From a virus, in the IMG/VR virus record IMGVR_UViG_3300027872_000007, positions 1 through 54,595 of that record: 54,595 nucleotides of DNA; one strand, written 5' to 3'. Position 1 is the stretch's first letter. Each line of letters opens with the position of its first letter. Positions 1 through 54,595 of the stretch are shown here, in pieces. The position numbers and the translations under genes are program-made. The notes under the pieces were generated by a model, which saw only the letters and a list, made by a program, of their open reading frames with translations, ran no database searches and was not told where the DNA came from.

Positions 1-3000
1 GTAGGATCAGCCTCCGGTGCAGGAAGATGATGCTTCTTGAAATTGACGCTATCGACAGCCTCTGCACCACTCCATCGGATGCCGTGCACCTCACCTTTGG
101 AGAAGTAGATCCTGCTCATGCCGCGCCTGGACGCTTCAGCGATCATGTGTTTGATCACTAATAACTGCCAGTCCTTCTCGAACGGCGCGAAGCTGTGACC
201 ATCAGCATATTGCTGATACTTGTTCTTTGACTCGTGGAAAGACAGGAGGCCCATCTCCATGCTGGCAACGTGTCTCTCATTTAAGTTGTAGTCAAATGGC
301 TCATAGCCCAAATTGGTCTCGGCATCTTCGGTCTCCAGATCCAGCTTCATGCTGTTCATCGACACTAAGCTCATGTGTCTGGCGAGCGATGTGAATGCTG
401 AGTAGAGATCCACAGCCCTAGCGGATGACCAAACGTCAGAATCCCTGCTAAGATTATCGACCACTTCATCCCAGGCATCTTTGATGTGAGTTTTATCCTG
501 GACATGCTGCCACTCAATCACACTGGACGGCATATCGTTCAGTTTGCGGGTCATGGCCTCAGCGTGTAAGTCCTTCCTGGCCTGATCAACAACTTCTCCC
601 TCCATCTTTCCCTCAACAGTACCGTCCCAGAGCGGAAGCTCAATCGCATCCTTTTCGACCTTCGACAAATTTTTCAACACCAGACGTGCCTGAGAATAAT
701 CACTGCTTATTTTTCCAGACCAGATGTCATCCAGTACGCCTGCCCAATTACTTCCCTCTTTAGTCGCAAGGCTCAAACGACGCTCGCTGACGCCAAGCTC
801 CTCGGCTCTATCCAGAACCATTCCATTGAACTCCTCCCTCGTGATCGTCCCAGCCAACAACTTCTCAGAATGCTTCGGCATCAACTCGCGATAAGCAGAA
901 AAGATAATGTTCTGAATATGGTTCAGCCCGGCAACGAATCCATGTTTCTCGAAAATAGCTGGCCGAAACTGTTCCTGACGAACCTCCTCCGTTGTAATCG
1001 CGCCTCCCTCCTTGGAATCGACAAACGCTTCAAATCGTGACAGCAGGTCCTTGGCCTTGCCGATGGCTACTCCAGTCGAACCAACCATCGTGGCTTTTAT
1101 CTGGACCGACATATCCTTAGTAACCGGCCAGGATTTCATCTCCTTGGTAGTAGCTTTCCTGTGAGCGGTGATCGCCTTCCACTGGGACTCGGCCTTTTCC
1201 TTCCACTTTTTCACTTGTTCTGGATTTTCAAGCGCCTGACTTCTGGCTTCCTCATACATCTCAGCGAGAGGGGTGCCATCGTAATCCTCGCCACCACCAA
1301 AGGTGCCATCACGATTGTCATAGTCTGGGGAGTAAGAGTGATCGGCCCATGCTTCGAGTAGCTTTTCTTTAACTGCATCACGGATCGACTGATGCCAGTC
1401 GGACTGCATCTCATCTATGTAGAACGCATCGTTACCATCCGGATCCTTACGAACATCGAAGCGCACATGAGCTACGAAATTATCCTCATTCTCCCAGTGA
1501 CCGCTCTCGCTAAAGATTTCCTGGTCAGGATTTTGCCAGCGGAACAACAGGACCTCGTAATCCTCGCCAGCAGGTTTGAGCATGTAGTCTTTCCAGGCAA
1601 AGGCTTTATTTTCGTAATGGTCGGTAGCAACAATCACAGCATTGTCAAAATCCGAATCGTAACCAATGTCACCCTCCTCCTCATGTTGAACCGAGAAGTC
1701 GCCATCATTATCGACACGGATCGAGTATTGCCCTGAATACCAAGTTGCATCCCGATTTTTCGTTTCCCAATCGGATCGTTCGTCAACGTAGTGATCTTCT
1801 TCAAGACTTTCAGTGGCCTGTTCGTTGGCCTGCTCCTCCATGTCATCGACAGAAGTACCATCCCAAACACCAAGAGCTACATTCAGCTCCTCGATGTCCA
1901 TGTCTTCTTCTTCTGGGATGTCCGGATCTGCTTCGAGGTCTGGATCCCAATTATGTTCCTGGTAAACTTCCTTCAATGCACTGGAGTAATAATCCTCCCA
2001 GTGTTGATCACGAATGGTCTCCCAGTGTTCGTACCAAGCATCCTCATCAACTTCCTCCTCCGAGTCAGGGTGTTGCTCATCGAAATCCGGCTTTCCATAC
2101 TCGTCGTCTCCACCTGGGTTCTTGACATCAATATCGACACCATTGCGCTCGATGTACGACTGGATTGAAGTAACCGGGATTTTCTTCGGCTTGGTTCCAC
2201 CGAACGCTTTGAGCTTCGCGGTCAATTCCGAACGCTGTTCCTGCATATTATTTAGGTCGCGCTGCTCAGTGACTGGCAGAAACTGTGTGTCCTCGTTATC
2301 AGCCTGCCACTGGCTCCGAAACGCATTGGCTGTATGATTGTACTCAGGAGCGCCAATTTTCTTCGACGTATCAGGGAACGCAGTATCGAAGGCTTCCAAC
2401 TGTAAGGTGTTGGCGCGTTTCAAAACGGACGTGATTTCTGCCCCCACTTCGCGTTGCTCTTTGAAGACCTCGAAAATGGGCCCTGGAAATAGAGACTCCA
2501 CATCCTCCATGCGATCGCCTATTGGCCAACCAGTATTAGCAGTCATGCTGTAGAGGTCGGCCCAGGTCGCATCCTCCAGCCAGGTTTCCAGGCCCATCCA
2601 GTCGATCTCGGTCTGCTTCATCTTGCCCTTCTTGATCTGGGACCTGATGAACTGCTTCCAGCCATCGGCGCTGGTGGACTTGGTGTCAGTCTCGTTGAAC
2701 GCCTTCCACACCGCTGAGTAGAAGTACGGGGCGCTAACATGACGCAGGCGACCTCGACGTTTGGCTCGCTGGTATCCACCAGGCTTTTGCACGAAGTCGC
2801 TCGACTGCGCGATGACTGCCATGAGCTGCCCGGTATTGAACATGGCATCCTGGCCTGTCATCCATCGCACCACGTCGCGCAGGGCCTCGATGATTCGATC
2901 CAGGAGCTGCTGCGCTCGCTGCTTGACTGTCTGGCCGGCAAGAACTCGCTGCGCGGTGTGAGCGATGAACTCCTCCGCGGCTATCCTGCGCTCGCTGATG

Positions 3001-6000
3001 TCATTCCAATCCAGATCGTATTGTTGAGTGACCTCCCTGACCTCTTTCGCGAACGACTTGGACACTGTGTCCATAAACTCATCGAATCGCCATGGCGGCA
3101 ATACCTGTCTGAGCCCGAAGTGGCCGACTACTTCATGCAGCAACGTCTCGATTGCCTCTGCCCTGGAAGTGACGTTGTTGGCGATGATGTAGATGTCGTC
3201 GTTAAACGCACCTTGGTCATACATTCCAGTCGTGTTTTTCTTCGAGTGGTCGTCCTCCATGGAAAGCTGAAGATGCCGCGGCAAGTCTTCGATTGACTCA
3301 ATAACTCTTACAGGCGGGACGGTACGAAACATCCGATATACTGGCCTCAGCGCACCTTGAAGGTCAGGCACCGAGTAACCTTTGCCAGCATTCGTCCTCG
3401 GTTTTTCAATGAACAGAGCGGCCTGCTTCGGAATCAATTGTTCTGCCGTGGCCATGAGCTTTGTGTCCGCCCTGTCAAGCCAGCCCTTAAATTCTTCCGT
3501 GGTCATCTCGACGTAATCGCCCAGTAGCCTGCCGCCATCACTGTAATTGCGGCGATAGCCTTTCAGCGCATCCTCGGTGCTGCGATACCCAATCATCACC
3601 TTATGTTCGTCGAAGTTCTCCGGACTTATTTTCTTTCTGGCATCCTTTTTCTGATTGATGACGACCACGTTCCCGGACTCCGGATACCTGCCAATGAAGG
3701 CATCGACCTGATCAAAGCCACCGTAGCCATCTCGTTCATTGCTCTCCGTACCCTTGATGTAGCCGTAGGCATCCTTCATCTTGATCGACCACTTGTTGCC
3801 CTGGCTGTCAGTTCCTGAGCGTGTGCCACCTTTTGCGTTCTCGATCGTTATCGGCAGACCGTCGATCGTCATGTGACCTTTCTTGTAGTTGCCGGCCTTT
3901 TTCTGCTCCTCGGTTGGCTCAGACTCTACCCGGCGCTGAGCAGCATCAAGACGAGCAGCAATCGAGCTTCGAGACTCATCCGCATCGGAGCGGAAGGTTT
4001 CCGTTTCTGAGATTTCGTCCTCCTCCATGACGATCTCGATCTCTGGTAACCGAGTGGCCTGATCAGCATTGAAAACCCGGTACTCGATCTCGTCGAAATT
4101 CAAACCCATGCCCTGATGAATGGCACCATCGAAACCTTTGTCCCTCATCTTCTGGACCATGGTCGCGTCATCGAGGAGCGTAGACACCTCCATGTACAAC
4201 TGATCGACACGCTCAGGTGCTTTTCGCAGCACTTCGGCGGGGCTCTCAAACTCTTGAGCGAAATTCTCCTCCCAGTTGTTGGTATTCATGATCCGATTGG
4301 AAAGTTCGATGTCATTCAGAATGTGCCTGACAGCAGCCTGTCCCAACTTCCTGCGGACTTCACTTATATCTATGAATGGATCGTTCTTCGAGTTGACGAT
4401 CGGTTTCTTGATGTTCAGCGTGTAGCCACGGACACGCGGATCACGAGCGATCCTGTCCCTGGTTCTATCGTTTGGCTCCTTCGCGTAAACCGTAGCAGTC
4501 GCTAGACTGCCAAACGACAATGAGCCAATACGAGTCTGAAACTCCGTATCCTGGCCTTCGCGTAATCCATGCTCACCGCGCCAGACAACGATTTTCTCGC
4601 CACCCTTATCGGTTACGTCTCCCTCCTCGCGCTCCTCTGCTCGAACCATGCGCTTCGGCTCGACAATATCAATTGCCTCTCCGGTCTTTCTGATCGTGAC
4701 CTCCTCACCCTCCATGATGATTTCTTCACCAGCGGCAGTGTCGCGAAGCGAGCTGAGCGCCTTGCGTCCCTTCGGCAACAACATGATTCGCTCGTCTGCA
4801 CCAACGAACCTTCCGTATCCGGCGTTTGTCAGAGTGTATTGTTCGTCGATGGTCAACGGGTCGCCGGCTGCGACACGCTCCAATAGATCAACATCGAGAT
4901 CAACCTTGACCAGGCCCAGCTCCTCAGCTTCCGCGTCAGAGATCTCCCCGGCCTGTTCAGATGGTGGCTTCGGCTTCGGCTTCCTGATTTTCTTGCCGCT
5001 ATCGTCTGTGGTCGGATCGTCTTTGTCGATCTCCTCTTGGGTCACATCCTTGTAGAACGGATGCACTACGGTCGCCAGGGATCCACCAACACCGAAGCCG
5101 ATGATGGCCGATCGCCTCAACATCGCGAGACCTTCCTCGGTCGTCGTAATCCAGATCAGTGCCTCACCGAAGGTCATCTCCTCAGTGATGAATCCCTTTG
5201 TATAGGCGTCCTGGATGAGCTGCGTAAGGGGCTCCTGAAGCGCCTCAGCACCACCGGCCTTCAAAAACCGCTTCAGTAGGGTGCCACCTCCCTTGGTTAA
5301 AATGCCGATCGGTATGCGTTCTGTGAGGACCTCAGCCGCGCCAAACACCATGCCATCGTTGACTGCTTGGCTGTGAGATCGTCCCTCAGCAATCGACTCT
5401 GCGTACTGATCAGCAAATACCTGGCCGCCCATGATCGCGGCGCCGGCATTTGCGCTCCTGGTCGCCGCTGCAACAATCAGCATCGGAGCCATGTTGATCG
5501 AACCCTCGATGATCGCTGAGGCGTAGTACTTAACTGAATCTTCCTGGACGTTTGGCGTATAGGTTTGAAGATAATCCCTTGCTTCCTTGCTTATCCGCAG
5601 CCCCTCCTGAAGCTCGGCATCCGCTCCGGCCTCTTTCAGCATCTCGCCATACAGCTCAGCCGGCTCCTTGCCCTGGACGTAAGCCTCCACCTCAAGAGCG
5701 AAGCTATCCTCCGGGGCAACGCCTTGATCGGACGCATGCTCCAATATGTACGCGAGATCTCGTGGCGCATTCAGGAACATCTTCGCGCCACCGTACTGGC
5801 GTTTGAACATCGCCGGCACGTTTGTCAGCGTATCCCACAGCACCATGCCCCAGGGATCTTCAGGCTTTTCTTCCTTTGCCTCCTCTGGTTCGTCGGGCTC
5901 ACGCTCTTTCCAAAGCCTTCTGGCTTCCATAATGTGATCGGAACGGGCCTGAGCTGCCTCGATGGCTTCTTCTTGTGTTGCGAAGTTCGGATGAATCCAG

Positions 6001-6674
6001 CCTTTCTTGGCCTGGCTCCTCGCATCCCTTATGGCTACCGGGTTGGGAACCTGCTTGCCATTGATGATCGTTGGGATATTGAAAAACCGGCCTTCATTCT
6101 CAACCGTGATGCTGATCTCGGTGGACTGGGAGCCGTCCTCGTTCTGAAGAAGCTGCCTGGTCGGATCAATAACAAAACCGTGCGGATCTTTGGGATATTT
6201 AATCCACTGCTCACGCTCTTTCTTCAGCCTACCTTCGGCTGATGGCCTGGCCTTGCCAGCGTCACCTGGGCGCAGATAATCGGTCAGTGCATTTTCGGCC
6301 TCAGTGTCCGGTGGCTCCTCCAGCCCGGCCCTTATTAGCGCCGAGTGCGGCGCCGGCTTTGATCCGCCAAAGCTAGTTGTACCGCTGCCGCGACCGGGGA
6401 AAGTCTCGCGATTAAGTTTGATGTTGTTTTTTGTGATCTGCCTGGCTTCTTCGCGTGTTGGCGCGTTCCGCCTGGCTTCCGTTTTGATGTCATCACGCCA
6501 CTCCTGAAATGAATCGAACGCACGACCGAAGAACCCTGGCTCGCTTGAGTCGCCAATATCAATGCGACTGACCGGAGACTCAGGATCTGGAGCTTCTTCG
6601 ACGAGAGACAGCGGAGCTGGAGCCTCTACCTCCTCCTCGTCGTCTTCTTCGGTTACGATTGAAAGCCCTGCCAT
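1..6674 (-). CDS. Giant polyvalent virion-type protein, C-terminus beyond window
   Basis: The frame is open from ATG 6674 to the left edge, so at least 2224 residues are visible and the end is missing. It chains domains typical of large polyvalent proteins of phages and conjugative elements. In order: an acidic N-terminus; a virion-type segment near residues 175-245 (IPTIINGKQV, HPNFATQEEA); a hydrophobic Gly/Ala stretch near 390-500; an ADP-ribosyltransferase-like domain near 690-870 (VVWRGEHG, SLSFGSLATA, GFDGAIHQG, EYRVFN); an inorganic-pyrophosphatase-like domain near 930-1065 (GGTRSGTD, DQVDAFIG, FDEHKVM); a zinc-peptidase motif HEVVGH at about 1180; and a module with DEMQSDWHQ near 1750 that resumes close to the visible end (GMSRIYFSKGE). 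It starts 2 bases after the preceding stop and is the distal tail-module gene seen here. Such proteins are often packaged and ejected with DNA to act on host defences; that role is inferred. Confidence 0.85.
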   Translation of the reverse strand, partial: MAGLSIVTEEDDEEEVEAPAPLSLVEEAPDPESPVSRIDIGDSSEPGFFGRAFDSFQEWRDDIKTEARRNAPTREEARQITKNNIKLNRETFPGRGSGTTSFGGSKPAPHSALIRAGLEEPPDTEAENALTDYLRPGDAGKARPSAEGRLKKEREQWIKYPKDPHGFVIDPTRQLLQNEDGSQSTEISITVENEGRFFNIPTIINGKQVPNPVAIRDARSQAKKGWIHPNFATQEEAIEAAQARSDHIMEARRLWKEREPDEPEEAKEEKPEDPWGMVLWDTLTNVPAMFKRQYGGAKMFLNAPRDLAYILEHASDQGVAPEDSFALEVEAYVQGKEPAELYGEMLKEAGADAELQEGLRISKEARDYLQTYTPNVQEDSVKYYASAIIEGSINMAPMLIVAAATRSANAGAAIMGGQVFADQYAESIAEGRSHSQAVNDGMVFGAAEVLTERIPIGILTKGGGTLLKRFLKAGGAEALQEPLTQLIQDAYTKGFITEEMTFGEALIWITTTEEGLAMLRRSAIIGFGVGGSLATVVHPFYKDVTQEEIDKDDPTTDDSGKKIRKPKPKPPSEQAGEISDAEAEELGLVKVDLDVDLLERVAAGDPLTIDEQYTLTNAGYGRFVGADERIMLLPKGRKALSSLRDTAAGEEIIMEGEEVTIRKTGEAIDIVEPKRMVRAEEREEGDVTDKGGEKIVVWRGEHGLREGQDTEFQTRIGSLSFGSLATATVYAKEPNDRTRDRIARDPRVRGYTLNIKKPIVNSKNDPFIDISEVRRKLGQAAVRHILNDIELSNRIMNTNNWEENFAQEFESPAEVLRKAPERVDQLYMEVSTLLDDATMVQKMRDKGFDGAIHQGMGLNFDEIEYRVFNADQATRLPEIEIVMEEDEISETETFRSDADESRSSIAARLDAAQRRVESEPTEEQKKAGNYKKGHMTIDGLPITIENAKGGTRSGTDSQGNKWSIKMKDAYGYIKGTESNERDGYGGFDQVDAFIGRYPESGNVVVINQKKDARKKISPENFDEHKVMIGYRSTEDALKGYRRNYSDGGRLLGDYVEMTTEEFKGWLDRADTKLMATAEQLIPKQAALFIEKPRTNAGKGYSVPDLQGALRPVYRMFRTVPPVRVIESIEDLPRHLQLSMEDDHSKKNTTGMYDQGAFNDDIYIIANNVTSRAEAIETLLHEVVGHFGLRQVLPPWRFDEFMDTVSKSFAKEVREVTQQYDLDWNDISERRIAAEEFIAHTAQRVLAGQTVKQRAQQLLDRIIEALRDVVRWMTGQDAMFNTGQLMAVIAQSSDFVQKPGGYQRAKRRGRLRHVSAPYFYSAVWKAFNETDTKSTSADGWKQFIRSQIKKGKMKQTEIDWMGLETWLEDATWADLYSMTANTGWPIGDRMEDVESLFPGPIFEVFKEQREVGAEITSVLKRANTLQLEAFDTAFPDTSKKIGAPEYNHTANAFRSQWQADNEDTQFLPVTEQRDLNNMQEQRSELTAKLKAFGGTKPKKIPVTSIQSYIERNGVDIDVKNPGGDDEYGKPDFDEQHPDSEEEVDEDAWYEHWETIRDQHWEDYYSSALKEVYQEHNWDPDLEADPDIPEEEDMDIEELNVALGVWDGTSVDDMEEQANEQATESLEEDHYVDERSDWETKNRDATWYSGQYSIRVDNDGDFSVQHEEEGDIGYDSDFDNAVIVATDHYENKAFAWKDYMLKPAGEDYEVLLFRWQNPDQEIFSESGHWENEDNFVAHVRFDVRKDPDGNDAFYIDEMQSDWHQSIRDAVKEKLLEAWADHSYSPDYDNRDGTFGGGEDYDGTPLAEMYEEARSQALENPEQVKKWKEKAESQWKAITAHRKATTKEMKSWPVTKDMSVQIKATMVGSTGVAIGKAKDLLSRFEAFVDSKEGGAITTEEVRQEQFRPAIFEKHGFVAGLNHIQNIIFSAYRELMPKHSEKLLAGTITREEFNGMVLDRAEELGVSERRLSLATKEGSNWAGVLDDIWSGKISSDYSQARLVLKNLSKVEKDAIELPLWDGTVEGKMEGEVVDQARKDLHAEAMTRKLNDMPSSVIEWQHVQDKTHIKDAWDEVVDNLSRDSDVWSSARAVDLYSAFTSLARHMSLVSMNSMKLDLETEDAETNLGYEPFDYNLNERHVASMEMGLLSFHESKNKYQQYADGHSFAPFEKDWQLLVIKHMIAEASRRGMSRIYFSKGEVHGIRWSGAEAVDSVNFKKHHLPAPEADP

Positions 6675-6676
6675 GG

Positions 6677-8005
6677 CTAATTCGCTTGCTCAACCTTGCC
6701 GTTTCGGATACGAACCTTGGTCTTATTCGATAACGTGTAGATCTTTCCTGGGACCATGCCGGCGCGAGCCTGGGAATCCATACCACTAAGCAGTCCATCA
6801 GGATCCTCGAAACCACCAGCCTTCTTGCTGCCGGTCTCGATGCTGCCGCTATTGATGATCTCCATGCGCCGCTCGACGAATCCTTGAGCTACTTCGAGCT
6901 GCTCATCAGGAGTCATCAGCTTCCAGCGTTTCAACTGTCCGGTGCTGGGAATACGATACCTTGAGCTGGCCTTATCTGGGTCCTCCAGGTTCTTCATCAC
7001 CCGATCAGTCTGATCGGCTCGCTCTAGTTCTGGGAACGCGACGTTTGCGCCGCCGCCTTTTGCGTATGCGAGCGCACGTCGCTTGCATGACTTCAGCGCA
7101 GAACCCTTGAGCCCCTCGCACTCCAGGCCCTCGTAAGCCATGCGATCAACTTCACTGGCAAACTTATCGGCATTCGCGGCCTGCACTGGTTCACCATCCA
7201 TCAGGACCGGCTTCGACTCACCACTTTGCTGATCGACGACGATAAAGTTGCCATCTCTGTCCGCCTTGACAACCGTATCCGCTTCCTCGGCTTTCTTGAT
7301 CTGGGCTTCCGTAAGGCGCCGTTTTTGTTCACGTTCTTCGGCTTCAGTTGCTGCCTTGGCTTTGGCTGTCTCACGCCGTTGATGGCCACCGAACGCCTGC
7401 ATGCCGGCTTGTCCAATGTCGCCAGCAATGGTGCCCTCTCCAGAGCCGGATGAGGCCATTAGGCTCAGCCCAAACTCCATTAAAATCAGTGCCTTCTCTT
7501 GCCTGGTCAGCTTGCCTTTCAGGTCCTTGGATTTCTTTTTCATCGTCGGATCGTTTTCGGATTTCTCCGGCTCGGTGCCCGTTATCTTGGCGTACTCCTC
7601 GTCAATGTTTGTGCCAGCCTTCTCCATTGAATCGATAGCAGAATTGACGGATTTCGGATCGGCTTTCTCTGCCATGCCGGCGAAGCTGTTCTCGCCCTTA
7701 TCGAACTCCGCGGTCCGATCTGGCTGTGCCTGGGCTTGTACAGGAGGCATCGCTGGCTGTGGCGCTTGACCTGGAGCATCGAAGCTCGGAGCTGGCGCTC
7801 CAGGCCCTGGTCCTACAGCCCCCTCTGGAGGCATCGATGCCATCGGCCCTGTTGGCGAGCCGCCTGCGCCGATAGGCTGCGCTTGCAACGGTGACTGCTC
7901 AGGAAGCGGAAAGGTTGTCGCGCCTTCCGGCTGTGGCTGGCCTCGAACAATGTCTTGCAACGCAGGAACATTCTGGGCCAGATATTCGTCGAGTAATTTA
8001 CCCAT
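6677..8005 (-). CDS. Virion-associated protein of unknown function, 442 aa
   Basis: I chose ATG 8005 (MGKLLDEYLAQNV) because it follows the upstream stop at 8010 closely and has a GGA ribosome site; an upstream extension to 8149 would read nonsense over the neighbour. The first ~130 residues are Pro/Gln/Gly-rich and probably disordered. The middle has LTRQEKALILMEFG followed by SLMASSGSG, a pattern common in structural proteins near phage tail ends. A long charged Lys/Glu/Ala helix follows, then a mixed C-terminal part. Its place between a tail structural gene and the giant polyvalent protein suggests an internal-virion or tail-tip role. No enzyme motif is visible. Confidence 0.8.
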   Translation of the reverse strand: MGKLLDEYLAQNVPALQDIVRGQPQPEGATTFPLPEQSPLQAQPIGAGGSPTGPMASMPPEGAVGPGPGAPAPSFDAPGQAPQPAMPPVQAQAQPDRTAEFDKGENSFAGMAEKADPKSVNSAIDSMEKAGTNIDEEYAKITGTEPEKSENDPTMKKKSKDLKGKLTRQEKALILMEFGLSLMASSGSGEGTIAGDIGQAGMQAFGGHQRRETAKAKAATEAEEREQKRRLTEAQIKKAEEADTVVKADRDGNFIVVDQQSGESKPVLMDGEPVQAANADKFASEVDRMAYEGLECEGLKGSALKSCKRRALAYAKGGGANVAFPELERADQTDRVMKNLEDPDKASSRYRIPSTGQLKRWKLMTPDEQLEVAQGFVERRMEIINSGSIETGSKKAGGFEDPDGLLSGMDSQARAGMVPGKIYTLSNKTKVRIRNGKVEQAN

Positions 8006-8009
8006 AATT

Positions 8010-8909
8010 TTATTCCGTAGGGCCGTATAGACCGGCGCCCTGACCAGGTGGGCCGCCTTCTGCCGCACCTTGAGCCACCAATGACATGCCACCAGTGAAA
8101 TAAGCTGCCGTGACCGTTGCCGCTGCACCAAGGATCGCCTGGAACTCACCGCCTTCAGTGGATGTGGTCATGGTCTCGCCGTGTGGCACGGTACTGAGTG
8201 CAGCCAGGAGCGGCTGTAGATTGGTGATGTCCCAATCCCTGGCTTCAATGAACTGCTGATAATCGAAGTCGAGACCGGCCTGATCGAGAGATCGCTTCAG
8301 GCCACCTGTCACCAAGAGATTGTTCATCTCGGTTGAGAGCATTCGCTGACCTTCGGACCCAAGGTTACGGAACTGGTCCGAAGAAGCGCGAGCTGCTACA
8401 CGGTCCTGCTCGAATCGGTTCGCCGCAGACTCGAACGCCATGGCATAGCCACGCGCATATAGATCGGAGATCGCTTCCAGGCTCTTACCGCTGGCCTCGG
8501 ATGCGATGATTGCCGCCCTGGATCCACCGAAAGCGGAAGCCATGCCAGCTTCTTGCTGTGCCGTCTGTTTACGACGCAGACCTTCCTCGCGAAGCTCACG
8601 AGCTGCCGGCTCCAGTGCGCCCTTGATAAATGGATTCTGGTATGCCTCGATGTCAGCATCGAGGAAAGACTGACTGCCACGTTCGGCCAGCTCACGCGAA
8701 CGATCCAAGTCTGCCCGATAGGCTCCACCTTCCGTCGCGGCAAGATCATAGGCTCGCTGCTCGTTCGGATCGAACGAGGCAACACGCTGATCGGTAAATG
8801 GCGTATAGGGGCGCTGCGCGATGTCTCGCGCCATTCCAACCGCTTGCTGGCTACCCTGGCTCAGCCACGCTGGAATGTCCCTCTGTTGAACCTTCTTTTT
8901 CTTGGACAT
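8010..8909 (-). CDS. Phage tail/virion structural protein, 299 aa
   Basis: The protein has the hallmarks of a widespread phage virion family: YTPFTDQRVASFDPNEQ near residue 35, a predicted all-helical middle with NPFIKGALEPAARELRE, and the segment AFGGSRAAI near 125, followed by long Ala/Glu/Arg helices. The last 45 residues are Gly/Ala-rich and hydrophobic. ATG 8909 has a GAGGG ribosome site 12 bases upstream and lies 59 bases inside the end of the preceding acetyltransferase-like gene. It was assigned by pattern; its exact place in the tail is unknown. Confidence 0.8.
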   Translation of the reverse strand: MSKKKKVQQRDIPAWLSQGSQQAVGMARDIAQRPYTPFTDQRVASFDPNEQRAYDLAATEGGAYRADLDRSRELAERGSQSFLDADIEAYQNPFIKGALEPAARELREEGLRRKQTAQQEAGMASAFGGSRAAIIASEASGKSLEAISDLYARGYAMAFESAANRFEQDRVAARASSDQFRNLGSEGQRMLSTEMNNLLVTGGLKRSLDQAGLDFDYQQFIEARDWDITNLQPLLAALSTVPHGETMTTSTEGGEFQAILGAAATVTAAYFTGGMSLVAQGAAEGGPPGQGAGLYGPTE

Positions 8910-9399
8910 CGTTAGGTGCCCTCACAAAGTTGCCGCCACCATATTGGTAGCCCCTTCGCTCCATCAACTTGTCTTTCAAGTCGGTGTCGCGACCAGTCAT
9001 CAATCCGATAATGATTGGCAACCCTTTCCCTGTTGCCGGATCCACTTTCTCATCCGCAAACATCTCGACCATCTTCATCAGTTGGTCGGCAACATCCGTG
9101 TCTCTCCAGGTCTTTAGGACATAAGTCCAGTCGTTCTGCATTACCCAGTCGTCACTCCAATCGTCCCTGGCAATAGACATTCCAATGGCCGCGACGATCT
9201 GTTTTTGCTCCTTCGTTTCAGCTATGGCGACAAAGCCCCTATCGATCAGAGTTAAAACATGGAACATCTGCTTCGACTCGTTAATGCTGAGTGTCGAATA
9301 CCAGATGTCTTCCGCTTGCTCCTTTGCCGCTCTCCTCAGTAACTGAACGAGCTTTACTACATCGTCGGGCTGTGCCCTCCGAATGCTTACCTTCTTCAC
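8851..9399 (-). CDS. GNAT-like N-acyltransferase
   Basis: 182 residues from a GTG start with a GGAGATC ribosome site. The N-terminus (VSIRRAQPDDVVKLVQLL) is the usual first strand and helix of GNAT acetyltransferases. A central GFVAIAET...IVAAIGMS hairpin and the later MMERRGYQYGGGNF-like end (here LMERRGYQYGGGNFVR) fit the fold. The acetyl-CoA loop (Q/RxxGxG/A) is not clear, so activity is uncertain. GNAT-fold proteins recur in the internal-virion region of podoviruses, where some may be structural. The C-terminus overlaps the next gene by 59 bases in another frame. Confidence 0.7.
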   Translation of the reverse strand: MKKVSIRRAQPDDVVKLVQLLRRAAKEQAEDIWYSTLSINESKQMFHVLTLIDRGFVAIAETKEQKQIVAAIGMSIARDDWSDDWVMQNDWTYVLKTWRDTDVADQLMKMVEMFADEKVDPATGKGLPIIIGLMTGRDTDLKDKLMERRGYQYGGGNFVRAPNDVQEKEGSTEGHSSVAEPG

Positions 9400-9423
9400 G
9401 ATGATCTCCTTTATCCGACTCCG

Positions 9424-10221
9424 CTATTTGCCAGGGCCACCTCGCAAGGCAAGCCACCGGCCAAAATTCAACAGTTTCAATCCTACATACTCGCCAAACG
9501 AGTTGGCTGCACTATGGTCCGCCAATGCCGCACCCCACACCGCTCCACCAATGGCGGCTGAGGATACACCAGTTATAGATGGAGCCACTGACGCTGCATA
9601 AGATACGGACGTAAACGCACTTGGCGCAATCGGAGATGCCGCGAAGCCAAACACTCGAATGGAATCGCCTGCTTGAAATAAATTGTCCAACCCGCCAGTC
9701 AGCCCATCGGTAGTGATCTGGATCCCGGAATCAAGCGAAGCCAACGTGGCCACTGAGCCGTCTGTCAGATTCTCCACCTGAAACTTGTCTAGCAGCTTGT
9801 CCTCAATGCCAAAGGTAATAAAACTCGCAGCAGAATCGATCAGGATGGTATTGGAATCAGCCCCAGTGTGGCTTCCGAAGTCCTCCAAGAAGGCAACCAA
9901 GTCACCCTCACCAACAACCATTAACTCAGTCGCCGGCCCTCCGCGAGCAGCGAATCTCAACTTGGCATTCTGGATTGTGGCAATGACCCCTGCCTGAAGA
10001 CCTGGCTGCACAGGGGTCTTGCCCTCGGTGTCGAGGATCTTGTCGTCATCCAGATTTTCCAGTGAATCATCAGCTTCCCCGGCTGGCAGGGTATTCGATC
10101 TCAGCGTGTCAACAAGATCCTGAACCGCCAGGGCTGCTGACGGTGGACTAACCTCGATAATTCGTGGACTGATTCGGCTGAATACCCCCCAATCAACAGT
10201 AATGTCTGCCCTTTCGGTCAT
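9424..10221 (-). CDS. Tail-region virion protein, 265 aa
   Basis: Starts at ATG 10221, overlapping the stop of the 1038-residue gene by 4 bases (ATGA). Low in charged residues in its second half, with Gly/Ala/Ser-rich stretches (SITGVSSAAIGGAVWG near 215-230) and a basic end (RWLALRGGPGK). The central part carries beta-type text such as ELMVVGEGDLVAFLEDFG. There is no enzyme motif. Operon position and composition suggest a tail or internal virion component. Confidence 0.75.
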   Translation of the reverse strand: MTERADITVDWGVFSRISPRIIEVSPPSAALAVQDLVDTLRSNTLPAGEADDSLENLDDDKILDTEGKTPVQPGLQAGVIATIQNAKLRFAARGGPATELMVVGEGDLVAFLEDFGSHTGADSNTILIDSAASFITFGIEDKLLDKFQVENLTDGSVATLASLDSGIQITTDGLTGGLDNLFQAGDSIRVFGFAASPIAPSAFTSVSYAASVAPSITGVSSAAIGGAVWGAALADHSAANSFGEYVGLKLLNFGRWLALRGGPGK

Positions 10222-13200
10222 GGCAGATCAACTTGAGCGTCCGCAGTTTGTACAACACCGAGAATTACGCCAGACGCTGTGAACTCGCCCGTTGAGCGGA
10301 AAGGCTTGAATCCTTTTAGGCGAGCCTTGTATACGACATCGATGTTGGCGACGAATTGTATGGTGTTCGTTACCGATACGCCTGCGGCCTGCTCCCTGAT
10401 AAAGGTCACATGCACGTTATCATCGAGCGTCAAATCAACGGCGCCAGTAACGGCACCAATCGTACCCGAGGTCAACGTGAAAATGTTGGTAGTGCGATTC
10501 ACCGAGCTATACGGGAATTGCAGGAAATTGCCGGTGTCGTTCGGATCCAGTACATACAACACACCAACATCCGGCACATCTGCCGGCAACGGACTGATGG
10601 TGCGAGAATTGGCGCCAACCAATATGGTTGAGTCGGCTGCCTGGTTGTTACCGCCACCGATGACACCAACATCAAACTCATTTCTGAGAATAAGCGTGGA
10701 GCCCGAGCCCGTTGAGCGGAAAGCGGCAACTCGCCACAAATTCGCAATACCGGAGATAGTCATTGACTGTAGGTTCGGTGGGCTACGGGTTACGCCATTA
10801 TCGTCGATAACCGTAAACGCCCGAATATCTGCTGCTGCCACAAAGCCAGTATCGAGGAACCAGCCCTGAGCCAACGCCCAGTTGCCAGTAAACGGCCCCA
10901 TCGGATTACCCGGTTTGACTTCGCCATAACTGTCTTTTAGCTTGCGGAAGAACCGACCGATGGTGCCGGCATCGGCAGTGCCAGGGCCCTCGAATAAGAA
11001 AGTGGCTTCTTCAGCGCGAGTCAGATATTTGGAATACTGGTAGCCGTTCTGCACTGTTTGGGGGCTGCCGCCTCCGGTCAGGTTGTGCGAGACCGAAGCC
11101 GAGTAGGGCTGTGCGCCTTCACCATTGTTCAGGTCAGCACTGAAAAGAACGACTGAGGCATAGGTCTGTGTCGTTACGCCTGGATTCCACGTTGCACCCG
11201 AGCTGACGCCAGTAATGGTGTTGTCACCTGAGAAGGTGCCAGTCAGTACCTGGATGTAAATAATGTCCGTAACGGTGTCCGCAAACACCAGCCGTCCGGT
11301 CGCGCCAGTGACAGCCTGAGAAAGCGCCTCGCCTGGATTGAACGTGCCGGTAATGACTGCCTGCGGCGAACTATCGGCAGAAATGTCAACAACTTGCATG
11401 GCAATGTCGGCGCTGAAGCCAGCAACGACCTCACCAATAGAGACCGGCTCATTGACCGTGAAGGCTTTGCCGGAGACTTCGCCTGTGCAGACATCGCCAT
11501 CGGCAAGCTGGGTGCCGCCTTTCAGTACATATTCCAAGGTGCCGGTCGCCCCGGCATCGCCAGTCTGAGCTACCACATAACCAACTTTCAGTAAGTTACC
11601 CGCAAGCGCAGTAAACATTTCACCCTTGAGCAGGGTAGCTGCTGAACCGGCATCCCAGTCAATGATGAAGGCGCCGTTCGGGTTACGATCCGCCGCAGTA
11701 TCATCAGCCGTACCCAGCGCAACCGTGTTGACGCCTCCAACAGCCGCATTGAACTGCGTATGATCGTAAGTCGATGTCCAAAATTCGTGTGCGAATACCG
11801 TATAAGCTCCGTTGACAGACGGATCACCGCCCGGTAACAACTGCCCAAGGCCAGCCGTGGCGGGTGCGATAAAGCGCGTGTCTCTGCGTGTTTTCACCTT
11901 CACCAGCACGTCAATCTGACCTTCAAGCCAACTGGTTGCCACTTTTTCCTGATTCTGTTCGATGTAGAGCTGCGGCATGTGAAAAGGCTGCGCCGCGACA
12001 TACAGGAAGCCGGTATCCGTGACCTTATTCAAAACGCCGGTAGTCTGCGGGTTCGCCCAGACTTCCGCGCCCGAGGTATCCGTCCAACCGCCTTGACGCA
12101 TGAAGCGATACGAAAGATCAGGCGTGATCCAATCAAAGACCACCTGATAAGCCGAGCCCTTGCCAGTAGCATCCAAGGCTTCGTCGTCATCCAACTGGAT
12201 CAACTCATCGAAGGTGTCTTGAGAGAGCGTGTACACGCTGTTGGATTTTCTAACGATATTGAGTGAGTTGGCAGCCGCATAAATACCGCCCTGTGAAGCA
12301 TTGCCACCAACCGCATCAGCAAACTGCTCTTTGCGAATGCCGTCAGGCAGATTCAGTAGCGCCGCGGCAATCACGGCATTGGTGCCGTTAGCATCAGCGA
12401 TCTTCACGCCGTCCACGTTAATATCTTCAGTCGTAACCCACGTACCGGACTCGTCGGCCAGAATGAGCTGAGTGCCAGTGTCGGCTAATACTCGCCCGGT
12501 CGCGGCAGAAGTCACGCCAACAATTACGTCGCCAGGCGAGAACACCTTGCCTGCAACGAGGTTGTTGTAACCAATGACCTGATCGATTTCCAGACTAATA
12601 TCGTCAGTCCAGTCGCCGCCTCCACCCGAACTATCCGAGTCCACAATGATCAGGCTGCCGGTCGCTGTGACGCCCAACACTCGCTCGACCAGTCCACGCG
12701 CGCCCCCGGCTGTGGTTTCCTGCACGATCGCCTGTTCTGGAATTGCCACGGTGCCGGCATCGTAGTGAATGATTACACAGTCGTTTGTGTTGGCCGTACC
12801 GGGAACGGCAAGGGTGCCAGCGGTCTGCGTGGTGCCAAGTGCCGTATCGTTGTCCACACCGACACCATTCGCCAGCGCCACGCCTGCCTCGCCACCAGTA
12901 ATGCTAAGCGAGCTATTATTGGTAAACAGTGTGAATACGTCACCAAAAAGCGTACCACCGCCCAAGCCATCTTCATTGTATTCGATGGTCCGAACAGTGA
13001 TTGTGCCAGTCACTGCATCGGTGACGACATCCCCAATATGAATGCCCTGTACATCCGGAGTCTTGTCAACGACACCATCGAAGTTCACAAAGGACATGAC
13101 CTCAAAGGTCTCGTTGTCCTGAAACAGCCCGACTACATTGGTCAGTGTCAGGGTGCCGCTTGCGGTCGCACCAGTGACGGCAATAATTTTGCCGATCGCG

Positions 13201-13334
13201 CCAGAAGTATTGCCGCGGACGTATTCACCAACGGCTGCCTGTCGGCCAGTGCCTATGTCGTAGCTCAGCACACCGTCGATGTGGCTCAATATTTTGGCAG
13301 CGTAATTAAAGTCCCAGTCATCTGCGATGGCCAT
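10218..13334 (-). CDS. Large beta-rich tail protein with GAT-repeats, 1038 aa
   Basis: The middle and second half contain repeated short beta modules of the type GATGxL...G.F..GE (for example VTGATASGTLTL, SAATGRVLADTG, GDAGATGTLEYV, VTGATGRLVFAD), as in phage fibre/appendage proteins where each copy adds a beta-hairpin. Asp/Gly/Thr-rich and poor in Cys. The last ~40 residues (RLKGFKPFRSTGEFTASG, ending VDLP) are closely related to the end of the neighbouring 850-residue protein, so the two share a C-terminal module. Likely a tail fibre, appendage or baseplate-like protein; no known catalytic motif. Confidence 0.8.
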   Translation of the reverse strand: MAIADDWDFNYAAKILSHIDGVLSYDIGTGRQAAVGEYVRGNTSGAIGKIIAVTGATASGTLTLTNVVGLFQDNETFEVMSFVNFDGVVDKTPDVQGIHIGDVVTDAVTGTITVRTIEYNEDGLGGGTLFGDVFTLFTNNSSLSITGGEAGVALANGVGVDNDTALGTTQTAGTLAVPGTANTNDCVIIHYDAGTVAIPEQAIVQETTAGGARGLVERVLGVTATGSLIIVDSDSSGGGGDWTDDISLEIDQVIGYNNLVAGKVFSPGDVIVGVTSAATGRVLADTGTQLILADESGTWVTTEDINVDGVKIADANGTNAVIAAALLNLPDGIRKEQFADAVGGNASQGGIYAAANSLNIVRKSNSVYTLSQDTFDELIQLDDDEALDATGKGSAYQVVFDWITPDLSYRFMRQGGWTDTSGAEVWANPQTTGVLNKVTDTGFLYVAAQPFHMPQLYIEQNQEKVATSWLEGQIDVLVKVKTRRDTRFIAPATAGLGQLLPGGDPSVNGAYTVFAHEFWTSTYDHTQFNAAVGGVNTVALGTADDTAADRNPNGAFIIDWDAGSAATLLKGEMFTALAGNLLKVGYVVAQTGDAGATGTLEYVLKGGTQLADGDVCTGEVSGKAFTVNEPVSIGEVVAGFSADIAMQVVDISADSSPQAVITGTFNPGEALSQAVTGATGRLVFADTVTDIIYIQVLTGTFSGDNTITGVSSGATWNPGVTTQTYASVVLFSADLNNGEGAQPYSASVSHNLTGGGSPQTVQNGYQYSKYLTRAEEATFLFEGPGTADAGTIGRFFRKLKDSYGEVKPGNPMGPFTGNWALAQGWFLDTGFVAAADIRAFTVIDDNGVTRSPPNLQSMTISGIANLWRVAAFRSTGSGSTLILRNEFDVGVIGGGNNQAADSTILVGANSRTISPLPADVPDVGVLYVLDPNDTGNFLQFPYSSVNRTTNIFTLTSGTIGAVTGAVDLTLDDNVHVTFIREQAAGVSVTNTIQFVANIDVVYKARLKGFKPFRSTGEFTASGVILGVVQTADAQVDLP

Positions 13335-13345
13335 CGTTCTATCCC

Positions 13346-15898
13346 CTATGGTAAATCCACAATTTTATTCGGCTCGAATCTCACGCCAACCGTCAATCCA
13401 GCGGATGTTATCACGCCAGGCGTTCGGAAGAACTTAAAACCCTTTAGCCGCACTCTTGTCTCTACGTTGGTATCACTGACAAAATTGAAAGTTGCATCGG
13501 TGAATGTACCAGCCGCGTCAGTCGTTCCTTGCGTAATCAGCGTTCCAGCCGGATCGTTTTGAATCCGAACTCTTGCCCCCTGCACAGCATTGCCATCTGG
13601 ATCGTTCACCTGCACTGTCAACGTCACGGTGTTGTTGACAATGGTCGCGCCATTCAAGGTAGACACCGATGGGGTGTCGCCACCTTGCAGCACATTGATG
13701 ATTGCAATCGCACCAGTACGCAGCTCGAAGATCGCATCGGTGCCCCCAACCGCAGTCCACACTATCGGAACGGCATTATCCCCCGTGGCAAAGTTGCCAG
13801 CGTGAGTTGGGGCTGACGTGTCTGTACCTACATTAACGATATTCACAGCCGTTCCAGCCGTGTACTCAATGGTCAGCACGTACTTGGTCGTGTTCACCAA
13901 TAAGAACTCGTCCCGGAACTCGAAGTCCGTCATCGTCAACACACCGTCGAGCGTACTCACGTCAAGCGTCTCGGACGTAGCCAGAGCCACACCTGTCGGT
14001 TCACTGTCAGTACCAAACGTGCCTGTGTGGGCATACAGTTTGGCTACCGCCGTGCCGGTCGGTGATGCTGTCTTGCTGAGCATGAACTGGGCACGAGATA
14101 GCGTGTTGCCATCGCCGGTCACACTTTGGGCATAGCCGTGATTCACATCATTCAGAGGGCTGGTCGCGCTCTGGTTCGCAATACCGTAGCTGTCAGTGAC
14201 GGTTGCAACGCCAGAATTGAGAACATCAAAGGTGTTGCCAGCAAAGGTGATGTTGCGAAAGTTGTAAGTGATCTTGCCGGTGAGTGTTGGTCGTAACTGG
14301 ATGCCATTGATACAGTTCTGCACAGCAACGTCACGGAAGCTGTCAGTGGCTGGATCAGCATCACCAAGGTCGATCGCAGCATTCTCCGCTGCTGCCAAGC
14401 CTGCGATCACGTTACACTTGCGAAACAACGCTCCATTTCTAATCCTGATGATCTCGAAGTTAGTTATGGTGCAGGAGATCATGTCAGCGTTGGCCTGCTC
14501 CAGATTGATTCGTCCACCCGTATCTACTCGAACGAATGTGCCAGCGGCTGTTAATGTTCCTCCAGCACTAACAGTATCCACTCGAATACGAATGAAGTAG
14601 TAAGCAAGCGAGCCGTTGACAGTCGTGGTCGCCCAATCAGAAGGTATTTCCCATCGCGGTTTCTTAACACCTGTACTCTGGAAGTCCAGTCCGGCATCCG
14701 TAAGCTGCGACAAAACCACCCACGAGCTGCCGTTCCAATACTCATATACGACAGTGAACGTACCATTATTCGCTTGCGCCACATTATATTCAGCGTTACT
14801 GAACGGGAAGTCATGCCCAATGTAATTCGCATCATTCACCGTTGCAGGTGACTCTAACATTACAGTAGCGTTTGGGCTGCCTGATACCGCATGTAACGTC
14901 TCGTTTGTAAACACACCCCCATTGTCTAATTGGTTATTACGAAATGTATCTACCGCCAATGCTGCTGGACCCAACAAGGTACATCCATAGAAAGCCACCG
15001 CAATATCGGCATCCGTCGCAACCACATTGAACGGCACCAACCCAGCCGATAAAAATGAATTACCAGACACACCTACTGCGGTGATGCCACTGCCAACCAA
15101 CGTACCGAAGGTGGCTGCATTCGTGCCTGTGCCACCAATAAACGATAGGACGTGGAAACTGGTCGCAAACGCTCCATCTTGAAACACCCAGACCTTATTG
15201 CTGTCCTCGAAGGTGCTGTTGGTAGCTGCGGTGACATCACCAATGACTATGCCGCCAAGAATATAAAACACACCGTTGATGTCAACAAACGTGCCACGAC
15301 CGGCAGTTGCATCAGCCGCTGCAATCTCAAGCGCGCCACGCGGAGTGGCAGCACCACCAGTCACCGTGATGCCAGACAAGATCTTTAGTTCATCAAGGAA
15401 AAAAGTATCACGAGATGATGCCGTCTGATGGTCAGCTAAGAGTGCAAATGCCCTGGCATTTGCCATCAGATTACCAGCACTATTGAACTGATGGTTAGGG
15501 GATAGCGGGTCAGCACAGAAGCAAAAGAATCCGTTAAATACATTGCGTGTCGTGTTGTTATCACCAACATTGATTTCTTGGTACAAAGTGGCAGCACCAT
15601 TAACCGTAGACCATCGGATACGCCAGCCCTGCCCGGCACTTGATACGTTATCGAGTGATCTCCCCCAAATCAAAATATGCTTGCCTTCAATGTCAAGGAC
15701 GCCCCCGAAGTCGTCACCAACACCACCAAGGTCAGCAGCCGTGACACGCGCTCGCCATGAGTTCGTACCCTGTGCCTTGATGTCAGGATCAAGTGCGCTT
15801 GGGTTATTCACCCCAGTACCAACATTGAAGCGTGACGCATCCAACGCATCACACGTATTGATGATCGTCTGATCGTTAGCGGCGACGGAAATTGCCAT
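13346..15898 (-). CDS. Large tail appendage protein, 850 aa
   Basis: Beta-rich, Asn/Thr/Gly/Asp-rich. Around residues 370-450 it has an FTVVYEYWNGSSWVVLS module with IPSDWATTTVNG, also present in the 372-residue gene at 25259-26377. Near 770-800 there is an Ig/carboxypeptidase-regulatory-like stretch (VQGARVRIQNDPAGT, TTDAAGTF). The final residues (RLKGFKFFRTPGVITSAG to VDLP) match the end of the 1038-residue neighbour. The start codon overlaps the preceding stop by one base (TAATG). Probably a tail fibre or receptor-binding appendage; receptor unknown. Confidence 0.8.
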   Translation of the reverse strand: MAISVAANDQTIINTCDALDASRFNVGTGVNNPSALDPDIKAQGTNSWRARVTAADLGGVGDDFGGVLDIEGKHILIWGRSLDNVSSAGQGWRIRWSTVNGAATLYQEINVGDNNTTRNVFNGFFCFCADPLSPNHQFNSAGNLMANARAFALLADHQTASSRDTFFLDELKILSGITVTGGAATPRGALEIAAADATAGRGTFVDINGVFYILGGIVIGDVTAATNSTFEDSNKVWVFQDGAFATSFHVLSFIGGTGTNAATFGTLVGSGITAVGVSGNSFLSAGLVPFNVVATDADIAVAFYGCTLLGPAALAVDTFRNNQLDNGGVFTNETLHAVSGSPNATVMLESPATVNDANYIGHDFPFSNAEYNVAQANNGTFTVVYEYWNGSSWVVLSQLTDAGLDFQSTGVKKPRWEIPSDWATTTVNGSLAYYFIRIRVDTVSAGGTLTAAGTFVRVDTGGRINLEQANADMISCTITNFEIIRIRNGALFRKCNVIAGLAAAENAAIDLGDADPATDSFRDVAVQNCINGIQLRPTLTGKITYNFRNITFAGNTFDVLNSGVATVTDSYGIANQSATSPLNDVNHGYAQSVTGDGNTLSRAQFMLSKTASPTGTAVAKLYAHTGTFGTDSEPTGVALATSETLDVSTLDGVLTMTDFEFRDEFLLVNTTKYVLTIEYTAGTAVNIVNVGTDTSAPTHAGNFATGDNAVPIVWTAVGGTDAIFELRTGAIAIINVLQGGDTPSVSTLNGATIVNNTVTLTVQVNDPDGNAVQGARVRIQNDPAGTLITQGTTDAAGTFTDATFNFVSDTNVETRVRLKGFKFFRTPGVITSAGLTVGVRFEPNKIVDLP

Positions 15899-16188
15899 TA
15901 CTTACCTTGTGGAGTTGGCAGGCTAGACTTGATGACTTCCTCGCTCGGTCCACCCGTATCCTCGATTTTGTATATCGGTCCCACACCCTCATCGTCCTCT
16001 GGCCAGGTCACATAACAGATAGCTTCGGGCTGCTTCACCACCTGCCGAGATCCAAACAAGCGTATAGCTTCTACAGCATTGAAGGCCACACAAGTCTCCG
16101 TTGTCGTCTTGGGCTTTTTCACATCGGGATTCCCAGTGTACAGCGTAACCCTCCAAAGCCGCTTCAGTTCTCGTCCTCGATAAAACAT
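15898..16188 (-). CDS. Hypothetical small tail-module protein, 96 aa
   Basis: Starts MFYRGRELKRLWRV and shows a compact mixed alpha/beta composition with FNAVEAIRLFG and ICYVTWPEDDEG. Sits between two tail genes with 1- to 9-base junctions, so it is co-translated with them. I do not recognise the family. A small tail-assembly helper is possible from context only. Confidence 0.7.
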   Translation of the reverse strand: MFYRGRELKRLWRVTLYTGNPDVKKPKTTTETCVAFNAVEAIRLFGSRQVVKQPEAICYVTWPEDDEGVGPIYKIEDTGGPSEEVIKSSLPTPQGK

Positions 16189-16197
16189 TTTCTTCTC

Positions 16198-16731
16198 CTA
16201 CGAATAAGGTAATGCCAGTCGATCGTTCCAGATATTGTCGAAGGCACTGTCGCCATTGGCCCATTCAATATCGACATCATCTTCACCTGGCGTGATGAAC
16301 GTAATTCTCTGGATCCGCCAAAGTGCATCAGCATCCACAGTGCCAGGAACGGCTTCTCCAAAGTAATAAATGGTAGACGTTGTTGTGTCGTCAACCCGTT
16401 GTGCGAAAGTGGCCACAGCATCAGCCTCCAAAACAGTAATTCGTGATTCATGGTTGACAATAACAGCCGTGTTCGCGGCCACTGCCGCCACGCTCGCCTT
16501 GCCATCAAGGGCAACTTGCAATCCAGAAATAGAAGATACTGGGTGTGTATCCGCGGCGTCTCGGCCAGCAAGATCATTATGCTCCCCAGCAAATTCGGAT
16601 GCAGCCTGTGTCGCTGCCTGTATGTCGCCCTCGACAGATCGGAACCATCGTTGCAAGTCATCAACGAGGGCTCGCATTTTGTACTGATCGTACTGCCTCT
16701 CGAACTGAGGAAGATTCGGTCTACCGGCCAT
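16198..16731 (-). CDS. Short tail fibre-like protein, 177 aa
   Basis: I chose ATG 16731 (MAGRPNLPQFERQYDQYK) since it overlaps the upstream stop by one base and has GGAGG 9 bases upstream. The N-terminal half is helical/coiled-coil. Residues ~52-80 hold the fibre motif HNDLAGRDAADTHP followed by ISGLQVALDGKA, widely seen in tail fibre proteins as a turn between helix and beta stem. The C-terminal part is Asp/Trp-containing beta text. Probably a trimeric fibre or fibre-connector protein. Confidence 0.75.
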   Translation of the reverse strand: MAGRPNLPQFERQYDQYKMRALVDDLQRWFRSVEGDIQAATQAASEFAGEHNDLAGRDAADTHPVSSISGLQVALDGKASVAAVAANTAVIVNHESRITVLEADAVATFAQRVDDTTTSTIYYFGEAVPGTVDADALWRIQRITFITPGEDDVDIEWANGDSAFDNIWNDRLALPYS

Positions 16732-19361
16732 TAGCCGCCCCTCCTGCCATGAGGTTTCACCTCGGCTCGCCAGGTGCCCATTCTCCAATTGTCTCCAATG
16801 GCATTTGATTCAATTCGCAAGGCAACCTGCCGAGCCTTCATGCGAACACCTTTTCGTGCGGTGGTCGGCAAAATAGTAAATGGTCCCTTAATTTTCTGCG
16901 TTGCTGACTGCGGATACTCTCTGCCCTTGAGCGTAAAGTCGATGCTACCGACAAGTGTCTTAAAGTCCGGGATCATCGCGCCAATGTGCATGAGGTGATT
17001 CCCGGAATCTTCAATCTCAGCGTCCCAGGTCTCGATAAACGATGTCATCGCCTGAAGGACATCGTTCTCATCAGTGTCGTCCACACCAGTCTCGTGCTGG
17101 AAAATTAGACCGCCAAATGTCGCGTAAGGCTTCTTCAAGAACTGCGAACTGTCGTGAAACGCTGTGCGAGTCAACGTCCCAAAATCCCAAACCATGTCTT
17201 TGTAATCGAGCTTGACGTAGCGATCGTTGGTCTCTGACAGCGCACTTGGATAGAACCACCAGATCTCAGTGAATAGTTTGTTCACCGCACAGTAGACCTT
17301 CTGCCCCTGGGCGGAATTGATGTCGTCGAATACGTGATTGCGAACATCGCAGTCCATGACCCTGAGTACTCCATCGTATCTCAGGAAATCGTCGGTGCCC
17401 ATGAAGTACATGATGCCATTGACATCGACGCCACCGTTTGCGCCAGCAATCGTGACACTCTGCCCCTGATGTCGCAGGCCAAAGACAAGACTCCCTCCAA
17501 TAAATTGGAGGGCATGCAGAGACTCGTCAGTGTTTACAAGAATGTCGCCACGCGACTCGACCGCGGTAATGATTTCCGAGCCCACATCAAGGCGAATATC
17601 GCCGGCCAGGTTCGTGCTGGTCGGGATCCAGTCATTGAAGTTTTCCTGGTCTGACCAACGAATCAGAAGTTTATCTGCATCTCCAGGTGACGCCGCTGAG
17701 CCGAGGCCGGCACCAAAGGCAATCACATGACGTGACTCCGGAGAAATGAGCATGCGCTGGATAGACGCTGGCGCATTCACCACCAGTTGTGCGCGAGAGG
17801 TAGGTCCAGCGGTACGGTCCCAATGATACAGCGCACCACCGTTTGGCGAAGCAAGTAGATCCTCACCGAAGTTATCGAGCGACCAGGTTCGCAATGTCCT
17901 CAAGATGCCGCCGATTGGATCTCCCACGCCGTAGAAACCATTTCCATAGCCACCAGTCCCGTAGCCTTGCACCGTCACGTTGCCAGATGCGCCAATATCG
18001 ATGTCGTATTCAAACTGCACTGTGCCGCCGCCAGATGCCGACGAGGTTGCCGGCGTCAGGTTTCTGATGACGTAATTATCGGCATCGGTCACCGAGATGA
18101 TCTGAAATTCTCCATCGATGGTGATGCCGCCAACCGCGGTGGCGCCACTGAAACGAACGAAGTTACCGGCCTGCCCACCGTGAGCTGTGTCGGTGACCTG
18201 GACATACGTGGGATCGCCACTTGCGTTTGGATCGAACGCGCCCGTTACGCTCGTAGTAAACGGATCCGTCAGGCTACCTTGCTCCCTGATTGGCGTGATG
18301 TCGTACAAGGTGCTGTTGTTGACCAAGTACAACTTCAAGTCCGTGCCGATCGCCGCCCAGCTCTGCTGATCAATGCTCGTCCAGTCGATCAGTGCCCTGG
18401 AAAAGCCAAGAAATTCCGTTTGCTCAAGATTGTTCGCCGGCAAGATCACCAGGCCGTCTGGAAAAGGCGTGATCGAACTGATGCCGAAAGCTGCACCTGG
18501 CGTTATCAAAAGGGCTATCGTGCTGGATTGGTCTCCATTGCAGGCTGTCGCCTGAAACGGTCGCACATCCACGTTCAGGGTATTGGCGTCTTCCGGCAGG
18601 GATTCAGTGATAATGACCTGCGTTGCTGCGACGACCGCGCCGGCCAGAAATCGAATGACAATGCCTTGAGTGTTCGATTGGATGAACGAATCCACCGCAT
18701 AGACAAACACATTCGGCGTACCAGTCTGTACGTTATCGATGAGCGGATCTCGTAACGTCAATGTCGTCGCGCCGGCTGAGTGATTTGCCGCGAGCGCCGT
18801 GACCTGCGGTCCTGAGTCCGTCAGTATCCTCACCTTGCTGCCGACCCGTAAGTAAGTGTTCAACGTAGCGGAGATCTGAATACTGATAGATCCAGTGGTG
18901 CCGCCGCCGATTACGTTCGCCCCGCCAGCAAACTCCTCTGGGTACTCAATAATGAACGCATCGCCGGCAGACGCCGTGATGTTGGCGCTCAAGTCAAAAA
19001 CGAACACACCGGCCAAGGCGCCGGCATCGTTCACTGTGCGTCCGCCTAATCCTCCTACCAGAGAATCATCGAACAGCCAAACAGGATCGGCATCCAAACA
19101 GGTGACAGCCGTTGCCAGGTTAATCGTCGTCGCAGACACAATGTAAGTGCCGCTGGCAATCACATCCTGGCTGAGTTCTTCGTCAATGCCGACGATGGTC
19201 TGGCCCAGAGAACTGATTATCCAGCCACCGAGTTTCTCCGCAAGCAACTGACGGAACCGAATTTTGTCGCCATCCTTGTACCGGCCCTTTGCACCGCGGT
19301 CGGTTTCCTCGGTCATAAGACCAGGGAAGTTTGGCAATTCAACTGGTGTCAGCCTGCTCAT
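16731..19361 (-). CDS. Head-tail/tail structural protein (RFR..EKLGGW family), 876 aa
   Basis: The N-terminal hallmark DGDKIRFRQLLAEKLGGW near residues 31-50 and the C-terminal stretch VRMKARQVALRIESN ... NWRMGTWRAEV define a family found just after portal/adaptor genes in podovirus-like phages, often named stabilisation or tail hub proteins. The body is beta-rich with repeated W-containing blades (AWAAIGTDLKLYL, LYHWDRTAGP, VWDFGTLTRTAF), consistent with a propeller. Start overlaps the previous stop by one base. Family and order in the operon support a virion role; the precise subunit is not certain. Confidence 0.8.
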   Translation of the reverse strand: MSRLTPVELPNFPGLMTEETDRGAKGRYKDGDKIRFRQLLAEKLGGWIISSLGQTIVGIDEELSQDVIASGTYIVSATTINLATAVTCLDADPVWLFDDSLVGGLGGRTVNDAGALAGVFVFDLSANITASAGDAFIIEYPEEFAGGANVIGGGTTGSISIQISATLNTYLRVGSKVRILTDSGPQVTALAANHSAGATTLTLRDPLIDNVQTGTPNVFVYAVDSFIQSNTQGIVIRFLAGAVVAATQVIITESLPEDANTLNVDVRPFQATACNGDQSSTIALLITPGAAFGISSITPFPDGLVILPANNLEQTEFLGFSRALIDWTSIDQQSWAAIGTDLKLYLVNNSTLYDITPIREQGSLTDPFTTSVTGAFDPNASGDPTYVQVTDTAHGGQAGNFVRFSGATAVGGITIDGEFQIISVTDADNYVIRNLTPATSSASGGGTVQFEYDIDIGASGNVTVQGYGTGGYGNGFYGVGDPIGGILRTLRTWSLDNFGEDLLASPNGGALYHWDRTAGPTSRAQLVVNAPASIQRMLISPESRHVIAFGAGLGSAASPGDADKLLIRWSDQENFNDWIPTSTNLAGDIRLDVGSEIITAVESRGDILVNTDESLHALQFIGGSLVFGLRHQGQSVTIAGANGGVDVNGIMYFMGTDDFLRYDGVLRVMDCDVRNHVFDDINSAQGQKVYCAVNKLFTEIWWFYPSALSETNDRYVKLDYKDMVWDFGTLTRTAFHDSSQFLKKPYATFGGLIFQHETGVDDTDENDVLQAMTSFIETWDAEIEDSGNHLMHIGAMIPDFKTLVGSIDFTLKGREYPQSATQKIKGPFTILPTTARKGVRMKARQVALRIESNAIGDNWRMGTWRAEVKPHGRRGG

Positions 19362-20560
19362 TACGCAATCTTCTGCAACGCCAGGTACGAGCCATCAAAG
19401 ACTGTCAGGTTGTTCGCGTTACTGGTGTTCTGTGCCCACTGCAAGGACAATGTACCTCCATCGGACACCACTAAAGTACCATCCAGCAAATTCCATTGAG
19501 CCACCGCGATGTCTATAGAGGCTTCGGTCACGGTGAGATTGACATCCCGCAATGCTCTGGTGTTTGCGCCACTTGCCGTCTCCATGCTTGTAAGCTGAGA
19601 CCGGGTAACCGTTCCGGTATAATTGATTCGCCATTTGATGCCCATAGCACCAGTGACCAGTCCCTTAAAAACCATGAGCATGGTCAGCTTGTAGGTGCCT
19701 GCTACGATACCAGTGAGAACTAAATCGTCGTCATCGTTCAGCGTCACATCGGTATTGGTCGTCTGGTTTACCGTTTTTTCAGCCCCAAAAGAAAAACCGC
19801 CTGCCGCGATCGCGCCTAAAGTAGCCGGAGTGACGGCCCGTACCGCATCGACACCAGCATCGACCTCAGCTTGAGTCGCAAGCTCGATAACTCCGGCGAG
19901 ACTTTCTGTCGCTGCTCGACCGGCGAGCTTCAGCGGCGTGATGGCGCGAACATCATCGGTTCCAATATCGGTCTCAGCCTGGGTAGCGATTTCGAGCGCA
20001 CCCTTCTGCGTCTCCGTGGCTTGCAACAACGATGTCGCGTTCGCCAGTTTGAATGGCGTCACGATTCTCGTGTCATCCGAGCCAGCATCGACCTCGACCT
20101 GAGTCGCGAGTTCAGCGATACCCGATTGTATTTCCGTTGCCTGCAATGCCGTCGAACCAATAATGAAGGTCTCATCGGCGTTCGGATCGACGTAGACCAT
20201 GACCACCGAACCACCTGGGATAACGACTCCGGTTCCTGCTGCGGTCTTGACTGTCACATCGAAAGCAGGAGAGGTCTCGTTCGTGACCATGTAAAGTTTC
20301 GACGTGCTGGGCACAGTGACATTCCTAGCAACGCCAGGATTGCCAATGACCGCGAGCATCGCGTTTCGGGCCTGATCGGTAGCGCCGTTTGCTGTCGTTA
20401 GAACAACATCTGCGACCGTCACATCAACGGCAATTCGGCCAGCGATAGCGGTCTCGACCAACTGGATCAGGCTCGCGTTATTGATCCCGCCCCAGACGTT
20501 TTGATTGCCGCCAGTTTCTTGCAGTACGAGCCGCAGAATTGAAGTAAATGTGTCAGCCAT
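19361..20560 (-). CDS. Tail fibre protein with three ~40-residue repeats
   Basis: 399 residues. Residues ~138-248 carry three tandem copies of the phage fibre repeat (core ELATQxExDxGxDDxRxVTP, as in Phage_fiber_2), spaced 40 residues apart. The third copy has GVDAVRAVTP. Repeats like these form a trimeric beta shaft. The N-terminal ~135 residues are probably the virion-binding part; the last ~140 form a beta-rich tip (SLQWAQNTSNANNLTVFDG). No chaperone domain is visible. A likely receptor-binding or side fibre. Confidence 0.85.
   Translation of the reverse strand: MADTFTSILRLVLQETGGNQNVWGGINNASLIQLVETAIAGRIAVDVTVADVVLTTANGATDQARNAMLAVIGNPGVARNVTVPSTSKLYMVTNETSPAFDVTVKTAAGTGVVIPGGSVVMVYVDPNADETFIIGSTALQATEIQSGIAELATQVEVDAGSDDTRIVTPFKLANATSLLQATETQKGALEIATQAETDIGTDDVRAITPLKLAGRAATESLAGVIELATQAEVDAGVDAVRAVTPATLGAIAAGGFSFGAEKTVNQTTNTDVTLNDDDDLVLTGIVAGTYKLTMLMVFKGLVTGAMGIKWRINYTGTVTRSQLTSMETASGANTRALRDVNLTVTEASIDIAVAQWNLLDGTLVVSDGGTLSLQWAQNTSNANNLTVFDGSYLALQKIA
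19817..20149 (-). repeat. Three 120-bp tail-fibre coding repeats
   Basis: In-frame tandem repeats inside the fibre gene, encoding residues ~138-172, 178-212 and 218-248. Copies are diverged at DNA level (for example ELATQVEVDAG, EIATQAETDIG, ELATQAEVDAG), so they are old rather than a recent expansion. Such arrays can change length by recombination. Confidence 0.8.
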
Positions 20561-20589
20561 TGGTCTACATCCTCAAAAGTGCGTAAGTA

Positions 20590-21057
20590 TTATCCACTGG
20601 ACCTCACTATCGCGAGGGCCGGGTTCGTTGGATCCGGGAACTTGATCGTTAAGTTGCCACCGTTCACTGTGATCGGTGAACCGAAATTCAGGACCCACAT
20701 GATCTTGTTCGCCTGGGGCCCGGCTGTCGTGTTGTAAATGACAGCACCTTGAGCCGCGGTTCCGGGGCTCTGCCCCCAGGTGGCTCCAGCTATCACAATG
20801 TCATCGAGATCCATGACAGGGCGATTCGCGCCGCCAGGTGTGTAAATAACGGTCTGTGTCAACGCGAAGCCACCGGCAACATATCCGGATCCAACCAGCT
20901 CGTCTGTCAGCGATGCCTGAAGGTCCGCAGTCTTCACATCGATGTTCGCCAAGGTCGTGTACATGGCGAAGAACAGCGCGTCGTTCTCCGGATCATGGAC
21001 GCCGTTGAACAGTTGGTCCCGCAGGAACTGGAAGCAGGTGCCGGCGATGATGCTCAT
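20590..21057 (-). CDS. Small virion protein, 155 aa
   Basis: Recurring small phage structural protein: N-terminal helix with FLRDQLFNGVHD, then beta segments with YVAGGFALT, VIAGATWG, AQGAVIYN and a final NGGNLTIKFPDP. Start ATG 21057 overlaps the adaptor stop by 4 bases. It lies between the adaptor and the fibre, suggesting a tail or neck component. Specific function unknown. Confidence 0.75.
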   Translation of the reverse strand: MSIIAGTCFQFLRDQLFNGVHDPENDALFFAMYTTLANIDVKTADLQASLTDELVGSGYVAGGFALTQTVIYTPGGANRPVMDLDDIVIAGATWGQSPGTAAQGAVIYNTTAGPQANKIMWVLNFGSPITVNGGNLTIKFPDPTNPALAIVRSSG

Positions 21058-21725
21058 GTCAAGCTCACCGTCCTGGCCGCTTCCTTGATCGGGCTGTAAT
21101 CAGCTCTCCATTGCCGTCTCAGCTCCAACTTCCTGGATCCCAAAAACTCGCTGTAGGTTTTCTTCCATACTTCGATCTCGCCCTGATCGGACTTCAAGAA
21201 CTCCTCGCTCGCGACCAAGGCCGCGTACAGCAACAGGTCGCCACAGTTCGTACCGAGCCAGGTCGTTTGCGTTGCGGGGGCCAATGATATTGGAGACTGG
21301 ATCTGACGCAACTCGAAGCCATGGGTCAATATAGGTGCCGGCGCAACCCAAATCTCGGTCTCGGTAAACTCAGCCCAATAGATCGGCTCTGCCGTCTGAG
21401 TCACATCGGGTTCAAAGTCCAGGCAAAATTCGTAAGTCCGGCGTTGCAGGAAACGCCTCAGCCCTGCTCCACCGACATCGCGTATGTGCAATGACCTGGT
21501 GCCTTGCCAGGTCGCCGGTTTGATCGGCTGGATAAATACCGCGGCTGTCAACGCACCTGTTTCCACTCGATCGAAGATCTCGAAATTGAGATCCGTGGTC
21601 AGCCGGCTTTCGCCCAGCTTGACCAAGGTCGGCAAATCGGTGATGTACTCGGCGCTCCCTTCCTCCAGTACCACCTGAAGCTCGGCTATGAGCTGATCGT
21701 AAGTAAACGAAATGGATGAACTCAT
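21054..21725 (-). CDS. Head-tail adaptor protein
   Basis: I chose ATG 21725 (MSSSISFTYDQLIAEL), 4-base overlap with the upstream stop. 223 residues. The N-terminal helical pattern (YDQLIAELQVVLEEGSAEYI, then LVKLGESRLTTDLNFEIFD) is the signature of phage adaptor proteins of the SU10/T7 gp11-like class that dock below the portal. The middle strand region (YEFCLDFEPDVTQ, EIWVAPAPI) and a final helical bundle (LLLYAALVASEEFLKSD) also fit. Acts in the mature virion neck. Confidence 0.75.
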   Translation of the reverse strand: MSSSISFTYDQLIAELQVVLEEGSAEYITDLPTLVKLGESRLTTDLNFEIFDRVETGALTAAVFIQPIKPATWQGTRSLHIRDVGGAGLRRFLQRRTYEFCLDFEPDVTQTAEPIYWAEFTETEIWVAPAPILTHGFELRQIQSPISLAPATQTTWLGTNCGDLLLYAALVASEEFLKSDQGEIEVWKKTYSEFLGSRKLELRRQWRADYSPIKEAARTVSLT

Positions 21726-24076
21726 GACAAATAATCCCAGTCCTGAAAGCCAACGGGCTTCGTGAATGCGAAAGGCGCTTTCATAGTCCACCGCACCTTA
21801 AAGCCTTTATTGTTGCAGTTTACCGACCCAACGTAGGCAGGAATGGGTGCGCCTGTGGTCGTATTAAGGAAGTCTCCTATGAGCGTCTCGACCCTGGCAG
21901 GTGTACCGTTCCTGGACCATGTTACCTCACCAGTAACCAGATCAAGGGCGATGCCAATGACATCTCCCGTTGTATAGGCCAATAAGCCGTTTGTCGTAAT
22001 GCCATTGTGATGCGTTTGCCCATCGGCCATGTACGAAGCGATAAATGGTCGTTCGCCGGCTTCATCGCCTGGATCTGATGCGGCATTGGATTGACCGCCT
22101 GAAATGTGTGCATTGAAAGTGCCAACGTAAACTCCGAGAGTAATCGCATTTGGCGTACCGAACGACGCGCCAACAGTAAATTCGCAATAGTACTTGCCGG
22201 TCGCGCCAGTAGCGTCTCCGGCTGGAAACGCCAGACGACCCATCATGTGTCCGACCGACGAGTTGCCTCCTTGAAATGGCATCTCTGGATAATCGTTGCC
22301 AGATCCAAAATGATTGTCATCAGGGAAAACGTGAGCATACATCTGCTCCTGATGTCGGATTAGCTCTGGCGCCGTAATGATGTTGCCACACAATTCTACT
22401 GTCATGCCTTTAATGGGAAGGCCGCCCCAAGCTCTGGCAGGATTGTTATTCAGACGCATCAAAGTCCTCGGCAAGAAACCAGGTGGAACAGTCGGCGGCG
22501 GCACCGCAAATCCAAGAGACGGAATGAATGGCGGAACGAAATCACCTTTGCTGAGTGTTGCTATGTTGTAAGTGAAGGTCCTCACTGAAAGCGATGAATC
22601 ATAGATCAATGAGGCTAAAGTGGTGTCGTTATCCGAAGGAGAAGCGAACCAGATCCTGTACGTGCCAGAGTTCGCTGGCGTCAGAAAGAAAAAGCTATTG
22701 GCCGAATCATTGTTAGCAAATTCCAAGGATACACAATGGAAAACTTCATTCCAGCCAACGCCTTGATTAGTTACCTGGTCAATAATCGGAAGTGAGGCGG
22801 TCGTTTCTCCCCTGAAGAACTGTCCGTTAATCCCAGGTGATGCCAGCTCCTCCCAACCAATAAACCATGCCTGCTCATCAACAACGTCCCAATGGACAGC
22901 CAAGCAGTACGTCTCCCCAACTTCAAGCGTGACATCTTTGAAGCAACCGTGTGGCCCACCAGTTATGTCACCGTCATCAATGACAACGGCATAATGAATA
23001 CCATTCAAGACCGGATCCAAACTACTACTGCCACTGGTTGACCAAGTTGCAAAGAGATCGTTGGCAGTATCTGGCAATAAGTTCTCGCACAGCGACACTG
23101 CACCTGGGTTGTAAAACGCCGCATATAGCCATCCAGACTTTCCGCTGCCGCTGTTTTCATCAATCTGCATATTTGTGACAACATCTTGCGTCGGCGTCTT
23201 GCGCGTAATGACCGGATCGCCGGCAGTCGGCCCATCATGAAAAGTCACAATTTCCAGCACCGAACTATTGGGGCTTGAGATTTGTGGCGCACCCATCAAA
23301 GCAACAAAGTCAACATTGGCAGTTATATCGTCATCGATTCCTGGATCGCTCCACGATAAATTCTGAAAGGGACAGGCCAGATTCAAGTTCTGAACTACCC
23401 ACCAAAGCACGTACCACCGGACGTTTGTCGCGTTGTTTGATGTCAAAGCAAAGATGGTCGCATCTACAATATTCTCCCGCGGAAACCACCAAAGCGAGCC
23501 GGATCTGACTGAATCGTTATAGCCCTTGCTTGTCACATGATTAGAAATAATGCAGCGAAGATCTGGTCCTGAACTGTCTAGCTCCGCGTTAGTGGTAATT
23601 GAGATCATGTGCACAATCGCTGAGCAGCCAACGTCAAGACTGCCTGTCAGATCCAGGTTGAACGTCAAACTGTTATCGACGATCTCGAAGCCTGAATCCT
23701 TGACACGCACAGCACCAGACTCAATCACTGGCGTAATGTTGGCCAGCTCATAACCGAACGAGAGCCCGGCGCTTCCTGCACCACCAAGAGGAAGACCGAA
23801 TCCTCCACCAGGAATAGGATCCAGTCCAGGTGCGCCACCGAGTTCAAGGAGAGTGCCAATCTGGTCGCGCTCAGGAGCTGGTCGGTACAGCGCAGTCGGA
23901 TCCCTGACGCTGGGCAATGATTCCTGCGGATGCTTGGGCTCGTACCATTCAGGATCGACAATCAGGTTCGGATAATAGCCGTCCGCAATCATATCTCGGA
24001 GCAGCATCTTGCGTCCCGAACGGGCACACTCTCCGAGAGCCCACTTTCCCTTGGCGTATGCTGCCCCGATCGCCAC
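21722..24076 (-). CDS. Virion protein with SPRY-like C-terminal domain, 784 aa
   Basis: GTG start at 24076. The N-terminal ~65 residues (WALGECARSGRKMLLRDMI, EWYEPKHPQESLP) resemble a small phage module that is usually a CxxC zinc ribbon; here only one Cys remains, so metal binding is probably lost. The body is beta-rich with carbohydrate-binding-like text. The C-terminal ~190 residues look like a SPRY/concanavalin-like domain: GKYYCEFTVG, SYMADGQTHHNG, GDVIGIALDLVTGEVTWSRN, and a final FAFTKPVGF. SPRY domains bind protein loops, which suggests a receptor or virion partner. Located among neck and tail genes. Confidence 0.75.
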   Translation of the reverse strand: MAIGAAYAKGKWALGECARSGRKMLLRDMIADGYYPNLIVDPEWYEPKHPQESLPSVRDPTALYRPAPERDQIGTLLELGGAPGLDPIPGGGFGLPLGGAGSAGLSFGYELANITPVIESGAVRVKDSGFEIVDNSLTFNLDLTGSLDVGCSAIVHMISITTNAELDSSGPDLRCIISNHVTSKGYNDSVRSGSLWWFPRENIVDATIFALTSNNATNVRWYVLWWVVQNLNLACPFQNLSWSDPGIDDDITANVDFVALMGAPQISSPNSSVLEIVTFHDGPTAGDPVITRKTPTQDVVTNMQIDENSGSGKSGWLYAAFYNPGAVSLCENLLPDTANDLFATWSTSGSSSLDPVLNGIHYAVVIDDGDITGGPHGCFKDVTLEVGETYCLAVHWDVVDEQAWFIGWEELASPGINGQFFRGETTASLPIIDQVTNQGVGWNEVFHCVSLEFANNDSANSFFFLTPANSGTYRIWFASPSDNDTTLASLIYDSSLSVRTFTYNIATLSKGDFVPPFIPSLGFAVPPPTVPPGFLPRTLMRLNNNPARAWGGLPIKGMTVELCGNIITAPELIRHQEQMYAHVFPDDNHFGSGNDYPEMPFQGGNSSVGHMMGRLAFPAGDATGATGKYYCEFTVGASFGTPNAITLGVYVGTFNAHISGGQSNAASDPGDEAGERPFIASYMADGQTHHNGITTNGLLAYTTGDVIGIALDLVTGEVTWSRNGTPARVETLIGDFLNTTTGAPIPAYVGSVNCNNKGFKVRWTMKAPFAFTKPVGFQDWDYLS

Positions 24077-24078
24077 AT

Positions 24079-24540
24079 TTATCGCCTATTGAATCGCGAC
24101 CGCCGCGACTTATTCAACGTGGGCGAAGTGACATTGGTTTCGACCCTGGTGCCACCAGTTTCCGCGAGCCCTGCGACTCCAGCTTGCTGGCCCCTGGCTC
24201 CTTCGATAGCCTGACGCATCAAACCGCCGACACCACCTCCACGTTGAGCAGGAGGAGTTTGCCGAAGCGGCTCCGTCTGAACCTGTCCTGGACGTTTGGC
24301 GGTCGGTACAACGCCAGGAGAGGTCGCTGGGTACTGCGGCGCAATCTTACTTCGCGCTGCATTGACTGGAGCGGCAAGCGGGGCTTCCGGATCCACAATG
24401 CTTTCAGCCTCCGGCAGAAGCGCCGAGGTATCCCCTGGTGTTGCAATCTTCGGAGCTGCCGCTCGACTGATAGGGTTCATGACCCTGTTGAGAATACCGC
24501 CAGGCTTCGGACGCCCGGTCAAATTTGCTCGACTTACCAT
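24079..24540 (-). CDS. Disordered Pro/Ala/Arg-rich protein, 153 aa
   Basis: Very rich in Pro, Ala, Gly and Arg, with no predicted core except GGLMRQAIEGARGQQAGVAG. Ends in a basic SRRSRFNRR tail. The start overlaps the upstream stop by one base (TAATG) and it is followed 2 bases later by the SPRY gene. Low complexity points to a flexible virion linker or assembly factor. I do not recognise the family. Confidence 0.65.
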   Translation of the reverse strand: MVSRANLTGRPKPGGILNRVMNPISRAAAPKIATPGDTSALLPEAESIVDPEAPLAAPVNAARSKIAPQYPATSPGVVPTAKRPGQVQTEPLRQTPPAQRGGGVGGLMRQAIEGARGQQAGVAGLAETGGTRVETNVTSPTLNKSRRSRFNRR

Positions 24541-25256
24541 TAACGTCTCCCGTAAAAGCGATCGTAATTGACAGACAGCACAAACGGTGCGCTCTCGTGA
24601 TCTTCGTCATCGGCCTCTTTGAAGTACACCTCAGCTTCGCTTACCAGGTCCCTAAACCGCTCCGGCTTGTACTTTTGTGCGATCTTCGCTGCCAAGGCGG
24701 ACACGAATGCCTCCTGGAATCGGAATGGAATATCCAGGGTATTTTGGGCGTTTCCTGCGTCCTCGATCTGACCGTAGACATTGGCAATAATTTGATCGGT
24801 GGTGTTCTCGCCGCTGAGCCAATAGAACATCTGCGGAGGCAACAAAGCGCCGGTCGTGTCTTTGCGTCGATCGATGAAATACCGATCTGGCCGACCTTTC
24901 AAGGTCTTGTCGTGGATGATCAGGTAGTCCGATCGCGAGATGGGATACATCTCCGTATCCACACCGTTGACACCAACACCCATAAAGCGACGTAGCACCA
25001 CGGTCTGCACATCAATCGTGCCTGCCGGCAAATCGAAGACGTTCTCATCGATCGCAGTCGTGTGGTTGACCTGCGTAAACTTCCATTGACGATGGCCTTT
25101 GTTGGACCACCGCGACAGGATGAATCCGACCGAGCGACGGATCGAGATGAGATGCTGGGTCACAATCTCTTGAAGATCGAGCCCAGCCCTCTCAACTGCT
25201 TCGTCAGCGTAAGCGGCCAGATTCGGATCCGTTATAAACGTACCCGTTGAGGCCAT
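24540..25256 (-). CDS. Tail adaptor/tube-like protein, 238 aa
   Basis: Belongs by pattern to a phage neck family with FDLPAGTIDVQTVVLRR, then ISRSDYLIIHDKTLKGRP and YFIDRR, and a C-terminal helical part (FQEAFVSALAAKIAQKYKPER). This arrangement is seen in gp4/gp11-like tail completion proteins placed after the capsid gene in podoviruses. With the second adaptor at 21054-21725 it would give two stacked neck rings. Strong GGGG-type ribosome site before ATG 25256. Confidence 0.7.
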   Translation of the reverse strand: MASTGTFITDPNLAAYADEAVERAGLDLQEIVTQHLISIRRSVGFILSRWSNKGHRQWKFTQVNHTTAIDENVFDLPAGTIDVQTVVLRRFMGVGVNGVDTEMYPISRSDYLIIHDKTLKGRPDRYFIDRRKDTTGALLPPQMFYWLSGENTTDQIIANVYGQIEDAGNAQNTLDIPFRFQEAFVSALAAKIAQKYKPERFRDLVSEAEVYFKEADDEDHESAPFVLSVNYDRFYGRR

Positions 25257-25258
25257 GG

Positions 25259-26377
25259 TTACGCCCCCCTATGACCGGCCTGTGCGATCTCCATCGTTGG
25301 AGTGCCACCAGTAATTGCCGCATTGGATACCAATCGCAATGCGGTGATCGTCTCTTTGACAGTATCGTTAGCATCAGCGACAACGGCCACCAAGGCGCCG
25401 TGATCAAAACTATTCACAACAGGATAAACCAGGTCAAATACTGATCCAACGTGCTGGCCCACTGTCGGCTGAGGATCGTTACCGCGCCTGCCCAACAAGT
25501 TCGATCGCGTCAGCTCAACGTCCAAGCTGACTGTGGCGCCGTTGATCTTGATTGTCAGACCTATATCGACTGGATTCCTGATGTAATCCACCGGGAACCA
25601 GGCCGTTGGAACGACCGTGACTGTGCCGGCACTGATGTCGCCGCCAATGTTGTTCTCAGGAATAATCGACAGGATGCTCGCGAAAGGCTGCTCAGTTGCG
25701 ACCGTTGCCGCGGCGCCCAGCACTGATTCTTGGATCTGATTGCCTTTACGCCCTGTGCCAGTAATCAAGAATCGATTGCCAGCAGCAGTGCCGGCAACGA
25801 AAGCCTGCGTACCGATAGGAACCGTGGTGCTGGTTCCCGCCTGGAACTCTGCACGAATGTAGAAAAATGGACCTTGCCCATTGATCGTAGATGCCACCCA
25901 GTCACCTGGAACGGTAAACGATACGGTGTTGACTCCACCAGTTTTGAAGTTCGTGGTGCCATCACTCACGCCGGCAAGAGCGACAAACGAGGTGCCGTTG
26001 AAGTATTCCCAAACCACCGTGTAGGTGCCAACACCAGCAGTGCCAACATTGACATCGATACTTGAAAACTTCGCATCGGAGCCGAAGTTGTATCGATCGA
26101 TGCCGGCAGCCGGCACAGCCGGAAACAGCGTCATGTCGTTCGCTGCCGCGCTGTTCGCTTCGCCGGTCTCGTCAACGAATGCGCCACCATCTTCAGCAAT
26201 GGCGGCGCTCAGCACTCCGAGCGCAAACGTCAGTAGCACTGTTCGCGGCACGTCATTCACGAACGGAGATCCACCGGCCAGAACCAGTGGCTGCCCGGCA
26301 ACCGCCTGTTGCACCGCTGCAATCAGAGAGGCGTTACCAGCAGCATAGGGGCCAATTTGTAAGACATTTTGTCTCAT
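25259..26377 (-). CDS. Virion structural protein with shared YFNGTSF module, 372 aa
   Basis: N-terminus NVLQIGPYAAGNASLIAAVQ, Ala-rich. Residues ~110-185 (GTYTVVWEYFNGTSFVALAG, FTVPGDWVASTINGQG, FYIRAEF) are clearly related to a segment of the 850-residue tail protein at 13346-15898, so the phage uses this beta module twice. The C-terminal third has a beta layout (VSLDVELTRSNLLGRRGND). Next to the capsid gene, so perhaps a capsid-surface or neck protein. Confidence 0.7.
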   Translation of the reverse strand: MRQNVLQIGPYAAGNASLIAAVQQAVAGQPLVLAGGSPFVNDVPRTVLLTFALGVLSAAIAEDGGAFVDETGEANSAAANDMTLFPAVPAAGIDRYNFGSDAKFSSIDVNVGTAGVGTYTVVWEYFNGTSFVALAGVSDGTTNFKTGGVNTVSFTVPGDWVASTINGQGPFFYIRAEFQAGTSTTVPIGTQAFVAGTAAGNRFLITGTGRKGNQIQESVLGAAATVATEQPFASILSIIPENNIGGDISAGTVTVVPTAWFPVDYIRNPVDIGLTIKINGATVSLDVELTRSNLLGRRGNDPQPTVGQHVGSVFDLVYPVVNSFDHGALVAVVADANDTVKETITALRLVSNAAITGGTPTMEIAQAGHRGA

Positions 26378-26391
26378 GTCGTTCCCCCAGG

Positions 26392-27078
26392 TTAATTTCT
26401 AGCGTCGTTTCCGAAACCGTCCGCTGTGAAGTCAGGGATGTAGTACAGAACGATGTCCTCGACGCCATCCAGAGCCACCGCAGGATCATACGTTCCTCGA
26501 CGATCACCAGTCGTATTCGTAACCGGCTTGGTCTGATCAGCAACAACCAGCGTTCCAGCATCAGCCGCGCCTGTCGAGCCGACCAGCGTGTGCAATCGAT
26601 CAAAAAGATTTAGCAGCCTGGCATCAAGACCCAGCACATCGGTTGTACCAACAGTCAGGTTGCCGGCCAAGATAACGTCCACCGAGATCGCTGTCACCGT
26701 TTTGAATGCCTTCAGTCCTGGCACTGCGGTTAAGCCGTTCAGGGCGATGTCTTCAACCACTGCTGCACCAGCAATGTCGGTGCCAGTAACGGTCACGATC
26801 TGAGTCGTATCACCGGCATTCGAGCTGTCAACCAAAATCCCCCTGGCGACATCAAGAGTAGCAACTCCGGCAACGGCCAAAACACCATCGAGAGGCACGT
26901 CACCGAGCGGCGTGACAGCCGCTATTACCAAGCCATCCACGTCGCCAATGATTGCATTGGCAATAATAAGTCGATGAACCAAAGCAAGAGAAACGCCACG
27001 TTGCGCGCCGTTCAAGGCATTGGATTGCCCAGCCCCTGCAAAGTGTTCGTCTGCATGTGTAATCGTATGTCTGCTCAT
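26392..27078 (-). CDS. Capsid-associated structural protein, 228 aa
   Basis: Starts MSRHTITHADEHFAG with an AGGAGG ribosome site. It is beta-rich and Val/Ala/Asp/Thr-rich, with the fragment DVARGILVDSS...IVTVTGTDIAGAAVVEDI and LKAFKTVTAISVD. That pattern recurs in phage head decoration-type proteins. It is the first gene after the major capsid protein and a putative terminator, so its level may be set below that of the capsid. Confidence 0.65.
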   Translation of the reverse strand: MSRHTITHADEHFAGAGQSNALNGAQRGVSLALVHRLIIANAIIGDVDGLVIAAVTPLGDVPLDGVLAVAGVATLDVARGILVDSSNAGDTTQIVTVTGTDIAGAAVVEDIALNGLTAVPGLKAFKTVTAISVDVILAGNLTVGTTDVLGLDARLLNLFDRLHTLVGSTGAADAGTLVVADQTKPVTNTTGDRRGTYDPAVALDGVEDIVLYYIPDFTADGFGNDARN

Positions 27079-27126
27079 AACAGCCCTCCTCGGGCAGAGG
27101 AGTCCATTCCTCGTTAATCGTGCATG

Positions 27127-27155
27127 AAAAGCTCCCGGCCCACGAATGAGCCGGG
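27127..27155 (-). terminator. Putative terminator/attenuator after capsid gene
   Basis: Reading leftward, a CCCGGC stem (27150-27155) pairs with GCCGGG (27134-27139) around a 10-base loop and is followed by AGCTTTTC. It lies in the 110-base gap between the capsid stop (27189) and the next start (27078). A leaky terminator here would raise capsid expression over the downstream tail genes. Confidence 0.55.
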
Positions 27156-27188
27156 ATGTCAGTTCAGGTCGCTACTGCGGCCTTAGTC

Positions 27189-28100
27189 CTACGCGCCACC
27201 TGGCGAGCCGTAAGCACCGCGCCAGTCGGACCAGCCGAAGCTGTACCGCTCGCGAGCCTTGTAGCGAAGATTGCCGGTCTCGAAGTCGCCCTCGATACCA
27301 CGCGAGATCTTCTTACGAAGCATGTGCTTGAGCCCATCAGGACAGTCCGTCTTGAGAGTCCACTGGTCGGGATCCGTCAGGCGGTGATTCACGCAGAATC
27401 CGTCGCCCACGGTGCCGAGAGTGTAGATGGCGCTGATGTCGTTATCGCCAGTGTTCGTGCGATACGGTGACATCAAGATCCGCGTTGCCACGAATTGCAA
27501 CTCCGTTGGGAGAATTAGCTTCGTGATCTGCGCTGCGATCGGAATGCCACGGTCGTCATCGAACTCTGAGATGTCGATCGCTGCCTGTTCCAGTGATGCC
27601 TCTGCAAGGTCGGCTGCTGTCGCCAGGGTATTCGCCTGGACACCGCCGCCGAACTGCGGATGGCTTGCTGAGAACAACGGTACACCGTCGCCGCCAAGAA
27701 AGAGGGCGTCGAAGCCGTTGTTGACAATATCAGCACCCTTAACTTCTTTGGTGTGCTGATGTGAACGTGCAAGGGCACGAGCATACTTGTTACCCAATGA
27801 CCCATAGAGTCCGTCTTCCTCGGCTTCCTCAGTGATAGCGAACGCCAGAGCGATCGTCTCATGAGTGTACCGAGCAACGTAACTCTCCGCGCCCTGGTCG
27901 TATGCAACGCCTTCACCTTCGGGCTTGACTGGTGCACCTGCGAACCCGGCGAGCAACACGTCTTCCTCGAATGCTTTCATCGATCGCTCGATGTCGAAGA
28001 TTTCGCGCCACTCCTCTGGATACCGCTTGTACTCCATGCCGAAGACGGCGTTTAAGCCTTCTTGCAGTTGCTTGCGAAAGTCGCTTCGATTCATTGCCAT
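27189..28100 (-). CDS. Major capsid protein
   Basis: 303 residues, matching a well-known major head protein family of HK97-like fold. Signatures are FRKQLQEGLNAVFGMEYKRY at residues 8-27, EEDVLLAGFAGAPVKPEG at ~45-62, the ITEEAEEDGLYGSLGNKYA segment, HTKEVKGADIVNNGF, and the C-terminal FGWSDWRGAYGSPGGA. ATG 28100 has a GGGAG ribosome site. Preceded by a probable decoration protein and the scaffold, as expected. The N- and C-terminal motifs recur in tiny genes at 43.8-44.6 kb; bases 28041-28066 are repeated exactly at 44521-44546. Confidence 0.93.
   Translation of the reverse strand: MAMNRSDFRKQLQEGLNAVFGMEYKRYPEEWREIFDIERSMKAFEEDVLLAGFAGAPVKPEGEGVAYDQGAESYVARYTHETIALAFAITEEAEEDGLYGSLGNKYARALARSHQHTKEVKGADIVNNGFDALFLGGDGVPLFSASHPQFGGGVQANTLATAADLAEASLEQAAIDISEFDDDRGIPIAAQITKLILPTELQFVATRILMSPYRTNTGDNDISAIYTLGTVGDGFCVNHRLTDPDQWTLKTDCPDGLKHMLRKKISRGIEGDFETGNLRYKARERYSFGWSDWRGAYGSPGGA
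28041..28066 (-). repeat. 26-bp exact repeat, capsid-gene copy
   Basis: Plus-strand block beginning GAAGACGGCG and ending CTTGCA is identical at 44521-44546. Here it encodes LQEGLNAVF of the major capsid protein. The two copies lie 16.5 kb apart and both are read on the minus strand in the same frame. Confidence 0.97.
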
Positions 28101-28102
28101 GA

Positions 28103-28696
28103 TTAGACTCCCGCTGAGGCTAGTGAGCCGTAGCTATGGTTGTTAATCAGGACGCGAGCCTTCGCGAACTGTCCATAAGCATTATCGGGCCCACGCAATA
28201 GACCGAGGATTCGGAGCTGCTTGGAAGCACCTGCCAAAGTCGTTTGGTCAAACTGGAAGGCCGATCGGCCTGTAAATGCGTTCCCCGCACCAGCTACGAA
28301 GTTGCCCATTTGGCCAACATCCGCAACTACCAATCCGGCGCCACCGGATACTTGGATGATGAACTCCTGTCCTGGGTCATCATATACGAGGGCTTCCGGA
28401 TCTTCTCCGGGTGTGATGCCGGTAGCGACAGTGCCTGTCGGCCACCTTGGGCGGAACTGAACTTCCCCGTTTGCATCGACGTAACGACAACCAGCAAATA
28501 CACCTGTGATCAGGTTTGCATCGCCGGCTGTAGCAATGGTGATCCTGCGCCCTACGCCTGTCAGGACAACTGGATCGCCTGCGAAAAGATCTTGAGCTAA
28601 GGCGCTCGCGATCTCATACGCGCCGAACCTACTGGGAGTACCGCCTGCACCGTGTCGAGTCGGCAGTAAGCCTGCCGCACGATCCACGTTTGCCAT
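28103..28696 (-). CDS. Head decoration-like structural protein, 197 aa
   Basis: Precedes the capsid gene by 2 bases. Typical text of a phage head family: AQDLFAGDPVVLTGVGRRI, GVFAGCRYVDANGEVQF, a Trp-Pro-Thr-Gly segment, ALVYDDPGQEFIIQ, LRILGLLRGPDN and a closing VLINNHSYGS. The SMALL beta-barrel-like makeup suggests a protein that binds the capsid surface. TTGGAGG ribosome site before ATG 28696. Assigned from family pattern and neighbours. Confidence 0.7.
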   Translation of the reverse strand: MANVDRAAGLLPTRHGAGGTPSRFGAYEIASALAQDLFAGDPVVLTGVGRRITIATAGDANLITGVFAGCRYVDANGEVQFRPRWPTGTVATGITPGEDPEALVYDDPGQEFIIQVSGGAGLVVADVGQMGNFVAGAGNAFTGRSAFQFDQTTLAGASKQLRILGLLRGPDNAYGQFAKARVLINNHSYGSLASAGV

Positions 28697-28711
28697 TCGG
28701 ATACCTCCAAA

Positions 28712-29338
28712 TCAATCATCGTCGGCTACCTGTACTTGTCGCACAGGAGCCACCGTAACGGATGAGTGTCTGGTCGCCTGGATCGGGCCGAAGCCTGATA
28801 CATCCTCCCTGGACACTCCCTTGAGTTGCCGCTCGATTGCCCGGTTTTGACGCCTCTGCTTGTCGCGGTAAAACTTCTTCCGCTGAGCATGAACGCGCTT
28901 GGGCATCTCGCATAGGATCAAGTCCTCTACGCCGATGACATCCCCGTACTGGTCGATATTGATGGTCGGCAGTGAACGATCTGACAGGGCTGACGCCTTG
29001 ACAGGTCTCCATCCTTCTCGAATTGCATTTCGCAGTCGGGCTGTATCCTTCACCGTTCCAAGACGTATCCGAATGAAACGATTTACATATCCATCCCTGG
29101 CTGGCGGGGCATCAAGATCTGAATACCGGCGCCATTCCGTAACTTCATTGTCGGCTTCCGTGTCGTACAGGTCGTCCACTTCGCGGTCCTGGTTCTCCTG
29201 CTGAACCTTTCCATCTGCATGGACCACTTGCTCTGGCGTGTTCTTTTTACCGCCAGTTTTACTCTTTCCCTGAGCTGAATCGCTGCGCCGCTTCTCCGCT
29301 GCGGACCTCGCTTGTTTCTTCGCCGTTTTACTCATCAT
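28712..29338 (-). CDS. Phage head-region protein, 208 aa
   Basis: Two adjacent ATGs (29338 and 29335) follow GGAGGG and overlap the scaffold stop by 11 or 8 bases; either may be used. The N-terminal ~60 residues are Lys/Ser-rich and disordered. A conserved phage core follows: DAPPARDGYVNRFIRIRLG, then REGWRPVKASAL and VIGVEDLILCEMPKR, then a basic helical stretch (QRKKFYRDKQRRQNRAI). The same family lies between scaffold and capsid genes in other phages; its role is not known. Confidence 0.75.
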   Translation of the reverse strand: MMSKTAKKQARSAAEKRRSDSAQGKSKTGGKKNTPEQVVHADGKVQQENQDREVDDLYDTEADNEVTEWRRYSDLDAPPARDGYVNRFIRIRLGTVKDTARLRNAIREGWRPVKASALSDRSLPTINIDQYGDVIGVEDLILCEMPKRVHAQRKKFYRDKQRRQNRAIERQLKGVSREDVSGFGPIQATRHSSVTVAPVRQVQVADDD

Positions 29339-30386
29339 CACAACCCTCCAGGTAGTTTTCCACCGCCTTTGGGTCATCCGGATCCAGGCCGAACGCTTTC
29401 ATGTTCGCAACCCTGGCGCGGCTCAATGTTTTTCCCTTTTTCTTCCTAAACTTCTTCTTCGTCCTGGAAACGCCACCACGGTCGCCTTCCGATACCGGGC
29501 TCCTGCGCCTCTGCTTCTTCGCCTTCGCTTTGCGGCGAGACTTCGAGGGAACCTCCCCGAACTCATCCTCCTCCTCGAACTCCTCCTCCTCGTCTTCCTC
29601 ACCGAGGCCCAGATCTACCGTGTGTTCCACGATGCCTGGATACTTTTTCTCCACCAGGGCTTCGAGATGCTCGTAAAAGTCATCGTCGGTGGGCTTGTAA
29701 CCCTTCTTCTGCAAAGCGAGATCCGCTTTACGAACGAAGGCCCGGACGTGTCCGAGATCTTCGTCATCCCACCAATCCTGCTCCTGGATCCACTCCATAG
29801 CCCTGGGGATAATCGTGGGCGTATCTTCCTCGCCCAGATCATCTGGCTCATCATGCTCCGCTTCTAGCTCCCTCTTGCGGTCTCGAAGGTCCGCAGTCAA
29901 CTCACCCATTTGTCGAGTGAGCGAGGCGACTGTCTTGCTGTCGCCCTTCTCCATGGCAGCTTCGATCTGGGATTCCAGATCTTCAAGTTTGCCGCTGAAC
30001 TCATTGAGTTCGTCGGTCTTCCCTGTTTTTTCCAGAGTTGCGATCCGCTTTTCTAGCTTCGATATTGTCTCGCCGGCTTCAGCCTTGGCGGCAGCTAGTT
30101 GTCGATTCGCATCTCGTTTCACACCAGCCAGGCGCTTACGCATGGCTTTGGTCATCTTGGCTGGATCGTACTCTCCATCTTCAGCCAGTTCGTCGTCCGC
30201 TTCGCTGTCCGTGTCATCCGTATCCGCTTCGCCATCCGTGGTTTGTTCGTCTTCATGACGCTCGTTCTCAGTCAAATCCTCCTCGTCGAGTCCGAGCTGA
30301 TCAAGTACGTTGTCCGGTATCGGATCTGTGTTCCGTCGCAGATCATCAAACTCATACTCGATCTTTTCCCGTTGTCCATTGGCCAT
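29328..30386 (-). CDS. Capsid scaffolding protein
   Basis: 352 residues, extremely acidic in the N-terminal third (EDLTENERHEDEQTTDGEAD), then a long coiled coil (~95-185, RQLAAAKAEAGETISKLEKR), then DWWDDEDLGHVRAFVRKAD, an acidic EEDEEEEFEEEDEFGE run and a strongly basic tail (RRKAKAKKQRRR, KKKFRKKKGK). Acidic/coiled-coil plus basic C-terminus and a position just before the capsid gene are the classic scaffold profile; the basic tail would contact coat protein. Clear AAGGAG ribosome site. Confidence 0.82.
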   Translation of the reverse strand: MANGQREKIEYEFDDLRRNTDPIPDNVLDQLGLDEEDLTENERHEDEQTTDGEADTDDTDSEADDELAEDGEYDPAKMTKAMRKRLAGVKRDANRQLAAAKAEAGETISKLEKRIATLEKTGKTDELNEFSGKLEDLESQIEAAMEKGDSKTVASLTRQMGELTADLRDRKRELEAEHDEPDDLGEEDTPTIIPRAMEWIQEQDWWDDEDLGHVRAFVRKADLALQKKGYKPTDDDFYEHLEALVEKKYPGIVEHTVDLGLGEEDEEEEFEEEDEFGEVPSKSRRKAKAKKQRRRSPVSEGDRGGVSRTKKKFRKKKGKTLSRARVANMKAFGLDPDDPKAVENYLEGCDDE

Positions 30387-30439
30387 CCTCGCTCTCCTTG
30401 ATCAACGGTGTCGTGATAATACTCCTTGCAACCCTCCAG

Positions 30440-30859
30440 TCAAAGAGACATGCAATCGAACGCTTCGGGCGTTTCCGTCACACAAAGAAGTTGCGTATCG
30501 GAAATGACCACCCAAAGGGTGCCATCCTGCGTCCGAAACTTCTCGCCGTCATGCTTTCCAAACTGCACCCAATCGCCAACGACGCATCCGTGCGCCTGCA
30601 TCAACTTCAATTGCGATCGGGTAACCGCTTGAAAACACAACGGTCCCATGTCCCTAACCATGCCAACGTAAGTACTGAACTCCCTTTGCTCCAGATACTC
30701 ATCCGGCATCTCGATACCACCAGCAGACATCTTTGGTGGCTCCGGGATCTGCACCGCGATGCGCCACAAATCGATCTTCCCTGGGTAGTTCTTTTGTACA
30801 AACGTGTCCAGCAGTGTTGCTGGCGCCTGCGCATCTTGCGCCTCAGCTTCGCTATTCAC
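30440..30859 (-). CDS. GroES-like co-chaperonin
   Basis: 139 residues from GTG 30859, chosen because GGAGAGGAGG lies 6 bases upstream; a TTG at 30889 is the only longer option. The fold is Cpn10-like: WRIAVQIPEPPKMSAGGIEM matches the first strands and the mobile-loop region with GGI-x-P, followed by YVGMVRDMGP, GCVVGDWVQFGKHDGEKF and a final VVISDTQLLCVTE (GD-V-F and D-LL signatures of GroES). Phages such as T4 (gp31) use such a protein with host GroEL to fold their coat protein. It lies in the head operon. Confidence 0.75.
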   Translation of the reverse strand: MNSEAEAQDAQAPATLLDTFVQKNYPGKIDLWRIAVQIPEPPKMSAGGIEMPDEYLEQREFSTYVGMVRDMGPLCFQAVTRSQLKLMQAHGCVVGDWVQFGKHDGEKFRTQDGTLWVVISDTQLLCVTETPEAFDCMSL

Positions 30860-31052
30860 CTGTTTCCTCCTCTCCTTCAACCTGCTCAAGAAACTCGCGA
30901 GTAATCTCCATGATCCAGCGAAGTTCGGCGTTCCTGCCGACCAACTTCATGTACTGATCATGCGGCACACCTTTGTCCATGTTGGCGTGATTCTCCGCGA
31001 GACGTTCCTTGGCTCGATTGAGGACGAGTTCTGCAATCCTAAGTGCAGACAT
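30852..31052 (-). CDS. Small acidic helical protein, 66 aa
   Basis: MSALRIAELVLNRAKERLAE start with AGGAGC ribosome site, fully helical, ending in acidic EQVEGEEETGE. The end of this gene supplies the ribosome site for the GroES-like gene, with an 8-base overlap, so the two are translationally coupled. Function unknown. Confidence 0.7.
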   Translation of the reverse strand: MSALRIAELVLNRAKERLAENHANMDKGVPHDQYMKLVGRNAELRWIMEITREFLEQVEGEEETGE

Positions 31053-31067
31053 CGCCTGCTCCTGTTG

Positions 31068-31226
31068 TTAGCCGCCTTCGCCGGCCCCAGTGCTTTGGTA
31101 CTTGCCCATTGCACCTTTGGCTTTCATGCCGACTTTACCAGTGCCCATCGTGCCTCTGGCCAATAACTTCTTGCCCTTCGGCTTTGAACTGTGCATTTGG
31201 TTAGGCGGCTTGCTACCCATTTTCAT
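31068..31226 (-). CDS. Small basic Gly/Lys/Met-rich protein, 52 aa
   Basis: The ATG (31226) overlaps the upstream stop (TGATG). Sequence MKMGSKPPNQMHSSKPKG..., ending KGAMGKYQSTGAGEGG. Its end is related to the preceding gene (GAMGKHQKTGSGSD), so the two are tandem relatives. Low-complexity basic peptides between portal and scaffold are common in such phages; no function is known. Confidence 0.6.
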   Translation of the reverse strand: MKMGSKPPNQMHSSKPKGKKLLARGTMGTGKVGMKAKGAMGKYQSTGAGEGG

Positions 31227-31399
31227 CAGTAGCCGCCCTTGCTGGCACCGCTGTCGGAGCCGCTGCCTGTTTTCTGATGCTTACCCATAGCACCAGAGAC
31301 ACTGTGTTGACCGCCGCCCTTCGGGCTTCCTGACTTGCTCGCACTGCGACCAACTTTCTTGTCAGCTTTCGGCTTCGGCGGCACGAGATAATCACTCAT
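31226..31399 (-). CDS. Small basic Ser/Gly/Lys-rich protein, 57 aa
   Basis: I chose ATG 31399 (MSDYLVPPKPKADKKVG) because GGAG lies 6 bases upstream; a GTG at 31411 is in frame. Disordered and rich in Ser, Gly and Lys, with GAMGKHQKTGSGSDSGASKGG at the end. Shares the GAMGK(H/Y)Q motif with the next gene. Unknown role in the head module. Confidence 0.6.
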   Translation of the reverse strand: MSDYLVPPKPKADKKVGRSASKSGSPKGGGQHSVSGAMGKHQKTGSGSDSGASKGGY

Positions 31400-31443
31400 T
31401 GCCATCTCCACATGCTACGTCGATCTTACTTCGGGCTCGACGC

Positions 31444-31605
31444 TTACCCTTTATCTGCTTCAGCAGCAATCACCGACAATCGGAACTGCTGCTGACCTTG
31501 ACCGCCAGAGTATAACCGGGAGATCAGTCGTAGCAAACTCCGGAAGCCCATGTTGAGTTCCTTGGCTGAATTGGCAAACTTGCGCGGCGGGATGTCAGAT
31601 GACAT
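31444..31605 (-). CDS. Small head-module protein, 53 aa
   Basis: ATG 31605 (MSSDIPPRKFANSAKELNMG) has AAGG upstream; a longer reading from 31728 overlaps the next gene and reads as noise. A helical FRSLLRLISRLYSGG and a final QQQFRLSVIAAEADKG. Lies downstream of the portal. Family not recognised. Confidence 0.55.
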   Translation of the reverse strand: MSSDIPPRKFANSAKELNMGFRSLLRLISRLYSGGQGQQQFRLSVIAAEADKG

Positions 31606-31648
31606 CGCACCTTGTCCGCGCAGGAATGCCCTCGCTGCACGAACCTCT

Positions 31649-31804
31649 TTAGGACTCGCCAGTGCCAAGTTTCTTCCTCGCTTTCCGACGCTTCTCACGA
31701 CGATCCTTCTCCACGGCTTCGATCTCATGCGCCGTTTTGCGGATCTGCTTGCGCACCTTCTCTGCCGGCGATGGCTTCGGTGCGTCAGTCTTTTTGTCAG
31801 CCAT
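31649..31804 (-). CDS. Small charged helical protein, 51 aa
   Basis: ATG 31804 overlaps the portal stop by one base (TAATG). MADKKTDAPKPSPAEKVRKQ followed by a Lys/Arg/Glu-rich helix (EAVEKDRREKRRKARKK). Likely translated only by coupling to the portal gene. Possible nucleic-acid or capsid-interior contact; unproven. Confidence 0.6.
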   Translation of the reverse strand: MADKKTDAPKPSPAEKVRKQIRKTAHEIEAVEKDRREKRRKARKKLGTGES

Positions 31805-34290
31805 TACTTTTTCCTCTTGCGCTGTTTGCTGGTGCTGCTTTTCGGTGCGCTCACTGGCCCCTTTCCGAACGTGGCTTGAGCATGAGCTTTCTTGTCCAGG
31901 CGGCGAACTTCGGCTCTCGATTCTTTGTCCTTGCGTTTTTGCTCGGCATCGGACTCCTTGTCGAGCCGCTTCTTCCCGGCATCGGATTCTTCGTCTTTCC
32001 GATCGATGCCAGCTTCTGTCTCAGCTCTACCACGCTCGATCTTGCCAATGGTCTCCAGGTCAGCCTCGTCTTCGAGGCGCTGTTGCTCGTCCTGCTCGGC
32101 CTGTTCTTCAGGCGTCTTCGCAGGCGGTGGCGGTGGTCGCAGCTTCTTGGCCACGGCCTGACTGATCAATTGCTCAAGCTCAGGTGGAAGGTCCTCGTTT
32201 TCACTTGGATCGTCCAGGTTAATGTATGGGAGTTGCGTACCCAGCTCGGCCTCGACTTGCTGCCGATACAGATACGCTTTGTGTTCCATGACGTGCGCCT
32301 GAATCACCGGCTCCAGGTTCGCTACCAGGTCCGGGTTCTCCGCGGCCTGGGTCTCTGCAAAATTCATGTGCACAGCGACGTGCGCTTGATGATCCTGAAG
32401 GGGATACACGGTCGCCGCGGCGCCGGTCATGAAGCCCATGTTCTCGCTCACTGGATCCAGCGGTGCATCGCTCTCCTCCGGCATGATCTGATCGACATCC
32501 GGAATACGAAGGGCTTCGAGCATGCGTCGATGCGCAATCTTTTTCTGCTTCTTCGGATACAGCTCTGGAGCCGCGGTGATCAGTTCCAGGATTGCCTGGT
32601 TCTGCGCGATGCGCTGCGTTGATGACCAGATGTTCGGATCCGATACCGGGATGATGTCCACGCGGCCATCGAAATCCTGTTTCAGGATCTTGCGCTCCTC
32701 GCCCTGGACCTCGTAGGGATACTCGTCCACGTCCATGAACTCGTAGTTCAGCGTGGCCATCATCTTGAACTCTTGCCGCGCCGAGACGTGCATGCGCTTG
32801 TGGATGCCGCTGAACACCTTCGAGCCCTGTTCTATGAGCGCCAGAGTCGTGCCAACGGGCCCGGTGTTCGAGGCATCACCGATCATGTTCTCAGTGGTGG
32901 TGGCAAAGCGCCGGCCTTCCTTGACCAACGTCTCAACAAGGGTAGCGAGAGCTGTCGATGGCTCTTTCACCGGCAGGTTGAAGAACGCCTTCTCCAACTC
33001 GTCGGCAGACATATCGACATCGATCCACTCGCCCGGAGTGAAACGTATCTCCCCGGCAACCTTGGCTTCCTTGGATTTGAATCCACCCTGTAGGTTTGCC
33101 ACCGAGGCACTATCAAGCAGGGCACGAATGCCACCACTGACTGCCTTCGCAAGTGAGCCAATTATGTGTAGAAGCCCAAAACCGTAAAAGCCAAGGCCGG
33201 GGAGATACTTGTAGTGGGTGAACCAGATGCGCTTCTTCATCAGCTCGTCGTCGTGCTTCCAGTTGCGACGAACTGCCAGGACCTCGCGAGACTCAGCCTC
33301 GACCGTGACGATGTACGGTGGCGCTATGTCGGAGTTTTCGTCCCATGGCATGTGGTAATCGATGTGGTATTCGAGGATCGTGTAGATCGTGTCATCGTAA
33401 TGTTGCTGCGGCGAACGATCGTCGGCCACGTCCTCCATGTCGTACCGGGAAAAGCTGGTGTTCTTATCGACGATGATCTGCGGTGTCGGCACTAACCGTG
33501 CATCCTCGATGAATGATCCCGCCTCCTGGGCCCGATAAACATCATTCTCCGGCATTTCGTACTTGTGACAATACCGCGGCGCGTTCGCAAGAGTTCGCGC
33601 ATGGTAGGGAACAATAAAGTCCTCTGCGGTCACAAAGCGTGATGTCGTCATGCCGGTGATCGGGTCGATGTAGACTTTCTTGAAAGCCGAACCTGATAAG
33701 GGAAGGTAGAAAAGCATCTGGTCCGTTGACCAGTAATACTCCTCATCGGCTTCCGTGAGCTGGTAGTTCATGTAGTCAGCGAGTCGCTCACCCTGCTCTA
33801 CCTTCTCGTCGGTCGCCTCGCCCATGATGTAAGGCTTTACCGGGCCCGAAGGCGGGAAGAACTCCTCAATCGCTCGCGCCTGGAACTGCGTGGTGGCTTC
33901 AGCGATGAGTGGATGCTGGACCGTGGCCGCACCCTTGAACGGTACATCGGATGCTGGCTCGTCCGTCAGGCCCATAAGCCTGAGTCCATCAGCCAGCCGG
34001 TTGAAGTGTTCTTCGCGAACCTGCTCATCGATCTCGTAGTACTCGATCAGCTCATCCGCGATGGCCATGCGTTCTTGAGCAGACAGTTCCTCGGCTAGAT
34101 TGTCGTTCCAACCGTCAGGCGATGCTTCGTCATGATCGATGTCCGCGTATTCAGCGATCTCACCTTTCGGAATCACTGAAATGGTTCCGTCATCGTTGTG
34201 GCGAATGACGTTCTTTTCAGTGTACTGCTCGGCCTCCTTGAAGGTCGGCATCGTCTTCATTGTCGAAAGCAGATCTGCTCTAGCTGCCAT
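31804..34290 (-). CDS. Portal protein (P22-like)
   Basis: 828 residues from ATG 34290, which has GGGAGG 6 bases upstream; an extension to 34302 lacks a site. Signatures are RLADGLRLMGLTDEPASDVP, FKGAATVQHPLIAEA, QARAIEEFFPPSGPVKP, a long YWSTDQMLFYLPLSGSAFKK helix-strand region, and the clip/stem region (GLGFYGFGLLHIIGSLAKA). The C-terminal ~110 residues are a charged coiled coil (DRKDEESDAGKKRLDKESDA), as in portals with a barrel extension. It forms the dodecameric DNA channel at the packaging vertex and binds the terminase. Confidence 0.9.
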   Translation of the reverse strand: MAARADLLSTMKTMPTFKEAEQYTEKNVIRHNDDGTISVIPKGEIAEYADIDHDEASPDGWNDNLAEELSAQERMAIADELIEYYEIDEQVREEHFNRLADGLRLMGLTDEPASDVPFKGAATVQHPLIAEATTQFQARAIEEFFPPSGPVKPYIMGEATDEKVEQGERLADYMNYQLTEADEEYYWSTDQMLFYLPLSGSAFKKVYIDPITGMTTSRFVTAEDFIVPYHARTLANAPRYCHKYEMPENDVYRAQEAGSFIEDARLVPTPQIIVDKNTSFSRYDMEDVADDRSPQQHYDDTIYTILEYHIDYHMPWDENSDIAPPYIVTVEAESREVLAVRRNWKHDDELMKKRIWFTHYKYLPGLGFYGFGLLHIIGSLAKAVSGGIRALLDSASVANLQGGFKSKEAKVAGEIRFTPGEWIDVDMSADELEKAFFNLPVKEPSTALATLVETLVKEGRRFATTTENMIGDASNTGPVGTTLALIEQGSKVFSGIHKRMHVSARQEFKMMATLNYEFMDVDEYPYEVQGEERKILKQDFDGRVDIIPVSDPNIWSSTQRIAQNQAILELITAAPELYPKKQKKIAHRRMLEALRIPDVDQIMPEESDAPLDPVSENMGFMTGAAATVYPLQDHQAHVAVHMNFAETQAAENPDLVANLEPVIQAHVMEHKAYLYRQQVEAELGTQLPYINLDDPSENEDLPPELEQLISQAVAKKLRPPPPPAKTPEEQAEQDEQQRLEDEADLETIGKIERGRAETEAGIDRKDEESDAGKKRLDKESDAEQKRKDKESRAEVRRLDKKAHAQATFGKGPVSAPKSSTSKQRKRKK

Positions 34291-34303
34291 ACAACCTCCC
34301 ACG

Positions 34304-34319
34304 ACCGACGATCGTCGGT
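34304..34319. promoter_or_regulatory. 16-bp perfect palindrome upstream of portal
   Basis: ACCGACGATCGTCGGT is fully self-complementary and sits 14 bases upstream of the portal start, just before its ribosome site. Without a U run it does not look like a terminator. It could be an operator for a dimeric regulator or a hairpin in the portal mRNA leader. The 67-base gap upstream to 34387 contains no gene. Confidence 0.5.
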
Positions 34320-34386
34320 AATGGTCTTCGTGGGCGGCGAAGATATTCGGATTCTAGTCCGTACTTGGCGCTATGTCATCCTTTCA

Positions 34387-34659
34387 TCAAAACGCTCCAG
34401 TACGGGGATGGAATTGGACATCCCCCTCGACTCGCGGTGGCCACTCCCAATAATGTCCACCAGCTCTCATCTCAGGATTGAGGTTATCCCGATGCGGCAC
34501 ATTACCGATCCACATTGGAGAGCCATGGGTGTCGTAAAACAACTTCAAATTTACCTTCGTGCCTGAAACAACGCCAGTCACGATAGCCGCAATTCGTTCA
34601 CCTTCCTCCGTACTCAGCGGTATGAAGTGGACGATTCGTCCGATACTCGGCATTTGCAT
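34387..34659 (-). CDS. Conserved phage protein, 90 aa
   Basis: Typical small phage family with IGRIVHFIPLS at the start, IAAIVTGVVSGTKVNLKLFYD in the middle and a His/Trp/Pro end (GGHYWEWPPRVEG). It reads as a small beta barrel. It lies between the portal and an 88-residue protein also common in phages. Function not established. Confidence 0.7.
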   Translation of the reverse strand: MQMPSIGRIVHFIPLSTEEGERIAAIVTGVVSGTKVNLKLFYDTHGSPMWIGNVPHRDNLNPEMRAGGHYWEWPPRVEGDVQFHPRTGAF

Positions 34660-34661
34660 GA

Positions 34662-34928
34662 TTACTCCGTAGCGGTCTCGCCTTCGTCCTCTGACTCGTT
34701 CGCGTCGTCGTCAGGTTCCTCGACAAGCACTGTCTCCTGGAAGATCAGTGATTTCTCGGTCGCGATAATCGGACGAGACGTGCGCTCGAAAGTATCTTTC
34801 GGACACCAGCTCTCGTAGCCATCCGGATAGACGACCTTGTAACCGTCAATCGGCTCCTGGCCAACAGGTGGATTTGGATCAAGTGCTGGCTCGGCCAACA
34901 CGACCTTCGTGGTCACATACGCTTGCAT
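34662..34928 (-). CDS. Conserved phage protein, 88 aa
   Basis: Contains the recurrent phage segment IDGYKVVYPDGYESWCPKD followed by FERTSRP, then an acidic tail (EEPDDDANESEDEGET). Families with this YPDGY-S-W-P pattern are frequent next to small accessory genes. Ends 2 bases before the 90-residue gene begins. Function unknown. Confidence 0.7.
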   Translation of the reverse strand: MQAYVTTKVVLAEPALDPNPPVGQEPIDGYKVVYPDGYESWCPKDTFERTSRPIIATEKSLIFQETVLVEEPDDDANESEDEGETATE

Positions 34929-34937
34929 TGTTTTCTC

Positions 34938-35150
34938 CTATGGATTGCAAACGCCGTGCGGTAGTGCACGGCACTCCTCTTTGAACTCGTTGATGATGTC
35001 ATCGCCCTCAGCTTCAGCGATGATGATTGCACCAACGAAGACGCCGGCAACGATCATGGCTGTCTGTTTTTCTCTCTCGGTCCAGTTATCGATCGTCGTG
35101 CATCCAGACAAACCGATCGCCAACACGATCAATAGCAATACGCCTTTCAT
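34938..35150 (-). CDS. Small lipoprotein (possible spanin-like)
   Basis: ATG 35150 has GAGGAGA upstream; the longer reading to 35225 runs over the barrel gene. The first residues form a lipoprotein signal (MKGVLLLIVLAIGLSGC; lipobox LSGC), so Cys17 is probably lipidated. A second hydrophobic stretch follows (TAMIVAGVFVGAIIIAEAEG), then an acidic end with two Cys. 70 residues. Outer spanins are small lipoproteins, but the second hydrophobic segment is unusual for them. It sits right beside the outer-membrane barrel gene. Confidence 0.7.
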   Translation of the reverse strand: MKGVLLLIVLAIGLSGCTTIDNWTEREKQTAMIVAGVFVGAIIIAEAEGDDIINEFKEECRALPHGVCNP

Positions 35151-35161
35151 TCCGTCTCTCC

Positions 35162-35719
35162 TCAGAAGTACCAGGTAAATCGAGCCCAAGAGTCCTGGCC
35201 AGTGTTCCAGTCGTTGACGAAACACTGGCCGAGTGCATTACACGCTTCGATCGAGGGGTTCGAGTCAGCAGCAGAGAAGTGTCGCAACTTGAATCCGATG
35301 CGCTCAGTAAACTTGAACTCGAACGATATGCCGGCACGAAACTTCGATGTCACGATTCGGTCAGCGTTCTGAAAGAAATATGGACCGAAACCGATTCGCA
35401 TGCGACCAAACCACGGATCCTTGACAATGAACTCGACGCCGGCATAGAGCTGCTCATTGATGTTCCAAACGCAGTCAGGTCGATCGCATGCCTTGAATGT
35501 CTGCGGCCCGATGTAACCGAAGCCCAGGTCGATGTGATGCTCATCGAAACGATTCACGAGCTGCACATGCACTGCATCGGTGATGTCCGCGGTAACCTGC
35601 GATACACCGATGTCGATGTACAGGTCACTCGCCTTTGCGCACGAGCCCCACATCACAAACAAGAGCAGCACCGAGACAACCATGATCGCTCCCTTGTTCT
35701 CGCTCCAGAATGCTTTCAT
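35162..35719 (-). CDS. Outer-membrane beta-barrel, lipid A deacylase (PagL)-like
   Basis: 185 residues with an N-terminal hydrophobic signal (residues ~11-30), aromatic-ending beta strands (IDLGFGYIG, MRIGFGPYFF, AGISFEFKF) and a terminal Phe (WYF), the mark of an outer-membrane barrel. Residues 146-158 (RHFSAADSNPSIE) and 171-175 (WNTGQ) resemble the PagL active-site strand (H-x-S with a downstream Glu and an N-x-G turn): H147, S149 and E158 are candidates, though the spacing is shorter than in PagL. Two Cys pairs could form disulfides. If active it would trim lipid A and alter the surface of the infected cell. Activity is unproven. Confidence 0.6.
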   Translation of the reverse strand: MKAFWSENKGAIMVVSVLLLFVMWGSCAKASDLYIDIGVSQVTADITDAVHVQLVNRFDEHHIDLGFGYIGPQTFKACDRPDCVWNINEQLYAGVEFIVKDPWFGRMRIGFGPYFFQNADRIVTSKFRAGISFEFKFTERIGFKLRHFSAADSNPSIEACNALGQCFVNDWNTGQDSWARFTWYF

Positions 35720-35859
35720 TTTCGGTTCCTCTTTCGGGCTTGTTTAGCGGTCTTAGCGGCCTTCCGACGCTTGGCCACGTTCTTCGCGAACCACTTGGCG
35801 TCGGTACTCCCTCCACTTCGGAGCTGGTTGCGAGCTTTGTTGCTGCCCTGCTTAGCCAC
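35716..35859 (-). CDS. Very basic peptide, 47 aa
   Basis: A GTG start (35859) lies within the last codons of the membrane-protein gene (8-base overlap) and its stop overlaps the barrel start by 4 bases. The sequence is nearly all Lys/Arg/Ala (for example AKNVAKRRKAAKTAKQARK). The tight coupling on both sides supports a real gene, but there is no good ribosome site. Too short for confident assignment. Confidence 0.45.
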   Translation of the reverse strand: MAKQGSNKARNQLRSGGSTDAKWFAKNVAKRRKAAKTAKQARKRNRK

Positions 35860-36004
35860 TGATCTTGTTGACGGCCCATCTCCACAGCCACACGGCGCCG
35901 TTGATAACCGAACGACCCAAATAGCTGATCGATGGAAATAAGTTCACCAGTACCAGGGCAGTTATGAAGCCCACCGACACGTCCCACAGTTGAAGATCAA
36001 ACAT
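35852..36004 (-). CDS. Small membrane protein, 50 aa
   Basis: ATG 36004 (MFDLQLWDVSVGFITALVLV) has GAGGAGG upstream. One membrane helix near residues 8-28 and an amphipathic, Trp-rich end (GAVWLWRWAVNKISG). It could be a pinholin-like lysis protein or an envelope-modifying protein. Placed with the lipoprotein and barrel genes, which suggests an envelope cassette. Confidence 0.6.
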   Translation of the reverse strand: MFDLQLWDVSVGFITALVLVNLFPSISYLGRSVINGAVWLWRWAVNKISG

Positions 36005-36107
36005 GATGTCCTCCTCAGAGGCGGCTGCGAGGCGAAGCCAAGGGCAGTTCAACTCCGGCTTCCTTACGGGATTAACGATTCTCTGCCTCGCTTAATCGAA
36101 TGCTACC

Positions 36108-36371
36108 TCAGTCTGGGTCGCCGTGGAAGTCTGCGAAGTATCGTTTGTTGAGCCAGCTATTGAACCATCGCTGCATCCACAGGATGTCGCGCTTCTCCAT
36201 GTCCGACCAAGCACAGTCGAGAGTGTAACTGTCGTCTTTCGCATCCCGCTTATTGGTGAGGATAATCACGTCATCAATCTCGCCACGCTCTGCTTGTTGA
36301 AGCGCATGGCGCAGCGTTCGCACGGCGTCATACTCACCGACTGGCAATTCTTTCACGTTGTCATGCGCCAT
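36108..36371 (-). CDS. Small protein after terminase, 87 aa
   Basis: ATG 36371 (MAHDNVKELPVGEYDAVR) lies 11 bases inside the terminase stop and has GGAAG upstream. Middle strand/helix text (LRHALQQAERGEIDDVIIL) followed by two Trp-rich helices. The pattern LxxALxxxExGxxxxVxxL also appears in the 117-residue protein at 46112-46465, so both may share a small alpha/beta fold. Function unknown. The 103-base gap that follows (36005-36107) shows no gene. Confidence 0.65.
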   Translation of the reverse strand: MAHDNVKELPVGEYDAVRTLRHALQQAERGEIDDVIILTNKRDAKDDSYTLDCAWSDMEKRDILWMQRWFNSWLNKRYFADFHGDPD

Positions 36372-37953
36372 AGAACTTCCTTGGCTGGCTGAACAGCGCC
36401 AGCTCATCGTCCTTCTCATCGTCAGGTAAGTCGATCAAGCCCATGCGCCGGATATACGCGAGCAGCATCACCACGCAGTCCACCAGGTCGTCATTCTCAC
36501 CGACCGGGAACGTCGCGCACTGATTGATAACTTCGTAGGCCCAGTTCCTGGGGATGTACCACAGCCGGCCATCCTTCAAGATCTGCGCGACCATGTGAGC
36601 CCGGAACACTTTGTCCTTGGACCCAGGCTTCACTCCGCGTATCGAGAGCCCTGCTTTACGCAGCTCCTGAATCAACGAATGACCGCTGGCCTTCTTCTCG
36701 ATCAGCGTCCAGTCAGGATGCCACTCGACATTGTGTCCGATCGCTTCGGTCTTGAGATCTGGGAACTCCACTTTGTCGTTGAACCGCTCCAGCATCAGAG
36801 CATGAACAGCCATGTCCTGTTCTCGACCGCTCTCCGAATACTCGAACAGACCAGCAGTGATCCTCGCGGAGCAGTCGTTCTCCTCGTCGGTCTCGAAAGC
36901 CGTGTCGTACACGGAGATGACCTCAGTGAACTCCGGCATTGGCATTGGCTTGCCGGCGTACTGATGGTCCTGCGGATAGCACCACTGCTTCCACCACTTC
37001 TTCTTCAAGATCAGGCCACCACCGGACGTTGGATCTTGGTTCATCTGGGCAGAGTAGTCCCTGACTGACATGGCCTTGCGCTCAGCCTTGACCTCCTCCT
37101 GGCCAAAGCGTTGCTCGTTCAGCAATTCGCCCTTCTTCTCCCTTGGGTCCTCGAATATCGCACCTTCCTTGGTCTTATGTCCCTTGCCGGCATTGAAGAA
37201 CGTGATGCAGTGCCTGGCTGGATCGTATTCCATCGGCAGCATCAGCACTTCCCATCGCTCGTCCTCGGTCATGAGGATGTGGCCGAACAGGTCAGCATCG
37301 TGCGACCGCTGCCCGATCAGGACCTTCTGCCCAGTCGTCGGATCATTGAGTCGCGATCGCAGTGAGTTGTCCCAGGCTGACAGTGTGCTGTAACGAATCA
37401 GGTCGGAGTACACGTCCGACATATTGTGCGGGTCATCGATGATGATCTTATCGCCGCCTTCGCCAGTGACCTTGCCCAGGATCGAGCCTGAGATGCGATG
37501 ACCACCGTGATTGTTGACGTAGCGATTCTTGCGATTGTCCGATGGATCCAGGTAGAACGTGTCCGCGTACCGTTCTCGAAACCAGGCCGACTCGATCAGC
37601 CGGCGAGACTTGACTGCATCTCGGATGGCCAGCTCCTGAGCGTAAGAGGCGAACAGGAACTGCACTCCTGGATCCAGTAGCCACTCCCACACCGGCCACA
37701 ACACACTCGCGGTCAGACTCTTGGTCTGCCGCGGTGGGATATTGATCATCAAATTGCGAATGTCACCGAACGTGACATAGGCGAGGTGGTCACAGATAGC
37801 GTCCAGGTGCCAGTTGTTCTTGAACTGCTTCGGCTCTACGACCGGCCAGGCAACGGCAACGAACTCTCTCAGATCTCTCCGATAGAACTCGGCTTGGGCT
37901 TGCGTGAGTTGCTTGGATACCGCTTCTTGAACGCTGAGTGCATCCGCGACCAC
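36361..37953 (-). CDS. terL: Terminase large subunit
   Basis: 530 residues from GTG 37953 with GGAG upstream. The ATPase has a variant Walker A (NIPPRQTKSLTA, residues 71-81) and Walker B (IIIDDP, D172-D173). The nuclease part shows VYDTAF (D349), IEKKASG (E418) and ENDDLVD (~486-491), fitting the RNase H-like metal site. It cuts concatemers and pumps DNA into the prohead through the portal. Its partner small subunit lies about 10 kb upstream, which is unusual. Ends 11 bases into the 87-residue gene. Confidence 0.92.
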   Translation of the reverse strand: MVADALSVQEAVSKQLTQAQAEFYRRDLREFVAVAWPVVEPKQFKNNWHLDAICDHLAYVTFGDIRNLMINIPPRQTKSLTASVLWPVWEWLLDPGVQFLFASYAQELAIRDAVKSRRLIESAWFRERYADTFYLDPSDNRKNRYVNNHGGHRISGSILGKVTGEGGDKIIIDDPHNMSDVYSDLIRYSTLSAWDNSLRSRLNDPTTGQKVLIGQRSHDADLFGHILMTEDERWEVLMLPMEYDPARHCITFFNAGKGHKTKEGAIFEDPREKKGELLNEQRFGQEEVKAERKAMSVRDYSAQMNQDPTSGGGLILKKKWWKQWCYPQDHQYAGKPMPMPEFTEVISVYDTAFETDEENDCSARITAGLFEYSESGREQDMAVHALMLERFNDKVEFPDLKTEAIGHNVEWHPDWTLIEKKASGHSLIQELRKAGLSIRGVKPGSKDKVFRAHMVAQILKDGRLWYIPRNWAYEVINQCATFPVGENDDLVDCVVMLLAYIRRMGLIDLPDDEKDDELALFSQPRKFYGA

Positions 37954-37954
37954 C

Positions 37955-38125
37955 TCATTGACACTCCTTGCACTTGGCTCGCTTCACATGGGCCCTGGAC
38001 TCAGTTCGGAGCTGGCTATGCCCACATTCGAGATGCCGGATCCATATATCCGTTTCAGGGATACAGCCTCGTTGAGGTTTGAAGCTAACGTATTCGCATT
38101 TTTCGACCAGCATTAGAGACATCAT
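37955..38125 (-). CDS. Zinc-finger-like small protein, 56 aa
   Basis: Adjacent ATGs at 38125 and 38122; the first overlaps the upstream stop by 4 bases (ATGA). Contains CGH and CKEC (HLECGHSQLRTESRAHVKRA, then KCKECQ at the end), a possible Cys/His zinc site. Ends one base before the terminase GTG. Function unknown; a small regulator or packaging helper is possible. Confidence 0.6.
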   Translation of the reverse strand: MMSLMLVEKCEYVSFKPQRGCIPETDIWIRHLECGHSQLRTESRAHVKRAKCKECQ

Positions 38126-38487
38126 AAATTCCCCGCTGATAATCCCTTGTAGCGGTGCAATAGAGTGTCCCAGCACCACCGTCTATTCAGGACCACCGCT
38201 ATCGCACCATTGTCCATCGCAGTGAAACGAGCAGTCTCGACGATAGGCTCACCCTGGTCGGTCTCTGTCGTGAAGCGCAGCATGTTGAACTTGCGCGGCC
38301 AGGTGTGGAAGACAATGCCCAGGTGGATCACTGGCTCCTTTGGGTTATCCCGCTGACGCAGGAACACCCAGGTATGCGGACGTAGTACGGGCGCATGCAG
38401 TACCTTGCCAAGCATAAGCGCCCGAATGTAAAGCACCGTCTCCGACAGCTTCGGGCGTTGTTGAGGACTGTTTGATTCGTTGGCCAT
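38122..38487 (-). CDS. Hypothetical protein, 121 aa
   Basis: I chose ATG 38487, which overlaps the previous stop (TGATG). Reads [20 protein letters not shown], with a core VIHLGIVFHTWPRKFNMLRF and a C-terminal AVVLNRRWCWDTLLHRYKG. Mixed strand content with many aromatic residues. No recognised motif. Part of the coupled run of small genes before terminase. Confidence 0.6.
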   Translation of the reverse strand: MANESNSPQQRPKLSETVLYIRALMLGKVLHAPVLRPHTWVFLRQRDNPKEPVIHLGIVFHTWPRKFNMLRFTTETDQGEPIVETARFTAMDNGAIAVVLNRRWCWDTLLHRYKGLSAGNL

Positions 38488-38714
38488 CACATATCGTGCT
38501 TGTTGCGGTGGTGGGCTGGCCTGTCCGGGCAACCAGTAACATGCGGGTTGCCGGCCTTCTTGCCGTGCGGGTTACCTTTCTTGTGCGACTTCTTCTCGAT
38601 GCCGGCCTCGCTCATAGCAATCGCTACTGCTTGCTTTTGTGGTCTACCTGAGTGGACCAGCTCGCTGATGTTCCCGCTCACGACCTCTTTGCTGCTGCCT
38701 TGCTTGAGTGGCAT
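38487..38714 (-). CDS. DUF6496-like small protein, 75 aa
   Basis: ATG 38714 follows [30 protein letters not shown] followed by [17 protein letters not shown] is the recognised DUF6496-type segment found in many phages and bacteria. The second half is Lys/His/Gly-rich with [11 protein letters not shown]. Length is typical of the family; function is not known. Confidence 0.7.
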
Positions 38715-38752
38715 GTCATCCTCCAGGGCGGCCACGGCATTCTAACCTGTTT

Positions 38753-38995
38753 CTAACCTAAAGGTGGCGGTATGATCCGTTCGTACTTCACCAGGGCCTG
38801 AGCGTAATGATCAAAGTCATTCGGCAGGTTGATGTCGTTCGGGCCAATCTCCCGGTGAATGTTGCGCTCGTAAGCAAGACAGATGCCACCCAGCGGCTGC
38901 CAACCTTGCTCCATGTGCAAGACGACCTCATCAACCAAGAAGTCAGAATTACAGGCCACGATCACGGTGTAGTCGATGATCTTCCTCTCGTCCAT
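38753..38995 (-). CDS. DUF1737-like small protein, 80 aa
   Basis: ATG 38995 overlaps the upstream stop by one base. IIDYTVIVACNSDFLVDEVV and MEQGWQPLGGICLA match the DUF1737 layout (Y-x-V-V ... L--GWQPxGG). The C-terminal part adds NINLPNDFDHYAQALVKYE-like text. Such proteins are common in phages without a known role. Confidence 0.65.
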   Translation of the reverse strand: MDERKIIDYTVIVACNSDFLVDEVVLHMEQGWQPLGGICLAYERNIHREIGPNDINLPNDFDHYAQALVKYERIIPPPLG

Positions 38996-39300
38996 CAGCC
39001 CATCGCCCATACATAGATTTTGCTTCGACCAAACTGGTGAAGAAACCATCCATCCAGCCAGATGGGCCATGGCGACTTTCCTGCATCTGGTCCATCGAAG
39101 GCTTTCCATATCCTCCCATAGAGTGCAGGAGGAGTTAAAATGTAGTATTCATCATGCCGCGGTGGGCTCGTTGAAACATGCAAGTCAAAAGTTTTCTCTA
39201 CGTTGAAATACTTTCTCGTGTACTCGGCACAAACTCTCTTACCGTCAGCCGTCCAGTAGTCGCCGTCCCTCAGCTTAAACTCCAATACTTTCTTCGTCAC
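38995..39300 (-). CDS. Hypothetical protein, 101 aa
   Basis: GTG start at 39300, overlapping the previous stop (GTGA). Aromatic-rich beta text: DGDYWTADGKRVCAEYTRKY, PPALYGRIWKAFDGPDAG, WPIWLDGWFL. No family recognised. Coupled to the DUF1737-like gene downstream. Confidence 0.6.
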   Translation of the reverse strand: MTKKVLEFKLRDGDYWTADGKRVCAEYTRKYFNVEKTFDLHVSTSPPRHDEYYILTPPALYGRIWKAFDGPDAGKSPWPIWLDGWFLHQFGRSKIYVWAMG

Positions 39301-39710
39301 GATTTTCTCCCCTCCCTGTCCTCGTCTGTGTCCAGTAGCTTTAGATAGGCGCGTGAGTAATCGCCTTTCATATGCCCTTCATGGATGGCGCTCGACTCCC
39401 TGCCCTCTTTGGCCTGCAACAGACGAAGCTCAAATATAAAGTCTCGCCATCTTTCGTGTTCTGGTCCCATAATCGGCTTTGATTTTCTGAAATTCTCAGG
39501 GCGCAGGAACTCCAACACCACATAGTCGTCGTTAGCATCGTTCTCTGGATCGAAATCCAGCGTAACTGACATATCGCCTCTTGGAGAAATCCAAACACCA
39601 TCTGAACCAAACAGTCCAGCAGGTACGCCTCGTAGCGTCATAGCATCTGGATCGTCTACAAATTCATAGCCTACCGCTTCAGCTAATCGCCTTATGTCCC
39701 TATCGTTCAT
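39297..39710 (-). CDS. Hypothetical protein, 137 aa
   Basis: ATG 39710 (MNDRDIRRLAEAVGYEFVDD) overlaps the HTH gene stop by 4 bases. An alpha/beta N-terminus of a type seen in many small phage proteins, then LDFDPENDANDDYVVLEFL, and a charged helical end (LDTDEDREGRKS). No catalytic motif. The longer reading upstream (to 39839) runs antiparallel to real coding text and was discarded. Confidence 0.6.
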   Translation of the reverse strand: MNDRDIRRLAEAVGYEFVDDPDAMTLRGVPAGLFGSDGVWISPRGDMSVTLDFDPENDANDDYVVLEFLRPENFRKSKPIMGPEHERWRDFIFELRLLQAKEGRESSAIHEGHMKGDYSRAYLKLLDTDEDREGRKS

Positions 39711-39946
39711 AGTGTGGTGTCCTTGACCTCCACTCGAATGGTCTGGCCGTCGATCATCAGCAAGTCCAGCAGGTAATCGATCGAGCAACGGTCTTTGCCA
39801 TTGACGATCTCGTTGATCGTGGACTGCGGCACTCCCCACTGCCTGGCTGCTTCCGATTGGCTGGCATGCAGCTCAATCCGGCCACGTACCGCGGTAAGCA
39901 GGCTCTCTTTCATTTCCTCCGGTGTCGATGCAACGAAGTGAATCAT
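39707..39946 (-). CDS. XRE-like helix-turn-helix regulator, 79 aa
   Basis: Residues ~22-52 form a clear HTH: RIELHASQSEAARQWGVPQS with recognition helix TINEIVNGKD, followed by IDYLLDLLMIDGQTIRVEV, as in XRE/HigA-type antitoxin and phage regulators. ATG 39946 overlaps the upstream stop (ATGA). Probably a DNA-binding regulator; targets are unknown. The 16-bp palindrome at 34304 is one candidate, but this is only a guess. Confidence 0.7.
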   Translation of the reverse strand: MIHFVASTPEEMKESLLTAVRGRIELHASQSEAARQWGVPQSTINEIVNGKDRCSIDYLLDLLMIDGQTIRVEVKDTTL

Positions 39947-40251
39947 TTCTGCTCCTGTTGTCGTGCATCAGTGGATTTTTGTCGTGTTTGCCATTCCAAG
40001 TCGCCAAATAGCTCATCCATTTCGATTTCTCTCACGCCGTCTCGCTCTCCGATTGGCGTGAATCTATAAACCGAATAGTGTGCTGGAACATATCGGCGCG
40101 GATTAAAACCAGACACCCAGCATGTATGCCCAGCGACCTTGAACACAACCAGCCCGGCTTTGTCGCTGATAGCAGCTAGTGTCGTCTTTCCGGTATCGAC
40201 GCCAACCCTTTCAACGCGACCATCTGCATATATTAGGGCTCGAAATCTCAT
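39943..40251 (-). CDS. Hypothetical protein, 102 aa
   Basis: MRFRALIYADGRVERVGVDT start, then a beta-rich part (GLVVFKVAGHTCWVSGF, HYSVYRFTPIGE) and an acidic/basic helical end. Nine bases separate it from the preceding microprotein. No family recognised. Confidence 0.6.
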   Translation of the reverse strand: MRFRALIYADGRVERVGVDTGKTTLAAISDKAGLVVFKVAGHTCWVSGFNPRRYVPAHYSVYRFTPIGERDGVREIEMDELFGDLEWQTRQKSTDARQQEQK

Positions 40252-40259
40252 GACTGCCC

Positions 40260-40346
40260 CTACCCGTAGTGGTCAGCGTCCAATAGCAGCATGACTAGCA
40301 TCCCGCACCCAAAACCAAGCATAAATAATTGAAGCCCCATCTCCAT
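40260..40346 (-). CDS. Membrane microprotein, 28 aa
   Basis: ATG 40346 overlaps the zinc-ribbon gene stop (TGATG). Only 28 residues, nearly all a single membrane helix (MGLQLFMLGFGCGMLVMLLL), ending DADHYG. No strong ribosome site, so translation would depend on coupling. One of several membrane microproteins in this block. Confidence 0.45.
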   Translation of the reverse strand: MEMGLQLFMLGFGCGMLVMLLLDADHYG

Positions 40347-40525
40347 CACTGATTTGCTGGATCCGATGCCCAGGCCGGATACTCTGTCTTCACTGGCTGC
40401 TCGATCGCTACGGTGCCATTGCAATACGGATACATCGTGCAGCCCCAGAACTCCTCTCCGGTCGCTTTGTTCTTGCGAACTACCATCTCGTCGCCGCACT
40501 CAGGGCATTCGGGTTCACTGTCCAT
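40346..40525 (-). CDS. Zinc-ribbon protein (topoisomerase C4 type), 59 aa
   Basis: ATG 40525. CPECGDEMVVRKNKATGEEF followed by WGCTMYPYCNGT is the exact layout of the C4 zinc ribbon found at topoisomerase I C-termini (CPxCG...F-GC-YP-C). Here it stands alone. It may bind single-stranded DNA or RNA polymerase. Overlaps the upstream gene by 11 bases. Confidence 0.75.
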   Translation of the reverse strand: MDSEPECPECGDEMVVRKNKATGEEFWGCTMYPYCNGTVAIEQPVKTEYPAWASDPANQ

Positions 40526-40823
40526 CTTCGATACGATCCAGCCGTTCAATCTCAGCAACGATCAGCGCCCCGGCCTTTACGAGATTTCGTCGATCCGTTG
40601 TCGGCTTCCACCATCCACGCGCCCACGGCCATGACAGTGGAATACCAGTTGCTACATGGTGAATAGATGCCTTCGCAGAACGTAGCGCATAGCACCCACT
40701 AGCCAATGCAAGTTCGCCGCCCTCGTGTTTGTCGTCATGGTTAAGCGTCCAACCTTCCTCCTCGACTTGCCGGTAACGCTCGCGCCCAATCTCATCGAGT
40801 ACCGATTCAGTTTGCTTGTTCAC
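40515..40823 (-). CDS. Conserved phage protein (EGW..EHDD-like), 102 aa
   Basis: GTG 40823 with GGAGGAGACTGAA upstream. ERYRQVEEEGWTLNHDDKHE, GELALASGCYALRS, PWARGWWKPTTDRRNLVKAG and LIVAEIERLD form a well-known phage family with a helical, MazG-like pattern of acidic residues. Some relatives are annotated as nucleotide pyrophosphohydrolases; I cannot confirm activity. Confidence 0.7.
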   Translation of the reverse strand: MNKQTESVLDEIGRERYRQVEEEGWTLNHDDKHEGGELALASGCYALRSAKASIHHVATGIPLSWPWARGWWKPTTDRRNLVKAGALIVAEIERLDRIEDGQ

Positions 40824-40824
40824 T

Positions 40825-41115
40825 TCAGTCTCCTCCGATAAACATGCCGGCGTTGCAAGCCATCATGCACGAGTGGCAAAGCACGATGTCCTTGGTATCG
40901 ACCTCTTTCGCGATCACCGGATCTGGCCCAAGGATTTGAGCAAGCGGCGCTGCTTCGCCCATGCTCATTTCCAGGCCATGCTGTCTTTGGATTGCTTTAG
41001 CATCGAGGCCCATCGTGTCCATGCGAAACACATAGAAGATCGGAATGTTCTCGTGCGCGACACCCTTATCACAGGCGCTGCACTTCTTCAGATCGCGTTG
41101 CTTCATATCAGGCAT
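40825..41115 (-). CDS. Conserved phage protein with CxxC pairs, 96 aa
   Basis: CSACDKGVAHENIPIFYVF near the start and CHSCMMACN near the end form two CxxC knuckles that probably bind zinc. Middle QRQHGLEMSMGEAAPLAQIL is the usual helical part of this phage family. Start overlaps the upstream stop (TGATG). Function unknown. Confidence 0.7.
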   Translation of the reverse strand: MPDMKQRDLKKCSACDKGVAHENIPIFYVFRMDTMGLDAKAIQRQHGLEMSMGEAAPLAQILGPDPVIAKEVDTKDIVLCHSCMMACNAGMFIGGD

Positions 41116-41804
41116 CAGATGTCATCCTGATCGAGCCACCAGGCGATGAAGAACGTCACGGCTTTTTCCATGCGAACTGGATCCAGTATCCGGCCACACA
41201 CGATCGGATCAGACCTATTGAGCCGGCGTCCCATTGCAGTGCCAACCTGGTCGAACAGCTTTCGATCTAGCGCCAGTTGCGTCTCCTTAATGACGTATGG
41301 CTTGATGATGTTGACCGGGAATGTGATCTCCTCGTCAAATGATGTGGGCCAATAAGTGTCCTGTTCCTCTCCATTGCTTTTTATTTTTGTGCCGTAACCA
41401 CCGCTTACTGGAACAGGATCAACATACCTTCCTTTGCCTGCTGGAAGGACCTGGCCGGTTTGTTCAAATGCCTCCCACTTGTAAGTGCTGATCGTTTTTC
41501 TCGGCTTACGTTGGCCGGTGCGTACTGCGAATAAGTCAAGATCGAAGTTTGGCACGATCATGTAACCCAGTTTGATCGCCCTACCAATCTTCAGGTAATA
41601 CTCGATGCGCCGTTCGCATCGACGCACATGCGCCTTGAACGGCTTCGAGTTGAAGTGCCCTCTCCGTGCTTGATTATAGTTTGCGTCGGCCTCACGCTTT
41701 TGCATGAGCAGGCGCCTGATGTTCTCTGCGCACCACGATCTAACTGTCTTCTGTGCAACAGCCAGCTCGCTCGGTGTGTACGCGACTACTTGGGTAGTGG
41801 TCAT
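41115..41804 (-). CDS. Hypothetical protein, 229 aa
   Basis: Adjacent ATGs at 41807 and 41804; the second is 6 bases after AGGAGG, so I chose it. Basic N-terminal helical half (EADANYNQARRGHFNSKPF, RRCERRIEYYLKIGRAIKLG) and a beta-containing C-terminal half (DEEITFPVNIIKPYVIKE). Ends with a Trp-rich helix (FFIAWWLDQDD). One of the longer proteins of this block. No family recognised. Confidence 0.65.
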   Translation of the reverse strand: MTTTQVVAYTPSELAVAQKTVRSWCAENIRRLLMQKREADANYNQARRGHFNSKPFKAHVRRCERRIEYYLKIGRAIKLGYMIVPNFDLDLFAVRTGQRKPRKTISTYKWEAFEQTGQVLPAGKGRYVDPVPVSGGYGTKIKSNGEEQDTYWPTSFDEEITFPVNIIKPYVIKETQLALDRKLFDQVGTAMGRRLNRSDPIVCGRILDPVRMEKAVTFFIAWWLDQDDI

Positions 41805-42166
41805 CATGATCCTCCTGTTGGTGCATCTGAAATTGGCAGCCAGTGAGTGGGCTCAGGTAGGTCCTCGGCAAAGACTGAAGTTCTCCACGAGTGTTCGGCA
41901 AGCCAGGCAACACGGAAACAATCAACCAACTCCCTCACTTTCATGTTGCACGTCCAAACGATCGTGCCCTGCTCTGGTAGCTCATCTGCTACCGCGATCC
42001 ACTGACCACGAACGACCCAGGCATTTGCAAATGCCAGATGGAGCCTGTTTTCCAAGAATGGATGCCCTGCACTGTCGGGCTTTGTCAGTGTGTCCACATT
42101 TGCGCAGCCGATTCCCTCCAGCGACTTGATCCATTTGTTCCACGCTTTACTGTACGGTGTCTCCAT
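41804..42166 (-). CDS. DUF551-like protein, 120 aa
   Basis: The C-terminal half shows the DUF551 layout: WIAVADELPEQGTIVWTCNM, then FRVAWLAEHSW and PTHWLPISDAP. The N-terminal part is helical (YSKAWNKWIKSLEGIG). ATG 42166 lies 20 bases inside the end of the zinc-finger gene 42147-42308. Function of the family is unknown. Confidence 0.7.
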   Translation of the reverse strand: METPYSKAWNKWIKSLEGIGCANVDTLTKPDSAGHPFLENRLHLAFANAWVVRGQWIAVADELPEQGTIVWTCNMKVRELVDCFRVAWLAEHSWRTSVFAEDLPEPTHWLPISDAPTGGS

Positions 42167-42308
42167 CGTGCTTCTCCCTTCCTTCCCAGGTGAGCCAGAT
42201 CCAATAAATGCTCCCGCACCTGGGGCAACAATTGTGTTGTCGATATTCTCCTGGCCTATCGTACCATTGATATAGGCATCTCGTACACTGCATGAGGCCC
42301 GGTCTCAT
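42147..42308 (-). CDS. Zinc-finger microprotein, 53 aa
   Basis: ATG 42308, or an in-frame ATG 42293 (MQCTRCLYQW). CTRC and CCPRCGSIYWIWL give a CxxC...CxxC zinc-ribbon pattern over ~30 residues. Ends 20 bases inside the DUF551-like gene. Nothing convincing is coded between 42309 and 42373. Confidence rests on the Cys spacing. Confidence 0.55.
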   Translation of the reverse strand: MRPGLMQCTRCLYQWYDRPGEYRQHNCCPRCGSIYWIWLTWEGREKHDGDTVQ

Positions 42309-42373
42309 GAGGCCATGTTACTCCTGGGCGCTACTCCAGGATCTCCACCTCCTCGCGCTTCCATCTGACCTCA

Positions 42374-42574
42374 TCATATGGCTGGACCGATGTGTTCGAG
42401 TTTTTCGACCACTACAGGCGCAGCCCACATTTCATCTTTCTTGAATTGTTGGGTCGCTTTTTCGATGGCCACCACCGCATTTGGAGCAACAACATTGTAC
42501 AGTCGATGGACTCTATTCAACCGCGACACATTGCCGGCCTGAGTCAATGTCATGCTAAATACTCGTTTCATCAT
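42374..42574 (-). CDS. Conserved small phage protein, 66 aa
   Basis: Two adjacent ATGs (42574/42571) after GAGGAAGC. VFSMTLTQAGNVSRLNRVHR followed by YNVVAPNAVVAIEKATQQF is a small alpha/beta pattern shared by several phages. Overlaps the upstream HTH gene by 4 bases. Function unknown. Confidence 0.65.
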   Translation of the reverse strand: MMKRVFSMTLTQAGNVSRLNRVHRLYNVVAPNAVVAIEKATQQFKKDEMWAAPVVVEKLEHIGPAI

Positions 42575-42801
42575 GCTTCCTCGATGTAGGTCACACGACG
42601 CAGGCCGATCTTGCGAAGAATCGCGTCACCTGGATTAACTCTGTCACCAACTCGCAACGAGTTCAGGTAGTGCGGATCCAGCCCCAAACGTATTGCCGCT
42701 TGCCGGCAATTGCCAAACTTTTTGACCAGGGCCTTTACCGTTCGGCGTATCAGGGCCTGTTCCACTTTCGTTGGTTGCTTAAAATTACTTGCGTATCTCA
42801 T
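42571..42801 (-). CDS. Small helix-turn-helix-like protein, 76 aa
   Basis: ATG 42801 (MRYASNFKQPTKVEQALIRR) with AAAGGGAGA upstream. The segment LVKKFGNCRQAAIRLGLDPH plus YLNSLRVGDRVN resembles an HTH with the recognition helix at YLNSLRVG. Highly basic. A small DNA-binding regulator is likely; target unknown. Confidence 0.65.
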   Translation of the reverse strand: MRYASNFKQPTKVEQALIRRTVKALVKKFGNCRQAAIRLGLDPHYLNSLRVGDRVNPGDAILRKIGLRRVTYIEEA

Positions 42802-42817
42802 GGTCGTTCTCCCTTTC

Positions 42818-43291
42818 TTAAACGCCTGGATTCCAATAAGTGTTGCGATTGTCTCCTGGCAATAGATCATCGACAGTCCATTCACTGTCGTCGAAGGTTT
42901 CGTCCTTGCTCAGTATCAAGCCGAACTCTCGCGCCAAATCCGCGAGCTTTTGCTGACCATAGAACTTTTCGTCATCAGGTCCGATGGTCAATCGTCTGGG
43001 TATGTTACCTACATCCAGGATAGCCTTGGTGGCGTCCTGAAGTGCCGCCTCGCAGATGTCTGCCGGCGTATTCGGCTCGATGATATTGCCGATACCGGGT
43101 TTAGCCGTCTTCATCTCCACACCAAATTCTGCTAGTTGGCCATCGATCTGCTTAGTGAACATATTCATCGCTCCAGCAAAAAACGATTTCCAAGCACAGT
43201 CGTTGATTTTTTCAGCTACACGCTTCAGGCGATTGAATCCGCCAACTACATTTTGTCGGGCAATTAAGACATCGACATCAAGTTTGCTCAC
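42818..43291 (-). CDS. Hypothetical protein, 157 aa
   Basis: GTG 43291 with AAGGAAAAGG upstream; it overlaps the stop of the membrane microprotein by 3 bases. N-terminal helices (VLIARQNVVGGFNRLKRVAE) followed by a mixed region and an acidic end (SKDETFDDSEWTVDDLLPG). No known motif. The longer reading to 43435 was rejected because it covers the microprotein in another frame. Confidence 0.6.
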   Translation of the reverse strand: MSKLDVDVLIARQNVVGGFNRLKRVAEKINDCAWKSFFAGAMNMFTKQIDGQLAEFGVEMKTAKPGIGNIIEPNTPADICEAALQDATKAILDVGNIPRRLTIGPDDEKFYGQQKLADLAREFGLILSKDETFDDSEWTVDDLLPGDNRNTYWNPGV

Positions 43292-43386
43292 AGCCTTTTC
43301 CTTGTGATCCACGCCATCACTGCATAGCCAACAATAATTCCCAGCAGCAACGCAATTATGCTCACGCACAAGGTCGGCATGATCAT
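43288..43386 (-). CDS. Membrane microprotein, 32 aa
   Basis: ATG 43386 overlaps the upstream stop (ATGA) and its stop overlaps the next GTG, so it is locked between two genes. MIMPTLCVSIIALLLGIIVG followed by YAVMAWITRKRL gives one membrane helix with a basic C-terminal anchor, inside-facing by the positive-inside rule. Function unknown. Confidence 0.55.
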   Translation of the reverse strand: MIMPTLCVSIIALLLGIIVGYAVMAWITRKRL

Positions 43387-43571
43387 GGCATCTTCCGATA
43401 GCAGTATCTGGCAATCTGATTGATGATGTTGTCACGACCGAGAAGTGTTGCTGGCCGATTCTTTGGCTTCGTTAGCTCGTAGATGTCATCGATGATCTTC
43501 CTGGTGGCTTTCAGCTCGACACGAAGCTCACCCTCGGACATCTTGTCCACGTTTTTAGTGAAAGTGATCAC
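43383..43571 (-). CDS. Small helical protein, 62 aa
   Basis: MITFTKNVDKMSEGELRVEL, a charged helix, then LLGRDNIINQIARYCYRK. It is coupled to both neighbours by 4-base overlaps. No family recognised. Confidence 0.6.
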   Translation of the reverse strand: MITFTKNVDKMSEGELRVELKATRKIIDDIYELTKPKNRPATLLGRDNIINQIARYCYRKMP

Positions 43572-43807
43572 GGCGCCTCCTTGAGAATATCGAGATCCAT
43601 AACGTGAGTCAGCATCTCAATGTCTTCCTTGCGGCAATAGATGACCTGATTGCCCTTGTCAAGGTACAGCTTGCCCGGATCCAATATGCCAACAGTACGC
43701 CAAGCCCTCAAATGCAGGCGTCTTAGAAAATCGTACCATTTGGGTGTGATTCTTACTTTGGGCTTCACCGGCACCAATCTGTAACCGGCGAACATATTCT
43801 TCGTCAT
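43568..43807 (-). CDS. Small basic protein, 79 aa
   Basis: ATG 43807 (MTKNMFAGYRLVPVKPKVRI) after GGGACAGAG; an alternative ATG at 43846 overlaps the capsid-motif gene. A basic helical region (WYDFLRRLHLRAWRTVG), then beta text (KLYLDKGNQVIYCRKED). Function unknown. Confidence 0.6.
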   Translation of the reverse strand: MTKNMFAGYRLVPVKPKVRITPKWYDFLRRLHLRAWRTVGILDPGKLYLDKGNQVIYCRKEDIEMLTHVMDLDILKEAP

Positions 43808-43838
43808 CGTCTCTGTCCCTTTAGCTCCAGTCCTATTC

Positions 43839-44153
43839 TCAATCATCGATGTCGATCCACAACTCCTCCATATTGTCTGGCTCCAGCTCCTCGTACACGT
43901 CACCGAAGGCTTTGTTCAGGCCCTCCTTCAACGCCTTTGGGAACTCAGCCCTAAGCCCTGGATCATACGGAATGCTCGCACCCTCCGGCTTGGCCTGTAC
44001 CAGGCTGAAGCCTCCGGTCAGGTCATGGTGCGCGGCATCGTGTAGCAGAGTTGGATGCTTCATGCTTCTCAGCATCACGCCATCGTCGTTTTTCGGAACC
44101 ACCGCCATCGCAGCAGCGCCAATGAAAGCCTGAATGAATCCGCGTCTGTTCAT
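43839..44153 (-). CDS. Tat-signal protein with capsid-like C-terminal motif, 104 aa
   Basis: ATG 44153 overlaps the previous stop by 4 bases. Residues 1-20 (MNRRGFIQAFIGAAAMAVVP) form a twin-arginine signal, so the protein is probably exported folded. Residues 55-66 (KPEGASIPYDPG) resemble capsid residues 59-70 (KPEGEGVAYDQG), and 71-87 (FPKALKEGLNKAFGDVY) resemble capsid residues 8-24 (FRKQLQEGLNAVFGMEY). The two motifs are in swapped order relative to the capsid protein. Acidic end (ELWIDIDD). Third Tat-signal gene of a coupled cluster. No known function. Confidence 0.7.
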   Translation of the reverse strand: MNRRGFIQAFIGAAAMAVVPKNDDGVMLRSMKHPTLLHDAAHHDLTGGFSLVQAKPEGASIPYDPGLRAEFPKALKEGLNKAFGDVYEELEPDNMEELWIDIDD

Positions 44154-44356
44154 GCCGGCGTTCCATACATGGCTCGGTAATCGATCCACTGAACGTCCAG
44201 GCTGGAATCCATGTTGACCTTAAACTTCATCGCAACGATGTTGGGATCAGCCAATGGACTGAGATCCAGCCTTGGCATCGCAGTCGCCATTCGCATGCCG
44301 ATCGCTACCGTTGCTACTGCGCCGACAAACGCCTTGAGAAATGCTCGTCTTTTCAT
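44150..44356 (-). CDS. Tat-signal mini-protein with capsid-like end, 68 aa
   Basis: ATG 44356 overlaps the previous stop by 4 bases. MKRRAFLKAFVGAVATVAIG is a textbook twin-arginine signal. The body after cleavage would be only ~40 residues (DLSPLADPNIVAMKFKVNMD) and ends QWIDYRAMYGTPA, close to the capsid C-terminus (GWSDWRGAYGSPGGA). The signal is related to that of the 166-residue protein upstream (RRAF, AVATVAI, RMA). Probably exported across the inner membrane. Confidence 0.7.
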   Translation of the reverse strand: MKRRAFLKAFVGAVATVAIGMRMATAMPRLDLSPLADPNIVAMKFKVNMDSSLDVQWIDYRAMYGTPA

Positions 44357-44577
44357 AGACTCAAAAGCCAAAAACCAAATGCAGCAATGGGAGCCATAAT
44401 GAGAAGCGTTCCAACAAACTGGGCGCCCCAATCTGTTTCCATTGGAGGTGAAGCATATCGAGGCTCATGAACAACTGTGTCTCCATACACGCTACGCCAA
44501 TCACTCCAATGACTGACGAAGAAGACGGCGTTTAAGCCTTCTTGCAACTGTTTGCGCGAGAAGTTCTCTTTGCTCAT
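44353..44577 (-). CDS. Capsid-termini/membrane fusion mini-protein, 74 aa
   Basis: ATG 44577 overlaps the previous stop (ATGA). Residues 8-20 (RKQLQEGLNAVFF) equal the major capsid N-terminal motif, including a 26-base identical DNA stretch. This is joined directly to HWSDWRSVYGD (residues 23-33), similar to the capsid C-terminal FGWSDWRGAYG. Residues ~54-74 (FVGTLLIMAPIAAFGFWLLS) form one membrane helix. It looks like a capsid gene with its middle deleted and a membrane anchor added. The reading frame is intact, so it is probably not a decayed pseudogene. Confidence 0.7.
   Translation of the reverse strand: MSKENFSRKQLQEGLNAVFFVSHWSDWRSVYGDTVVHEPRYASPPMETDWGAQFVGTLLIMAPIAAFGFWLLSL
44521..44546 (-). 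repeat. 26-bp exact repeat, mini-gene copy
   Basis: Identical to 28041-28066 in the major capsid gene, in the same reading frame, inside the 74-residue gene. Flanking bases differ on both sides, so the match is a short island. That fits either a recent local conversion or constraint on this motif. Confidence 0.97.
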
Positions 44578-44738
44578 TGCTTTCTTCTCATATCACCGCG
44601 GCCCAATGCCTCCGAGTTCTTCATCTGGAGTCTGTGGCTTTCCCGTTTCGCTTCATTGAACGTGCCGTGGAATTTCGATTCGCCGGTCTCCAGCTCCTCA
44701 ATGAGACGACCACGGCGCTCCCACTTCTGTTCAAGCAT
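44574..44738 (-). CDS. Small charged helical protein, 54 aa
   Basis: ATG 44738 lies 8 bases inside the stop of the 166-residue Tat protein; its stop overlaps the next ATG by 4 bases. MLEQKWERRGRLIEELETGE, then a charged helical stretch ending ALGRGDMRRKQ. No signal peptide, so unlike its neighbours it would stay in the cytoplasm. It could be a partner or chaperone for the exported proteins; that is a guess. Confidence 0.6.
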   Translation of the reverse strand: MLEQKWERRGRLIEELETGESKFHGTFNEAKRESHRLQMKNSEALGRGDMRRKQ

Positions 44739-45231
44739 GCTGGAACATGGCTCCTTTCGACATATAAATCACTGGCATAGCAATCGTATCGTCCATCTCC
44801 TGCATGCCCATTAAAGCACCATGCTCCATTTTATTGATCGACAAAGCCCCCTGACTAATGCTGATGATCTGCGCTGCTTCCAGCTCATCGAAGAACTCAT
44901 CGTTCATGCCGAACTCCTCGATTACTTGATGAGCGACATATCGAGCCCCACGCTCAACATTTCTGAATGCCTGCGTAGCTTTCCGAAGAAGGTCTTTGGG
45001 ATTGATAGGCGTCCATGGATCTGAGTCGAAAATGGCAGCTCTCTCGAAGATCTGAACGTTCCAGGGCTCAGCAGTATCGATGCCATAGTAGTATTTATCG
45101 GTAGCCATCTCGTAACGCCAGGTGCCATCAGCAAGCACCTCCGGAAACTTTGGAGCCATACGAGAGGCAATAGCAACCGTCGCCACGGCTGCCGCCAATC
45201 CATGAAAGAACGCTCTCCTGGTAAGTCGCAC
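44731..45231 (-). CDS. Tat-signal protein, 166 aa
   Basis: GTG 45231 is chosen because GAGGAG lies 8 bases upstream and the Tat signal begins at once (VRLTRRAFFHGLAAAVATVA). Longer readings to 45333 run over the neighbour. After the signal: EVLADGTWRYEMATDKYYYG, a charged helical part (ARYVAHQVIEEFGMNDEFF), and a Met-rich end (HGALMGMQEMDD, VIYMSKGAMFQHA). First of three Tat-signal genes in a row. No capsid motif here and no known family. Confidence 0.7.
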   Translation of the reverse strand: MRLTRRAFFHGLAAAVATVAIASRMAPKFPEVLADGTWRYEMATDKYYYGIDTAEPWNVQIFERAAIFDSDPWTPINPKDLLRKATQAFRNVERGARYVAHQVIEEFGMNDEFFDELEAAQIISISQGALSINKMEHGALMGMQEMDDTIAMPVIYMSKGAMFQHA

Positions 45232-45235
45232 TGTC

Positions 45236-45586
45236 CTACTCCTCTTTTTCCTCCACTTTAACGCCCTCGGCTCTTTGGATTGCCTTCTCAACGTCCGCAG
45301 GGCGCTCTTGCAGAATCTGAGCTGGCGTTCCACCTCCGGGCTGCCGAACCGTTTCGTAATCCGGTTTCGGTTTAGGCGCTTCGGTCTTTCGATCGCGACG
45401 ACGCTTGGCGGTTTCTTCCTGGCCGCGCTCTCGGTGTTCCTCGATGAGCTTTTTACGCTCAGCGTCTGATGCTTTGGTTTCCAGTTTTCGCTTGCGCGCC
45501 TTCTCGCGATCAGTATCTGGTGCCGGCGTACTCATTGGTGGGCCGAATGATCGTGGTCGTTCCTCTTTGTTCGCTCTACTGGCCAT
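45236..45586 (-). CDS. Highly charged disordered protein, 116 aa
   Basis: Lys/Glu/Arg-rich throughout (KARKRKLETKASDAERKKLI, KRRRDRKTEAPKPKPD), ending in an acidic helix (ADVEKAIQRAEGVKVEEKEE). Similar in composition to the next gene upstream, so the two may be related. Its stop lies just before the ribosome site of the first Tat-signal gene. No function can be read. Confidence 0.6.
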   Translation of the reverse strand: MASRANKEERPRSFGPPMSTPAPDTDREKARKRKLETKASDAERKKLIEEHRERGQEETAKRRRDRKTEAPKPKPDYETVRQPGGGTPAQILQERPADVEKAIQRAEGVKVEEKEE

Positions 45587-45588
45587 TG

Positions 45589-45822
45589 CTAAATCCCCGC
45601 TTTTCGTTCCTGCTCGTCAAGATACTTCTGACGTTCAGTTACCGGCTTGGGTGCTTTGGTCTTCCGATCTTCCGGCTTCGTCGCTTCAGGCGCTTCTGGC
45701 TTTTCGTCGCCGTACTGTTCCTTGTACCGCTTGCGCCTGGCCTCACGCTTCTTGGCCACTTTACACGAGATAGAATCCGGATCTTCGCGACAAATCTCTT
45801 TTGCTGATCGGCTGGTCGGCAT
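45589..45822 (-). CDS. Highly charged small protein, 77 aa
   Basis: MPTSRSAKEICREDPDSISC, then a Lys/Glu-rich helix (KKREARRKRYKEQYGDEKPE) and TERQKYLDEQERKAG. Shares the KTEAPKP/KTKAPKP motif with the 116-residue neighbour, which suggests duplication. Function unknown. Confidence 0.6.
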   Translation of the reverse strand: MPTSRSAKEICREDPDSISCKVAKKREARRKRYKEQYGDEKPEAPEATKPEDRKTKAPKPVTERQKYLDEQERKAGI

Positions 45823-45825
45823 AAC

Positions 45826-46128
45826 TCACCCTTCGGTAGTCGATGGCGGCGACTCATCCTCGTCAGGATGCTCAACAGTGTACGTGAAAGGATCCAGCAT
45901 CGGTATCTTCTCCATGAAAATATCGTCCTCGCTGACATCCTCCCAATCTGCCTCCTGGCTCTCCATGATGATTTGGATCCGATGGTTCGACTGATCCTCA
46001 TCCGATTGCACGACCTTGACAATCTCGATGTCCTGCGGACAGTTGGTTGACACGTAGTCGTTTTCCTTCGCGGTAAGAATCGCTTTCAAAATATCGATAC
46101 TAAGTTCAACTCTAGCCAGCTTCGTCAT
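45826..46128 (-). CDS. Hypothetical acidic protein, 100 aa
   Basis: ATG 46128 (MTKLARVELSIDILKAIL) after GGAGATCC. Predicted beta/alpha, with VELSIDILKAILTAKENDY, IVKVVQSDEDQSNHRIQII and an acidic end (DEDESPPSTTEG). Resembles small acidic phage proteins of unknown role. Overlaps the upstream gene end by 17 bases. Confidence 0.6.
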   Translation of the reverse strand: MTKLARVELSIDILKAILTAKENDYVSTNCPQDIEIVKVVQSDEDQSNHRIQIIMESQEADWEDVSEDDIFMEKIPMLDPFTYTVEHPDEDESPPSTTEG

Positions 46129-46465
46129 CTGGATCTCCAGGATCTGGGTCACGAGACTCTAATGCCATTAGCGTTACATCGGCAAGTTTCCCGAACTCAA
46201 AGTCGTTGCAGCAAATACTGGCCGCAACCATCGACGAGTGCGAACCTGTTGGATGAATCACAACCAAACACATTGCAGACACAGTACCTTTCTCGATTCC
46301 TTTCAGGGCGTTTTGCAGTTGCCGCATAGCATCACGTTTCGCCTGAACAGGAAAGTAGCCATCCACCTTGGGCTCTGGCTTGTTCTTGTCGAGTTCCCTC
46401 TCCATGCGCTTAATTTCCAGGCTCGCTACACCATCTTTATCAGGCAGTATGATTCTACTACGCAC
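46112..46465 (-). CDS. Hypothetical protein, 117 aa
   Basis: GTG 46465 with GAGGAG upstream, overlapping the previous stop by 8 bases. Central LQNALKGIEKGTVSAMCLVV and SSMVAASICCNDFEFGKLAD suggest a small alpha/beta fold. An acidic tail (DPDPGDPDDEAG). The 87-residue gene at 36108-36371 has a similar LxxALxxxExG pattern. Confidence 0.6.
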   Translation of the reverse strand: MRSRIILPDKDGVASLEIKRMERELDKNKPEPKVDGYFPVQAKRDAMRQLQNALKGIEKGTVSAMCLVVIHPTGSHSSMVAASICCNDFEFGKLADVTLMALESRDPDPGDPDDEAG

Positions 46466-46832
46466 TTTCTTTCGACTCCTCGGTTGGCTTATCCAGCCCA
46501 TGGACAATCGACGGTGGCGGCGTCGGCTTCGGAAGGCCAGCACGTTGCGCTGACTTCTCAGCGCGTCCTTGCTTCTCGGCTTCGCGATCCTCGGCAAACT
46601 TCACATCTCTAGTTGTGACCTTTCGCTCGATGGTTTCCGCGTCATAACCAATCGCATCGGCAAATTCTTTCATCGTCGATGCCTCAAATTCTGGTTTCAT
46701 CGCCATAACCTTTTCCATCATGGCGTTTCGCTGCTTACGTTCATCATCGTTGGCCGGCACCCCCCGATAGGTCATGCCGAACACAATGTTCACCGACAGT
46801 TCCACGTCGCCGCAATCGATTTTAAGTGACAT
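46458..46832 (-). CDS. Hypothetical protein, 124 aa
   Basis: ATG 46832 (MSLKIDCGDVELSVNIVFG) after GGGAGAG. N-terminal beta part, then a helical EFADAIGYDAETIERKV and a charged, Pro-rich end (RAGLPKPTPPPSIVHG). No family recognised. Confidence 0.6.
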   Translation of the reverse strand: MSLKIDCGDVELSVNIVFGMTYRGVPANDDERKQRNAMMEKVMAMKPEFEASTMKEFADAIGYDAETIERKVTTRDVKFAEDREAEKQGRAEKSAQRAGLPKPTPPPSIVHGLDKPTEESKESA

Positions 46833-46876
46833 GATCAGGCTCTCCCAGTAATTTGTAATCGCTGTCCCGAAGCATC

Positions 46877-47134
46877 TTATAATACATCCTTTAAGGCTCG
46901 ACACTTCGCTTCGTGTGCCTGCCGGCATTCGTTCTTGATGTGCTGTTCGCAACCAGGACACATCTCACATTTCTTACACGATCCCTGCTTCGCGAACGGC
47001 GTAGTCAGATAGCAAGTGCAAACATCGGGAAAGTTTTCCTCGACTCGTTTGCGGCGCCACGCTATCCATCGATCATGCGCTTCCTTCGGCGTCGGGCGTC
47101 TTGTGGAAACCGCAGAACCCGCAGAACTTTTCAT
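46877..47134 (-). CDS. Zinc-binding small protein, 85 aa
   Basis: ATG 47134 has AGGAAGGA 7 bases upstream, so the 62-base overlap with the gene before it is real. HDRWIAWRRKRVEENFPDVC is followed by six further Cys (CTC, CKKC, CPGC, C) in the last 50 residues, which suggests two zinc sites. Possibly a DNA-binding regulator. Confidence 0.65.
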   Translation of the reverse strand: MKSSAGSAVSTRRPTPKEAHDRWIAWRRKRVEENFPDVCTCYLTTPFAKQGSCKKCEMCPGCEQHIKNECRQAHEAKCRALKDVL

Positions 47135-47273
47135 CGATGTCCTTCCTGCTATACGAGCGACGACTACATTTTAGACAAACAATGCATGTGCCATCGTCAC
47201 TGACGAGATAAGTCAGATCCGACTTGTTTGGCCAGCCGACGAGTTTCTTCGCTGACTCTATGAAACGCTGCAT
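47073..47273 (-). CDS. Zinc-ribbon phage protein, 66 aa
   Basis: ATG 47273 (MQRFIESAKKLVGW). CLKCSRRSYSRKDIDEKFCG followed by FCGFHKTP is the compact zinc ribbon (CxxC...CGxCxxFH) found in many small phage proteins. Overlaps the membrane-protein gene at 47197 by 77 bases and the next gene by 62. Confidence 0.65.
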   Translation of the reverse strand: MQRFIESAKKLVGWPNKSDLTYLVSDDGTCIVCLKCSRRSYSRKDIDEKFCGFCGFHKTPDAEGSA

Positions 47274-47592
47274 TACAGTTGCCACGAGCAATAACCTCCG
47301 ATAGACCTCGCGCCAATCCCAACAGCCAGTGATCGGTAACCACCAGCAGAAAGATCTGGGCAAGGATGTTGATGTCCGCGCCGGCTTTCAGCCAATGAGA
47401 CTTCGGCCTAAACTGCGCCAGCGTGAAGTCGTCCATGCGGAATGAATAAAACGAAAGCAGGAACAGCCCGTAGACGATCCAGTGCACCAGATCGTTCTGA
47501 GCCTCAGTGCCGAACGGCGTTCCCGATGTGTAAATGAGCCAGGTAAACCAGGTCGAAAATGCGACCGCCAACCATTGTGACATCTTGCTCAT
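47197..47592 (-). CDS. Membrane protein, 131 aa (holin candidate)
   Basis: Three hydrophobic segments: residues ~7-27 (LAVAFSTWFTWLIYTSG), ~36-52 (LVHWIVYGLFLLSFYSF) and ~72-92 (ADINILAQIFLLVVTDHWLL), followed by a charged cytoplasmic tail. Size and three spans fit a class I holin, yet no endolysin lies beside it. A second ATG at 47583 is possible. Confidence 0.6.
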   Translation of the reverse strand: MSKMSQWLAVAFSTWFTWLIYTSGTPFGTEAQNDLVHWIVYGLFLLSFYSFRMDDFTLAQFRPKSHWLKAGADINILAQIFLLVVTDHWLLGLARGLSEVIARGNCNAAFHRVSEETRRLAKQVGSDLSRQ

Positions 47593-47598
47593 GGCTGC

Positions 47599-47703
47599 CT
47601 ATACGTGTCCGCCCTGAAAGCCGGTAATTGCCGGCAATATAACAAAGAAAACCAGCAACGCCAGAAACACGATGATAGCCACAACAATTTTGAGTGTTTT
47701 CAC
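47599..47703 (-). CDS. Membrane microprotein, 34 aa
   Basis: GTG 47703 has a strong GGAGGGT ribosome site. The peptide VKTLKIVVAIIVFLALLVFF continues to ILPAITGFQGGHV and is a single membrane helix with a basic N-terminus. Ends 7 bases before the start of the 131-residue membrane protein. The motif GGGTACAG seen in the rightward leaders also occurs here (47706-47713, minus). Confidence 0.65.
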   Translation of the reverse strand: MKTLKIVVAIIVFLALLVFFVILPAITGFQGGHV

Positions 47704-47748
47704 GACTGTACCCTCCTATATAGATACTACGATAACAGAACAGCGATC

Positions 47749-48432
47749 TCAAGTGATCTCGTGAGATTCGCCTTCAATTGCCCTGGCCCTGGCTGCCTTC
47801 TTCTGGATCGCCTCCAGCGTCTGTATGACAGCTTCCAGCTCATCCTGTGGCATAGAGCTGAAGTCCAGCGACCGAGCCTGGCTCTGGCGCATGTTCAGAT
47901 CCAGCATCAGCTTCTCGGAGAACATCCCCAGGTGGCGACCCAGATTGACCAAGGCGCTGTGTTTGTCATGCAAAACGTACCTGTAATCCAGCTCCTTGCC
48001 GTCCTCGGTCTCGATCTCCTCGGTCGTCCAGGAGTCCACAGCGAGGGCCTGCGGATTGGTCAGCTCGTTCACTGGCCTGCCGATCAGGCGTATGCCACCG
48101 TTCACCTTCACGACTCGAACATAGTCCTTGACATTCTGAAAGCCGATCGCTGCCATCTCATGCAAGATCCTGGTCGTCGTCACATCGTACTGGGCCGCGG
48201 CCACTTCATTCTTCTTCTCTTGAAGAAACGCCAGGAACGGACGCAGATTGGCCGCCAACTTGTGGGATTTTATCTTCGATGTGGTTTTGGAGTACCCGGC
48301 ATCGATCATTGCTGGATACGGCTTCATTGCGTGTTGGACCACGTTTATCGCGAAGTCCAGTTGCAATTTAGTTCGTGGCCAGCCTCTGGTGTTGCGTGGT
48401 TCTACCTGGATCACTTCTGCTGGGGCGCTCAC
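47749..48432 (-). CDS. terS: Terminase small subunit
   Basis: 227 residues from GTG 48432, which has GGAG at good spacing; ATG 48438 is in frame. An N-terminal HTH-type pattern (LDFAINVVQHAMKPYPAMID, AGYSKTT), a long helical coiled middle (FLAFLQEKKNEVAAAQYD), and a C-terminal LVNLGRHLGMFSEKL fit the Terminase_2 family. It binds the pac/cos site and recruits the large subunit, which here lies 10 kb downstream. Confidence 0.75.
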   Translation of the reverse strand: MSAPAEVIQVEPRNTRGWPRTKLQLDFAINVVQHAMKPYPAMIDAGYSKTTSKIKSHKLAANLRPFLAFLQEKKNEVAAAQYDVTTTRILHEMAAIGFQNVKDYVRVVKVNGGIRLIGRPVNELTNPQALAVDSWTTEEIETEDGKELDYRYVLHDKHSALVNLGRHLGMFSEKLMLDLNMRQSQARSLDFSSMPQDELEAVIQTLEAIQKKAARARAIEGESHEIT

Positions 48433-48535
48433 ACACATGCTCCATTGTTTCCCGGCAGCCGCAGCCGGCCCACCGAGGATGTGTCGGGTAGGTCTTATGA
48501 TACTCGCAAGGCCGGTAAACTTTCACGCTTCTCAT
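48368..48535 (-). CDS. Cys/His-rich microprotein, 55 aa
   Basis: ATG 48535 overlaps the upstream stop by 4 bases (ATGA). MRSVKVYRPCEYHKTYPTHP then RWAGCGCRETMEHVCERPSR: C-x2-H and CGC near residues 10-27 could bind metal. It overlaps the terminase small subunit start by 65 bases in another frame, which lowers confidence. Confidence 0.4.
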   Translation of the reverse strand: MRSVKVYRPCEYHKTYPTHPRWAGCGCRETMEHVCERPSRSDPGRTTQHQRLATN

Positions 48536-48786
48536 TCCGATCGCAATCGAATCTCACACAGGTCGCCCAAGGGGATCACCTGCATGGTCGAGATGCCCTC
48601 CACTTTGATGCCAAGAAACTCATCGATCAGCTTCGTGGCCGTCTCCAACCGAGTCATCCCAAAGTCACGCTTCCCGAACTCCTCGGCTGGCACTCTGAAT
48701 GACATTGTGTTTGTAATCACAACGCCCCTGATTACTTTGATGATCGTAGTCCTTGCAATCCCGTAGTCAGACGCGTATTGTCTCAT
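48532..48786 (-). CDS. Possible HTH protein at operon head, 84 aa
   Basis: The start is uncertain: ATG 48786 (MRQYASDYGIARTTIIKVIR) keeps an HTH-like YASDYGIARTTIIKVIRG, while ATG 48705 and 48657 would drop it. A reading from 48816 would make its start codon overlap the divergent gene start in a shared CATG. The rest (MTRLETATKLIDEFLGIKVE) is plausible coding. A proposed leftward promoter overlaps the N-terminus, so both cannot be fully right. Confidence 0.4.
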   Translation of the reverse strand: MRQYASDYGIARTTIIKVIRGVVITNTMSFRVPAEEFGKRDFGMTRLETATKLIDEFLGIKVEGISTMQVIPLGDLCEIRLRSE

Positions 48787-48796
48787 CTGGGTACAG
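48753..48796 (+). promoter_or_regulatory. Rightward promoter-leader copy 1
   Basis: -35 TTGCAA (48753-48758), 17-base spacer, weak -10 TATTGT (48776-48781), 7 bases, then GGGTACAG (48789-48796), followed by a GGAGC ribosome site and the ATG at 48815. Same layout as copies at 49164 and 51067. The -10 match is 4 of 6. Confidence 0.6.
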
Positions 48797-48804
48797 TCAG
48801 TCAA
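48777..48804 (-). promoter_or_regulatory. Possible leftward promoter of the structural block
   Basis: Minus strand TTGACT (48799-48804), 16-base spacer, GACAAT (48777-48782). A fair sigma-70 match. It would start transcription near 48770 and overlaps copy 1 of the rightward leader, so the two promoters would compete. The weak -10 and the overlap with the 84-residue frame keep confidence low. Confidence 0.35.
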
Positions 48805-48814
48805 GGAGCAAGAC

Positions 48815-48985
48815 ATGGAAATTCTCTTTTGGATACTTGTGATCTACGTCACACTCGACATCGCCGCTTGCGTATATGTTGTCTATCAGCGCGGCGGGAT
48901 CAAGGCCACCGTCCGTGAAGTTCGCGACAACTTAGGATACACGCGGCCTTCAGAGGATGACGAAGATGTTCACAGTGAATGGTGA
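48815..48985 (+). CDS. Small membrane protein, 56 aa
   Basis: ATG 48815 with AAGGAGC upstream. MEILFWILVIYVTLDIAACV forms one membrane helix at the N-terminus, then a charged cytoplasmic tail (YQRGGIKATVREVRDNLGYT, SEDDEDVHSEW). First gene of the rightward block. Overlaps the next gene by 20 bases. Function unknown. Confidence 0.7.
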   Translation: MEILFWILVIYVTLDIAACVYVVYQRGGIKATVREVRDNLGYTRPSEDDEDVHSEW

Positions 48986-49106
48986 AGGACCTGAATACGC
49001 GCACATCGGCCTAGTATTCGCTGCGGCTCGTGCCTGGATGATCGATTTCCGCAGGAGCGTGACGATCTATCAAAACGGTAAACCGCTCAGGCTTTTGCGC
49101 TATTAA
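48966..49106 (+). CDS. Small protein, 46 aa
   Basis: ATG 48966 with GAGGATGACGAAG upstream. MFTVNGEGPEYAHIGLVFAA then ARAWMIDFRRSVTIYQNGKP. Followed at once by a strong terminator, so it and the membrane protein form a two-gene transcript. Function unknown. Confidence 0.6.
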   Translation: MFTVNGEGPEYAHIGLVFAAARAWMIDFRRSVTIYQNGKPLRLLRY

Positions 49107-49124
49107 GCCCCACTTTTCTCCACC

Positions 49125-49147
49125 AAGGGCCCTTCGGGGCCCTTTTT
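49125..49147 (+). terminator. Rho-independent terminator
   Basis: Stem AAGGGCCC / GGGCCCTT with a TTCG tetraloop (49125-49144), followed by TTT. Ends the first short rightward transcript just before the second promoter. Confidence 0.85.
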
Positions 49148-49163
49148 ATTGTCAAATGAGAGC

Positions 49164-49206
49164 TTGCAATCATGTGGTCATCGTGCATAATCGGTCCTGG
49201 GTACAG
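49164..49206 (+). promoter_or_regulatory. Rightward promoter-leader copy 2
   Basis: -35 TTGCAA (49164-49169), 16-base spacer, -10 CATAAT (49186-49191), 7 bases, GGGTACAG (49199-49206), then CGGAGC and ATG 49224. The best promoter match in the window. Because it follows a terminator, it starts a separate transcript. Confidence 0.75.
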
Positions 49207-49223
49207 CAGCAACGGAGCAAATC

Positions 49224-49418
49224 ATGAGGAACCACGAACTGATCTCAGCCATTGCCGAAGAATCGGTAGAGCTTCGAGACCTCTCAACAAGCGGTGGCGT
49301 CAACGAGCAGGCATTCGATCTTTGGGCGCACCAAGACCGCCTGCAATCCATTCACGACGAACTTGTACAGCTCGGCACAGCCATCCGGATCGAAGCCAAA
49401 AATCTCAGCTCATCGTAG
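49224..49418 (+). CDS. Small helical protein, 64 aa
   Basis: MRNHELISAIAEESVELRDL with GGAG upstream, fully helical and acidic, predicted coiled coil near residues 30-58 (LQSIHDELVQLGTAIRIEAK). First gene after promoter copy 2. Unknown; small early phage proteins of this type often bind host factors. Confidence 0.7.
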   Translation: MRNHELISAIAEESVELRDLSTSGGVNEQAFDLWAHQDRLQSIHDELVQLGTAIRIEAKNLSSS

Positions 49419-49490
49419 CCAGTAGGGCATTCTCACGAGTGCCCCTCTGGGTGCAATGTCGCACCACAATCCATATAGGAGGATTGAATC
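49419..49490 (+). promoter_or_regulatory. Two hairpins in leader of DUF932 gene
   Basis: Between 49419 and 49490 lie AGGGCA...TGCCCCT (near 49426-49448) and GGTGC-AATGTC-GCACC (near 49450-49466), then ATAGGAGGATTGAATC before ATG 49491. They could tune translation or stop part of the transcripts. No U run follows either, so they are not plain terminators. Confidence 0.45.
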
Positions 49491-50624
49491 ATGAAAGCTG
49501 GAATGTCACTCGAAGCATTACTCACGGAAGTCCAGCGGCAAAACTCTGTCAAGAGAGACTTCACGACCTCGACCGAAGACAATGCACGTATGGTCGATAC
49601 GGACGCTGAAGGTTTTCCTGGCGGCGTTGCCGTTGTGATGTTGAAGGATGGTGCTGCTGAGCTTGAGCGTTTCGCTGTATCGGAACACGCACACAAGCAG
49701 ATCGCAGCTCGCCTGAACATCCCCAGTCGCTACTACTTTCGACTGCTGACTGATCACCGTGATCTCGTCATCCACCAGGTCAACGCTCTGTTCGAGCGTG
49801 AGCCGGCATCACGCCTGTTCCGCACCTTGGATGGCACCCTTCGCGCCTTCCTGTCCGATCGCTACCTGCGACTGGACAACAACGATGTCCTGGAGCAGAC
49901 GCTTCCGGCGATCGTCAAGGGCGAGTTGGAGACCCAACTGCTCAGCACCAATGTCGGTGAGAACAAGATGCACATGAAGGTCCTGTTCACTGGCGACGAG
50001 CTGGCGCACGAAGTCACCTCTCGTACCAAGGATGGCTCGCCCAGGATCATCCGTCCTGGATTCCGTATGTCCAACTCAGAGACCGGCAGCGGCACTCTGG
50101 CCATCGAAGGCTTCTTCTACGATGGCTACTGCCTCAACGGCTGCGTGTTTGGTCGCGTCGAAGCGTTCAGCTTCAAGCGCACCCATCTCGGTGGCCGGCT
50201 GATCGAGGGCGTTGACTTCGAGGTTATCTCGGACAAGTCCCGCGAGCTGGAGGACAAGGCGATCATCAGCCAGGTGTCTGATGTCATGGCATCGATGGCC
50301 AATCCTGAGTTCGCTCAGAAGATGGTAGATCGGCTCAGAGCCACGACGCTGACTGGTGACGTGCAGAGCCCGGTCAATGCTGTTGACTTCGCTGTAAAGG
50401 AGCTGGATCTGCGTGAGGACGAGAAAGAGGGCATCCTCACTACGTTCATCGAGGATCGTGACTATTCGCAGTGGGGCTTGGCATCTGCCATCACCCAGAT
50501 TGCGAACAAGAACGAGACCTCCTACGAACGCGCCTGTGAACTGGAGAATGTCGGTGCCAACATCATCGACCTGAACCAGGTTCAATGGAACAGGTTCGTC
50601 CAGGCAGAGAAGGTTGCTGCCTAA
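49491..50624 (+). CDS. DUF932 family protein, 377 aa
   Basis: Typical DUF932 (YfjQ/YubP-like) sequence: LNIPSRYYFRLLTDHRDLVI, then FRTLDGTLRAFLSDRYLRLD near 110-135, a central GFRMSNSETGSGTLAIEGFF, and the C-terminal QWGLASAITQIANK and YERACELENVGANII. Length is usual for the family. Found in phages and plasmids, with an unknown biochemical role; a nucleic-acid or replication link has been suggested by context. Very strong AGGAGG ribosome site and its own terminator suggest high expression. Confidence 0.85.
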   Translation: MKAGMSLEALLTEVQRQNSVKRDFTTSTEDNARMVDTDAEGFPGGVAVVMLKDGAAELERFAVSEHAHKQIAARLNIPSRYYFRLLTDHRDLVIHQVNALFEREPASRLFRTLDGTLRAFLSDRYLRLDNNDVLEQTLPAIVKGELETQLLSTNVGENKMHMKVLFTGDELAHEVTSRTKDGSPRIIRPGFRMSNSETGSGTLAIEGFFYDGYCLNGCVFGRVEAFSFKRTHLGGRLIEGVDFEVISDKSRELEDKAIISQVSDVMASMANPEFAQKMVDRLRATTLTGDVQSPVNAVDFAVKELDLREDEKEGILTTFIEDRDYSQWGLASAITQIANKNETSYERACELENVGANIIDLNQVQWNRFVQAEKVAA

Positions 50625-50644
50625 CTCCGGTGTACCCGCACCAG

Positions 50645-50664
50645 AAGGGGCCTTCGGGCCCCTT
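50645..50664 (+). terminator. GC-rich terminator-like hairpin
   Basis: AAGGGGCC-TTCG-GGCCCCTT, an 8-bp stem with TTCG tetraloop 20 bases after the DUF932 stop. No clear U run follows (GTGAGG), and the next ribosome site lies at once downstream, so it may act as an attenuator or mRNA-stability hairpin. Confidence 0.55.
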
Positions 50665-50677
50665 GTGAGGTGCAATC

Positions 50678-50944
50678 ATGATGACAAAACACACGCCCAA
50701 GCACTTAGAAGCCTTTGACCTAATTTGGCCGGTTGCCATTGAGATAGCTAAAGCCTATCTAAGCGAATACTCCACCGATTACCCCGGTGGCTACGCGAAG
50801 CAAAAATTGAAACGAGTTCAAGCAGAAGACCACACAAAGGTTCATCTTATATCTGAGGTTCTATGGAGGCTATCTGGAGATGCATACACACCTCATTATT
50901 GGTTCACAGAAATAATAGATAAGGCAAAACATGGTGCACTATGA
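50678..50944 (+). CDS. Hypothetical protein, 88 aa
   Basis: MMTKHTPKHLEAFDLIWPVA with GAGG upstream. Helical (AIEIAKAYLSEYSTDYPGGY, LISEVLWRLSGDA). Base use is AT-richer than its neighbours, with more A-ending codons, which hints at separate acquisition. No family recognised. Confidence 0.65.
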   Translation: MMTKHTPKHLEAFDLIWPVAIEIAKAYLSEYSTDYPGGYAKQKLKRVQAEDHTKVHLISEVLWRLSGDAYTPHYWFTEIIDKAKHGAL

Positions 50945-51066
50945 ATCAGACTAAATACCTCTTTTACCACCGACCAAAATCATGCGAAAAATAAATTTTC
51001 AGGCCAAATCGACTACACCATCAAAGGGCTCCAGCCCCAAGATTGTCCGATTGTCACCATGTCGTT
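50945..51066. other. Non-coding leader region
   Basis: About 120 bases without a convincing gene. A 17-residue open frame begins at 50941 but ends quickly. A GGGC-TCCA-GCCC hairpin lies near 51028-51039. Leads into promoter copy 3. Confidence 0.5.
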
Positions 51067-51111
51067 CTGCAACGCTGTTGTCAAAATGTTATAATGATCA
51101 TTCGGGTACAG
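51067..51111 (+). promoter_or_regulatory. Rightward promoter-leader copy 3
   Basis: -35 CTGCAA (51067-51072), 17-base spacer, consensus -10 TATAAT (51090-51095), 8 bases, GGGTACAG (51104-51111), then TTTGGAGC and ATG 51126. Drives the four-gene cluster up to 52939. Confidence 0.75.
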
Positions 51112-51125
51112 CTTTGGAGCGGTCA

Positions 51126-51395
51126 ATGGAAACCTCAATCGTCTACTACGACCCCTCGAACATCGGGCAAAAGACTTGCCTGGTCATCGAGTCACGCAAG
51201 CGCCTGCACATCGTCATGATCAAGGGCAGGGGCTTGGTCCACTTATCAATTCCGGAATCGGAAGCTCAGTACATGCGCCCAGCCGGAGTCGCCTTGAAGA
51301 AAGGACTGCGTTCGTTCGGCGGTATCGCCAGACGGAAAGGATCCACAAAGGCAGCCAAGACCTGGTTAGCCAAAGCAAGGGAGAGCGTCTCATGA
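51126..51395 (+). CDS. Small basic protein, 89 aa
   Basis: ATG 51126 sits after TTTGGAGC; a longer reading from 50982 would cross the promoter and is rejected. METSIVYYDPSNIGQKTCLV, then IESRKRLHIVMIKGRGLVHL and a basic helical end (GIARRKGSTKAAKTWLAKAR). Basic character suggests nucleic-acid contact. Unknown. Confidence 0.7.
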   Translation: METSIVYYDPSNIGQKTCLVIESRKRLHIVMIKGRGLVHLSIPESEAQYMRPAGVALKKGLRSFGGIARRKGSTKAAKTWLAKARESVS

Positions 51396-51745
51396 GCAGA
51401 ACTTGGACTGAACACAAACTCACTGACAGCATGCTGAAACAATTAGCAGCCGCATCAAACCGCGAGAATGGCAGTCTGTATCCAGGCATTGGTTATGGTG
51501 CCCCTAGCTCGCGAGCGGCGTTGTTCGTTCGCGGCCTCGCTAATAACGCAGCAGGCGAGTGCAAAGCATATCCAGGTCACAGAGACGACCGGATCAACGA
51601 CACTGGCCGAAAGGCACTCGAAGACACTCGAATGTTTGGTACTTATGGTTGTGCAACTGACTGTAAGTGCGACCGATGTAAAGAACTTCGAAAACAGGCT
51701 GACGAAGAAAGATTGGCACAAACCCGAAAAGGGGTGCCGAAATGA
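51392..51745 (+). CDS. Hypothetical Cys-containing protein, 117 aa
   Basis: ATG 51392 overlaps the previous stop by 4 bases. MSRTWTEHKLTDSMLKQLAA at the start; near the end FGTYGCATDCKCDRCKELRK gives a C-x3-C-x-C-x2-C cluster that could bind zinc. Charged C-terminus. Coupled to the TOPRIM gene by 4 bases. Function unknown. Confidence 0.65.
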   Translation: MSRTWTEHKLTDSMLKQLAAASNRENGSLYPGIGYGAPSSRAALFVRGLANNAAGECKAYPGHRDDRINDTGRKALEDTRMFGTYGCATDCKCDRCKELRKQADEERLAQTRKGVPK

Positions 51746-52647
51746 AACAAACATTCATCAACAAGAATTTCAAAGACGAGTCGTTGGTCATCATCAGGCT
51801 GGCAAACGAAATCATCGACGAGTACCGCTCTCAGGGCTTCCTCCTGACGCTGCGGCAGCTCTACTACCAGTTCGTCGCCAGAGGGTGGCTGCCGAACACG
51901 CAGCAGTCCTACAAGCGTCTGGGCTCGATCATCAACGATGCCAGGCTTGCCGGCATGGTGGACTGGAGCGCGATCGAGGACCGCACCAGGAACGTGAAGT
52001 CGAACTACCACTACACCGGCCCACGTCAAGCCGTCCAGGATGCGCTCGACACCTACGAGATTGATATGTGGGCGAACCAGCCTGAGCGTGTCGAGGTGTG
52101 GATTGAAAAGGAAGCCCTGTCAGGCGTCATCGCAAATGTCTGCGACGAAATGGACGTGCCCTACTTCGCTTGCCGCGGCTACGTTTCGCAGTCGGAACAG
52201 TGGAGAGCCTATCGTCGCGCACAGTACTACGGACACGAGAAAAGCCAGACCACTGTCATTCTCCATTTTGGAGATCACGACCCATCTGGCATCGACATGA
52301 CTCGCGACAACCAGGACCGTTTGGATATGTTCTTGGAAGATGATGAGTATGTAGAAAACGTCACGGTAGAACGCCTGGCGCTGAACATGGATCAGGTAGA
52401 AGAATTTAATCCGCCGCCGAATCCTGCCAAGATAACCGACAGCAGATTCGCCGGCTACGCCGCCCAGTACGGTGACGAGAGCTGGGAGCTAGACGCGCTG
52501 GAACCGAAGGTAATGACAGACCTGATCCGCCAGCATGTGCGACAGCACCGTGACCCGGCACTCTGGTCGGACAAAGAGGAGGAGCGGGACGACCATAAGC
52601 TCCAGCTCCAGGACATCATCGACGATTTAGGAGAAGACGATGAATAG
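51742..52647 (+). CDS. Topoisomerase VI A/Spo11-like TOPRIM protein
   Basis: 301 residues. Residues 36-45 (LTLRQLYYQF) match the winged-helix active-site motif of Spo11/topoisomerase VI A (R-x-x-YY), so Y41 or Y42 may be the DNA-linking tyrosine. Residues 80-82 (DRT) and LGSIINDARLAGMVDW complete the wing. A TOPRIM domain follows: E122/E124 in VWIEKEALSGVI, RGYVSQSEQW, and LHFGDHDPSGIDM with D178 and D180. Full Topo VI A is longer, and no B (ATPase) subunit is seen nearby, so it may act alone like the Mini-A group. Potential roles are DNA cleavage in recombination or packaging. Confidence 0.75.
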   Translation: MKQTFINKNFKDESLVIIRLANEIIDEYRSQGFLLTLRQLYYQFVARGWLPNTQQSYKRLGSIINDARLAGMVDWSAIEDRTRNVKSNYHYTGPRQAVQDALDTYEIDMWANQPERVEVWIEKEALSGVIANVCDEMDVPYFACRGYVSQSEQWRAYRRAQYYGHEKSQTTVILHFGDHDPSGIDMTRDNQDRLDMFLEDDEYVENVTVERLALNMDQVEEFNPPPNPAKITDSRFAGYAAQYGDESWELDALEPKVMTDLIRQHVRQHRDPALWSDKEEERDDHKLQLQDIIDDLGEDDE

Positions 52648-52939
52648 GAAGCAGGAAATCAAAGAGATAAGGCTAGTCCTTAATTATTCGCGCAAGGTGT
52701 ACGGAAGCTGCAATCATTCCTACATAGGCTGCATGGCCGACTCGCGCCTTCACTCGATCCTGGGATGCACGAGGAACCAACAGCTCGTCCCGGAACAAGG
52801 ATACGACGAGCTATTCGAGAACGCGACAGACGATCAAATCGACGAAGGTCACAAATACGTCGATCACTGGATCCCGATCGCCAAGGAATACATGGCTCCG
52901 CGAGCCAGAATCTCCAGGGCAATCGCCCAGTTCAGCTAA
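52640..52939 (+). CDS. Hypothetical protein, 99 aa
   Basis: ATG 52640 overlaps the TOPRIM stop by 8 bases, with GGAG upstream. MNRKQEIKEIRLVLNYSRKV, a Cys-containing segment (SCNHSYIGCMADSRLHSILG) and an acidic helical part. Followed by a strong hairpin. Function unknown. Confidence 0.6.
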   Translation: MNRKQEIKEIRLVLNYSRKVYGSCNHSYIGCMADSRLHSILGCTRNQQLVPEQGYDELFENATDDQIDEGHKYVDHWIPIAKEYMAPRARISRAIAQFS

Positions 52940-52941
52940 AA

Positions 52942-52966
52942 AAGGGCCCTCGCAATGAGGGCCCTT
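52942..52966 (-). terminator. Strong leftward terminator
   Basis: Perfect 10-bp stem (AAGGGCCCTC / GAGGGCCCTT) with a GCAAT loop. On the minus strand it is followed by TTTTTT, so it best terminates transcripts coming from the RusA operon; rightward transcripts would meet the hairpin without a U run. Confidence 0.8.
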
Positions 52967-53098
52967 CTCGAATAAAGCGACCGGAACTCTTTCAGCCAGA
53001 ATAGGCTATCGGGAATGCGGGTACAGTCACGGAGCCTGATAGGATTTCGTAGTTCCGGGTCGCCAGGGGTTCAGTCGCCGGGCTTCCTATCCATGGCG
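52967..53098. other. Convergent intergenic region, possible structured RNA
   Basis: No gene. Contains GGGTACAG (53019-53026) followed by TCACGGAGC, as in the rightward leaders, but no promoter or start codon. A 7-bp stem GATAGGA (53038-53044) / TCCTATC (53085-53091) closes a 40-base GC-rich loop and is followed by CA, which superficially resembles a tRNA acceptor end. It could be an RNA element or protein-binding site. Confidence 0.4.
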
Positions 53099-53530
53099 TT
53101 ACATTAGCACAGTCGGCTCCAGCTCGACAACCACCATGCCGTCAGTAACGATGTTGCTCGTTCGCCAGACGTGATGCTCCACGATCTGGTAGTCATCCAT
53201 AAATACGCCGGCTTTTTGCAGCGCATCCTCCAGCATCTTGAACAGATTCGACGTGTCCCGCTTCCTGCGGTCAGGCGGGAAGGTCCACATACGCATCACC
53301 AGAGGGCAGCTCCAATTCATGGCCGCCTTGTCCCGCATCACAATGGACTGGACGTTACGATGAAATTCCTTGGCCTGAGATGTCGGATACGCCTGGACGA
53401 ATTGCTTCGGCGCCCTGCCAGCAACCCGGTAGCCAGTGTAATGATTCGCGGTCGGCGGCCACGGTAACTCCAGTCTCAATCCAGATGGTTTACTACCGGA
53501 ACCGATGACTTCCAATTCTCCCTGCTCCAT
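53099..53530 (-). CDS. rusA: RusA-family Holliday-junction resolvase
   Basis: 143 residues. WPPTANHYTGYR (24-35) is the N-terminal RusA signature; PPDRRKRDTSNLFKMLEDAL (85-104) and MDDYQI (111-116) supply the acidic metal site (D92, D102 and D112/D113 are candidates). RusA cuts four-way DNA junctions in recombination and packaging. The start lies 55 bases inside the HNH-like gene. Ends just before the convergent region. Confidence 0.88.
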   Translation of the reverse strand: MEQGELEVIGSGSKPSGLRLELPWPPTANHYTGYRVAGRAPKQFVQAYPTSQAKEFHRNVQSIVMRDKAAMNWSCPLVMRMWTFPPDRRKRDTSNLFKMLEDALQKAGVFMDDYQIVEHHVWRTSNIVTDGMVVVELEPTVLM

Positions 53531-53892
53531 AACTTTGCCTGCTCAAAAATATCGTAAGAAAGTTGATCGTTTACCCACTGAAGGTGTTTCATCTGCGTTC
53601 CAAATTCCAACTCCCAACTTTGCACTCCGTATCCAGAATCGATGCCAAGATGACCAACATGGTATTTGAACTCAAGCGGTATCTGTAAGAACGGATTGTT
53701 CTTCTCGCCCATGCCTGGGCCGCGAAACTCCGGACCAAGGTCTCTCATCGAGCCAGCATGACAATGGTGCAAAGTTATGAATCTTGACATCGCTACAGCA
53801 CAACGCAGCTCTCGCAAATTCTTCTCGTGCCTGGTGACGCTAATCTTCTGTGGTTGACCGCCATTCGGAGTACGGTCGCCTGATTCGTTCAT
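53476..53892 (-). CDS. HNH/Ref-like nuclease-family protein, 138 aa
   Basis: ATG 53892 with GGGAGAGG upstream. HHCHAGSM (42-49), FRGPGMGEKNNPFLQIPLEF (56-75) and HVGHLGIDSG (78-87) resemble the treble-clef HNH of Ref/DUF968-type recombination enhancers. The usual CxxC before HHCH is reduced to C31-A-V-A, so zinc binding may be altered. Neighbours RusA, which supports a DNA-recombination role. Confidence 0.65.
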   Translation of the reverse strand: MNESGDRTPNGGQPQKISVTRHEKNLRELRCAVAMSRFITLHHCHAGSMRDLGPEFRGPGMGEKNNPFLQIPLEFKYHVGHLGIDSGYGVQSWELEFGTQMKHLQWVNDQLSYDIFEQAKLWSRENWKSSVPVVNHLD

Positions 53893-54595
53893 GAAATACC
53901 TCTCCCGCCTTTGGATTGTTGTCGAGATCAGCCCTTGATTCGATGCCGCAGATCCAGCGGATCCACCTGGCAACATGGTCGCCATGATCCCACCATGCGG
54001 CTGATCTCAGCTTTTTGTCTGGTAGCGGCACCTGTTCGCTCAGGTATTGCAGGAACAGGTTGTCGTGGCTCCTCATTGCGGCCCACCGCGCCAGCGGCCC
54101 TCCCTTGCCGGCACCATTGGCTTGCTCTGCCCTTGCTCGCTTCTCCTGGTTGATTGGCTCGTCGTCTGAGTCCAGCTCGACGAACACAGCCATGAACAGG
54201 TCGCCTGGTTCATTGCGCTGCCTGCCGGCGCAGCCTGCGAACGGGTGGCTCGCGTCCTCCTCATCCATCCAGAACCTGACCCACATGCCCTGCCCCAAAG
54301 GATTACCGCCTCCAGCCAGCATCAGCTCACCCTGGTAGAAAACATCGTCGTCACCGACCCTGGTGATCGCAGTATGGAACCTGGTGCCCACTCGGTTACC
54401 GCGGCGCCTGACAAATTGAGCAAACGGATGCAGGATCATCGGCGTATCGTCCGTGCCAACCAGGCGAAACTTGACTGTGCGACCTGAGTTCAGCTCCCAT
54501 TTCGCATCCAGGAGTTCGAGGCCGCCCTGGTGCGCAACGATCGGGAGCGTCTCAGTCGAACTCGTCGAACTCGTCTCTGCGTCCGGATCTAGTAC
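53840..54595 (-). CDS. Unknown phage protein, N-terminus beyond window
   Basis: Open from the right edge to the stop at 53840, 251 residues visible; the start is outside. Early Ser/Thr-rich stretch (DAETSSTSSTETLP), then ELNSGRTVKFRLVGT, FVRRRGNRVGTRFH, ELMLAGGGNPLGQGMWVRFW, FVELDSDDEPINQE and a final IESRADLDNNPKAGEVFHER. I recognise the layout as a common phage protein located next to recombination genes, but no function is established. ssDNA binding would fit the context; no proof. Confidence 0.75.
   Translation of the reverse strand, partial: VLDPDAETSSTSSTETLPIVAHQGGLELLDAKWELNSGRTVKFRLVGTDDTPMILHPFAQFVRRRGNRVGTRFHTAITRVGDDDVFYQGELMLAGGGNPLGQGMWVRFWMDEEDASHPFAGCAGRQRNEPGDLFMAVFVELDSDDEPINQEKRARAEQANGAGKGGPLARWAAMRSHDNLFLQYLSEQVPLPDKKLRSAAWWDHGDHVARWIRWICGIESRADLDNNPKAGEVFHERIRRPYSEWRSTTED

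What the first reader, a model, noticed from the sequence alone, without database searches (positions are those of the whole stretch)
43839..44577. Tiny exported/membrane genes built from pieces of the phage's own capsid protein
Three adjacent genes carry different capsid-like motifs. The 74-aa gene joins the capsid N-terminal motif (RKQLQEGLNAVF) straight to a C-terminal-like WSDWRSVYG and adds a membrane helix. The 68-aa Tat-signal gene ends WIDYRAMYGTPA (capsid: WSDWRGAYGSPGGA). The 104-aa Tat-signal gene has KPEGASIPYDPG and KALKEGLNKAFG, both capsid-like but in swapped order. Frames are intact and coupled by 4-base overlaps. Such proteins could interfere with superinfecting capsids or sort capsids to the membrane. 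That is speculative, but I know of no described system like it.
Basis: partly seen in the sequence, partly recalled or inferred. Interest (0 to 1): 0.88.

Follow-up and report, generated by a model that had tools for sequence, protein, structure and literature searches.

The report
Membrane-targeted mini-proteins mimicking capsid pieces
Some phages known only from environmental DNA carry sets of tiny genes that join an export or membrane signal to short, reshuffled pieces resembling the viral shell protein; this is unlike anything I could find described and may be a way to interfere with rival phages or with bacterial capsid sensors.

Summary
The 104-aa gene (m104), the 68-aa gene (m68) and the 74-aa gene (m74) are true genes whose bodies resemble the HK97-fold major capsid protein (MCP). 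In about 30 related viral contigs the same kind of mini-gene recurs. Nearly all have a Tat-type leader; a few have a C-terminal membrane helix instead, and a few have neither. Each carries one to four of seven short MCP segments, often in permuted order.

Support is strong. Profile against profile gives E=1.8e-14 and 3.7e-8. A mini-protein searched against 50,697 phage records hits only MCP genes. An MCP profile finds mini-genes down to 4e-10, against 0.84 for reversed ORFs. Profiles of 18 other gene families give one comparable match, to the head gene next to the MCP. dN/dS is 0.13-0.53. Six control genomes with related MCPs lack mini-genes.

One correction: "its own capsid" holds for m74, which has 36 nt copied recently from an MCP allele of this phage group. 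Most other modules resemble other MCP lineages at least as well.

Function is unproven. I favour interference with head assembly of co-infecting phages (about 0.4), then decoys for capsid-sensing immunity. No described system with this anatomy was found in a limited literature search.

The parts
43839..44153 (-). m104: 104-aa mini-gene, Tat-type leader + capsid-like modules D, B, A (order D-B-A; MCP order A-B-D)
   Evidence: profile-profile with MCP E=3.7e-8; dN/dS 0.30 and 0.21
44094..44153 (-). Tat-type leader of m104 (MNRRGFIQAFIGAAAMAVVP)
   Evidence: Pfam TAT_signal 0.022, below the curated cut-off
44052..44087 (-). module D-like (DDGVMLRSMKHP ~ MCP GGDGVPLFSASHP)
   Evidence: E=8e-6 with a module profile that was seeded with this and other minis; weak alone
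43956..44015 (-). module B-like (GGFSLVQAKPEGASIPYDPG ~ MCP LAGFAGAPVKPEGEGVAYDQG)
43848..43946 (-). module A-like (EFPKALKEGLNKAFGDVYEELEPDNMEELWIDI ~ MCP N-terminal arm)
44150..44356 (-). m68: 68-aa mini-gene, Tat-type leader + module F-like C-terminus
   Evidence: homologue L241/L242 53% with MCP C-terminus E=0.026
44153..44236 (-). module F-like segment of m68 (VAMKFKVNMDSSLDVQWIDYRAMYGTPA ~ MCP LRYKARERYSFGWSDWRGAYGSPGGA)
44353..44577 (-). m74: 74-aa mini-gene, modules A + F, then C-terminal membrane helix
   Evidence: MCP profile E=0.035; blastp to MCP 3.9e-5
44521..44556 (-). 36-nt block (RKQLQEGLNAVF) recently copied from an MCP gene; 35/36 to L004 MCP, 33/36 to own MCP; contains the 26-bp exact repeat 44521-44546
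44482..44511 (-). module F-like segment of m74 (HWSDWRSVYG)
44356..44418 (-). C-terminal hydrophobic helix of m74 (FVGTLLIMAPIAAFGFWLLSL), shared with G003 83-aa and L243 F-type minis
   Evidence: sequence
27189..28100 (-). major capsid protein gene (303 aa), source family of the modules
27987..28091 (-). MCP module A (N-terminal arm, residues 4-38); includes exact repeat 28041-28066
27891..27953 (-). MCP module B (residues 50-70)
27708..27875 (-). MCP modules C1 (76-95) and C2 (102-131, predicted long spine helix)
   Evidence: represented in minis of related phages, not found in minis of this window
27657..27695 (-). MCP module D (136-148)
27564..27623 (-). MCP module E (160-179)
27192..27269 (-). 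MCP module F (C-terminal strand and tail, 278-303)
43019..43069 (-). E-like stretch TPADICEAALQDATKAI inside the 205-aa gene 42818-43435; tentative member of the set, not significant in this window but E=2e-5 and 7e-4 in orthologues of G001 and L241

Best explanation
The genes belong to a lineage-specific family of membrane-directed mini-proteins. Each combines a Tat-type leader (or, less often, a C-terminal membrane helix or neither) with one to four short segments homologous to the phage major capsid protein. The segments are the N-terminal arm, the E-loop/KPEG region, the spine helix, the GGDG...HP loop, one further helix and the C-terminal strand/tail, usually in permuted order. SHOWN here: homology, specificity for the MCP among 19 gene families tested, recurrence across about 30 contigs, purifying selection, and absence from related control phages. 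INFERRED: the proteins act as capsid mimics that bind MCPs or MCP-assembly partners through the copied contact segments, and so hinder head assembly of other phages in the same cell (co-infection or superinfection interference); membrane tethering would concentrate or sequester them.
For: Homology: MCP profile hits non-capsid small ORFs at 4e-10, 1.1e-9, 5e-6 and so on, reversed control best 0.84. A 99-aa mini searched by tblastn against 50,697 phage records hits 8 records, all MCP genes. Another mini hits 17 records, MCP genes throughout (best E=1e-8; one record also has a second, unlabelled place that a later profile scan of that genome did not support as a mini-gene). hhalign E=1.8e-14 and 3.7e-8. 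Pfam Phage_capsid_4 0.0015 on a mini. Specificity: 19 gene families of this phage were tried as profiles; apart from antisense or fragment frames, only the MCP and, once, the adjacent head gene hit small Tat ORFs. Of 25 small ORFs with MCP hits at E<0.1, 21 have a Tat-like leader, against 187 of 16,853 overall. Selection: dN/dS 0.13-0.53. Segments used are mostly inter-subunit contact elements of an HK97-type capsid (secondary structure, fold; contact roles from general knowledge). Segments often match other MCP lineages better than the host phage's own, which fits rivals as targets. Precedent: a satellite-encoded capsid-protein homologue (Ccm) redirects helper capsid assembly (PMC8569155), and the Gag-derived fragment p22 blocks Ty1 particle assembly (PMC4599808).
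Against: Capsids assemble in the cytoplasm, but a working Tat leader would place the capsid-like body in the periplasm; only the tail-anchored type (m74) should display it in the cytoplasm. No binding or interference data exist. m74 copies this phage group's own capsid and might hurt the phage itself. The structure model of m104 has low confidence (pLDDT 49). Better similarity to foreign MCPs could also reflect retained ancestral residues, since more foreign than own sequences were compared. The 21-of-25 Tat figure is inflated because many contigs were fetched with Tat-containing queries.
Confidence: 0.4

Rival explanations
1. The mini-proteins are decoys or antagonists for bacterial immunity that senses capsid protein: they carry the segments that sensors read and occupy them without triggering.
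For: Capsid-sensing defences exist (CapRel, PMC9712102; a TIR system, PMC11312562). The segments used are among the most conserved of the MCP, as expected if a sensor reads conserved parts, and in G003 and G005 the seven segments occur once each across three genes.
Against: Known capsid sensors are cytoplasmic, and a Tat leader would export the decoy. No host or defence gene is linked to these phages here. Fragments might equally activate a sensor.
Confidence: 0.22
2. Gene birth without capsid-related function: small genes arise when a leader sequence captures capsid-gene DNA by short-range recombination; the capsid sequence is filler.
For: m74 contains a sharply bounded, codon-exact 36-nt block recently copied from an MCP gene. 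The locus is hypervariable between close relatives. m74 has no homologue detected over its full length.
Against: Profiles of the longer and conserved portal and terminase genes found no fragments. Bodies are under purifying selection. Modules are conserved between phages with different MCPs. Two kinds of membrane-targeting element are combined with the modules.
Confidence: 0.16
3. Accessory factors of the phage's own head assembly, for example docking proheads or MCP at the inner membrane, or acting in place of scaffold contacts.
For: Some mini-genes lie directly upstream of the terminase large subunit gene and on the strand of the head genes; membrane targeting plus capsid-like contact segments would suit a docking role.
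Against: Absent from phages with related MCPs and similar gene sets (G016, CRP-901, HTVC023P, DSL-LC04). Segments are often not closest to the phage's own MCP. The complement varies between close relatives.
Confidence: 0.13
4. Chance resemblance or assembly artefact.
For: Individual motifs in m104 and m68 are short and weak on their own.
Against: Independent contigs, significant profile statistics, reversed-sequence controls, control genomes and a database search with MCP-only hits.
Confidence: 0.01

Closest known systems
SaPIbov5 Ccm (satellite-encoded homologue of the phi12 capsid protein; PMC8569155)
   Same: A mobile element encodes a capsid-protein relative that, in Ccm's case, perturbs phage head assembly.
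   Different: Ccm is a capsid-protein homologue that builds pentamers and is encoded by a satellite; here there are only short, permuted segments, a Tat leader or membrane helix, several genes per genome, and they lie in a phage with its own head genes.
Ty1 p22 (Gag-derived self-restriction factor; PMC4599808)
   Same: Capsid-protein fragment made by the element itself; trans-dominant inhibitor of particle assembly.
   Different: p22 is the collinear C-terminal half of the same Gag gene, not a mosaic of permuted pieces in separate genes with export leaders.
CpmB / Rcm / Sid type capsid redirectors (e.g. PMC12409344)
   Same: Small proteins of mobile elements that bind a phage MCP and change assembly.
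   Different: They resemble scaffolding or are unrelated in sequence to the MCP; the mini-proteins here resemble the MCP itself and are mostly membrane-directed.
Capsid-sensing immunity (CapRel, PMC9712102) and its phage counter-measures
   Same: Would read conserved MCP parts, the kind of parts copied here.
   Different: No counter-defence made of shuffled capsid segments is described in the papers found; no sensor is linked here.
phrog_371 / Pfam Mu-like_gpT / Phage_capsid_4 major capsid proteins
   Same: Source family of the segments.
   Different: Mini-proteins lack most of the capsid fold and cannot be capsid proteins.

Membership tests
Major capsid protein (HK97 fold, Mu-like gpT / Phage_capsid_4) | sequence homology to the family | tested here: met
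   segments only:
Major capsid protein (HK97 fold, Mu-like gpT / Phage_capsid_4) | complete, collinear fold of about 300 residues | tested here: not met
   68-131 aa, one to four segments, often permuted; m104 model without a fold
Tat substrate (twin-arginine signal) | RRxF-type motif followed by a hydrophobic stretch at the N-terminus | tested here: met
   m104, m68 and most homologues; Pfam TAT_signal hits all 7 members of A1, best 2.7e-4; the scores shown (12.6-15.9 bits) are below the curated cut-off of 22.7
Tat substrate (twin-arginine signal) | actual export by TatABC and cleavage | not testable with these tools
   no signal-peptide predictor or experiment available
Capsid-derived interference factor (Ccm, Ty1 p22) | derived from or homologous to a capsid protein | tested here: met
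   recent DNA copy in m74
Capsid-derived interference factor (Ccm, Ty1 p22) | binds capsid protein and blocks or redirects assembly | not testable with these tools
   needs experiment or complex modelling
Capsid redirector of satellites (CpmB, Rcm, Sid) | encoded by a satellite lacking its own head genes | tested here: not met
   the window carries terminase, portal, MCP and large late-gene ORFs consistent with a tail module
Counter-defence decoy | binds a host immune sensor | not testable with these tools
   no host known

The most novel reading that the evidence does not exclude
Phages keep a coordinated set of membrane-directed genes that together present most or all conserved segments of the capsid protein (in G003 and G005 all seven, once each, spread over three genes), as a dedicated system acting on rival phage heads or on capsid-reading immunity, and renew it by copying short blocks of capsid-gene DNA.
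Probability: 0.35. Interest if true: 0.93.

Novelty: categorically new. Interest (0 to 1): 0.86.

Why it matters
If the mini-proteins act on capsids, they would be a phage-encoded counterpart of capsid-derived restriction (Ty1 p22, Ccm) built by permuting short segments, with membrane delivery, and would point to the MCP segments that are vulnerable to mimicry. If they act on immunity, they would show which capsid parts sensors read. In either case they document gene birth from capsid DNA caught in the act (m74) next to older, selected members, which makes the origin and use of capsid mimicry directly testable.

Tried and rejected
Searching m74 alone in viral contigs and in the phage collection found nothing; likewise the conserved Tat gene upstream (44731-45231) in phages. 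A portal-like motif in m68 (RLDLSPLADPNI ~ HTVC023P portal, E=0.02) did not survive the portal profile test and is rejected. The hypothesis that all modules come from the phage's own MCP was rejected by the C-region comparison and tree, except m74's block. General fragment capture was rejected as the sole cause because profiles of 18 other gene families gave only one comparable sense-strand match, the head gene next to the MCP. Other profile hits (31603-32619 +, 36430-37065 +) are antisense frames of the portal and terminase genes or fragments of them, and were discarded. The genome-contig scan found no cellular or prophage carrier. The MCP has no solved relative by sequence; its model is of low confidence (pLDDT 44) but matches HK97-fold capsids. 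A first version of the 19-family profile test hit the time limit and a first tree script failed on a name; both were rerun. Literature searches for Tat-led capsid fragments in phages found no description; the library is open-access only.

Full report
WHAT IS THERE. The window is a 54,595-bp viral record with terminase (36361-37953), portal (31804-34302), a Mu-gpT-like major capsid protein (MCP, 27189-28100) and large late-gene ORFs. The finding covers three overlapping minus-strand genes: m104 (43839-44153), m68 (44150-44356) and m74 (44353-44577). All described motifs, frames and overlaps are present. The 26-bp exact island is the longest exact direct repeat in the window; the next is 17 bp.

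MORE THAN CHANCE. In the window alone the signal is modest: the MCP profile gives E=0.035 for m74 and 0.41 for m104. The motif W.D.R..[YF]G occurs only in m68 and m74 among 16,853 small ORFs, and in no reversed ORF. Relatives decide the matter. Searching m104 brought nine contigs in which the same kind of gene recurs with further capsid segments. A profile of 101 MCPs run against all ORFs of 13 genomes hit non-capsid small ORFs at 4e-10, 1.1e-9, 5e-6, 1.2e-5, 2e-5, 5.5e-5, 2.5e-4 and 3.9e-4; the best reversed ORF had 0.84. A 99-aa mini-protein searched in 50,697 phage records (2.3 Gb) matched 8 records at E<=1, all MCP genes. A 131-aa one matched 17 records with MCP genes, best 1e-8; one of these, DSL-LC04, shows a second unlabelled place, but a profile scan of that genome found no capsid-like small ORF. 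Profile against profile: A1 (seven spine-helix minis) vs MCP E=1.8e-14, A2 (m104 family) vs MCP E=3.7e-8. Pfam's Phage_capsid_4 hits a mini at 0.0015.

ANATOMY. Seven MCP segments recur: A (N-terminal arm, residues 4-38), B (50-70, KPEG..YD), C1 (76-95), C2 (102-131, ALARS..QTKE), D (136-148, GGDG..HP), E (160-179, ADLSEASLEQ), F (278-303, ERYSFGWSDWRG). Arrangements found: D-B-E-A (G003-G006), D-B-A (window m104), D-B-E (L243, L244), C1-C2, C2-C1, B-C2-C1, C1-E-C2-D (L140), F alone, A-F (window m74; G014) and F-A (G014). In G003 and G005 all seven segments occur once each across three genes; G004, G006 and L243 are close to that. These genomes are related and their segments seeded the module profiles, so this is one observation and not five. 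Six control genomes (G016, CRP-901, HTVC023P, GB2A, QDWS535, DSL-LC04) have related MCPs but no significant module outside the MCP; for GB2A, CRP-901 and HTVC023P only the first 49-50 kb were scanned (one search also covered GB2A's MCP stretch).

MEMBRANE TARGETING. Nearly all mini-proteins begin with a Tat-type leader (RRxF plus hydrophobic stretch). All seven members of A1 hit Pfam TAT_signal, best 2.7e-4, with the scores shown below the curated cut-off. F-type minis of G003, L243 and the window (m74) instead end in a similar membrane helix. A few (G014 A-F, the short F peptides of G005 and G006) show neither. The repeated pairing of capsid segments with two different membrane elements argues for function.

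GENES UNDER SELECTION. Pairwise dN/dS is 0.13-0.53 over whole mini-genes (m104 0.30 and 0.21), for leader and body alike. The most conserved stretch of the m104 family is LLHDAAHHDL, which is not capsid-derived and is unexplained.

SPECIFICITY. Profiles of 19 gene families of this phage were run against small ORFs. Apart from antisense or fragment frames, only the MCP hit small ORFs repeatedly, plus one Tat ORF of G014 that carries a piece of the gene following the MCP (E=1.3e-4; 4.9e-7 among Tat ORFs). Portal and terminase, both longer, gave nothing. Of 25 small ORFs with MCP hits at E<0.1, 21 have a Tat-like leader, and three of the others are truncated MCPs or contig edges; Tat-like leaders occur in 187 of 16,853 small ORFs. 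Part of this enrichment comes from how contigs were fetched.

ORIGIN. m74 holds a 36-nt, codon-aligned block identical at 35/36 positions to the MCP gene of L004 and 33/36 to the window's own MCP, while most other 92-97% relatives differ at several synonymous sites. This is a recent DNA copy from an MCP gene of this phage group. The older modules behave differently. Mini-genes occur in phages with two MCP lineages (85-97% to the window, and GB2A-like), yet their C2 segment is the same in both and is usually closest to third lineages. In a tree of the C region the mini-proteins lie outside the well-supported (0.996) clade that contains the window's MCP. The region is short and the test is coarse.

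MECHANISM. Shown: homology, specificity, recurrence, selection, lineage restriction. Inferred: capsid mimicry. From general knowledge of HK97-type capsids, N-arm, E-loop, spine helix and C-terminal strand make inter-subunit contacts; the MCP here is HK97-like by fold search despite a low-confidence model. Detached contact segments are plausible inhibitors of assembly, and resemblance to other phages' MCPs suggests rivals as targets (about 0.4). The chief objection is location: Tat export would take the body away from the cytoplasm. Rivals are decoys for capsid-sensing immunity (0.22), gene birth without capsid function (0.16), own-assembly docking (0.13) and artefact (0.01).

COMPARISON WITH KNOWN SYSTEMS. 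Ccm of SaPIbov5 is a satellite-encoded capsid-protein homologue (PMC8569155); Rcm binds the MCP but does not resemble it (PMC12409344); Ty1 p22 is a collinear Gag fragment (PMC4599808); CapRel senses capsid protein (PMC9712102). None has permuted short capsid segments with membrane leaders in several genes per genome. My literature searches were limited to open-access papers and found no description.

LIMITS. All carriers are metagenomic contigs of unknown host. Tat function, expression and binding are untested. Module profiles were seeded with some mini-proteins, so (MCP sequences only) and searches are the independent evidence. The tests of own against foreign MCP compare unequal numbers of sequences.

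Noticed in passing
window 42818-43435 (-): 205-aa gene whose C-terminal half has orthologues in G001, G007 and L241; it holds a stretch (TPADICEAALQDATKAI) like MCP module E, significant in G001 (2e-5) and L241 (7e-4), without any membrane signal.
   Followed up: partly
window 44731-45231 (-): Conserved Tat-leader protein (GTG start) with homologues in G001, G002, L188 and L241 but no capsid-like module; function unknown.
   Followed up: partly
L015:1457-1879 (+) (G014): Tat-leader ORF carrying a piece of the protein encoded just after the MCP (window 26392-27078 family), so a second head protein may also be mimicked.
   Followed up: partly
m104 family, window 44019-44048 (-): LLHDAAHHDL is the best conserved stretch of the m104 family (mean pairwise identity 0.78) and is not capsid-like; histidine-rich, perhaps metal-binding.
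   Followed up: no
L084, L086, L087, L085 (G003-G006), upstream of terminase: Several spine-helix mini-genes end in a near-identical SGEGARRSVGVEGSPDRI directly before the terminase gene, perhaps constrained by overlapping regulatory DNA.
   Followed up: no
G014 13703-14395 (+): A-F fusion like m74, followed by a Cys/His-rich stretch (CLLCHRETPHLGHC) and no membrane element.
   Followed up: no
window 30440-30889 (-): Looks like a GroES-type co-chaperonin; annotated GroES genes occur near the MCP in CRP-901, HTVC023P, DSL-LC04 and QDWS535. Chaperonin dependence of the MCP could bear on what capsid-like peptides do.
   Followed up: no
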